From Candidatus Psychracetigena formicireducens (lineage in GTDB: Bacteria > Coprothermobacterota > HKB111), in assembly GCA_018725175.1 (NCBI GenBank), contig QLTX01000004.1:1-35128 (forward strand): DNA of 35,128 nucleotides. Direction: 5' to 3'. Made by a program: the position numbers and the translations under genes. Below, in pieces: positions 1 to 35,128 of the stretch; position 1 is the first letter of the stretch; every line of letters begins with the position of its first letter. The notes beneath the pieces are model-generated. The model did no database searches, was not told the origin of the DNA, and saw only the letters and a program-made list of their open reading frames with translations.

Positions 1-121
1 GGTGGATACCACCAACCAGAGTGAGTATATATTACAGGAAAGAGGGGTGGGTGTCAATAGGTGAAGGGGTAAGAGGAGAGTAATAACTAAACATAAGAAT
101 CTGTAACCAGGGATATAAAAC

Positions 122-161
122 AAAAAGTTGCAGGAAAAATAAACTTCAACTGCAACTTTTT
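122..161 (-). terminator. Intrinsic terminator after thyX
   Basis: A perfect 12-bp inverted repeat (AAAAAGTTGCAG at 122-133, CTGCAACTTTTT at 150-161) encloses a 16-nt loop. On the minus strand the second arm runs into a U-tract, as in a Rho-independent terminator, and it sits 39 bp past the thyX stop. The arms begin and end in A/T runs, so it could work in both directions. Bases 1-121 hold no gene I can support; the only structure there is a short GGTGG-ATA-CCACC inverted repeat at 1-13, cut by the window edge. Confidence 0.8.
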
Positions 162-199
162 CGTTAAAAAGAGGTGTATCTAATATTTTTTAAAAATAA

Positions 200-880
200 T
201 CAAGCCTTTTTTGCTGAAATTAAAACTTCGCAGGGCGTATCTTCCGGACACTTACCGAGATGAAGGCACTGAGCTTGTAAGAGAGAAGCCAGGAAAGGCG
301 ATACTGTTCCCACCGCTTTTCGCACTTCCTCAAATAAAGAGAGGATTTCCCATTGAGATAGGGTGCATAATCTAACAGAACAGGTGTTCCAGAGTTCTCG
401 CATATTCATAGTCATAACGATACGAGTATCCAGTCCATGAGGTAATAAGTACCTGGCATCTTCCATAGGAATCCCCAAAGTACAGAGCTTATGGTAGGCA
501 TCCATAGTTTTCTTCTCTATATCTTTCATAATCTTTAAGGCTTCAGAGTTACGCTGTATAGAAGGTGGTATTATCAGGTTGTTATCTTTCATAGAAGCAT
601 ACCGTTGGCTTTGCTGGGTATAAGAAGCTAACCGATGTCTTACCAGTTGATGAGAGGTTACCCGTGAAATACCTTCAATACCAAAAACAAAAGAAACATG
701 CTCTAATATTGAAAGGTGACCCCACTTAACCAGATTGCGGACGAGCTTTTCTTTTTCACTTTCTTTTGGTTTTACTTTAAGTTGGGTATCAAAATCTCCT
801 ACATAACGAGAGGTACGCGCTGCTAAGTAGAGCACTTCCATAGGGTTTTCCGTTTTACTTAAAATAATTACTCTAATCAT
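200..880 (-). CDS. thyX: Flavin-dependent thymidylate synthase ThyX
   Basis: Makes dTMP from dUMP using FAD/NADPH and methylene-tetrahydrofolate; the alternative to ThyA. The signature RHRxxSxxxxSxR is complete (RHRLASYTQQSQR, about residues 81-93), and a C-terminal R-I-V-M-T-M-N segment matches the family. Length, 226 residues, is normal. I prefer the ATG at 880, which overlaps the rho stop by one base (TGATG); a GTG codon directly before it at 883 is possible. A GGTGGGA purine stretch lies just upstream inside rho. It is the last gene of the array, followed by a strong terminator. Co-transcription with rho is implied by the overlap; no functional link is known to me. Confidence 0.95.
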   Translation of the reverse strand: MIRVIILSKTENPMEVLYLAARTSRYVGDFDTQLKVKPKESEKEKLVRNLVKWGHLSILEHVSFVFGIEGISRVTSHQLVRHRLASYTQQSQRYASMKDNNLIIPPSIQRNSEALKIMKDIEKKTMDAYHKLCTLGIPMEDARYLLPHGLDTRIVMTMNMRELWNTCSVRLCTLSQWEILSLFEEVRKAVGTVSPFLASLLQAQCLHLGKCPEDTPCEVLISAKKA

Positions 881-2241
881 CACATTCCCACCTTTGACAG
901 AGTTTGAAAAAATTCCCGATTTGAGCGGGTTCGTCTCAATAAGTTTATAATTTGATCCATTGCCTGAACAGATTCAGAATCAGCAATTAATCTTCTCAAT
1001 TTATAAATCTGCTCTAAATCGTCAGGGGAATAAAGAAGTTCTTCATGCCTTGTGCCTGACCTCTGCACATTGATTGCCGGAAACAATCTGCGTTCAGCTA
1101 ACTTTCTATCTAAAACCAACTCCATATTACCGGTACCCTTAAACTCTTCAAATATCACTTCGTCCATTCTGCTACCTGTTTCTACTAAAGCAGTAGCCAG
1201 TATGGTTAAACTACCTCCAAATTCCACATTTCGAGCTGCCCCGAAAAATCTTTTGGGTCCCTGGATAGAAGCCGGGTCAAGTCCTCCTGACAAAGTTCTT
1301 CCGCTGGGAGGTATATAATTGTTATAAGCGCGGGTCATCCTGGTAATACCATCAAGTAAAATTACTACATGTCTTCCGATTTCTACTAACCTTTTAGCTT
1401 TCTCCAGGGTTAATTCAGCCACCCGAACATGGTTTTCCGGGCCTAAATCAAAAGTAGAGCTGACTACCTCAGCTTTCTCTACCGAACGCCTTATATCGGT
1501 AACTTCCTCTGGTCTTTCATCCACAAGCAAGATAATAACTAAAACATCGCCATACTTTTTGGTTACTGCCTGAGCAATCTTTTTTATGATGGTAGTTTTG
1601 CCCGCTTTGGGAGGAGCCACAATAAGGCCCCTCTGCCCTCTTCCTATAGGGGCAATCAAATCCACCAGCCTGGTTGCCAGATCTTGAGAATCAGTTTCCA
1701 GTATAAGTTGTTCACGGGGAAAGATAGGAGTAAGGCTTTCAAAACGGGGCCTCCCTCTCACTTCATCAGGTTTCATCCCGTTGACAGAAATAATCTCAGC
1801 TAAGGCGGGATATTTTTCCTGTGTTTGTACTCGTGGAGGCCTTGTCCAGCAAATTATAGTATCGCCGGTCCTTAGACCTAACTTCCTTATATAAGCAGGA
1901 GAAACATATATATCTAAAGAAGACATAGTGTATTTAGTTCGCAGAAAACCGAAACCTTCTTCTAATATTTCCAGAACTCCGGTTTCTTGAACTACAGCAG
2001 GTACAACTGCTGTTGAATGAAGACTGGATTTGCTCTCCTGAATTTTGGCTTCGTGAGTTTTTACTTTGGAAACCTCTATATCTTTTTCAGAAACTTTTCT
2101 TTCTAAAATATCCTGAATTTTCTTGGTTAAAACTTCTTTAGGCAATCTGGAAAAACCCTTAATGCCTAATTCTTTGGCAATTAGAAACTGTTTTCTAATG
2201 GGTAAATTCGGAATATCGCTCGGTATATAATTTACTGACAT
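880..2241 (-). CDS. rho: Transcription termination factor Rho
   Basis: Hexameric RNA-dependent ATPase/helicase that ends transcription on C-rich, unstructured RNA. Visible in order: an N-terminal Rho_N helical region with P-N-L-P-I-R-K, a lysine/glutamate-rich variable linker (about 45-80), the cold-shock-like RNA-binding fold (EEGFGFLR, then YVSP), Walker A (APPKAGKT, near 209-216) and Walker B ([10 protein letters not shown]). Length, 453 residues, is ordinary. The frame stays open upstream to a GTG at 2283, but that start has no ribosome site. The ATG at 2241 has AGGAGG 13 nt upstream, longer than usual, and begins where homologues begin. It sits between a folate enzyme and thyX. Confidence 0.96.
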
Positions 2242-2300
2242 GCTTGGTGAATTTCCTCCTTGGGTAATAAAACAAGAATGCACTGTATAGAATACAATAA

Positions 2301-2897
2301 TTATTCAAAGGTGTCAACTGTTTTAAGATAAGAATCAACTACGGCGCTAATTTGCCGCTCTTTACTCCTGTAATTATTAATTATTTCCTTTAGACAGGAA
2401 ATAATTTCGTCTCTAAGGGATCCGGGAGGCATTTCCTCCAGATTAATCCGAGCATTAAGAATCCCTCCCAGGGTGGCAATCTGAGCCATCAAAGAAGAAA
2501 TCAAAGCATCGGTAATAGCTTTAGAGTTACCTTTTAAAGATAAATCTAAAGCAGTATCCATAAAAGCTAAACCTTCAAAACTTATTTTTAACGGGGTTAA
2601 AGCTGCTTGATGTAATGAGTCTTTTATGCCGGTTTTATGGCGAAAAGATTCTATTACTTTAAGATACTTATCTGCATCTTCTTCCGCTAATTCTAACCCT
2701 TTTTGTATAATACTCGCGCATTTATCATTATACTCAGGTAAATAACCCTGTTTTTTGCTTATTGAACAAACTTTCCGAGATAAAGCTCCGGCTAAAGAAA
2801 GTAGAAGAGCAGAAACGCTCCCTCCACCAGGGACTGGGCTGTTGGAGCTAATGCTGTCTAATAAATCCACAAAACTTACATTTTTGAATTGAACCAT
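2301..2897 (-). CDS. Cyclodeaminase/cyclohydrolase family protein (FchA-like)
   Basis: 198-residue protein of the formiminotransferase-cyclodeaminase C-terminal family (FtcD_C), which includes the stand-alone methenyl-tetrahydrofolate cyclohydrolase FchA of clostridia. The hallmark N-terminal loop PVPGGGSVSALL (about residues 22-33) is intact, and the rest is all-helical, as in the family. It probably interconverts 5,10-methenyl- and 10-formyl-tetrahydrofolate or deaminates formimino-tetrahydrofolate; sequence alone cannot choose. It overlaps the end of rodA by 22 bp. Thymidylate synthesis by ThyX two genes downstream uses a related folate, the only nearby link. No formiminotransferase domain or other one-carbon gene is present. 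Confidence 0.85.
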   Translation of the reverse strand: MVQFKNVSFVDLLDSISSNSPVPGGGSVSALLLSLAGALSRKVCSISKKQGYLPEYNDKCASIIQKGLELAEEDADKYLKVIESFRHKTGIKDSLHQAALTPLKISFEGLAFMDTALDLSLKGNSKAITDALISSLMAQIATLGGILNARINLEEMPPGSLRDEIISCLKEIINNYRSKERQISAVVDSYLKTVDTFE

Positions 2898-3952
2898 AAT
2901 CCTCTATTCTCCTTTTTTGAACAGGCTGTAATTAAAAGTCCCAAGGCCAGGTAATTTTTAATCATGGCGCTACCACCATAACTGATGAATGGTAAAGGAA
3001 TACCCACCACCGGGGCTATCCCCATATTCATCCCAATATTTATCAAGGTTTCAAATCCCCACATTCCTAAAACACCGGCAATCAATAAAACGCCCTGTGG
3101 GGTAAGACTAGCGGAAATTAACGATAAGGTAAGTCCAAATATTATCATAAAAGAGAAAATTATAAATAGACCCAGCATAAAGCCACCTTGTTCCATTAAT
3201 GAAGCAAAAGCAAAATCTGACCAGGGTACTGGCAGAAAACCTAACCTGGCCTGGGTTCCCTGCATAAACCCTTTTCCCGTAAACCCTCCTGAACCCACAG
3301 TAATCAGGGATTGCATTATATTATATCCAAGACCACCAGGATCTAATCCGGGGTTAATAAAAACCAGCAACCTTGCTTTCTGGAAATCTTCCAGCATGAA
3401 CCAGCCAAAAGGCATGACCAGTAAGAAAATTACAGATAAAACAACTAAATATTTTAATGGAAGGTTAGAGAAATAAACCATACTTATAAAAATCATTCCC
3501 AGAACCAATGAAGTACCGAGATGAGGTTGCCAATACACCAGCAACCCATAAATTCCGAAAGTTAATATTGAATAGAAATATTTAAGTAAGGGGTTTCCTT
3601 TTTTAGTTAACAAAGTGGCTAAAGCCAGAATAAGAGATATCTTGGCGAACTCTGAAGGTTGGAATTGAAAACCACCGAGACTTATCCAACGAGTAGCACC
3701 GAAGGCTTCTTTTCCCATTCCGAGGGGAATGAGGATAAGTGTAATTAAACCTACTATATAGGCAAAAGGCGCTAACCACATAAAACGCTTCAAGTTAATA
3801 AATCTCATGAAAATAAGGATTAATACTCCCAGAAAAAAGGCAAATATCTGCATATAAAATTGATTGGAATAGCCCTGGTGTATGGAATAAAGATTTACTA
3901 AACCGAGGCTGGTTAAGATAACGGTTAGAATAAAAATAATTACTAATCTCAT
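2876..3952 (-). CDS. rodA: Rod-shape SEDS peptidoglycan glycosyltransferase RodA
   Basis: Integral membrane polymerase of the elongasome that links lipid II into glycan strands together with the PBP2 encoded just upstream. The 358-residue protein has about ten hydrophobic segments starting at residue 3. SEDS hallmarks are present: PWSDFAFA, carrying the conserved catalytic aspartate, and the C-terminal PLPFISYGGS motif. FtsW and SpoVE share the fold, but the place next to mreBCD-mrdA favours RodA. The 60-bp gap to mrdA holds a 21-nt palindrome (3969-3989). Confidence 0.94.
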   Translation of the reverse strand: MRLVIIFILTVILTSLGLVNLYSIHQGYSNQFYMQIFAFFLGVLILIFMRFINLKRFMWLAPFAYIVGLITLILIPLGMGKEAFGATRWISLGGFQFQPSEFAKISLILALATLLTKKGNPLLKYFYSILTFGIYGLLVYWQPHLGTSLVLGMIFISMVYFSNLPLKYLVVLSVIFLLVMPFGWFMLEDFQKARLLVFINPGLDPGGLGYNIMQSLITVGSGGFTGKGFMQGTQARLGFLPVPWSDFAFASLMEQGGFMLGLFIIFSFMIIFGLTLSLISASLTPQGVLLIAGVLGMWGFETLINIGMNMGIAPVVGIPLPFISYGGSAMIKNYLALGLLITACSKKENRGLWFNSKM

Positions 3953-3968
3953 TCTTAAACCTGCATAA

Positions 3969-3989
3969 TTTTTTTAAGGCTTAAAAAAA
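3969..3989. repeat. 21-nt AT-rich perfect palindrome between mrdA and rodA
   Basis: Arms TTTTTTTAAG (3969-3978) and CTTAAAAAAA (3980-3989) are perfect complements around one central base. In RNA this would fold as a roughly 8-bp A/U-rich stem with a 5-nt loop. On the minus strand the U-run lies on the 5' side, so it does not look like an ordinary terminator. It may be an mRNA processing or attenuation element, or simply AT-rich spacer. Confidence 0.5.
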
Positions 3990-4012
3990 GGCTACCACTG
4001 GAGAAAAGAGGA

Positions 4013-5764
4013 TCAGTTTCCTCTATTTTTATACTCAATCCAGGCCTCAAGAACTCTTCTCATATAAGGTGCTAATCTATTGGCTAAGTCATACCTACTG
4101 CTTTCAGAAAGAATTACTGCTACTACTTCTGGGTCATTAGCTGGAGCATAGGCAACCAGCCACAAGTGAGGTCTTTCGTTACGAGCAGTCTGAGCTGTAC
4201 CAGTCTTAGCGGCTACTTCTATAGGCAACTCTCTGAGTGGGCTTAATCCACCACCGTGAGTAACTGCTCTTCTTAGCCCTTCTTTGATTACTTTAATTGT
4301 GTTCAAAGGTACATCCTGGAAAAGGGGAGGAAAATAAGCTCGGTATATTTCTTCACCCTGGTTGTTCCTGACACTCTTGACTATATGGGGATTAACCCTA
4401 TACCCACCATTGGCAATAAAACTGTAAAAAGATGCCATCTGCAGAGGGGTTGCCAGTAAATAACCCTGACCAATTGATAAATTAGCGGTATCCCCAGCAT
4501 ACCATCTCTCTTTTATTTTTTCTCTTTTCCATTGGGGATTAGGAAATAAGCCCTGAAGTTCGTTGGGTAAATCTATACCTGTAGGTTTGCCAAATCCAAG
4601 ATTTTCAGCGTATTCAACTATCTTGTTAATACCAACTTCTGCTCCCAGCGTATAAAAATAGACGTTACAGGAGACAGCGATTGCTTCGCGCATATCAACC
4701 GCTCCATGTCCCCTTGGATAAGTCCAGCATCTGAAAACCCTCCCTCCTACAGTTAAAAAACCACGGCAATTTACTACTGTTCTATCTGTAAACATTCCGC
4801 TTTCTAGCCCAGCAATAGCTACTAAAGCTTTAAAGGTAGAGCCAGGTGGATATTGACCACTAATAGCCCTATTAACCAATGCTCTGCCTTGCATCCAGAG
4901 GTTCCAGATAGCCTGTCCCAATCCTCTAACGAAATAATTAGGATTATAATTGGGGTTACTAACAAAAGCAAGAATTTCACCATTTTTAGGGTTCATCAGA
5001 ATAGCAGCCCCCGGTAAATCTTTAATAATATCTGATACTTTCAGCTGAAGTTCGTCCGACAGTGTAAGAACCAGGTTATTACCTTTTTCGGGCAACTTTT
5101 CACTTTGCAAAAATCTTTCTTTACCGAGAACATCAACTTTGAATACTTGCTTTCCTTTTATACCTCGTAGATATTCTTCATACTGTTTTTCTACACCAGT
5201 TTTACCAATTCTATCTCCTGAAGTATAGCCCCGATGAAATAATCTAAACAGCTCTTCTTTACTTATTTCATCCACATATCCTATAGCATGAGCAAAAGAT
5301 TCTGCTTTCTCATATTTTCTTAGCGGGGACATCTCTACGGATAATCCCGGGAACTCTTTTTCTTTTATTTTCAGTTCCAAAACTTTGTCCAGGGGAATAT
5401 CAACCGCAACTATCCTGGGATAATAATAGGGTAATAACTCATCATTTATAGCTTTCAAAACATCCTCTCTGGTAACTCCTAAGGTAGAAATAAGTAATTC
5501 AATTATCTTATCTTCATCTTTGATGTCTGCTGGAGTAACTTTTATTACATAAGTAAGAATATCATGAGCTAAAATTGTCCCTTCCCGGCTAACTATATTG
5601 CCCCGGGGTGCTTGAACCAGTATAGTTCTGAGAAAGTTTCTAACTGATAGATTAGCATACTCCTCGCCTCTAATTACCTGAAGGTAAAACAGCCTACCTG
5701 AAAAAAGCAGGGTTAAAACAAGTATTAATATTAATGCGAAAAACTGCTTTGCCCGGATATCCAT
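4013..5764 (-). CDS. mrdA: Penicillin-binding protein 2 (elongasome transpeptidase)
   Basis: Class B PBP of 583 residues that cross-links peptidoglycan during side-wall growth as partner of RodA. It has an N-terminal membrane anchor (about 7-30), the PBP dimer/pedestal region (APRGNIVSREG at 52-62, then a D-R-I-G-K-T-G-V-E segment) and a transpeptidase domain with all three catalytic motifs: STFK (309-312), SCN (365-367) and KTGT (520-523). The first 34 bp overlap mreD, implying translational coupling. Length and order match PBP2 rather than the FtsI/SpoVD type, and no PASTA domains are present. Confidence 0.95.
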   Translation of the reverse strand: MDIRAKQFFALILILVLTLLFSGRLFYLQVIRGEEYANLSVRNFLRTILVQAPRGNIVSREGTILAHDILTYVIKVTPADIKDEDKIIELLISTLGVTREDVLKAINDELLPYYYPRIVAVDIPLDKVLELKIKEKEFPGLSVEMSPLRKYEKAESFAHAIGYVDEISKEELFRLFHRGYTSGDRIGKTGVEKQYEEYLRGIKGKQVFKVDVLGKERFLQSEKLPEKGNNLVLTLSDELQLKVSDIIKDLPGAAILMNPKNGEILAFVSNPNYNPNYFVRGLGQAIWNLWMQGRALVNRAISGQYPPGSTFKALVAIAGLESGMFTDRTVVNCRGFLTVGGRVFRCWTYPRGHGAVDMREAIAVSCNVYFYTLGAEVGINKIVEYAENLGFGKPTGIDLPNELQGLFPNPQWKREKIKERWYAGDTANLSIGQGYLLATPLQMASFYSFIANGGYRVNPHIVKSVRNNQGEEIYRAYFPPLFQDVPLNTIKVIKEGLRRAVTHGGGLSPLRELPIEVAAKTGTAQTARNERPHLWLVAYAPANDPEVVAVILSESSRYDLANRLAPYMRRVLEAWIEYKNRGN

Positions 5765-6195
5765 GGGGAAACTTTAATAGCGTAGAATAAAGCCAAAAGC
5801 ATAGTTAATAGTACTTTTGGTAATAAGGCGGTCAAAAACTGGGAATTTATTTGCAGGTTGAAAAACAACACTTTAATTATCAGGAAAGCAGTATAGGTTA
5901 ACATCACCTTTAAAATAACCGAAGAAGTAGAAATAAACAGATTTCTACCGGTAGTTATAAGGTTAATAATATACTGAATAGCGAAAGGTAATAATAGTAA
6001 AACCACCAAAAATAAAGGCTCCCTGCTAACTGAAGCACCTAAAAGTATTGTCAGAAAGAAAGGTAAATTTAGTCTATGGTTTTTACCTGATTGACTGATG
6101 GTTATAGCCAGAGGAAGGTCAAATAAAGAAAAAAAAGGCCAGGTAGAAATGAAGAAAGAGCTTATCAGGATAATTGAAGGCCAATAGGTTTTCAA
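5731..6195 (-). CDS. mreD: Rod shape-determining protein MreD
   Basis: A 154-residue, very hydrophobic protein with about five membrane segments and no soluble domain, the usual form of MreD, a membrane partner of MreC and RodA. MreD is poorly conserved, so the call rests on size, topology and position between mreC and mrdA. The start is a TTG whose TTGA overlaps the mreC stop; the end overlaps mrdA by 34 bp. Confidence 0.88.
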   Translation of the reverse strand: MKTYWPSIILISSFFISTWPFFSLFDLPLAITISQSGKNHRLNLPFFLTILLGASVSREPLFLVVLLLLPFAIQYIINLITTGRNLFISTSSVILKVMLTYTAFLIIKVLFFNLQINSQFLTALLPKVLLTMLLALFYAIKVSPWISGQSSFSH

Positions 6196-6989
6196 TCAGG
6201 ATTTACCCCCAATACTATGAGAAAGAACCTTCCTCCTGCTGGATTTACCAGGGGTTCAACCTTAGCAGAAGGAGTTATTTTGCCAACAACATCAACTGAT
6301 TTTATTTTTCCGATAGGCAAACCGAAAATACCTTCTCTGGAAGAAGATACTACCAGTTGACCCACCTGAATCTGAAGGTTTAATGAGAGGAACTCCATAT
6401 TTAGATTTTCTTTCCCTCCTCTCACCACCCCCATTTCTCCTCCTGGGTCAACCATGCCTCCTATAGCAAAATCCTCATTGTTGGTGAGAACTGCCAGGGA
6501 GGTGGTTTCAAATACTCTAACCACTTTCCCAGCAACACCTCCGCCATATAAAAGGGTTAAGCCTTCTACTACACCATCCCGGGCTCCCCTATCCAGGATG
6601 AGGGATGGAGAAAAAATACTAAAATCGGTCCCGATTACTCTTGCTCCTATAAAATTAAGATTTATCGGAAGCTCTTTAATTTTCCATAAATCTCTTAAAA
6701 CTTTGTTTTCCGCTCTTAATCTTTCAATTTGCAGGTTTAAAGTTTTAATAAGCTGTAAATTCTCTTTATAATCAGCTCTTTCTCTCAAAACATTTTCAAA
6801 ATTAATAATAGCTCCTCCCCAATCTTCAATAGCCCTGCCAAGGTTCCACCAAAAAGAAATTAAACCTCTGGTGGAGTCTATAATAGAACCTCCGATAACC
6901 GTGAATAAAGGTTTACCACCAGGCGGAGTAATTGATAAAACAATGACAACCAAAAGTAGTAGGAAGACCTGTAGAATGGTTTTACTCAT
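6192..6989 (-). CDS. mreC: Rod shape-determining protein MreC
   Basis: 265 residues: an N-terminal membrane anchor (about 4-21), an extracytoplasmic coiled coil (about 65-100, with leucine/lysine/glutamate heptads) and the double beta-barrel domain typical of MreC (G-A-R-V-I-G, S-L-I-L-D-R-G, then G-V-A-G-K-V and P-I-G-K-I). It scaffolds the elongasome outside the membrane and stimulates PBP2. It starts immediately after the mreB stop with no spacer. Confidence 0.93.
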   Translation of the reverse strand: MSKTILQVFLLLLVVIVLSITPPGGKPLFTVIGGSIIDSTRGLISFWWNLGRAIEDWGGAIINFENVLRERADYKENLQLIKTLNLQIERLRAENKVLRDLWKIKELPINLNFIGARVIGTDFSIFSPSLILDRGARDGVVEGLTLLYGGGVAGKVVRVFETTSLAVLTNNEDFAIGGMVDPGGEMGVVRGGKENLNMEFLSLNLQIQVGQLVVSSSREGIFGLPIGKIKSVDVVGKITPSAKVEPLVNPAGGRFFLIVLGVNPD

Positions 6990-8024
6990 TTATCTATTAG
7001 TTTTAGAGGAAAACAATACTTTTCTAAATATGCTCAAATTAGACAGCGCTTTACCTGCCCCTAAAGCGACCGATTCCAGGGCTTTGGGAGCTATATGTAC
7101 AGGAATACCAATTTCCCTGGTAAGAAACTGGTCAAGGCCTTTGATTAAAGCTCCGCCTCCTGCCAGCATCATGCCCCTATCCAGGACATCAGCTGATAAT
7201 TCAGGTGGGGTAATTTCCAGGGTAGATTTCACCAGGTCAGCTATACCGGTGAATATTTTTTGAAGAACATCCCTCAACTCATCAGAATTGGCTTCTACCA
7301 TCCTGGGAAGGCCTGAGATTAAATCCCTTCCTTTCACAGGAGCTGTTTTTACCCCATTATAAGGAAAAGCAGAACCGATATTTATCTTAATATCTTCAGC
7401 GGTATAATCTCCAATTAGTAAATTGTAATGGTGGCGGAAAAACCTGCTAACTTCTTCGTTCATCTCGTCGCCTGCGATTCTGCTGGACATAGAAGCTACT
7501 ATTCCTCCCATAGAGATGACTGCTGCTTCAGTGGTTCCACCACCTATATCTAACACCATACAGCCACGAGGTTCCATAACGGGTAAACCTGCACCAATAG
7601 CTGCAGACATAGGTTCGTCAATAAGATATACTTCCCGAGCTCCAGAAGCTAAGGTTGCTTCTTCTACCGCTCTTTTTTCCACCTGAGTAGCTCCTGAAGG
7701 AATGCCTACAATAACACGGGGTTTGCCAGCTAAAAAACTCCAGAATGATTTATTTCTGCTTAAGGCTTTGTCTATAAAATAACTTAACATGGATTCGGTT
7801 ACGGAAAACTCAGCAATAACACCATCTTTTAATGGTCTACAGATATATATATCATCAGTTGTTCTGCCTGCCATCCTCCGGGCATCCATTCCAACAGCAA
7901 ACACTTTATTACTTCTACGCTCCAGGGCTACGATGGTAGGTTCATTAACTAAAATCCCACTTCCTTTAACATACACAATGGTAGTTGCGGTGCCTAAATC
8001 TATGGCAATATCTTTTCCAAACAT
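6990..8024 (-). CDS. mreB: Rod shape-determining actin homologue MreB
   Basis: Bacterial actin that forms membrane-bound filaments guiding side-wall synthesis. Phosphate-1 motif DLGTATT (about 9-15), phosphate-2 motif LDIGGGTTE (about 163-171) and the adenosine motif MLAGGGALIKGL (near 291-302) are all present; length, 344, is normal. The ATG is preceded by AGGAGA at good spacing. It begins the wall-synthesis set after a 60-bp gap, one of the larger gaps in the array, with a possible promoter and a 14-nt palindrome upstream. Paralogues such as Mbl cannot be excluded, but the mreCD context favours MreB. Confidence 0.96.
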   Translation of the reverse strand: MFGKDIAIDLGTATTIVYVKGSGILVNEPTIVALERRSNKVFAVGMDARRMAGRTTDDIYICRPLKDGVIAEFSVTESMLSYFIDKALSRNKSFWSFLAGKPRVIVGIPSGATQVEKRAVEEATLASGAREVYLIDEPMSAAIGAGLPVMEPRGCMVLDIGGGTTEAAVISMGGIVASMSSRIAGDEMNEEVSRFFRHHYNLLIGDYTAEDIKINIGSAFPYNGVKTAPVKGRDLISGLPRMVEANSDELRDVLQKIFTGIADLVKSTLEITPPELSADVLDRGMMLAGGGALIKGLDQFLTREIGIPVHIAPKALESVALGAGKALSNLSIFRKVLFSSKTNR

Positions 8025-8063
8025 TATTTTAATTTCTCCTTTATAAGAAGGTTTAACAAAATT

Positions 8064-8092
8064 ATTGTATCATGATAATTATCATTAATTTA
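8064..8092 (-). promoter_or_regulatory. Possible mreB promoter with a palindromic operator-like site
   Basis: On the minus strand a -10-like TACAAT (8069-8064) lies about 40 bp before the mreB start. The -35 position, 17 bp upstream, is poor (TAAATT). Between them is a perfect 14-nt palindrome ATGATAATTATCAT (8072-8085), whose core TGATAATTATCA resembles half-sites of Fur-type boxes. A repressor bound there would cover the promoter. The motif is short and AT-rich, so chance is possible. Confidence 0.35.
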
Positions 8093-8333
8093 AATAATAA
8101 ACATATAAACCTACTAATAAACCCAATAAACCCCCGAGAGACACCTTGAATTTAAAAGAAAAGGAGAAAGACATAATAATTAAGTTAACCTCATTAACAA
8201 TCAGCTTTAGTTCCGGCCCCTCAAATAATATAGGAATAACATCTTTTAAAGCTAAGGCCACTACATTTCCCAGGAGTAAACCAAAAAACAGTGCGCCTAT
8301 AAAAAAATACTTACGATTGTAAATCCTTGCCAC
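8085..8333 (-). CDS. Small DUF4321-like membrane protein
   Basis: 82 residues with two hydrophobic segments (about 9-32 and 66-80) around a region rich in hydrophobic residues with an S-F-S-F-S-F-K-F pattern. This layout resembles the DUF4321 family of small clostridial membrane proteins, often found near mreB and cell-division genes; function unknown. The start is GTG at 8333, overlapping the upstream Gx-family gene by 23 bp. Assignment is by pattern and position, so the family name is tentative. Confidence 0.7.
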   Translation of the reverse strand: MARIYNRKYFFIGALFFGLLLGNVVALALKDVIPILFEGPELKLIVNEVNLIIMSFSFSFKFKVSLGGLLGLLVGLYVYYLN

Positions 8334-8829
8334 TTATAAAACCTCCCAATCTTCTTAAAGTATACGCCCCGGTTGTTCCGATAAACACCCCTGCTAACAC
8401 TCCGCTTAGTAATAAAAAAGGAAGATAAACCACCAGATAGGGCTGCTGTAACAATATGACCACCATCAACCATTGAGTAAAATTATGCATCAAACCACCT
8501 AACATGCTTACAGCTACCACGCCTGTCTCCCTTTTATAAAAATAATACACTGCTTCCATAATCAAAGCGCTAACCACGCCTCCACCTAAACTCAGAAACC
8601 CCCTCAAATCAAAACCCAGAAATAGGTTTACGGTTATAGTTCTTAGAATAGTTATCCAGATAGCTGAATAAGTTCCTAGTGAATACAAGCCAATTACTGA
8701 CATCAGGTTAGCCAGGCCGAGCTTAATTCCAGGTACTGGAGCTGGTAGAGGTGGTTCTATTAAATTGAGCACTACTCCCAGTACTGTTAGAATACAAATT
8801 CTAACCATCTTGTTAGTGGGTGAGTCCAT
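8311..8829 (-). CDS. Gx transporter family protein (heptaprenyl diphosphate synthase component I-like)
   Basis: About 172 residues, with five or six membrane segments and conserved P-G-I-K-L-G-L-A-N and G-G-L-M-H-N elements. This pattern marks the Gx transporter family, also named heptaprenyl diphosphate synthase component I although it lacks prenyltransferase motifs. It is probably a small-molecule membrane carrier or the S component of an ECF-type importer. Members commonly neighbour NusG domain II proteins, ApbE and Rnf- or FMN-binding genes, as here, suggesting a role in supplying a flavin or quinone precursor; that is inference. The ATG at 8829 is preferred over a TTG at 8832. It overlaps the NusG-II gene. 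Confidence 0.8.
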   Translation of the reverse strand: MDSPTNKMVRICILTVLGVVLNLIEPPLPAPVPGIKLGLANLMSVIGLYSLGTYSAIWITILRTITVNLFLGFDLRGFLSLGGGVVSALIMEAVYYFYKRETGVVAVSMLGGLMHNFTQWLMVVILLQQPYLVVYLPFLLLSGVLAGVFIGTTGAYTLRRLGGFISGKDLQS

Positions 8830-9199
8830 CAATTTGGGCTCCTCCCCGGTAGTAAATAATTATCCTGTTAGGTAAACAAACTATAGTTTGGGGGGGCTCA
8901 CTTATCCAACCCTGATTCATGCATATTTTATCAGGACAGTAGTGGGGTGAGGCTGGGTTTACTCTAATTTTATAACCATCCAGGTTTAGGATTAAAACTC
9001 CCCAGGAACCTTTTAACTCCACAGTTCTCTTTTCGGAGGGAAGGGGTATTTCTGTAAAAACCTGTCTTTTATATTCTACCACTACCGATTTAATGCGCTG
9101 ATTAGCCCCCCCTATTCTGTTTAGAAAGAAGTATATTAAAAAGGATGATAATAACATAAAAATGATAAACAGATAAATCAGTAAATCTCCTCTTTTCAT
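8813..9199 (-). CDS. NusG domain II-containing membrane-anchored protein
   Basis: 128 residues: one N-terminal membrane segment (about 6-26) and an extracytoplasmic beta-rich domain with H-Y-C-P-D-K-I-C, G-W-I and C-L-P-N-R-I-I-I motifs. These are characteristic of the stand-alone NusG domain II family, which is unrelated to transcription in this setting. The three cysteines may form a disulfide or bind a ligand. The ATG overlaps the apbE stop (ATGA) and its end overlaps the Gx-family gene, so the three are a tight unit. Function unknown; it is repeatedly found with extracytoplasmic flavinylation genes. Confidence 0.85.
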   Translation of the reverse strand: MKRGDLLIYLFIIFMLLSSFLIYFFLNRIGGANQRIKSVVVEYKRQVFTEIPLPSEKRTVELKGSWGVLILNLDGYKIRVNPASPHYCPDKICMNQGWISEPPQTIVCLPNRIIIYYRGGAQIDGLTH

Positions 9200-10209
9200 A
9201 ACTCAGGCTGAAATAATCTTTCAGCCTCTCCGGTGAAATGAATCTGTAAATCAGAGGTAATAATTATAGCTGATAATGATTTTTGGGTAAGAAATTCCAT
9301 CCCTTTCTCTAACCCCATAGCAAAAACAGCTGTAGAAACAGCATCGGAAAAAAGACCGTTTTTATTTATTATGGTTACGCTCACTAATTCCTCAGCTGGA
9401 TAACCCGTAAAAGGATTTAGTAAGTGGTGGTATCTTTTTCCACCAATAATATTATACCTTTCGTAATCACCTGAAGTTGAAACTACCGTAGTTGATGGTA
9501 AGTTTAACACCCCAATTATACCATCTTTTCTGGGATGTTGAATTCCAATTCTCCAATAATTCCTTCCAGGTGGAGAACCATAAACCCCTATAGTGCCTCC
9601 TGCATTGATAACAGCTCTATCAACCCCCCGGTTACGAAGTATTCCAAAAGCCCTATCCACAGCATAACCCTTAACCACAGCTCCAAAATCAAGAGATACC
9701 CCGAGAATAGTAAAGGATACCTGACCATCTGGTTCATTTATAATTATATTTTCAGTTTTACTTAAAGATATTGCTTTTTTTATTAAATCTATATCGGGTA
9801 AAACAGAATCCTCTTCTCCTTTAATTATTGGCCTCCAGAGATCAACCAGGGGTCCAATTGCCGGATTAAAATAACCTTCAGTATAACCTGACAACTTTAT
9901 ACTCTCTTGGAGTAAATTTTCAAAGATTGAGGGAATTGAAACAGGTTTTTCAAAAGCATTTTTATTAACATTATAAATAACCGAGTTTTCATCGTAACGA
10001 TTAAAGATTGATTCCAGTAATTTAAAATCATTTAAAATCTCTTCTAAAACTGCCTCTCCTGGTTGATGGTAAATGGTAATTTCTAAATAGGTATCCATAG
10101 CAAAATCTCTAATAGTTTCCGGTCTGGGCTCTGTTTTATTTACCCAGTAGGCAAATGGTATGACTAAAGCTAAGATAATCAGGGGTAGATATTTAAATAC
10201 TCTCCGCAA
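9196..10209 (-). CDS. apbE: FAD:protein FMN transferase ApbE
   Basis: Attaches FMN from FAD covalently to threonine in S/T-G-A-T-type motifs of exported proteins. Residues 8-24 form a membrane anchor without a lipobox cysteine. ApbE signatures follow: F-A-M-D-T-Y (usually M-G-T), L-D-F-G-A-V-V-K-G-Y-A-V-D, I-N-A-G-G, S-T-S-G-D-Y and H-H-L-L-N-P-F-T-G, then S-D-A-V-S-T-A. Length 337. Its likely substrates are RnfG and RnfD encoded 4-5 kb upstream, which carry suitable threonines. The start is TTG at 10209 with GGGAGGT eight bases upstream, inside the radical SAM gene (31-bp overlap). Confidence 0.93.
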   Translation of the reverse strand: MRRVFKYLPLIILALVIPFAYWVNKTEPRPETIRDFAMDTYLEITIYHQPGEAVLEEILNDFKLLESIFNRYDENSVIYNVNKNAFEKPVSIPSIFENLLQESIKLSGYTEGYFNPAIGPLVDLWRPIIKGEEDSVLPDIDLIKKAISLSKTENIIINEPDGQVSFTILGVSLDFGAVVKGYAVDRAFGILRNRGVDRAVINAGGTIGVYGSPPGRNYWRIGIQHPRKDGIIGVLNLPSTTVVSTSGDYERYNIIGGKRYHHLLNPFTGYPAEELVSVTIINKNGLFSDAVSTAVFAMGLEKGMEFLTQKSLSAIIITSDLQIHFTGEAERLFQPEL

Positions 10210-11192
10210 GACTTACAACCTCCCTTTTCTGAAACATTAACCTCATAAACCTCAAATCCGCTCCTTCTTATGGCAACACTACCACACTGTGAGCATAAAC
10301 TGTTTTCTTCCAAACTTTCCCAGGTATTCCCTATATAAATAAATTCTATTCCACACTCCTTACCAATTTCTCTGGCTTTGATTAGCGATGGTAAAGGGGT
10401 TGGAGGAAGATAAGAAAAATCAAGATAGGGAAAAAACCTGGTAATATGCCAGGGGGTTTTCTCTCCCAGTTTTTCGCTTATAAAAGTAGCGATTGACCTA
10501 ATTTCATCCTCAGTATCATTGATGGTGGTAATAATGTTGGTAACAATTTCTACATGGGTCCCGGATTCTCTTGCTTGCAAAGCGGAGGCCATCGGTATTT
10601 TGACATCAGATATTCCTGTTATTATTTTAAAACTGTTCTGAGTAAAAGCTTTGATATCAACCCTGTAAACATCCAGGTATTTGAGTAATTCGCTTAAAGG
10701 CTTTTCCCTGATAAATCCATTGGTAACCATAACCGTGTATAAATTATTCTCCTTAGCAATTTTTGCGCTTTCTATCACATATTCAAACCAGATGGAGGGC
10801 TCGTTATAGGTCCAGCTTACTCCTTTAGAGTTTGTTTTTAAGGCTGTATTTATCAACTGGTGAGGAGTAATATCCCTTAAACTTTCATTTTGACTTGACG
10901 AACGAGATAACTCCCAATTCTGACAGTGGCGACACTTTAAATTACATCCCACCGTCCCTGCAGAAAGAACTGAACTTCCGGGTTTATAATGATAAACAGG
11001 CTTTTTTTCAATTGGGTCAACTGCTAAGGAAGCAACCTGGTTATAAATCAAAGTATAAAGGACGCTGTTAATATTTTCCCTTACACCACACTTACCTATT
11101 TTTCCTTCGGATAGCAGGCAAAGGTTGGGACAGAGAAGGCAACGAACTTTATTATCTATTAAAGGTTCAAAATAAGATGCTTTTCTCAACAA
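10179..11192 (-). CDS. amrS: AmmeMemoRadiSam system radical SAM enzyme (AmrS-type)
   Basis: Radical SAM protein of 337 residues with the cluster motif CNLKCRHC (C83, C87, C90). An N-terminal four-cysteine region (C18, C21, C25, C35) and a C-terminal rubredoxin-like pair (CSQC near 303, CKSC near 327) are typical of the AmrS family, which travels with Memo and AMMECR1 proteins. The reaction is not established. It starts at TTG 11192, 157 bp after the Memo-like gene, and its end overlaps apbE by 31 bp. The 157-bp gap shows no conserved domain; only an unconvincing 33-codon frame lies there. Confidence 0.9.
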   Translation of the reverse strand: MLRKASYFEPLIDNKVRCLLCPNLCLLSEGKIGKCGVRENINSVLYTLIYNQVASLAVDPIEKKPVYHYKPGSSVLSAGTVGCNLKCRHCQNWELSRSSSQNESLRDITPHQLINTALKTNSKGVSWTYNEPSIWFEYVIESAKIAKENNLYTVMVTNGFIREKPLSELLKYLDVYRVDIKAFTQNSFKIITGISDVKIPMASALQARESGTHVEIVTNIITTINDTEDEIRSIATFISEKLGEKTPWHITRFFPYLDFSYLPPTPLPSLIKAREIGKECGIEFIYIGNTWESLEENSLCSQCGSVAIRRSGFEVYEVNVSEKGGCKSCGEYLNIYP

Positions 11193-11349
11193 ATTAAATT
11201 CCTTTTATTTATTGGTACTTTTGAACTTTAAAAAATTAATCTCATCAATGCCAGTTTTTAATCGGATAAAGTTTAATTGTTGTTCCACAGAATTTATACC
11301 TTCCATACCTACCAGGTAAAAACACCTCTTCTGAAGCCTTTTTTCACTT

Positions 11350-12138
11350 TTACTCTATACCTCCCACCAGATAACCTACACCAAAAGGACCTTCATAAGA
11401 ATACAGCTTTGTCTGAAAGTTTGAATCAGAGAATGCCCCAATTAAAGTCATTAAAGGTCTATAGCCACATTCCCCCGCTCCCTCTAATAACTCCCAGTCC
11501 ATATTTTTTACCCTAAAAACATCGCCGGTTTCAAAGAAATTAGCTACCATGCTATCAAATAATTTTCCCTGGGGGTTATATCCAGCAGGTGCGTTTAAGG
11601 TTAAACGATGCGATAAATCACCACTGGCAACTATCAGTAGATTTCTATTCAATTCTCGTGCAGTTTCGCTGATAATTTTTCCAAAGTCAATATGATAATC
11701 CGCTCCCTCCCAGGCTATACTGGTGATAACCAGCTTCCCCTTGATCCCTTTTTTATGTAAAAAATATAAGGGTATCATGGTGCCATGGTCCAGGGAAGTT
11801 TTATATAAGGGATTGAATTTAACCCTATTTTCCTTAGAGATTAGGCGTGAAATAAATTCTTCGTCACATTCAGCAGAAAGAGTTATCTCAGGAAAACCAA
11901 AATTGAAAAAATTCCCTTTAACCTCTCTGGAAGTTAGAACCGATATGGCATTTCTGGAAACTGGGGTGTGGGGGCTAATAATAACGATAGTATCAATGCT
12001 AATCTCTTCCAGAGATTTAAGGGCTTTTTCCATGCCTTTTAAGGTTTTATTAACTTCCAGTAGCCTTTTAGCACCGATTTCTTTTATTAATAATGGAGGG
12101 TGGGGAAAAAGAAAACCTTTTTTAACCGGCATGCACAT
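11350..12138 (-). CDS. Memo-like / LigB-fold AmmeMemoRadiSam protein, without AMMECR1 domain
   Basis: 262 residues of the class III extradiol dioxygenase (LigB) fold. It opens with G-F-L-F-P-H-P-P (H13), then I-S-P-H-T-P (H57), a D-H-G-T-M-I-P-L segment and V-A-S-G-D-L-S-H, matching the N-terminal half of the clostridial AmmeMemoRadiSam protein A. In many relatives this half is fused to an AMMECR1 domain; here the protein stops right after the F-G-V-G-Y-L-V motif that ends the LigB part. The remaining 157 bp before the next gene are too short for AMMECR1. The first 17 bp overlap rnfB. Substrate unknown. Confidence 0.85.
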   Translation of the reverse strand: MCMPVKKGFLFPHPPLLIKEIGAKRLLEVNKTLKGMEKALKSLEEISIDTIVIISPHTPVSRNAISVLTSREVKGNFFNFGFPEITLSAECDEEFISRLISKENRVKFNPLYKTSLDHGTMIPLYFLHKKGIKGKLVITSIAWEGADYHIDFGKIISETARELNRNLLIVASGDLSHRLTLNAPAGYNPQGKLFDSMVANFFETGDVFRVKNMDWELLEGAGECGYRPLMTLIGAFSDSNFQTKLYSYEGPFGVGYLVGGIE

Positions 12139-12949
12139 GCACCGTGGTATAGTTAACTATGCATTTAGTAGGACATTTTTCTACACAAACACCGCAGTTA
12201 TTACACAAAGTATAGTCAATCACAGCCAGATTTCCTAAGGATGGTTCAAGATGGATTGCCCCTTGAGGACAGTTCTTAACACAAATGCCACATTTAATGC
12301 AACCTACCTGACAGGCTTTTCTGACTTCAGGACCTTTCTGAGGCGAAACACAGGAAATGATAACTGGATTATCTCGAGGAAAAATATCAATAATTTTTCT
12401 GGGACAGGCTTTAACACATAAACCACAAGCAGTACACTTACTTTCATCAACTAGGGGTAAATTATCAAGGGACATCCTTAGAGCGTCAAAAGGACATACT
12501 TTTACGCAATCTGCTAACCCTAAACAACCGTAAAAACATTGCTTAAAACCACCAGAAATCTGAGAAGCGGCATTACAGGTATTAATTCCATAATATTCAG
12601 CCCTACGAGAGGCTCGAGCTTCGTCTCCCTGACATATGATACAGGCAATACCAGGTTTTACCTGTGAAACCTCAATTCCTAATAAATTTCCAATTTCAGC
12701 AACTACTTTGTTTCCTCCCACAGTACATTTTTCTGGCACTAATTCACCTCGTAAGATGGCTTCAGCTAATTGCCTGCAGCCGGGATAACCGCAAGCTCCA
12801 CAATTTGCCCCGGGTAATAGATTTTGAATCAGCTCTAAACGAGGATCTTCTTCAACTTTAAATTTCTGGGAAAATAAGGCTAACCCCAATCCAAAAACCA
12901 GTCCTAAACCACCGGTAATTATTAAACTATGAATAATAAATTCAATCAC
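12122..12949 (-). CDS. rnfB: Rnf complex subunit RnfB (multi-cluster ferredoxin subunit)
   Basis: Electron-entry subunit of the ferredoxin:NAD+ oxidoreductase. It has an N-terminal membrane helix (about 6-26), a 4Fe-4S domain with C50, C53, C58 and C75, and four further ferredoxin-type cysteine groups: CFYGCLGLADC, CTACGLC, CIKCGIC and CNNCGVC. That makes roughly five clusters, more than in proteobacterial RnfB and in line with clostridial forms. Length 275. The start is GTG with GGGAGGT six bases upstream. The end overlaps the Memo-like gene by 17 bp, tying that gene to the rnf transcript. Confidence 0.95.
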   Translation of the reverse strand: MIEFIIHSLIITGGLGLVFGLGLALFSQKFKVEEDPRLELIQNLLPGANCGACGYPGCRQLAEAILRGELVPEKCTVGGNKVVAEIGNLLGIEVSQVKPGIACIICQGDEARASRRAEYYGINTCNAASQISGGFKQCFYGCLGLADCVKVCPFDALRMSLDNLPLVDESKCTACGLCVKACPRKIIDIFPRDNPVIISCVSPQKGPEVRKACQVGCIKCGICVKNCPQGAIHLEPSLGNLAVIDYTLCNNCGVCVEKCPTKCIVNYTTVHVHAG

Positions 12950-12961
12950 AATTATACCTCC

Positions 12962-13537
12962 CTACTTAGCCATACCGACAAATCCCATAAAGGCTACTGA
13001 GAGAATAGCAGTTACTATAAATACTATGGGATAACCTTCCAGAAATTTTGGTACATTGCTGTGCTTTATCCTCAGCCGTAGGTTGGCTAACAGAAGCATA
13101 GCCAGAGTGTAACCCCAGGCAACTCCGACAGAATTAACAATTGACTCTATCAAGGTATATCCCTCTCTTTGATTTATAAAAGTAAGTGCCAGAATAGCAC
13201 AGTTAGTAGTTATCAAAGGTAGGTATATCCCCATAACATGATATAGGGAAGGAATGCTTTTCCTGAGATAAATCTCTACCAATTGAACCAGAGAAGCAAT
13301 AACCAGGATAAAGATAAGTGTACTTAAAAAAGTTAACTCCAGTGGTTGTAAAATAAAAACATTCAGAAACCAGGTTACTACTCCGGCTAATACCATTACA
13401 AAAGTTACTGCCCACCCCATACCCAGAGCAGGTCCGGGTTCAGTAGTCATTCCTACATAAGAACAAAGTGCTAGGAATCTCATAAGAACAATATTATTAA
13501 CAAGTAAAGCGGCAATGAAAAGATTAAGAAGATCCAT
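12962..13537 (-). CDS. rnfA: Rnf complex subunit RnfA
   Basis: 191-residue protein with six membrane segments, one of the two homologous inner-membrane subunits that hold a cluster between them and form the ion-translocating core. Family elements seen are the N-terminal A-A-L-L-V-N-N-I-V-L and L-I-T-T-N-C-A-I-L, the latter with the conserved cysteine near residue 113. The ATG overlaps rnfE by 14 bp, and the GGAGG site lies inside rnfE. In this family coupling is to Na+ or H+; the sequence here does not decide which. Confidence 0.95.
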   Translation of the reverse strand: MDLLNLFIAALLVNNIVLMRFLALCSYVGMTTEPGPALGMGWAVTFVMVLAGVVTWFLNVFILQPLELTFLSTLIFILVIASLVQLVEIYLRKSIPSLYHVMGIYLPLITTNCAILALTFINQREGYTLIESIVNSVGVAWGYTLAMLLLANLRLRIKHSNVPKFLEGYPIVFIVTAILSVAFMGFVGMAK

Positions 13538-14147
13538 GTTTATGTCCTCCGTTACTTTTCAGTTTAAACAGGTTATTGAATATGGCGATCATAATGCCGA
13601 TAGCAAAAAATGCACCTGGAGGAAGAATCATTATCAACGCAGGTTCAAAACCATCAAAAGGTAGAGAAACCCCCAAAATAGTTCCCTTGCCGAGAAGTTC
13701 TCTCGCGCCTGAAAGTAGTATTAGGATCAAGATAAAACCAATTCCCATCCCCAGTCCGTCAGCAATTGACCTTATCAGGGTATTTCTGGAGGCAAAAGCT
13801 TCTGCTCTACCCATAATAATGCAGTTAACTACAATAAGAGGAATGAAAATACCAAGAGCTTTATGCAGGCCGGGAAAATAAGCTGCCATAGATAAGTCAG
13901 TAATAATCACAAAGGTAGCTATAACAATGATAAATATGGGTATCCTGATTTCCTTAGGGACAATATTCCTGATAAGCGCGATGGTGAGGTTTGAACCCAG
14001 AAGAACAAAGGTGGTAGCAAAACCCATACCAATCCCGTTCATGACAGTTGTGGATACTGCCAGAACCGGGCATAAGCCTATCATCAGTTTTAAAACAGCG
14101 TTTTCCGTGATAATGCCATTCATAAAATCTTTCCAGAGTTGTTTCAT
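13524..14147 (-). CDS. rnfE: Rnf complex subunit RnfE
   Basis: Membrane subunit homologous to RnfA, with six hydrophobic segments and the conserved L-I-V-V-N-C-I-I-M-G-R-A-E-A-F-A region that includes the cluster cysteine. I choose the ATG at 14147 (207 residues), which overlaps the rnfG stop as TAATG and gives the usual M-K-Q-L-W-K-D-F beginning. A TTG nine bases upstream (14156) is possible but would sit one base from the GGGAGG site. The C-terminus is histidine/glycine-rich (G-G-H-K-H-G). Confidence 0.94.
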   Translation of the reverse strand: MKQLWKDFMNGIITENAVLKLMIGLCPVLAVSTTVMNGIGMGFATTFVLLGSNLTIALIRNIVPKEIRIPIFIIVIATFVIITDLSMAAYFPGLHKALGIFIPLIVVNCIIMGRAEAFASRNTLIRSIADGLGMGIGFILILILLSGARELLGKGTILGVSLPFDGFEPALIMILPPGAFFAIGIMIAIFNNLFKLKSNGGHKHGSS

Positions 14148-14713
14148 TATCTCCAAGCCTCCCTATTTCTTAATACATAATCTGCTACTTTCCTTACCAG
14201 TTTAGCCACTGCTTCTGAAGATTGAGTTGCTCCTGTTATAGCAGTTAAATCTTCATTAATGGTCAAGGGATCGTTTATATTTTTACTTAGGAACATACCG
14301 ATAAATGGTGCTTCAGCAATTTTAGAGCCAAGACCTGGAGTTTCCCTATGCTCTATTATCTCAATCCCGGTTATTTTATTATCAATGGAAATTCCTATCA
14401 ATATTACTATAGGGCCTCCATAACCTTCTTCTGTAACCCCTTTAATTGCTACTCCAACCGGGTTTTCCTCTGAGCCAAAACCAAGATATATATTGGTGAT
14501 GGTCATTGCCGAATCATCAAGAGGTTTAAGCTCCGAGTTATTCAATTCTTGAAAACTAATAGTCGAAGGTAATACCTCTAATATCGCCAGCTTTAGCTCT
14601 GCAACTCTTCGTTGTTCAATAATAGGTTTGGTTTGAAAATAAACAAAAGCTAATCCCCCTGCTGATATTGCTCCTACCAGCATCAGTATAAAACCTAGTC
14701 GTAGAACATTCAT
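14147..14713 (-). CDS. rnfG: Rnf complex subunit RnfG (covalent FMN)
   Basis: 188 residues: a membrane anchor (about 7-27) followed by an extracytoplasmic FMN-binding domain. The flavinylation motif is T-G-A-T-Q-S-S, with T163 the predicted attachment site. Other family marks are G-Y-G-G-P-I and E-T-P-G-L-G-S-K. It shuttles electrons at the outer face between RnfD and the membrane core. The ATG overlaps the rnfD stop (ATGA). ApbE encoded downstream in the same array is the obvious flavin transferase. Confidence 0.95.
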   Translation of the reverse strand: MNVLRLGFILMLVGAISAGGLAFVYFQTKPIIEQRRVAELKLAILEVLPSTISFQELNNSELKPLDDSAMTITNIYLGFGSEENPVGVAIKGVTEEGYGGPIVILIGISIDNKITGIEIIEHRETPGLGSKIAEAPFIGMFLSKNINDPLTINEDLTAITGATQSSEAVAKLVRKVADYVLRNREAWR

Positions 14714-15645
14714 TTACGCACCATCCCATATTTTCTGGGAAAGGTTGCCTGTTCCAACATAGGTGTAAAGGCATTCATAATTAGGATGGCAAAAGTAACC
14801 CCTTCGGGATAACCACCAAAAACCCTGATAGTGATAGTTAATAGACCACAACCTATGCCAAATAAAAGCTTTCCCCAGGGTGTAATGGGGCTGGTAACAT
14901 AATCTGTTGCCATGAAAAATGCCCCCATAAGAATCCCCCCTGCCAGGAGTTCAAAGACTGGATCTCTACCCAGGGTCAGGCTCAAAATAGCTGCTGATCC
15001 CAGGTAAGCAGCAGGTATCTGCCATTCAATAGTTCTTGATAATAATAAGAATATACCTCCTATTATCAGGGCAATGGCTGAGGTTTCACCTAAAGAACCG
15101 GCAATATTACCTAATAATAAATCCTGATAAGAAGGCAATGGTAGATTATCTCTGAAAAAAGCCAGAGGAGTAGCTGTGGTTATCCCTGAAAAAGGTTGAA
15201 CAAAAGTTGTCAGGTGGGTAGGCCAGGAAATTAATAAAACTGCCCTTCCAACCAGCGCTGGATTAAAAGGATTATGCCCAAGACCTCCAAAAAATTCTTT
15301 CGCTACAATAATAGCAATAGCGCTACCCACAATGGGAATCCACCAAGGAGAGGTCGGGGGTAAAGTTAAAGCAAGTAATAATCCGGTAACCACACTGCTG
15401 GAATAGGTTCCGGTGATAGGTTTTCGTTTAAACAGCCTCAATATGATAAATTCAAATAAAACCGCCGAAGCAACTGATAAACCCACAACTTTTAAAAAAC
15501 TAATCCATCCAAAAAAGTAAAAAGCTGCTATAGAAGCCGGTATCAGGGATAGTATAACTCTATTCATTATTTTATCGCTGTTGATATTGGCATGAAAATG
15601 GGGAGAAGGTGAAATTATAACTTTACTTAGATTCAATTCTGCCAA
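14710..15645 (-). CDS. rnfD: Rnf complex subunit RnfD (covalent FMN)
   Basis: Ion-translocating NqrB/RnfD-type membrane subunit of 311 residues with about nine hydrophobic segments. G-H-N-P-F-N-P-A-L (about 123-131) and the FMN motif T-T-A-T-P-L (156-161, T159 the likely attachment residue) are clear. The start is TTG at 15645 with AGGAGGT eight bases upstream; it follows rnfC by 13 bp. It ends by overlapping rnfG. Confidence 0.95.
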   Translation of the reverse strand: MAELNLSKVIISPSPHFHANINSDKIMNRVILSLIPASIAAFYFFGWISFLKVVGLSVASAVLFEFIILRLFKRKPITGTYSSSVVTGLLLALTLPPTSPWWIPIVGSAIAIIVAKEFFGGLGHNPFNPALVGRAVLLISWPTHLTTFVQPFSGITTATPLAFFRDNLPLPSYQDLLLGNIAGSLGETSAIALIIGGIFLLLSRTIEWQIPAAYLGSAAILSLTLGRDPVFELLAGGILMGAFFMATDYVTSPITPWGKLLFGIGCGLLTITIRVFGGYPEGVTFAILIMNAFTPMLEQATFPRKYGMVRK

Positions 15646-15658
15646 CTTATCCTACCTC

Positions 15659-16960
15659 CTATGACTTTGAACTCGTCATTTTTATTTTAAACAGTTCGGT
15701 TTTGGCAACTTTAACATAGTGAACAAGGGGAATATTAGCTGGACAGACATAAGAGCACTTACCACACTCAAAACAGTCAGAAGCTCCATAAAATTCTGCC
15801 ATTGAATAGTCGCCTAACTTAGTATTGGAAGCGATATAGGCTGGCATCAACCTCAGAGGGCAATTTAGAACGCACCTGCCGCACCTTATACAATCTGCAG
15901 CTTCTTGAAACCTGGTTTTCTTTAGAAACAACAAACCAGATGTTCCCTTTATTATAGGTACTTCAAGAGTAGCTTGAGAAAAACCAGTCATAGGTCCACC
16001 CATAATAAGCCTGGAGTAACTATCAGAGAACTCAACTAAATTATTTATAACATCTTTGACCATTACCCCTAAGTGAACTTTAACATTGATAGCTTCATTT
16101 ACAGCATCCCCAGAAATAGTAATTACCTTCTCAGTAAATACTTTACCTTCAAAAACAGCCTCTGTTAGGCTAATAGCAGTTGATACATTGCTAACCACTA
16201 CACCCACATCCAGAGGAAGTCCTCCCCGGGGTACTTCTTTTCCAATAATAGTCTTAATCATTACTTTTTCAGCTCCCTGTGGGTATTTACTCGGTAAAAC
16301 AAAAACTCTAATATCTGAGGTTTGTCTGACCATTTCTATTAGTAGGTTAATAGCATCCTTTTTATTATCTTCAATAGCAATTAACCCCTTTTTGGCTCCT
16401 ACTGCTAACATGATAAGTTTTAAGCCCGAAATTAATTTTTCTGGATTTTCCAGCATCTGCCTGTGGTCTACAGTTAGAAATGGTTCGCATTCTGCTCCAT
16501 TGATAATGGCATATTCAATCGGTTTAGTTGGGTTTAACTTTACATGAGTTGGAAAGGCTGCGCCACCTTGTCCAACCAACCCAGCTTCTCTTGCTCTTAA
16601 TCTGACTTCATCTGGGGTAATAGGATAATTTAATGGACTTAGCAATATCTCATCAGTATTACCATTTGCTTCTATAGTAATTGACGCCATCTCTCGACCA
16701 AGCATCGGGTGAAACCAGGGAGAAATTGATTTTACAATTCCACTTATAGATGAATGAATGGGAGCAAAAATATAACTTGGAGAATCTCCAATAACCTGCC
16801 CTTTTATTACAGTAGCCCCTGCTTTTACAGTCGGTTGAGCTTGTGCTCCAGTATGTTGTTGCATCAACATTACAACTCTTTTGGGAATTGGAAGATTAAT
16901 TATCGGTTTTTTACTGGAATATTTGAACTCAGGTGGATAAAACTCATGTTCAAGAATCAT
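15659..16960 (-). CDS. rnfC: Rnf complex subunit RnfC (NADH-binding)
   Basis: Cytoplasmic subunit that binds FMN and NAD(H) and carries two 4Fe-4S clusters. The N-terminal barrel sandwich is followed by the NuoF-like flavin domain with G-L-V-G-Q-G-G-A-A-F-P-T, then two cysteine groups near the C-terminus (CIRCGRCVLNCP and CFECGKCSYVCP). Length 433, close to clostridial RnfC. It heads the rnfCDGEAB order usual in clostridia. The ATG has AGGAG seven bases upstream and overlaps the PHP gene by 11 bp, so Rnf is co-transcribed with the sensory cassette. Confidence 0.96.
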   Translation of the reverse strand: MILEHEFYPPEFKYSSKKPIINLPIPKRVVMLMQQHTGAQAQPTVKAGATVIKGQVIGDSPSYIFAPIHSSISGIVKSISPWFHPMLGREMASITIEANGNTDEILLSPLNYPITPDEVRLRAREAGLVGQGGAAFPTHVKLNPTKPIEYAIINGAECEPFLTVDHRQMLENPEKLISGLKLIMLAVGAKKGLIAIEDNKKDAINLLIEMVRQTSDIRVFVLPSKYPQGAEKVMIKTIIGKEVPRGGLPLDVGVVVSNVSTAISLTEAVFEGKVFTEKVITISGDAVNEAINVKVHLGVMVKDVINNLVEFSDSYSRLIMGGPMTGFSQATLEVPIIKGTSGLLFLKKTRFQEAADCIRCGRCVLNCPLRLMPAYIASNTKLGDYSMAEFYGASDCFECGKCSYVCPANIPLVHYVKVAKTELFKIKMTSSKS

Positions 16961-17696
16961 CTTTTCTCCTTAACCATCTGCCTTCTATGTTTCTTAAGGC
17001 TAATTTTAACTCTTCCCAGGTAGGTTCGTTAACCCAAGCCTGAGTGACAAATCTACCTATAGTTGGAAGGTCATGAGCATCAGAACCATAAATAATCCCG
17101 ACATTTTTAGGAATTATCGGTTTACAATTTGTATAATTGTCTATTTCTACCCCATCAATATCTATATCAGGGGGTATAAAACCTAATTGAGAATAAATAC
17201 TAAAAGCTGGACGGTTAATATGAGCCAGAATTACCAGGACTTCATAGGTTCTGGCCAGCTTAATGACAGTATCAAGCGGTAAATCAACGGAAAATAATAG
17301 TAATTGCTTTTCAACTTTAATCACCATATCATTATCATTGACCAGGCATTGAGGTTTTATAGCAGTTACATCATCCATAATTGAGGGTGATTTTTTAAGA
17401 ATTTCAACTTCAAACCTTAGTGCTTGTTGGTAAGAACGAAAATATAACAACAGGTGAACTTCTTCTTTGGTTTGCACTTCCATTGCCGGGATAAGCTTTA
17501 CACCACTTATTTTACCCCGCTTACAGAAACCCGGATAATTACGAACTGAATGGTGGTCAGTTATGCCAATTAAATCTAAACCTTTCTTTTTGGCTTCCGC
17601 TAAAACTTTTTTGGGGCTCATATCCCAGGTAGAACAAGGGGATAAGACAGAGTGTATGTGCAAATCAAAGTTATACCACTGCAAATATAGTATCAC
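16950..17696 (-). CDS. PHP-domain metal-dependent phosphoesterase
   Basis: 248 residues with the PHP metal-site motifs D-L-H-I-H-S (11-16), T-D-H-H-S and the C-terminal G-S-D-A-H-D. Such proteins hydrolyse phosphoester bonds of small molecules or nucleotides; the substrate here is unknown. The start is GTG, overlapping the DRTGG stop (GTGA), and the end overlaps rnfC. In fermentative anaerobes PHP genes like this often accompany DRTGG, anti-sigma-type ATPase and hydrogenase-like genes, so a signalling role is plausible but unproven. Confidence 0.88.
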   Translation of the reverse strand: MILYLQWYNFDLHIHSVLSPCSTWDMSPKKVLAEAKKKGLDLIGITDHHSVRNYPGFCKRGKISGVKLIPAMEVQTKEEVHLLLYFRSYQQALRFEVEILKKSPSIMDDVTAIKPQCLVNDNDMVIKVEKQLLLFSVDLPLDTVIKLARTYEVLVILAHINRPAFSIYSQLGFIPPDIDIDGVEIDNYTNCKPIIPKNVGIIYGSDAHDLPTIGRFVTQAWVNEPTWEELKLALRNIEGRWLRRKDDS

Positions 17697-18025
17697 CTTA
17701 TCCCGGACAAATATAAACTTCCGGAAAGTTCATAAGAAGGTAATGAACTTTTTAGAATTGTTATCCCTTCTTCCTGGGCTTTGTCAATCACCTCCTCATT
17801 AACCTCCAGATTAGAGGTTACTATGACTGCCGCTACCTTACAAAGCGAGGCAACAGCAACTACATTCATATGTGTTTGAATGGTTAACCACAAATCACCT
17901 TCTTTAGCATTCCCCATCACATAACTGAGTAAGTCTGAAACAATACCGCTCCTTACTTCTACTTCCAGGTTACCTTCGCTTATTACCTGTAAATTCAAAC
18001 TATCAATAACTTCTCTTAGTAACAA
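17693..18025 (-). CDS. DRTGG-domain protein (first copy, next to PHP)
   Basis: 110-residue single-domain protein of the DRTGG type, the alpha/beta fold related to the N-terminal half of HPr kinase and to an inserted domain in some phosphotransacetylases. Features: G-D-L-W-L-T-I near residue 40, a hydrophobic strand V-A-A-V-I-V-T-S, and I-T-I-L-K-S-S-L-P-S-Y-E-L-S-G at the end. It probably binds a small ligand or a partner. The start is TTG with GGAGG upstream. A diverged paralogue lies at 20186-20527. Confidence 0.8.
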   Translation of the reverse strand: MLLREVIDSLNLQVISEGNLEVEVRSGIVSDLLSYVMGNAKEGDLWLTIQTHMNVVAVASLCKVAAVIVTSNLEVNEEVIDKAQEEGITILKSSLPSYELSGSLYLSGIR

Positions 18026-18040
18026 ATAACTATACCTCCT

Positions 18041-19321
18041 TTATTTAAATCTCTGGGGTGATGGACCAAGGCGAGATAAATCCGCAACCTCTTCAGCTAA
18101 TTTTTTTAGTTTATCTTTTAAAACGAAAATGCAATCTGTTATATAAGACCATCCCAATACCACATCTTCAGCAAAAGCTCTGCAGGTAGGGGCTCCGCAA
18201 GCACCACAATCTATACCCGGAAGCGTATCCAGGATATGTTCTAATTGCTCAAATTTCCGAAGCGATACTTCCATTTCTTCATCCAACTTTAACACCGGTC
18301 TTTCAGTAATCTGTTTTTTTAGGTCAAATAAACCAATGTTAAAATCATTAATCAACTCTTCTCGCCTCTCATCAGAAACCAAGGTTTTTGGTGATTTCCT
18401 CGCCCTTCTAAAATACTGCATCAATACCACCGGAGACAGAGCATTAAGAATCCCACCTGCACAACCATAATCACAAGCCCAGAGCTCTATAATATCTGGA
18501 GAGAGATTATGTTTTATCTCTTCTTCATGAAGGGCATCTTTTATCCGATTTATACTGCATAAAGACAATATGTCTTTCTCGGGTATAGCTTCTGAAAACC
18601 ACTCACCGCAGCAAGCTATAATTCCTTCACTTAAATCTCCAGAGGGTGTTTTTTCAAAATACCGACGAGCCAGGTGATAAAAATGATTCATAGGTATAGC
18701 ATAATCTAATCGAGATGAGTCTATACCCAGTGGAAATTTAATAGAAGTGATCTGTGCTGGACAGGTAGTAAGCAGGGCTACCTTTATTTTGTTATCTTTT
18801 TTCTTAAACAGTCCAGCACTAATCTCCCAGGGAGAGTCAAACATAGCAACATTGCTCAATAAGTTGGGAAAACTTACAGTTAGCAATCTTAAGACACTTG
18901 GGCATACAGGGGGTATAAACCCCTTTTTCTTACCTGCTTTATCCATATGCAAATGTAATAACTTTGGATAAGATTCAAAAATTAAACTCATATCATAAGC
19001 TGCTTTAAACCCCAGGGATTTAATAAACTTGTTTACTGTAGCAAAAGCTGGAGGAGTATCAAAATGTAAATAAAAAACCGGAGGTATTAACACCACAACA
19101 TTATCTCTTTCAGGAATACTGGAAATATGGTCAAAAATCACACCTCGGGCTTTATAAGGACAAACCCGTATACACTCTCCACAATCTATACACCTTATTG
19201 GTAATATACGAGCTTTCCCATCTACCACTCTGATTGCTTCAGTGGGACAGTTGCGAACACAATGGGTGCACCCTTTACATAGGTCGTCTTCAATAGTAAT
19301 TGAATGCATGTAACCCTTCAC
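18041..19321 (-). CDS. [FeFe]-hydrogenase-like iron-sulfur protein, probably sensory
   Basis: 426 residues in three parts. First, a dicluster ferredoxin (CKGCTHCVRNC at 15-25, CIDCGECIRVC at 44-54). Second, a hydrogenase large-subunit C-terminal-like region. Third, a 4Fe-4S domain (C372, C375, C380, C397). The four cysteines that would hold the H-cluster cubane are recognisable: C140 (P-V-C-P), C187 (T-T-C-P-A-Q), C283 and C287 (A-C-D-Y-G-C). The proton-relay cysteine is Val139, the L2 lysine is Gln190, and the methionines of L2 and L3 are Thr185 and Trp281, so classic H2 turnover is doubtful. GTG start with AGGAGG five bases upstream; GTGA overlap with the preceding gene. Confidence 0.85.
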   Translation of the reverse strand: MKGYMHSITIEDDLCKGCTHCVRNCPTEAIRVVDGKARILPIRCIDCGECIRVCPYKARGVIFDHISSIPERDNVVVLIPPVFYLHFDTPPAFATVNKFIKSLGFKAAYDMSLIFESYPKLLHLHMDKAGKKKGFIPPVCPSVLRLLTVSFPNLLSNVAMFDSPWEISAGLFKKKDNKIKVALLTTCPAQITSIKFPLGIDSSRLDYAIPMNHFYHLARRYFEKTPSGDLSEGIIACCGEWFSEAIPEKDILSLCSINRIKDALHEEEIKHNLSPDIIELWACDYGCAGGILNALSPVVLMQYFRRARKSPKTLVSDERREELINDFNIGLFDLKKQITERPVLKLDEEMEVSLRKFEQLEHILDTLPGIDCGACGAPTCRAFAEDVVLGWSYITDCIFVLKDKLKKLAEEVADLSRLGPSPQRFK

Positions 19322-20211
19322 TTTAACCTCCTGATGAGATTAACTACCGAGTAAACTTTTGTACCTACACCCACACGGCTGTCAATCTGAAAAATATCAG
19401 AATTTCTCTTTATATTTGGCAACCCCATTCCTGCACCAAAACCCATTTCTCTTATATAGTCCGGCGCAGTAGTAAACCCTTCTTGCATAGCTAAACTCAC
19501 ATCAGATATTCCTGGTCCCTTATCCTCAGCAGTCACCTCAATTTTTTCGGAGTTTATTTTAACCTGCAAAAAACCTTTATCAGCATGGATTATAATATTC
19601 ATTTCAGCTTCATAAGCTATTATACCTGTCCTCCTTAAATCTTTAGGGTCAATGGATAATTGTTGCAGGGATTTCCGCATCTGCAGGGAAGCATTCCCGG
19701 CATGAACAAAATCCCTTCCTAAAACCTGGTAAGTATAGCTTATTACTCCTTCTGATGGAATAGTTTTTTTAACAACCATGCTCGTGTCCAGAGCTTCCTG
19801 TAAAAACGCAAATAATGACCACCAATACACTACCCCTATAACTTTAAACTCCTCATCAACCACAGGAAGCCGCCCATATTTAAAGCGGTTCATTTCTCTA
19901 AGAGCTTCAATGAGAGTTTTACTTAGAATTAAGCATTTTACCGGTGTAGTCATATATTTACTTACCGGAGCTTCCAGGTCTTTATTCTCAATGCAGATAA
20001 TCAGGTCACTAATAGAAATAATACCTAAAAGATGACCTTCATCGTCAGTTACTGGAACCCCATCAAGTCTTCTAATTCTCATTAACTCTTTGATATGTCT
20101 CATCTGCCAATAGGGAGTGACCTGTGGAATATTCCTTACCATCACTTTTTCTACAGAATAAGAAAGAATATCTGGTCCTAACTTATTAGTTACTTCTGAG
20201 TCCATGGTCAT
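19318..20211 (-). CDS. CBS-pair / anti-sigma-type ATPase fusion
   Basis: About 297 residues. Two CBS motifs occupy roughly 15-145 (V-E-K-V-M-V-R-N-I, D-G-V-P-V, then V-S-K-Y-M-T-T-P-V, G-R-L-P-V-V-D), a typical adenosyl-nucleotide sensor. From about 190 comes a GHKL ATPase of the RsbW/RsbT kind: N-box E-A-E-M-N-I-I-I-H-A, G1 D-K-G-P-G, G2 G-F-G-A-G-M-G. It could be a serine kinase or anti-sigma factor switched by nucleotide binding. Start uncertain: a TTG at 20232 is open but lacks a ribosome site; the ATG at 20211 follows a GGAA. Either start overlaps the DRTGG gene. Confidence 0.85.
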   Translation of the reverse strand: MTMDSEVTNKLGPDILSYSVEKVMVRNIPQVTPYWQMRHIKELMRIRRLDGVPVTDDEGHLLGIISISDLIICIENKDLEAPVSKYMTTPVKCLILSKTLIEALREMNRFKYGRLPVVDEEFKVIGVVYWWSLFAFLQEALDTSMVVKKTIPSEGVISYTYQVLGRDFVHAGNASLQMRKSLQQLSIDPKDLRRTGIIAYEAEMNIIIHADKGFLQVKINSEKIEVTAEDKGPGISDVSLAMQEGFTTAPDYIREMGFGAGMGLPNIKRNSDIFQIDSRVGVGTKVYSVVNLIRRLK

Positions 20212-20527
20212 ATAAAATTCCGCAGGTTTCAAACAACGATAGATCAGTGGATACTATAGGAATATCTAACTCCTCTGCAAGATTCAGGATGGTATCATCG
20301 GTCTTTTTTCCACTTACAATTATTATTCCTACCATCCCAACCATTTCTGCTGTTCTCACAATCTGGGGCGTAGCTAAAGAGGTTATCAGAAGGGCTTCTT
20401 CGGTGGGAGAAGCGAGAACATCTGACATTAAATCAGCTGCCCAGGCTTTATCTATTTCTATACTTTCCAGATGCTGGCAAACACAAATTCTACCCTTAAT
20501 CAGGTTAACAATGTAATTAAGTTTCAC
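20186..20527 (-). CDS. DRTGG-domain protein (second copy, next to valS)
   Basis: 113 residues, diverged from the copy at 17693-18025 but with the same layout: E-E-A-L-L-I-T-S, a hydrophobic V-G-I-I-I-V-S-G-K strand and the terminal D-I-P-I-V-S-T-D-L-S-L-F-E-T-C-G. The start is GTG inside the last codons of valS (11-bp overlap). It opens the sensory cassette that leads into rnf. Ligand and partner unknown; the neighbouring CBS/ATPase is the first candidate. Confidence 0.8.
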   Translation of the reverse strand: MKLNYIVNLIKGRICVCQHLESIEIDKAWAADLMSDVLASPTEEALLITSLATPQIVRTAEMVGMVGIIIVSGKKTDDTILNLAEELDIPIVSTDLSLFETCGILYDHGLRSN

Positions 20528-23159
20528 ATCCTTCTCCTTGAAGATAATTTATGATTTGGTCAATTTTCGCTATTTGTTTATGATACTCTTGCTCTCTATG
20601 CTTAAATTCTTCAATGGTAGCTGGTGAAGCTTTTTCCCTGAATAGAGGATTCCTGAGATAATTTTGGACCCTTTCCAACTCAGTGGATAATTCAACCAGA
20701 CTTCCTTTAAGTTTTATAATTTCTTCTTCAATCTCTACTAAACCTTTCAAGTTGACAAATATTGTAGTTCCCCTGACTACTTGAATAGCTGAACTTTTAG
20801 GCCAGGTTTCCAGGTCATAGGCGATGTTCAAATCTCCAATATCTACCATATTTTTGATATAGTTAGCACCTTCAACTAATGATTGATATTCAAAGGCATC
20901 TGAGGGATGAATAACCACTTTTATGGGGCGTGTGGGTTTAATTTTGAATAAACTACGAATGTTCCTTATTGAAGAAATAATACCAAAGATGTAATTTGTT
21001 TTTTCCAGAGCTAATTTACATTCAGGAAAATCAACTTTACTAACCCACTCCTGGATTATCAAAGGCTGTAAATTATCCCGATTAAGATTACACCAGAGCT
21101 CTTCAGTAATAAATGGAATAACTGGATGCAATAGAATTAAGATGTTTTTCAAAACATAATATAGGGTAAACAGGGTTCCCTGGCTATCTTTCTTGAATTT
21201 GGATATTTCCAGGTACCAATCACAATAATCCTTCCAGAAGAACTCTTCAATTGCTTTTACATATCCCGCCATATCATAAGAATCAAATTTATCGTTAATC
21301 TCTTTAACTAATTCAGATAAACGCGATAGGATGTACCTGTCAAACAGGTCTAAATCAGTCTCTTCAGGTATTTTTTCAAACTTATTCTCCCCGAGGGTAT
21401 GAATAACATAGCGAGAAGCATTCCACAGTTTGTTCATGAAATTCCTGCTATGTAGGAGTAACGGTTTAGTTAAAGTGATATCCTGACCTCCGAGGGTGCT
21501 TAAAGATGTTAGGGTAAACCTGAGGGCATCGGTACCAAAATCTTTTATCAAATCAAGGGGATCAAGAACATTTTTCAGAGATTTAGACATTTTTCTGCCT
21601 TTCTCATCTCTCACTAAACCATGTATTAAAACATTTTTAAATGGTGGTTTACCGGTTAACTCTAATCCTGCCATGATCATCCGGGAAACCCAAAAGGTCA
21701 GTATGTCATAACCTGTGACTAAAACTGAAGTGGGATAGAAATATTGTAAATCCGGGGTTGAATCAGGCCAACCAAAAACTGAAAAGGGCCATAAAGCAGA
21801 ACTAAACCAGGTATCCAGAACATCTTCAACTTCTTCAAAGTTCTCAGAGGAACAATGACTGCATTTTTCAGGTGTTTCCCGGGAAACGATAACTTCTCCG
21901 CAAGACTGACAAATCCAGGCTGGAATGCGGTGTCCCCACCAGAGTTGCCTGGAAATACACCAATCTTGGAGATTTTCCATCCAATCCAGATACACTGCAG
22001 ACCATCTCTCTGGAGTGAAGATAATTTCTCCACTTTTTACTTTCTCAATAGCTGCTTTTTTAATTTCTTGGACACCTAAAAACCATTGCACAGACAGCAA
22101 TGGTTCTATTATAGTATGGCACCTACTGCATCTTCCCGGAGAATATCTGTAAGACTCAGTTTTTACCAATCTATTTTCCAGGTTAAGTTTTTTTAGCATT
22201 AATTCCCGGGCTTCCAATACTGATAAGCCAGCAAAGTCACTACCAGATTCTTCAGCCATAAAACCATGTTCGTTAATAACTCTTATGAGGGGAAGATTAT
22301 GCCGTTTTCCGATTTCATAGTCGAGAAAATCGTGACCTGGGGTTACTTTTACCACCCCAGAACCAAATTCTGGGTCAACCAGAGTGTCAGCAATAATAGG
22401 CAAATTTCTACCAACAACGGGCAAAATAGCTACTTTTCCAACAACTGATTTATACCTCAAATCATCTGGATGAACCGCTAAAGCAACATCCCCCGGCATA
22501 GTTTCTGGCCTGGAGGTTACTATTTCTAGGTCACCACCCTGTTCAAGTTCATAAGTTATATGGTAAAGTTTTCCTTCTACCTCTTCCCTCTCTACTTCAA
22601 TATCAGAAATTGCGGTATGACAGTGCGGACATAAATTGACCAGGTATTCGCCTCGATAAATATAACCTTTTTCATACATGCGAACAAAAAACTCAGTTAC
22701 TGCACGAGAGCAAATGTTGTCAAGGGTGAATCTTTCTCTGTTCCAGTCACAGGAAGCCCCCATTTTTTTTATCTGAGAGGTAATAACCCAATGATATTTT
22801 TCCTTCCACTCCCACATATACTTCTGAAATTCCTGTTTACCTATTCTGGATCTCTCTATACCCAGTTTACTAAGCTCTTCTTCCACCACATTTTGCGCAG
22901 CAATCCCTGCATGGTCGGTTCCCGGTACCCATAATGTAGGAATTTTTTGCATACGATTAATCCTGACTAAAATATCCTGCAATGTTACATCAAGAGCATG
23001 TCCTATATGAAGAGAGCCGGTAACATTGGGAGGGGGTAAAACAATAACAAAAGGAGGTGAACCAGCAAATGTTTGTGGTGTAAAATAACCTTTCTCCTCC
23101 CAGAATCGGTACCACTTCTCTTCTACTTCTTCCGGGTTATATCTGGTAGATAAGTTCAA
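20517..23159 (-). CDS. valS: Valyl-tRNA synthetase
   Basis: Charges tRNA-Val. Class I synthetase of 880 residues with HIGH (H51-H54, in G-S-L-H-I-G-H-A-L) and K-M-S-K-S motifs, the valine-type editing domain (T-S-R-P-E-T-M-P-G-D-V-A-L-A-V-H-P), zinc-like CxxC pairs near the middle and the C-terminal coiled-coil arm typical of ValRS (about 805-875). The start is TTG, 8 bases after a GAGGT element; a nearby ATG is out of frame. No T-box leader fits in the 52 bp upstream, so regulation seems to come from the operon. Confidence 0.96.
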   Translation of the reverse strand: MNLSTRYNPEEVEEKWYRFWEEKGYFTPQTFAGSPPFVIVLPPPNVTGSLHIGHALDVTLQDILVRINRMQKIPTLWVPGTDHAGIAAQNVVEEELSKLGIERSRIGKQEFQKYMWEWKEKYHWVITSQIKKMGASCDWNRERFTLDNICSRAVTEFFVRMYEKGYIYRGEYLVNLCPHCHTAISDIEVEREEVEGKLYHITYELEQGGDLEIVTSRPETMPGDVALAVHPDDLRYKSVVGKVAILPVVGRNLPIIADTLVDPEFGSGVVKVTPGHDFLDYEIGKRHNLPLIRVINEHGFMAEESGSDFAGLSVLEARELMLKKLNLENRLVKTESYRYSPGRCSRCHTIIEPLLSVQWFLGVQEIKKAAIEKVKSGEIIFTPERWSAVYLDWMENLQDWCISRQLWWGHRIPAWICQSCGEVIVSRETPEKCSHCSSENFEEVEDVLDTWFSSALWPFSVFGWPDSTPDLQYFYPTSVLVTGYDILTFWVSRMIMAGLELTGKPPFKNVLIHGLVRDEKGRKMSKSLKNVLDPLDLIKDFGTDALRFTLTSLSTLGGQDITLTKPLLLHSRNFMNKLWNASRYVIHTLGENKFEKIPEETDLDLFDRYILSRLSELVKEINDKFDSYDMAGYVKAIEEFFWKDYCDWYLEISKFKKDSQGTLFTLYYVLKNILILLHPVIPFITEELWCNLNRDNLQPLIIQEWVSKVDFPECKLALEKTNYIFGIISSIRNIRSLFKIKPTRPIKVVIHPSDAFEYQSLVEGANYIKNMVDIGDLNIAYDLETWPKSSAIQVVRGTTIFVNLKGLVEIEEEIIKLKGSLVELSTELERVQNYLRNPLFREKASPATIEEFKHREQEYHKQIAKIDQIINYLQGEGCET

Positions 23160-23211
23160 TTCATTTACCTCATTAAAAATTAAATTACATCTAATAAATA
23201 TACCTTATTAT

Positions 23212-23865
23212 TTATTTTCCTGCAATAGCTTGCAGTATTTCCCAATACATTTTCAAGTGAGATAAAAACCCTCTCCAAAATCCCAATTTTTCTGTCTTCA
23301 TAACCTGGGAAACACCATATAAATATACCTTTTTTTCTTTGAGACCCATCTTTCTAATATTTTTATAAATCAAGGGCTCAATAGCATAACCTTTTCCTTG
23401 CAATGAATCTTTCATTAAAAAAAAGGTTTCTCTTTTTATTGCTCGTTGGGAATTTAGGGCTGGGGTTAAGGCTTGAGTAAAGTCGGTGATTAATCTTCCG
23501 CCTTTAAACACTCCAATAGATGTATCAACCTCTCCAGTAAAGACAGGAGTTAAAAGGGAGTCAAGGTGGTGTGGTTTAAGATTAGTTATATCTGCATCAA
23601 TAAATAGTAATACTTCATAACTTGAAAGCTTTGCACCGGTAATCAAAGCGTTACTTTTACCTGAATTTTTTTTAAACTCAACCAGATAATCAGTATTATT
23701 GATAGCTGATTCAGATGTCATATCTGTTGACCCATCATTAATTACTATTATTTCCCCAACTAACTCAGATTGGATTACCGCTTGGATAACCTGTCCTATT
23801 CTGGGTTCTTCGTTATAAGCAGGAATAATTACTGAAGCTTTTTTTTCAAAAAACTGCTCAACCAT
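23212..23865 (-). CDS. Family 2 glycosyltransferase
   Basis: 217-residue soluble GT-A enzyme: S-V-I-I-P-A-Y-N-E-E at 12-21, I-V-I-N-D-G-S-T-D near 41 and the metal-binding D-A-D-I near 88. It lacks the membrane helices of dolichyl-phosphate-mannose-type synthases and ends soon after a K-M-Y-W-E-I-L helix. Resembles glucosyl-3-phosphoglycerate synthase-like and related short GT2 proteins, but the acceptor cannot be named. It overlaps ispG by 37 bp and precedes valS. Confidence 0.85.
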   Translation of the reverse strand: MVEQFFEKKASVIIPAYNEEPRIGQVIQAVIQSELVGEIIVINDGSTDMTSESAINNTDYLVEFKKNSGKSNALITGAKLSSYEVLLFIDADITNLKPHHLDSLLTPVFTGEVDTSIGVFKGGRLITDFTQALTPALNSQRAIKRETFFLMKDSLQGKGYAIEPLIYKNIRKMGLKEKKVYLYGVSQVMKTEKLGFWRGFLSHLKMYWEILQAIAGK

Positions 23866-24875
23866 TTTAGGGTTTCGTCCTGAGTTTTAATCCCCTGAAA
23901 AACACCTTTAAGAGAAACTACTATTCCCTCAGGGGAACCATATAGCCCTATATCAGCACCTTTTGCCTCACCAGGTCCATTAATCTCGCACCCCATAACA
24001 GCTAAGGTGTAATTTTCCCCTAAATCGCCTATCAGCTCATTTACGAGGGTTGCCAGTTTTAATACATCAATTCTCGTTCGGCTACAACCCGGACAGGAAA
24101 TTAGATTTAACCCTTTTACCTGCTTTGTTATATTATTAAGTATTGCTTTCGCAACTTTCACTTCTTTGACAGGTCCATCAGTAAGAGACACTCTTATGGT
24201 GTTACCAATCCCCTTAAATAACAAATTACCGATACTTATTGATGATTTGACAATACCAGATAAACCTAATCCTGCTTCAGTTAACCCTATATGCAGAGGG
24301 TAATCTGTCATAGAGGAGATTTTTTCATTAATGATAATATTGCTTTCCACATGAGAATCTTTAGCAGAAATCATTAGGTTTTTCTGGCCAGAGGTTTCAA
24401 AAATATCCAGGGTTTTCATTAATTCCTGTTCAATTATTGGTATTACCTCAATATTTCTAAGAACAAGGGAACCAGTATTTAACCCAACTCTGATAGCTAC
24501 ATTATAATCAACCGAAGCAAGGGCGATATTTTGTAACCCTTTAGCAGAAGTGTTGCCGGGGTTAACCCGTATCATAGAAAAACCTTTTTGAGCAGATAAT
24601 ACACCCAATTGGTAATCTTTGTGAATATCAGCTATGACTGGAAGAGAAATATTATTTTTAATAACTCCAAAAGCCTCAGCCTCTTCAGAACACCTAACTG
24701 CAACCCTCAGGATGTCTGCTCCTGCTTGCTCTATTTCAGCGTACTCCTGTAAAAATTCATTTTTTTTTAGAAGACTAACACGAGACATAGTTTCAATTAA
24801 AACTGGAAAATTACCTCCAATTATCAAATTTCCTAATTTAATAGTACGGGTGTATTTTTCTGGTATAAATATCAA
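23829..24875 (-). CDS. ispG: 4-hydroxy-3-methylbut-2-enyl diphosphate synthase IspG
   Basis: 4Fe-4S enzyme of the MEP isoprenoid pathway that converts the cyclic diphosphate MEcPP to HMBPP. The 348 residues show the N-terminal TIM barrel (G-G-N-F-P-V, Q-A-G-A-D-I-L-R-V-A, I-R-V-N-P-G-N) and C-terminal cluster cysteines in C-P-G-C-S-R-T and M-G-C-E-I-N-G-P-G-E. The start is TTG overlapping the rseP stop. In many bacteria dxr lies in this cluster; it does not here. Confidence 0.95.
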   Translation of the reverse strand: MIFIPEKYTRTIKLGNLIIGGNFPVLIETMSRVSLLKKNEFLQEYAEIEQAGADILRVAVRCSEEAEAFGVIKNNISLPVIADIHKDYQLGVLSAQKGFSMIRVNPGNTSAKGLQNIALASVDYNVAIRVGLNTGSLVLRNIEVIPIIEQELMKTLDIFETSGQKNLMISAKDSHVESNIIINEKISSMTDYPLHIGLTEAGLGLSGIVKSSISIGNLLFKGIGNTIRVSLTDGPVKEVKVAKAILNNITKQVKGLNLISCPGCSRTRIDVLKLATLVNELIGDLGENYTLAVMGCEINGPGEAKGADIGLYGSPEGIVVSLKGVFQGIKTQDETLKWLSSFLKKKLQ

Positions 24876-25867
24876 AACAGATCCCTGATTTCTCTAAAAG
24901 AGAGAAGAATCAGGAATAACATTAAAAGAGCAAAACCGATGAAGTTTATTAAACCAAGGATCTTAGCCTGAGGTCTTTTCTTAAAAATCATCTCATATAT
25001 AAGAACAATTGCATGGCCTCCGTCCAGGGCTGGTATGGGAAGGAGGTTAACCGTTGCCAGGTTTGCGCTTAATAAAGCCGTGATAAAAAGCAAATATAAA
25101 ATTCCTGCTCCATAGGCCCGGCTAACAACCTGGGCAACCCCAACTGGTCCAATAAGATCCAGCGCCCTTTCCCCAATAACAAAGAAGAATATTGCCTGAA
25201 TAATAGATATGGAAGCAGAAAAAGTTCTGATAACACCATAGTAAAGTGAGTGTAAAATAGGAGTTCTGGCAAACTCAGGGAAAACCCCGATAATTCCCAC
25301 TCCTCTCCCTTTATCCAACTCAGGCACTACCGGTATTTCTAATCTCTGGGAATTTCTGATTATTGATAAGGTTATCTCTTTCTGCGGGTTGTTATTAATA
25401 ACTGACACCAGTTCTTCCCATTTTTTTATTTCAATACCATTCACAGCAACTACTCTATCACCTATTTTTATACCCACAGCTTCTGCTGGAAGTCCAGGAA
25501 CTAAACCTCTTATGGTGGTAGTAGGCTGAGCTGGATCACCAGACATTAGTATTATAGTAAAAAGAATTATAGAAAGAATAAGGTTCATGGCTGAACCCCC
25601 AAGCAGTACCTTAAGTCTGGAAAATGGTGACCCAAAAATAGTACCACTTTCCTCTTCAAAAAGACCGGTAACTTTTACATAACCACCGAAAGGAATAATG
25701 CCAATAGAAAACATAGTTTCTTTATATTTAAAGTTATAAATAGAAGGTCCAAAACCAATAGAAAATTTTTCTACCTTAAAACCCTCTCTTTTAGCCATCA
25801 GAAAATGTCCAAATTCATGTATTCCCACTAAAACACCAAACACTAAAAGCACTACGAGAATATTCAT
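24872..25867 (-). CDS. rseP: Site-2 intramembrane zinc metalloprotease (RseP/RasP)
   Basis: 331 residues: active-site H17-E18-F19-G20-H21 in the first membrane helix, one PDZ domain (about 110-185; G-L-P-A-E-A-V-G-I-K-I-G-D) and the second metal-site motif in P-I-P-A-L-D-G-G-H. It cleaves anti-sigma factors and leftover signal peptides within the membrane. One PDZ domain is the Gram-positive pattern; E. coli RseP has two. It lies between cdsA and ispG, a conserved order apart from the missing dxr. Confidence 0.94.
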   Translation of the reverse strand: MNILVVLLVFGVLVGIHEFGHFLMAKREGFKVEKFSIGFGPSIYNFKYKETMFSIGIIPFGGYVKVTGLFEEESGTIFGSPFSRLKVLLGGSAMNLILSIILFTIILMSGDPAQPTTTIRGLVPGLPAEAVGIKIGDRVVAVNGIEIKKWEELVSVINNNPQKEITLSIIRNSQRLEIPVVPELDKGRGVGIIGVFPEFARTPILHSLYYGVIRTFSASISIIQAIFFFVIGERALDLIGPVGVAQVVSRAYGAGILYLLFITALLSANLATVNLLPIPALDGGHAIVLIYEMIFKKRPQAKILGLINFIGFALLMLFLILLSFREIRDLF

Positions 25868-25870
25868 GGG

Positions 25871-26671
25871 TTAAAAGAATTTACCTCCAAAAATATAAAC
25901 TAAATAGAACCCCAAGAAAACAAAACAAAGACTATCAATACGGTCAAGGAATCCTCCATGTCCGGGAAGTAAAGCAGAAGAGTCTTTAACCCCATAAGCC
26001 CTTTTGATAAATGATTCACTTAAATCACCCAGGGTTGCTAAAAGAGCAGCTATTAAAGCCAGTGATAGTTTCAGGGCAAGACTATTGAATCCAAGATAAG
26101 GACTTATTACAAAAGATGAAACTATGACCGTGGCTAATCCTCCTAAGAATCCCTCCCAACTCTTTTTCGGGGATACCCGGGGCATAAAAGCATGTTTTCC
26201 AAAAGATTTACCGATAAAATAGGAGCCTGAGTCAAAAATCCAGGTCAACAGAAACGCTAATATCGCCCAACTCGGATTACTGATCTTTAACAATAGAATG
26301 AAAGGTAGAAGAAAGCCGAGATAGATCATTCCCACTAACAGGCGGTTTAAAACTCTTCTGCCTCTTTCAGGCTCTACCAGTATAAATAAAGAAACTAAGG
26401 TAATTACTGAGGTAATCGCCCAAAAAAATGGTAAGAAGTGGAACTGTTGAGTTAAAAATAGGTAAAGGTTGACAACAAACATCACCCAACCACCAAGAGC
26501 CAGAAGAATCGGGGTATCAAAATTCTTCATGGTTATAATTTCCCACCAAGATAAGGTCATAATAAATATAATTAAATAAAAGAAGGGGTATGGGTTAGGA
26601 ATCCAGGTAGTATAAAGTACTATGGGCGCTAATATTAATGCTGTTATAGTTCTTTTACTTAATTCGCTCAA
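25871..26671 (-). CDS. cdsA: Phosphatidate cytidylyltransferase CdsA
   Basis: Makes CDP-diacylglycerol from phosphatidic acid and CTP. 266 residues, seven or eight membrane segments and the C-terminal CDS signature S-P-K-K-S-W-E-G-F-L-G-G, L-G-D-L-S-E-S-F-I-K-R and G-H-G-G-F-L-D-R-I-D. The start is TTG and its TTGA overlaps the frr stop, so uppS, usually found between these genes, is not merely displaced by a few bases but absent from this junction. Confidence 0.95.
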   Translation of the reverse strand: MSELSKRTITALILAPIVLYTTWIPNPYPFFYLIIFIMTLSWWEIITMKNFDTPILLALGGWVMFVVNLYLFLTQQFHFLPFFWAITSVITLVSLFILVEPERGRRVLNRLLVGMIYLGFLLPFILLLKISNPSWAILAFLLTWIFDSGSYFIGKSFGKHAFMPRVSPKKSWEGFLGGLATVIVSSFVISPYLGFNSLALKLSLALIAALLATLGDLSESFIKRAYGVKDSSALLPGHGGFLDRIDSLCFVFLGFYLVYIFGGKFF

Positions 26672-27228
26672 TGCACTTCCATTATTTCTTTTTCTTTAGC
26701 CTTGATCAATTCATCAACCATTATTATGAATTTATCGGTTGTTTTTTGTATCTTCTCCTGAATTTTATGCATAGTGTCTTCTGATATAAGGTCGTCGTTT
26801 TCAGCTCTTTTAATATGTTCGTTCTGTTCTCTTCTGATTGAACGAATAACCACCTTGCACTCTTCTCCGTGTTTATGCATATTTTTTACTAATTCTTTAC
26901 GCCGATCTTCGGAAAGTGGAGGAAATACCAGGCGTATGTTAGTACCATCATTGGAAGGAGTTATCCCCAGATCAGATTTAAAGATTGCTTTTTCAACATC
27001 TTTAAGTATATTTTTATCCCAGGGTTGGATTAATAAAGTTCGGGCATCAGGAATAGTTACCTGACATACCTGGGTTATAGGAGTAGGAGTATCATAGTAG
27101 ATAATTGAAATTTTTTCTAAAATACGAGAATTAACACGCCCTGTTCTAATGAGAGAGAAGTCTTCTTTTAATTTAGCAATTGCTTTATTCATAAGCTTTT
27201 CGGTTTGGTCAAGAGTTTCTTTCTCCAC
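26668..27228 (-). CDS. frr: Ribosome recycling factor
   Basis: Splits post-termination ribosomes with EF-G. 186 residues from the GTG at 27228, close to the usual 185. Family marks: S-L-I-R-T-G-R-V-N near 30, P-T-P-I-T-Q-V, R-R-E-Q-N-E and D-E-L-I-K-A-K-E-K-E-I-M-E at the end. GAGGTG lies six bases before this GTG. Upstream GTG/ATG codons at 27237 and 27234 are in frame but would overlap that ribosome site, so I reject them. Confidence 0.95.
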   Translation of the reverse strand: MEKETLDQTEKLMNKAIAKLKEDFSLIRTGRVNSRILEKISIIYYDTPTPITQVCQVTIPDARTLLIQPWDKNILKDVEKAIFKSDLGITPSNDGTNIRLVFPPLSEDRRKELVKNMHKHGEECKVVIRSIRREQNEHIKRAENDDLISEDTMHKIQEKIQKTTDKFIIMVDELIKAKEKEIMEVH

Positions 27229-27242
27229 AAACATCACCTCGT

Positions 27243-27971
27243 TTATTTTATGCTGGTACCTATTTTTTCTCCTAACACTACTTTAATAATATTTCCCGGA
27301 TCATCACCATTAAAAACAATCATCTTCATTTTATGTTCTCGAGATAAGGAAACTGCAGTGGAGTCCATAGCCCCTAACATTTTCATCAAGACATCGTTGT
27401 AAGAAATTTCATCATATTTTATGGCCAAGGTTTCTTTATTAGGGTCAACATCATAAATTCCATCAACCTTATTTTTAGCCATTAGCAAAGCTTCTGCTCC
27501 AATTTCTACAGCCCTTAAAGCAGCAGCGGTATCGGTGGTAAAAAAGGGATTACCTGTTCCAGCGGCAAAAATAACTACCCTTCCCTTTTCCAGGTGCCTT
27601 ATCGCTCTTCGTAAAATGAAAGGTTCTGCCACCTCACGCATTTCTATAGCCGATAAAACTCTGGTTTGAATCCCCTTGCTTTCAAGGACTCCTTGAAAAG
27701 CAAGAGCATTGATTACCGTTGCCAGCATCCCCATGTAATCGGAAACAGATCTGTTAATACCCATAACATTGCCTTCCAGACCTCGCCATAGGTTACCACC
27801 CCCTACGATTACCCCTACTTGTACTCCCATCAACACAATTTCCTTCACTGCATCCGCAACAGCAACTACTGTTTCAAAATGGATACCCTGCATTCCAGGT
27901 CCAGAAAAAGCTCCACCACTTAGTTTAAGAGCTATCCTTTTATAAAGTGGCTTCCTGGAAGAACTTGACAT
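27243..27971 (-). CDS. pyrH: UMP kinase PyrH
   Basis: Hexameric amino-acid-kinase-fold enzyme that phosphorylates UMP to UDP. 242 residues with K-L-S-G-G-A-F, V-G-V-I-V-G-G-G-N-L-W-R-G, A-A-G-T-G-N-P-F-F-T-T-D-T-A-A-A-L-R and a V-D-G-I-Y-D-V-D-P segment. It sits in the standard rpsB-tsf-pyrH-frr order, following tsf by two bases. Confidence 0.96.
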   Translation of the reverse strand: MSSSSRKPLYKRIALKLSGGAFSGPGMQGIHFETVVAVADAVKEIVLMGVQVGVIVGGGNLWRGLEGNVMGINRSVSDYMGMLATVINALAFQGVLESKGIQTRVLSAIEMREVAEPFILRRAIRHLEKGRVVIFAAGTGNPFFTTDTAAALRAVEIGAEALLMAKNKVDGIYDVDPNKETLAIKYDEISYNDVLMKMLGAMDSTAVSLSREHKMKMIVFNGDDPGNIIKVVLGEKIGTSIK

Positions 27972-27973
27972 TA

Positions 27974-28570
27974 TTAATCCTCGTTAACCTTCATACGAAT
28001 GAATTTTCTTATAGTTACATTCTCACCGGTTTTAGTAATAACATCCTTTATTAAATCCAGCACTTTTTTTGTACTATCTTTAACATAGGGTTGCTCTAAA
28101 AGACAGATATTTTTAAAATAATCTTCCAGTTTTCCTAAAGCAATTTTTTCAATCACCTGAGCTGGTTTACCGCTTGCACGAGCCTGAGTTTCAAATATTT
28201 CTTTTTCTTTTTTAACTTCTTCAACCGGAACATCATCCCTGGAAATATAAACAGGGTTCATGGCAGTAATCTGCAAAGATATTTCTTTAGCTAAACTCCT
28301 GAACTCATCAGTACGAGCTACAAAGTCTGTCTCGCAATTCAATTCTAACATAACCCCTACTTGCTTATCATGATGAATATAAGCTTCAATAATACCCGAT
28401 TTGGTTTCTCTGGCCATTTTTTTTAGCGCTTGTGTAAGACCTTTCTGTTTTAGCAATTCACAAGCTTTATCAAGATTTCCTTCTGTCTCAATTAAAGCTT
28501 TTTTACAATCTAAAAAACCTGCTCCAGTAATGTCTCTTAATTGTTTTACCATCTCTGCATCCAGACTCAT
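27974..28570 (-). CDS. tsf: Elongation factor Ts (short form)
   Basis: Nucleotide exchange factor for EF-Tu. Conserved N-terminal helix [11 protein letters not shown] and D-C-K-K-A-L, then the core signature [11 protein letters not shown]. At 198 residues it is the short form with a reduced core, as in Thermus and many Firmicutes, compared with about 283 in E. coli. The ATG overlaps the rpsB stop (ATGA). Confidence 0.96.
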
Positions 28571-29376
28571 AACGAGTAATCCTCCTTTAAAAATGTTAGT
28601 TCTTCTTCTTCACCATAAAAGGAGGCGTCTTTCAAAATCGTAATTTCTTCCAAGGATTCTTCATCTACTACACCTTCGGTTGATTCCAACTGAACGCCTT
28701 GCCTTCCTTCAATAACCGCGTCAGCTATGAGTCCTAAAACCAGTCTGATTGCCCTGATAGCATCATCATTGCCCGGTATGGGAAAATCTATACCATCAGG
28801 ATCACAATTGGTATCTACCAAAGCAATAACAGGAATTCCCAATTTTTTGGCTTCTTTTATTGCATTCTCTTCCTTTTTAACATCAATTACTACTAAAACC
28901 TGAGGAACTTCAATCATAGAGACGATACCGTTAAGATTTTTTTCTAACTTGTCAAGCTCTTTAAGAGATGTCTGGCGATCTTTAACATGAAGTTTAACAA
29001 TCTCTCCATTACTAACCATTTCTCTTAGAGATTTCAACCTGTTTATCCTTAGTTTGATGGTTGAAAAATTTGTCAGGAGTCCACCCAGCCACCTTTCGTT
29101 CACAAAAAGCATTCCGCATCTTTTAGCTTCATCAACTATAGACCCTTGCGCTTGCCTTTTAGTACCAACGAAAAGAACATTTCCGCCCTGGGCTGAAACC
29201 GATTTGACAAATGCATAAGCCTCTTCTATTTTTTTTCGGGTGATCTGCAGATCTACAATATGAATACCGTTTCTTTCTAAAAAAATAAACCTTTTCATTT
29301 TAGGGTTCCATCTCCTGGTCTGATGCCCGAAATGAACCCCAGCTTCTAATAACTGTTTAAGTGTAACAACTTGCAA
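28567..29376 (-). CDS. rpsB: 30S ribosomal protein S2
   Basis: Small-subunit protein S2, 269 residues from a TTG at 29376. This start gives [15 protein letters not shown], exactly how the family begins, and has AGGAGGT six bases upstream. The frame continues open for 42 more codons to 29502, but that stretch runs through the promoter and leader. An in-frame ATG at 29412 is a weaker alternative. Internal marks: [25 protein letters not shown]. The C-terminus carries an acidic tail of about 40 residues. Confidence 0.96.
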
Positions 29377-29417
29377 AAAAACACCTCCTGGTTTTTCCTC
29401 CACTTTTTTCATCTTCT

Positions 29418-29450
29418 CCTGTCGCAGAATAAAATACCTGACCTGACAGG
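29418..29450 (-). promoter_or_regulatory. Hairpin in the rpsB leader
   Basis: CCTGTC (29418-29423) pairs with GACAGG (29445-29450) in the roughly 110-nt leader between the rpsB promoter and its TTG start. S2 controls its own mRNA in E. coli, and S2 leader motifs exist elsewhere, so autoregulation is conceivable. The stem is only six pairs; support is weak. Confidence 0.3.
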
Positions 29451-29490
29451 AAAATCTAAAAGTGTGCGGTTTTAAAAAATTTATCTTATT

Positions 29491-29519
29491 AGTATACCAC
29501 AAATAATTTGAATTCTGAA
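29491..29519 (-). promoter_or_regulatory. Promoter for the rpsB array
   Basis: On the minus strand an extended -10 TGGTATACT (29499-29491) is preceded at 17-bp spacing by TTCAGA (29519-29514; four of six matches to TTGACA). It lies right after the rpmA terminator and about 115 bp before the rpsB start. It is the last clear sigma-70-type promoter I see before the long downstream run of overlapping genes. Confidence 0.6.
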
Positions 29520-29599
29520 AAAAAAGAACCTGCCCGGATCTTTTATTTTGAGAAGGAGGGGGTGAGAGAGGAGGTGGTATAGGGGAAGACCCGGGCAGG
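29518..29599 (-). terminator. Long-loop terminator after rpmA
   Basis: On the minus strand CCTGCCCGGGTC (29599-29588) pairs with GATCCGGGCAGG (29540-29529), 12 pairs with one G-U, and is followed after two bases by a U-rich tract (TTCTTTTTTTT, to 29518). The 47-nt loop is unusually long, almost free of G and rich in C and U, and contains CACCTCCT, the complement of a ribosome binding site. It separates the rplU-prp-rpmA unit from rpsB. Confidence 0.75.
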
Positions 29600-29606
29600 G
29601 TTATAT

Positions 29607-29897
29607 CTAATTAATATTATTATTCGGAATAATTCTTACCCTTACTTTTCCCTGAGTAAATTTTTCAAATTCCACGATTCCATCTTGCAGCGCGAAAAGA
29701 GTATAATCTTTACCTAAACCAACATATTCTCCAGCAAAGATATTTGTACCTCTTTGTTTTACAATGATAGAACCAGCTTTTACTGATTGCCCAGCATATC
29801 TTTTTACTCCAAGAAACTTAGGTTGAGAATCCCTTCCATTAGAAGAGCTTCCACCTGCTTTTTTCTTGGCAAATAACTGTAAATTCCATCTTTTCAT
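29607..29897 (-). CDS. rpmA: 50S ribosomal protein L27 with cleavable N-terminus
   Basis: Large-subunit protein near the peptidyl-transferase centre, 96 residues. The precursor begins with N-L-Q-L-F-A before [14 protein letters not shown]. This matches the Firmicutes-type extension that Prp cuts after the phenylalanine (about residue 9) to expose the mature N-terminus. The protease gene lies six bases upstream. obgE, often next, is absent; a terminator follows instead. Confidence 0.96.
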
Positions 29898-29903
29898 TTT
29901 TAA

Positions 29904-30221
29904 TTATCCTCTTACTTCTACTAACTTAACACATTTATACTCTTTAGCTATATTTTTTACGCTTAAACTAAAAACAGCAAGCGCAAACTGAACTTCTCTT
30001 TTTTTCTCCTCCCCTACAGCAGGAAGAATTACTATAAACTTACCACTTTTTATTATACCACAAACCGGTAAATTTAATACCTTTTTTAGACCAAAATATA
30101 GGGATTGAACCAGAGTTGAAATGGAACCACAAACAATCTTCTCCTGAAGATGATTTCCGCAGTGACCGGTTACTTTAATCCAAGCAGGATTGGATTTTAA
30201 ATTTATTTCAACTCGTACCAT
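29904..30221 (-). CDS. prp: Ribosomal-processing cysteine protease Prp
   Basis: Removes the N-terminal extension of L27. 105 residues with the catalytic histidine in T-G-H-C-G-N and cysteine in V-C-G-S-I-S-T-L-V-Q-S-L, the spacing seen in the Prp family. Encoded between L21 and its substrate L27, two bases after rplU, as in Firmicutes. Confidence 0.93.
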   Translation of the reverse strand: MVRVEINLKSNPAWIKVTGHCGNHLQEKIVCGSISTLVQSLYFGLKKVLNLPVCGIIKSGKFIVILPAVGEEKKREVQFALAVFSLSVKNIAKEYKCVKLVEVRG

Positions 30222-30223
30222 TT

Positions 30224-30538
30224 TTAAGCCTGGATTGACTCAACCTTTACCAGTATGTAAGGGTCCCTATAGCCGACTTTCTTGTGGTAATCCCTTTTAC
30301 TTTTATATTTAAAAACTATTATTTTTCTATCCCTACCTTGTTTAAGCAGTTTAAGAGAAACTGAGGCTCCTTCTAAATAGGGTTTTCCTATTAATAGTTC
30401 TCCATCGCGATTAACCAGAATAACCTTATTCCATTGATAAACATCCTGTTCGGAAAAAACGGTAGAAAAAGGTAGTTTGTATACCTTATTTGGTTCCAGT
30501 TTAATCTGGCGACCTCTGATATCAATTATTGCGTACAT
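30224..30538 (-). CDS. rplU: 50S ribosomal protein L21
   Basis: 104 residues; begins M-Y-A-I-I-D-I-R-G-R-Q-I and ends with the conserved lysine-rich F-K-Y-K-S-K-R-D-Y-H-K-K-V-G-Y-R. A GGAGG site precedes the ATG. First gene of rplU-prp-rpmA, behind a leader with its own promoter and hairpin. Confidence 0.96.
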   Translation of the reverse strand: MYAIIDIRGRQIKLEPNKVYKLPFSTVFSEQDVYQWNKVILVNRDGELLIGKPYLEGASVSLKLLKQGRDRKIIVFKYKSKRDYHKKVGYRDPYILVKVESIQA

Positions 30539-30592
30539 ATATTATCCTCCATAATGCTTTAATATTCAGTAAATTCACGAAATAAACACGAG

Positions 30593-30626
30593 TATCATTT
30601 TATCACAAATATCAGATAAAATGATA
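30593..30626 (-). promoter_or_regulatory. Perfect 12-bp hairpin in the rplU leader
   Basis: TATCATTTTATC (30593-30604) and GATAAAATGATA (30615-30626) are perfect complements around a 10-nt loop. No U-run follows on either strand, so it is not a standard terminator. It lies just downstream of the predicted rplU promoter and about 55 bp before the start codon, where L21 leader elements occur in Firmicutes. It may be such a leader or a DNA operator. Confidence 0.5.
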
Positions 30627-30639
30627 ATAATCGCTATAA

Positions 30640-30671
30640 TTTATACAAATATTCTCTGGTGTTTATGTCAA
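30640..30671 (-). promoter_or_regulatory. Promoter for rplU-prp-rpmA
   Basis: A perfect minus-strand -35 TTGACA (30671-30666) is followed by two -10 candidates: TGTATA (30647-30642, spacing 18) and TATAAA (30645-30640, spacing 20). Neither is ideal, but the AT-rich stretch and the perfect -35 make a promoter likely. Transcription would start near 30633, just before the leader hairpin. Confidence 0.55.
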
Positions 30672-30699
30672 AAAAGCGTTATTTTATATAGACTATTTC

Positions 30700-30728
30700 T
30701 TTACTTAAGCCCTAAAGTACTTAGTAAA
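30700..30728 (-). terminator. Weak hairpin right after the SH3-protein gene
   Basis: On the minus strand TTTACTAAG (30728-30720) pairs with CTTAAGTAAA (30709-30700), nine pairs with one bulged base, starting one base after the stop codon. The stem is A/U-rich and no U-tract follows directly, so termination is likely partial at best. Confidence 0.3.
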
Positions 30729-31247
30729 TTAAGGTCTATCTGATAAGAACTGTTTATTAGCATACCCTTCATGGACTTTGCCTTCCCTGTCCGTAAAGCG
30801 CACTTTGGACCACTCCAACCCTTCCTCCAGGATGATTACTTTAGAGCCTCTAGGCATCACAACAATCTTTTCAAATGTGCTACCCGCACCCCTCCGTAAA
30901 TTTAGGTTTACCGTGGTGTATCTCTCAATGGCAGTTGGAGTAGTCGGGGTAGTCGGGGTAGTCGGAGTAGTGGGTGTGGTAGTTGAAGGAACAAGTTTCC
31001 AGAGTTCTGTAACAGAATTATCCAGTGAATCAACTTTTTCTTTATAACTTGCAAATTCCTCCCTTAAACTGTTCAAAACCTCTGCGCTACGCCTTGCTTC
31101 CAATAAATTAACTACTGTTACTATAAAAACGATGGGTATAGCAACCACCACTAACCAGATCCACCAGGGTATAGGCTTTTTATTATGTTGACGAAAATAT
31201 TCTTCGTCATCATAATTTTCGTCGTCTAAGGTCTTTCCCATATTCAT
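30729..31247 (-). CDS. Membrane-anchored bacterial SH3-domain protein
   Basis: 172 residues: an acidic cytoplasmic N-terminus, one membrane helix (about 28-48), a coiled-coil stretch (about 50-85), a Thr-Thr-Pro repeat linker (about 88-103) and a C-terminal bacterial SH3 domain (N-L-R-R-G-A-G-S-T-F to G-Y-A-N-K). The SH3 domain would lie outside the membrane, where such domains bind cell-wall peptides or glycans. No enzymatic domain. The ATG has AGGAGGG four bases upstream. It follows the aminotransferase by 16 bp. Function unknown. Confidence 0.85.
   Translation of the reverse strand: MNMGKTLDDENYDDEEYFRQHNKKPIPWWIWLVVVAIPIVFIVTVVNLLEARRSAEVLNSLREEFASYKEKVDSLDNSVTELWKLVPSTTTPTTPTTPTTPTTPTAIERYTTVNLNLRRGAGSTFEKIVVMPRGSKVIILEEGLEWSKVRFTDREGKVHEGYANKQFLSDRP
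30936..30980. repeat. Five 9-bp repeats encoding the Thr-Thr-Pro linker
   Basis: Five consecutive 9-bp units (plus-strand forms TGGAGTAGT, CGGGGTAGT twice, CGGAGTAGT and GGGTGTGGT) encode Thr-Thr-Pro repeats in the SH3 protein. Two units are identical and the others differ by one to three bases. Gain or loss of a unit keeps the frame and would only change linker length. Confidence 0.85.
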
Positions 31248-31263
31248 TAATCCCTCCTATTTT

Positions 31264-32619
31264 CTAACCTAAAAAATCTTTTTCTGCTAAACCGATTGAC
31301 TCATCCAGGATATCAATAATTCTATTTATCTGTTCTCTGGATACCACCAAAGGGGGAGCAACATAAGTTTTGTCAACTGAAGCTCTACATAAATAGAGGC
31401 CTCTATCCCAGGCTAATTGCTCCACTTTAAAAGCAAACCTCACATTACCGGGAATTTTTTTTCTGGTCTCTTTATCCGCAACATATTCAATGGCAGTTAA
31501 TAAACCCATGCCCCGAATGTCGCCAACCGTACGATACCTCCTGAGGGTTTGTAAACCCTGAATTAAATAACTTCCCATTTCCATAGATTTTTGAGCCAGA
31601 GCCTCAGATTGAATAACCTCAATATTTTTAAGGGTAGCAGTGGTTGAAAGCGTGTGACCTCCAAAAGTTAACCCATGAATAAACATATAGTCGTCAAAAG
31701 CCTGTCCAAGCTCTTCTTTTGCCAGAACCGCTCCCAGAGGAGCATAGCCAGAAGTGAGTCCCTTAGCTAAGACCATCATATCAGGGTGTATATTGAATAT
31801 TTCTGAAGCAAACATAGCGCCAATTCTTCCAAATGCACACACTACTTCGTCAATAATCAATAAAACCCCATATTGTCGGGTAATTTCTTGGACCCTGCGA
31901 AAATAGCCTTCAGGGGGGGTAATTGCTCCCAACGCATTCATCACAGGTTCTAAAATAACTGCTGCTACAGTTTTGGGTCCCTCCCATTCAATCGCCTGAG
32001 CAATTGCTTCAGCGCATTCAAGGTTACAGGAGCCGGGTTCTTTATTAAACTCGCAGCGATAACAATAAGGTGCTGATACATGGTGAAAGCCAGGTACTAA
32101 TGGCTCGAAAGGTTGGCGGTAAACCCTTATTCCAGTTGCACTGAGAGCCCCTAAAGTTACACCATGGTAAGCTTCCTTTCTGGAAATTACTTTATACCTT
32201 CCGCCTTGCCCTTTTACCTGGAAATACTGGCGACTCATTTTGATAGCTGTTTCTACTGCTTCAGAACCCCCACTTACAAAAAATACCCTGTTTAACCCTG
32301 CAGGAGCAATTTCTTTAAGCTTGGAAGCTGCTAATACTGCTGGAGCGTTGGAATAACCACCAAAGAGAGAGGCATAACCGATTAAATCCATTTGCTCTTT
32401 CATAGCCTCAATAATCTCTCTTCTATTGTGCCCAGCATTTACTACCCATAACATAGAAAGACCATCAATATACTCTTTACCTTCAAGATCTCTGATTACG
32501 GCTCCGTTACCGGAAACTATCACCTTAGACCCCTTCTCTACTACTTCTTTCATAGAAGAGTAATGATGCCAGAGAGTAGGCTTTAAGGATTCTTTCTTTA
32601 TATTGTTATATTCTGACAT
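31264..32619 (-). CDS. Class III PLP aminotransferase (omega-amino-acid type)
   Basis: 451-residue fold-type I transaminase. Visible are F-V-S-G-G-S-E-A-V-E-T-A-I (cofactor phosphate), Y-H-G-V-T near residue 152, L-I-I-D-E-V-V-C-A-F-G-R (pyridine aspartate) and the PLP lysine in L-A-K-G-L-T-S-G-Y. A cysteine-rich insert (C-Y-R-C-E-F and C-N-L-E-C-A) resembles taurine-, beta-alanine- and putrescine-pyruvate transaminases. Substrate cannot be fixed. It follows panB by 19 bp, so production of beta-alanine for pantothenate is one possibility. AGGAGG precedes the ATG. Confidence 0.88.
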   Translation of the reverse strand: MSEYNNIKKESLKPTLWHHYSSMKEVVEKGSKVIVSGNGAVIRDLEGKEYIDGLSMLWVVNAGHNRREIIEAMKEQMDLIGYASLFGGYSNAPAVLAASKLKEIAPAGLNRVFFVSGGSEAVETAIKMSRQYFQVKGQGGRYKVISRKEAYHGVTLGALSATGIRVYRQPFEPLVPGFHHVSAPYCYRCEFNKEPGSCNLECAEAIAQAIEWEGPKTVAAVILEPVMNALGAITPPEGYFRRVQEITRQYGVLLIIDEVVCAFGRIGAMFASEIFNIHPDMMVLAKGLTSGYAPLGAVLAKEELGQAFDDYMFIHGLTFGGHTLSTTATLKNIEVIQSEALAQKSMEMGSYLIQGLQTLRRYRTVGDIRGMGLLTAIEYVADKETRKKIPGNVRFAFKVEQLAWDRGLYLCRASVDKTYVAPPLVVSREQINRIIDILDESIGLAEKDFLG

Positions 32620-32638
32620 TTTGCCTCCTGAAATTAAA

Positions 32639-33484
32639 CTAAAGCTTTTCCCGTAATATTTTCAATTCACCTTCAGATATATTATAGGTGTGTTCTCTGG
32701 CAGGAAATACACCTATTTCCACTTCATTTTTATAAGTTTTAAGAGCATTGACAATTATTTCTGAAAGATTAGCATATTTTTTTACGAATTTTGGAGTGAA
32801 AAGTTCAAAAATCCCCAGCAGGTCATTAAGGATAAGAAGTTGTCCATCACAATGTTTACCTGCACCAATTCCAATAATAGGTATGCTGGCTTTCTCAGTG
32901 ATAATCTGACCAACATCTTCGGGGATAGCTTCCAATAAAATAGAGAAAGCACCGGCATCTTCCAAAGCTTTAGCATCATCAATAAGCACTTTAGCTGCAT
33001 CAGCAGTTTTTCCTTGAGCAACAAATCCACCAAGTTGGGTCATTGATTGAGGAGTAAGTCCAATATGCCCCATAACTGGTATTCCAGATTTAACGATTGC
33101 TTCTACAATATGAGCCACCCTTGCTCCACCTTCAAGTTTTATGGCATCAGCTCCTCCTTCTTTGATAAACCTCCCAGCGTTCCAGATAGCATCTTCAACA
33201 CTTTTATGGTAAGCCATAAAAGGCATATCCCCAATAAGCAAAGGAGATTTCGCCCCACGGCTTACTGCTTTGGTATGGTGTATCATTTCCTCCATGGTTA
33301 CCGGCAAGGTATTTTTATAACCTAATACTACCATTCCCAACGAATCACCAACTAAAACCATGTCAATACCTGCTTCTTCCATAAAACAACCCATAGGGAA
33401 ATCATAGCAGGTTAGCATAACTATTTTTTTCCTTTCCTGTTTCTTTTTTAAAAGTTCTGGTAGTGATACCTTTTTTCTATCCAT
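32639..33484 (-). CDS. panB: 3-methyl-2-oxobutanoate hydroxymethyltransferase PanB
   Basis: First committed step of pantothenate synthesis: adds a hydroxymethyl group from methylene-tetrahydrofolate to ketoisovalerate. 281 residues with M-L-T-C-Y-D, V-G-D-S-L-G-M-V, G-D-M-P-F-M-A-Y, G-H-I-G-L-T-P-Q-S and I-G-I-G-A-G. AGGAGG precedes the ATG. panC and panD are not in this window. It lies 12 bp after the U32-like gene. Confidence 0.96.
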   Translation of the reverse strand: MDRKKVSLPELLKKKQERKKIVMLTCYDFPMGCFMEEAGIDMVLVGDSLGMVVLGYKNTLPVTMEEMIHHTKAVSRGAKSPLLIGDMPFMAYHKSVEDAIWNAGRFIKEGGADAIKLEGGARVAHIVEAIVKSGIPVMGHIGLTPQSMTQLGGFVAQGKTADAAKVLIDDAKALEDAGAFSILLEAIPEDVGQIITEKASIPIIGIGAGKHCDGQLLILNDLLGIFELFTPKFVKKYANLSEIIVNALKTYKNEVEIGVFPAREHTYNISEGELKILREKL

Positions 33485-33496
33485 TAAATCCTCCTA

Positions 33497-34429
33497 TTAT
33501 GGTTTGGGAATAGATAAGTCGGTAGGACCCTGAGCAGAAAGCTTCAAGTTAGGATTCACCCTTTGTACTAATTCATGAATAATTTTAGCCTGTTTCACTT
33601 TCTCTCGTGCTAAAAAGGCTAAAGAATCTGGTCCCACCCATGGTTTATATAATGCTCCCATCCCTGGTCCTGGTTCTATTTTAAAATAGCACGGGGAACA
33701 TACCCGAGCAAGCTCAGCCCCTTCCCAGAAACGATTAAACCCTCCCATTGAGTCAAATAAGTACACATGGAGATCCATAGGTAATTTAACAGCTTTTCTT
33801 ATTGATCCCAATAGAGGAAGTGTCATGTCGGCTACTGGATTAAAGGTATTAGCTCCAAGCATTTCCAATACTTTTGCTCCAGCAGCATTGGCGTGTCCAG
33901 CAAAAATAGATACCTTAAAGGTTGTATCTGAGGGAATATCTCCGTTTATTTTCATGTTATTTAACAAGTTTAATAAACCTTCATCCCAGACGAGAAAACC
34001 TCTAAAACCTGCTTCTATGCAACGGAAAATGTCCGAAATAATATAACGAAGGTTATCGGACCCCCTTATTCTTAAACCTGACACAGCCCCTTCAGGGGTA
34101 GAAATCTGTTTTCCTAAATCCCAAAAAGGTCGAGGACCTGGTGTAACAATCGCTTCAATCCTGGAATCATGAGCGATTCTGGCAAAATCTTTTAATTCTT
34201 CCATAGAAAGTAAAGTAGCTCCCATAACCGTAGCAATTATCCGATGGATGGGTATCTTTCTTTTGTTCATTTCATCCACCATCGCTTCCAGAGTAGATGG
34301 TCGTTCTATGCCTGATAGTTCCATACGGTAATGAGCGCCATCAGGAAAAGTGTAGGGAGAATCAGCAAGTTCATAAGCATCTCTTCCAGGAATACCATAT
34401 TTTTCCATTAACTTCATTACATAATCCAT
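33497..34429 (-). CDS. U32-peptidase-like protein of unknown function
   Basis: 310 residues, soluble, looks like a TIM-barrel protein. Segments such as G-S-D-N-L-R-Y-I-I-S-D-I, G-F-R-G-F-L-V-W-D-E-G-L-L and V-S-I-F-A-G-H-A-N-A-A-G resemble the repeating strands of U32-family proteins, but I do not see a diagnostic active site. Homologues of this shape occur in clostridia beside biosynthetic genes; function unknown. It starts at ATG with AAGGAGG upstream and its own promoter, and probably heads the unit with panB, the aminotransferase and the SH3 protein. Confidence 0.65.
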   Translation of the reverse strand: MDYVMKLMEKYGIPGRDAYELADSPYTFPDGAHYRMELSGIERPSTLEAMVDEMNKRKIPIHRIIATVMGATLLSMEELKDFARIAHDSRIEAIVTPGPRPFWDLGKQISTPEGAVSGLRIRGSDNLRYIISDIFRCIEAGFRGFLVWDEGLLNLLNNMKINGDIPSDTTFKVSIFAGHANAAGAKVLEMLGANTFNPVADMTLPLLGSIRKAVKLPMDLHVYLFDSMGGFNRFWEGAELARVCSPCYFKIEPGPGMGALYKPWVGPDSLAFLAREKVKQAKIIHELVQRVNPNLKLSAQGPTDLSIPKP

Positions 34430-34464
34430 AAAAATTCCTCCTTAAGGATATTAATTCCAAATAA

Positions 34465-34473
34465 ATTATATCA
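34465..34473 (-). promoter_or_regulatory. Extended -10 promoter for the panB unit
   Basis: Minus-strand TGATATAAT (34473-34465) is a consensus extended -10 located 36 bp before the U32-like start. The -35 region (around CAGAAA) is poor, usual for extended -10 promoters. The same nonamer precedes the tRNA cluster. Confidence 0.55.
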
Positions 34474-34545
34474 GAAATATTTAATTTTTTCTGGAAAAAT
34501 AAAGTGAAATCATCAAAGAACAATAAAAAGGTTGGAGCAAATAGA

Positions 34546-34621
34546 TGGTACCCCCAAGGGGATTCGAACCCCTGCCGCGGCCTTGAAAGGGCCGTGTCCT
34601 AGGCCTCTAGACGATGGGGGC
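34546..34621 (-). tRNA. tRNA-Glu (anticodon TTC)
   Basis: 76-nt cloverleaf with anticodon loop CTTTCAA on a CGGCC/GGCCG stem, T-arm GGGG-TTCGAAT-CCCC and encoded CCA. The acceptor stem has a G1-U72 wobble. Third of three tandem tRNA genes, 13 bp after tRNA-Met. Confidence 0.95.
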
Positions 34622-34634
34622 CTAAAATAATGCC

Positions 34635-34710
34635 TGGTGGGCCCACCTGGGGTCGGACCAGGAACCTTCCGGTTATGAGCCGGTGGCTCTGCCAGTTGAG
34701 CTATGGGCCC
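34635..34710 (-). tRNA. tRNA with anticodon CAT (elongator Met or Ile2)
   Basis: 76-nt cloverleaf: acceptor GGGCCCA/TGGGCCC, anticodon loop CTCATAA, encoded CCA. CAT may mean elongator methionine or, after lysidine modification, isoleucine-2; I cannot decide from sequence. The initiator is excluded by the fully paired acceptor end. Odd points: the T-loop reads TCCGACC, with C instead of the near-universal T at position 55, and pair 27-43 is an A-A mismatch. Confidence 0.9.
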
Positions 34711-34725
34711 ACTATTAGCTAAATC

Positions 34726-34800
34726 TGGCTGCTCGGGCAGGACTTGAACCTGCAACCAGACGGTTAACAGCCGCCTGCTCTACCATTGAGCTACCGAGCA
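34726..34800 (-). tRNA. tRNA-Asn (anticodon GTT)
   Basis: 75-nt cloverleaf: acceptor TGCTCGG/CCGAGCA with G discriminator, anticodon loop CTGTTAA, T-arm GCAGG-TTCAAGT-CCTGC, encoded CCA. First of three tRNA genes on the minus strand. Confidence 0.95.
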
Positions 34801-34815
34801 ATATTGTCAGGATTT

Positions 34816-34824
34816 ATTATATCA
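34816..34824 (-). promoter_or_regulatory. Extended -10 promoter for the tRNA cluster
   Basis: Minus-strand TGATATAAT (34824-34816) lies 16 bp before the tRNA-Asn 5' end, placing the start site about 8 bases upstream of the mature tRNA. No good -35 is seen. It is identical to the element at 34465-34473. Confidence 0.55.
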
Positions 34825-34928
34825 TAATCAAGCAATAGTTAGCGAATTACGAATTGCCTCCTCAAAAATCTTTAGGAAACTGATTCATTGCCTCATGAGA
34901 AAATCTATACAAAATATAGTATCCTGCC

Positions 34929-34975
34929 TCCAGAGTCTCTAACCCAGTGTCACTCTGAACTTAATCCAGAGTCTC
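34929..34975. repeat. Intergenic repeat with hairpin
   Basis: TCCAGAGTCTC occurs at 34929-34939 and again at 34965-34975. The second copy ends a segment reading GTCACTCTGAACTTAATCC just before it, where CTCTG can pair with CAGAG over a 9-nt loop. The segment resembles intergenic repeats of the form GTCATTCTGAACTT...CAGAATCTC seen by the hundreds in various bacterial genomes. One window cannot show copy number. Confidence 0.45.
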
Positions 34976-35112
34976 CCTCACTTTATTTTTGCGATCCCCG
35001 AACCTATTCACCAATCTCCAATAGGTGCAGGGTGCATAATGACTTCTTTTTTTGTCTCTGATTATATGAAAGCACCTTAGAACAACCGACAGTTTATACT
35101 GTTAGTAAGAAT

Positions 35113-35128
35113 AAGGAGGTACTACCAT
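35113..35128 (+). promoter_or_regulatory. Ribosome binding site of a plus-strand gene cut by the edge
   Basis: AAGGAGGT (35113-35120), then six bases and AT at 35127-35128, exactly where an ATG would be expected. The gene itself is outside the window. It would be the only plus-strand gene and be transcribed divergently from the tRNA cluster. Confidence 0.5.

Follow-up and report, generated by a model that had tools for sequence, protein, structure and literature searches.

Results

Five genes connect valS to the rnf operon

The window, by which we mean the whole 35,128-nucleotide stretch analysed here, carries on its minus strand, in 5'-to-3' order, valS, DRTGG1, CBS-HATPase, an Fe-S sensor gene, DRTGG2, PHP and rnfCDGEAB. 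The five genes downstream of valS (20517..23159), referred to below as the module, encode a DRTGG-domain protein of 113 aa (DRTGG1, 20186..20527; Pfam DRTGG 28.9 bits), a 304-aa CBS-GHKL ATPase (19318..20232; two CBS domains 80.8 bits, HATPase_c 28.9 bits), a 426-aa group D-type [FeFe]-hydrogenase-like sensor (18041..19321; Fe_hyd_lg_C 37.7 bits, FeS 49.6 bits), a second DRTGG-domain protein of 110 aa (DRTGG2, 17693..18025; 29.5 bits) and a 248-aa PHP-family phosphoesterase (16950..17696; PHP 38.9 bits); in a profile search of the window, all module domains scored above the Pfam cut-offs. The six rnf genes, which encode the membrane-bound, energy-converting Rnf complex, lie in one operon. rnfC (15659..16960) matched TIGR01945 with 461.9 bits (cut-off 245.95), and rnfD (14710..15645), rnfE (13524..14156) and rnfB (12122..12949) passed their NCBIfam cut-offs; rnfA (12962..13537) scored 227.7 bits, 1.6 bits under its NCBIfam cut-off of 229.3, and rnfG (14147..14713) was named by its position and its conservation in a sister species. 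Genes for a Memo/LigB-type protein (11350..12138), a radical SAM protein (10179..11192) and an ApbE flavin transferase (9196..10209) follow rnfB on the same strand.

The CBS-HATPase and sensor genes overlap by 4 nt, a 15-nt gap separates the sensor gene from DRTGG2, and PHP overlaps DRTGG2 by 4 nt and rnfC by 11 nt; the 47-nt overlap between DRTGG1 and CBS-HATPase depends on start codon choice. These coordinates and domains agree with an earlier note on this DNA, which had described five genes joined to rnfC by overlaps or very short gaps. The note had missed the 11-nt overlap between the end of valS and DRTGG1, by which the five-gene set is fused at both ends. In a scan of the window, which returned 38 promoter-like and 15 terminator-like matches (31.4 and 8.2, respectively, in shuffled sequences), none of these matches convincingly split PHP from rnfC.

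A DNA-pattern scan of genome contigs found this arrangement in one other genome only, that of the second species of the genus (G008), in which the 11-nt PHP/rnfC, 11-nt valS/DRTGG1 and 47-nt DRTGG1/CBS-HATPase overlaps are retained and the rnf gene order after rnfC is identical. Between the two species, at a dS of about 0.5, dN/dS was 0.06-0.18 for the five module genes, and every module gene is thus under purifying selection; the value was 0.06 for both DRTGG1 (88% identity) and DRTGG2 (95% identity). The retention of these junctions, together with the low dN/dS values, indicates that the arrangement is more than chance.

The Fe-S protein has group D architecture

The sensor combines an N-terminal 2x[4Fe-4S] ferredoxin domain with an H-domain (Pfam Fer4 families and Fe_hyd_lg_C), and its H-cluster cysteines C140, C187, C283 and C287 are invariant across a 25-sequence alignment. 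A Cx2Cx4Cx16C cluster motif (CGACGAPTCRAFAEDVVLGWSYITDC) is located at its C terminus, and Pfam detected no PAS domain. The AlphaFold model had a mean pLDDT of 90.8, and its best Foldseek matches were all [FeFe]-hydrogenases. In group D enzymes, C299 is not conserved and M353 is exchanged for Ser/Thr (PMC8163306). The C299 position is occupied by V in the window sensor, so that the proton-shuttle cysteine is gone; the M353 position is T in the window sensor and A in G008. The Fe-S protein, which the earlier note had correctly called [FeFe]-hydrogenase-like, therefore has, judged from its sequence, the published group D (M2e) architecture. The C-terminal FeS domain (PF04060) is also found in RnfB.

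The group D proton pathway E252-E289-S249-D265, which is highly conserved in the group without being a condition of membership (PMC10407848), is incomplete in the window sensor: the E289 equivalent is kept, D265 is lost in both species, and the E252 position is a shifted E in the window sensor and Q in G008. K358 is likewise replaced in both species, by Q in the window sensor.

The closest described counterpart is TamHydS of Thermoanaerobacter mathranii (group D/M2e), which shares the two N-terminal [4Fe-4S] clusters, the four-cysteine H-domain, the exact C-terminal Cx2Cx4Cx16C cluster, and the absence of both a PAS domain and the proton-shuttle cysteine. The TamHydS gene lies upstream of a bifurcating group A hydrogenase, whereas the window sensor gene lies upstream of rnfCDGEAB, and the window sensor differs from TamHydS in its K358 replacement by Q, its loss of D265 and a genome in which HydF was not found. 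The group C HydS of the hfsABCD operon (Thermoanaerobacterium, Ruminococcus, Thermotoga) is also a hydrogenase-derived sensor with a C-terminal Fe-S cluster, but it contains a PAS domain and the target is a ferredoxin hydrogenase; HfsC is homologous to serine phosphatases, and descriptions of the operon include no DRTGG/PHP set. In Thermoanaerobacterium, deletion of hfsB redirects fermentation, which is genetic evidence for the regulatory role of a hydrogenase-derived sensor (PMC11837493).

Sensing of redox state or of H2

HydF, the only member of HydEFG considered here, was not found over its cut-off in the incomplete assemblies of the window genome (G000) and of the sister species. No group A hydrogenase was found in the window's assembly (93% complete). 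The absence of hydABC recorded in the earlier note is correct for the window and, within the limits of this assembly, extends to the whole genome. Apart from the window sensor, the assembly gave one Fe_hyd_lg_C match, a fragment of sensory type at the end of a contig (C200:49-513). The possibility that C200 is a contaminant was rejected, as its GC content and tetranucleotide profile match those of the window, and the contig is probably genuine.

The replacement of K358 and D265, the Q at the E252 position in the sister species and the failure to find HydF argue for redox sensing rather than H2 sensing, and we tentatively favour a [4Fe-4S] redox sensor over an H2 sensor. We consider it improbable that a full H-cluster senses H2, as has been proposed for TamHydS, and that Rnf is adjusted to the H2 supply of an H2-driven lithotroph; the residue replacements and the HydF result count against this alternative, but the sensor retains the E289 equivalent as well as all four H-cluster cysteines, TamHydS still turns over H2 while lacking the same proton-shuttle cysteine (PMC8163306), and life on H2 has been proposed for a related population (PMC9751293). 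A missing HydF is also no proof of a missing H-cluster, because the Dictyoglomus-like genome G085 encodes a clear group A6 HydA and likewise has no detectable HydF. In raw counts, D265 was kept in 14 of 21 sequences from genomes with HydF versus 3 of 22 from genomes without it; a general rule that HydF-less genomes have decayed proton pathways was unsupported once relatedness was controlled, a comparison that left three independent pairs and no power.

The ATPase, DRTGG and PHP proteins

The nucleotide-binding motifs N, G1 and G2 of the CBS-HATPase protein are intact in the window and in its relatives, and the match to the SpoIIAB-type family TIGR01925 was weak (49 bits; cut-off 135). In the PHP protein, the metal site (H13, H15, D47, H48, E73, H81, H159, D206 and H208) is invariant in a 24-sequence alignment, and the fold of the protein resembles that of EndoQ. 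The Fe-S sensor, the nucleotide-binding GHKL ATPase and the PHP protein with its whole metal site conserved correspond to the iron-sulfur input, nucleotide-sensing kinase-like part and phosphoesterase that had been proposed for this set. The accompanying suggestion that the set could tune Rnf expression found no direct support. Because none of the five module proteins contains a DNA-binding domain, the output is more probably post-translational, or carried by a second messenger, than exerted directly on transcription.

The module usually adjoins hydrogenase-type genes

In most other bacteria, the five genes keep company with enzymes that handle hydrogen or formate. The sensor gene was present in 38 of 386 sampled genomes, including that of the window. 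With neighbour genes labelled by single-seed scoring, the module adjoined NuoE/NuoF-type HydC/HydB genes in 42 of the 63 loci examined, consistent with the earlier statement that such signalling genes are known beside electron-bifurcating hydrogenase operons; group D genes are often, though not always, encoded with a group A hydrogenase. Neither hyd nor rnf genes lay beside the module at 19 of the 63 loci, in some cases because the contig ends, indicating that adjacency is not essential. Only in this genus, represented by two species, was the module next to rnfC. The rnf adjacency is thus narrowly more than a peculiarity of one genome, which the earlier note had named as the outcome that would count against its idea, and linkage to rnfC was not seen beyond the one genus. 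In 32 further genomes that carry both the module and rnfD, the latter was either on a different contig or separated by 88 kb or more, and the same separation was seen in 54 genomes of one further phylum. Our literature searches on DRTGG or PHP proteins with hydrogenase found no paper on this gene set.

HydB, like RnfC, carries a Complex1_51K FMN domain, and the usual neighbours of the module include a Complex1_51K subunit. This, and the PF04060 domain common to the sensor and RnfB, would suit an accessory electron-transfer or assembly set that is no regulator. In such a set, the Fe-S protein would associate physically with NuoF/RnfC-type subunits, and the other module proteins (ATPase, DRTGG and PHP) would help with assembly or gating of the complex. 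We regard this as improbable: where neither hyd nor rnf adjoins the module, a partner of this kind is missing from its neighbourhood and, to our knowledge, the Rnf and HydABC complexes that have been solved are active without these proteins.

A second rnf-linked lineage and the ancestry of the module

The module is also joined to rnf genes in the lineage of G053, G104 and G105, within a NuoE-HATPase-Trx-NuoF-RnfD-RnfE-RnfA cluster. In G053, the module lies directly upstream of this cluster; in G105 it is split by contig breaks, and in G104 only PHP is visible, in the region of a contig start. As in the window, the rnf genes are downstream of the module and valS(-folC) is upstream, but NuoE/NuoF stand where RnfC would be expected, and the cluster contains no RnfC, RnfG or RnfB. 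A literature search on RnfC/NuoF hybrids found nothing on point. The ancestry of this module differs from that of the window's: a single origin for both rnf-linked modules was rejected by the sensor (AU p 0.0008) and PHP (0.029) trees, and was not rejected by the short ATPase-domain tree (p 0.32). Given the sensor and PHP trees, the module and rnf probably met twice, independently.

Vertical inheritance within the phylum was also rejected for the sensor, as placing it with G001-G003, genomes of the same phylum, was incompatible with its tree (AU p 0.0009); the PHP (p 0.11) and ATPase (p 0.30) trees did not reject this placement. The nearest relatives of the window sensor are those of Dictyoglomus-like genomes (G085 and G100-G103; tree support 98/97), a relationship weakly recovered in the PHP and ATPase trees. 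These genomes share the order DRTGG - CBS-ATPase - sensor - DRTGG - PHP and the same CBS fusion. Unlike in the window, their module precedes HydC-HATPase-Trx-HydB and has an extra DRTGG gene, and their rnf genes are elsewhere, directly after valS.

This last arrangement, with rnfCDGEAB immediately after valS and the module at another site, bears on whether the placement in the window is a positional by-product. In some deep-branching bacteria, rnf and the module each have a tendency to adjoin valS, and the two could have ended up in a shared operon with no functional link, the module acting elsewhere, for example on an NAD-linked [NiFe] hydrogenase; a [NiFe] Hox hydrogenase has been reported in the related Cedars population (PMC9751293). 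G175 has the order valS-folC-X-rnfC, in G156 and G286 the order is valS-X-module, away from any hyd or rnf gene, valS lay near the module in 5 of the 63 loci, and it was upstream of every rnf-linked module locus that was readable there. A sixth apparent valS neighbour (L065) was rejected: with 32% identity over 183 aa, this gene is something other than valS. We nevertheless consider a by-product rather unlikely, as the exact valS-module-rnfC placement and its overlaps have been held in two species at a dS of about 0.5, and the module met rnf genes a second time in another lineage. The earlier note had not considered an explanation by valS adjacency.

Discussion

We tentatively read the five genes as a portable module for redox signalling that has a group D-type sensor at its core and that, in this genus, has been placed between valS and rnfC, is made with Rnf and probably acts on it; we would put this reading just short of even. 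Regulation of Rnf by the module is plausible on the genomic comparisons presented here. The module would normally serve HydB/HydC-type NAD(H)-ferredoxin enzymes. Electrons from reduced ferredoxin, which we infer to be sensed in place of H2, would enter the two N-terminal [4Fe-4S] clusters of the sensor, and the H-domain cubane and the C-terminal Cx2Cx4Cx16C cluster would report the redox state. The switch may consist of the two DRTGG proteins and the CBS-GHKL ATPase, which possibly also reads adenine nucleotides, and the PHP protein would provide the output by removing phosphate from a protein or a small nucleotide, such that the activity or amount of Rnf would follow the ferredoxin/NADH balance.

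A broader proposal, which we regard as doubtful, starts from a hydrogenase-derived sensor that has given up H2 sensing and follows the ferredoxin/NADH balance solely via [4Fe-4S] clusters. Together with the other four module proteins, this sensor would control NADH:ferredoxin oxidoreductases in general, and the set would have joined Rnf genes on two or more occasions, in one case beside a standard RnfC and in another beside a NuoE/NuoF-RnfDEA hybrid.

How cells set the spending of low-potential ferredoxin through Rnf is poorly known. We know of no dedicated Rnf regulator encoded within an rnf operon, and a literature search on rnf regulation found none. Group D-type proteins are already known beside bifurcating hydrogenases, as putative sensors, and placement in an rnf operon is the departure. 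If our reading of the module is correct, it would constitute a dedicated, operon-encoded Rnf regulator made up of five deletable genes, and the idea of a 'sensory hydrogenase' would widen to that of a redox reporter attachable to different ferredoxin-NAD machines. The window also offers a natural case of a group D protein with neither an adjoining group A hydrogenase nor a detectable HydF, the role of group D having so far only been inferred. Relatives of this little-known bacterium come from serpentinite springs, and the related Cedars population is presumed to live on H2 (PMC9751293). The genus, too, presumably depends on H2, in serpentinite water that is hyperalkaline and poor in CO2, a setting in which redox budgeting is tight.

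Gene organization and conservation of the module

The five module genes (DRTGG1, CBS-ATPase, Fe-S sensor, DRTGG2 and PHP) were recovered on the minus strand at 20527-16950, ahead of rnfC on the same strand. All domains of the module exceeded the Pfam cut-offs, the widest internal gap was 15 nt, and overlaps of 11 nt joined the module to rnfC and, at its upstream end, to valS, confirming the earlier note's claim that five genes are joined to rnfC. The rnf operon is complete in the window (rnfC, D, G, E, A and B). Memo/LigB-type, radical SAM and ApbE genes (9196-12138, same strand as rnf) directly follow rnfB, in an order identical in G008, the second species of the genus; ApbE at this location is consistent with flavinylation of RnfG/RnfD.

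The PHP/rnfC, valS/DRTGG1 and DRTGG1/CBS overlaps are also identical in G008, and the dN/dS values of the five module genes between the two species (0.06, 0.10, 0.12-0.13, 0.06 and 0.18; dS 0.45-0.88) revealed purifying selection in all of them. Together, these gene comparisons indicate that the module-rnfC arrangement is old within the genus and has been kept by selection. Rnf and a [NiFe] Hox hydrogenase have been reported in a sister taxon from The Cedars (PMC9751293), which the window's genome may itself represent.

Features of the module proteins

The Fe-S protein contains two ferredoxin-type [4Fe-4S] sites, an H-domain and a C-terminal FeS domain (Pfam), and the best PDB matches of its AlphaFold model (mean pLDDT 90.8) were [FeFe]-hydrogenases. 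Group D (M2e) proteins have an N-terminal two-cluster domain, an H-domain, a C-terminal Cx2Cx4Cx16C motif and no PAS domain, and they have lost the proton-shuttle cysteine C299 and carry Ser/Thr in place of M353 (PMC8163306); every one of these published features was found in the window protein. Other residues were located using the GGE and LExxxC motifs as anchors, which in G156, another module-bearing genome, lie 37 residues apart, the same spacing as in TamHydS, the group D enzyme of Thermoanaerobacter mathranii, whose E252 and E289 primers encode SGGE and DFFEGLAC (PMC10407848). By this anchor-based numbering, the window sensor retains the four H-cluster cysteines and E289, carries Q at the K358 position and has lost D265; at the E252 position, the window has E and G008 has Q.

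No HydF over the cut-off was detected in the window's genome, G008 or 20 further module-bearing genomes, whereas 19 of the 42 have HydF, with a truncated copy in G003, of the same phylum as the window, counted apart. The Dictyoglomus-like genome G085, rated 99% complete, encodes a clear group A6 HydA (630 bits; L035 3317-5299), yet no HydF over the cut-off, and the HydF test is therefore not absolute. HydF over the cut-off is absent from all five Dictyoglomus-like genomes, and G085 presumably has a HydF that is divergent or else matures its hydrogenase by an unusual route.

The window's genome carries another [FeFe]-hydrogenase-like gene on contig C200 (L016, 1-1717), whose composition agrees with the window. 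This gene is of the sensory type, with TSSCP and GPCIAKK motifs, and is incomplete at the contig end (243 aa). Next to it lie genes for a 2Fe-2S thioredoxin-like protein (731-991) and a Rex-like repressor (1004-1717).

The N, G1 and G2 motifs of the ATPase domain are intact in the relatives aligned. Its fusion to two CBS domains is restricted to the window's genus, the Dictyoglomus-like genomes and G053/G105, most other modules having an unfused domain of about 150 aa. The DRTGG proteins are conserved. In an alignment of 24 sequences, the PHP protein keeps each of the nine residues expected at its metal site, and its model (pLDDT 93.2) is nearest to the endonuclease Q PHP domain (E 1.6e-15, TM 0.70-0.74, 22-23% identity), a similarity that suggests a phosphoesterase but no particular substrate.

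Distribution of the module

The sensor was present in 38 of 386 genomes sampled across Bacteria (E <= 1e-30); in one further phylum, 56 of 104 genomes had it. Among 63 loci, not all independent (20 are from that phylum, and G119 is counted twice), HydB/HydC-type genes alone were found at 41, both HydB/HydC and rnf at one (G053), rnf alone at two (the window's genome and G008), and neither at 19, several owing to contig ends. The earlier note had set rnf against hydABC as partners of these families; rnf does recur outside the window's genome (3 of the 63 loci in all, the window's included), but hyd predominates (42 of 63).

The usual order is DRTGG-ATPase-sensor-DRTGG-PHP-HydC-HATPase-Trx-HydB, with either HydA or else a NuoG/Fdh-like subunit after it. 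In Thermoanaerobacter, bifurcating hydrogenases have been described with a histidine kinase gene and a group D-like hydrogenase gene upstream (PMC3608648, PMC8163306), and the hyd-linked form is therefore known in outline; no description of the full five-gene set was found in the searchable literature. At five Dictyoglomus-like loci (L030, L059, L060, L090 and L091), the module precedes HydC-HATPase-Trx-HydB without HydA, a diaphorase unit with no adjacent hydrogenase subunit.

Origin of the linkage to rnf

rnfD was present in 37 of the 46 genomes checked first and over the cut-off in 52 of 54 of a second set. Except in the window's genus and the G053 lineage, rnfD and the sensor gene were on separate contigs or 88 kb or more apart in every case, so partnership with Rnf is not a general property of the module.

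The gene order in G053 is valS-folC-module-NuoE-HATPase-Trx-NuoF-RnfD-RnfE-RnfA (NuoE to RnfA, L031 3145-8475), and the same NuoE/F-RnfDEA junction occurs, as far as the contigs extend, in G104 (L127 1951-7253) and G105 (L126 1-3441). No RnfC, RnfG or RnfB was found within the clusters of these three species, which possibly represent an Rnf variant in which a Nuo-type NADH-binding part replaces RnfC.

In the sensor tree, the window grouped with the Dictyoglomus-like genomes (98/97, long branches removed); AU tests rejected a group of the window with G053 (p 0.0008) and one with G001-G003, which belong to the window's phylum (p 0.0009). The PHP tree also rejected a group with G053 (p 0.029) but did not reject one with G001-G002 (p 0.11). 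On module origin, the tree of the ATPase domain was uninformative. The simplest reading of these trees and gene orders is that the module met rnf genes on two separate occasions.

In the Dictyoglomus-like genomes, valS is directly followed by rnfCDGEAB (L128 3719-11241, L133 5577-13100 and L134 4040-11541) and the module lies elsewhere; this conserved linkage may account for where the module sits in the window. The order is valS-folC-X-rnfC in G175, and valS-X-module, with neither hyd nor rnf, in G156 and G286. In the latter two (L062 and L063), the whole or partial module has valS/SPOR-domain genes on one side and mraZ/mraW-like cell-wall genes on the other, the latter resemblance being read by eye from gene starts. 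The window and G053 combine the valS-rnf and valS-module arrangements, so either the module may have been inserted into an existing valS-rnfC operon or, as the strongest rival to a functional link, module and rnf may merely share a favoured site beside valS.

Proposed role of the module

What the analysis shows of the module is its anatomy, conservation and distribution; as to its role, we propose that it is most likely a ferredoxin redox sensor that adjusts Rnf. The redox state of ferredoxin would be sensed through the Fe-S clusters and relayed by the ATPase/DRTGG proteins to the PHP phosphoesterase. The Rnf tuning suggested in the earlier note finds partial support, and Pfam detected no DNA-binding domain in any of the five proteins. 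Deletion of hfsB in Thermoanaerobacterium is a precedent for redox-flux control by hydrogenase-derived sensors (PMC11837493), although HfsB is a group C-like PAS protein and the window sensor belongs to a different family. What is new here is a group D sensor module within an Rnf operon, through which Rnf would be matched to the ferredoxin/NADH balance.
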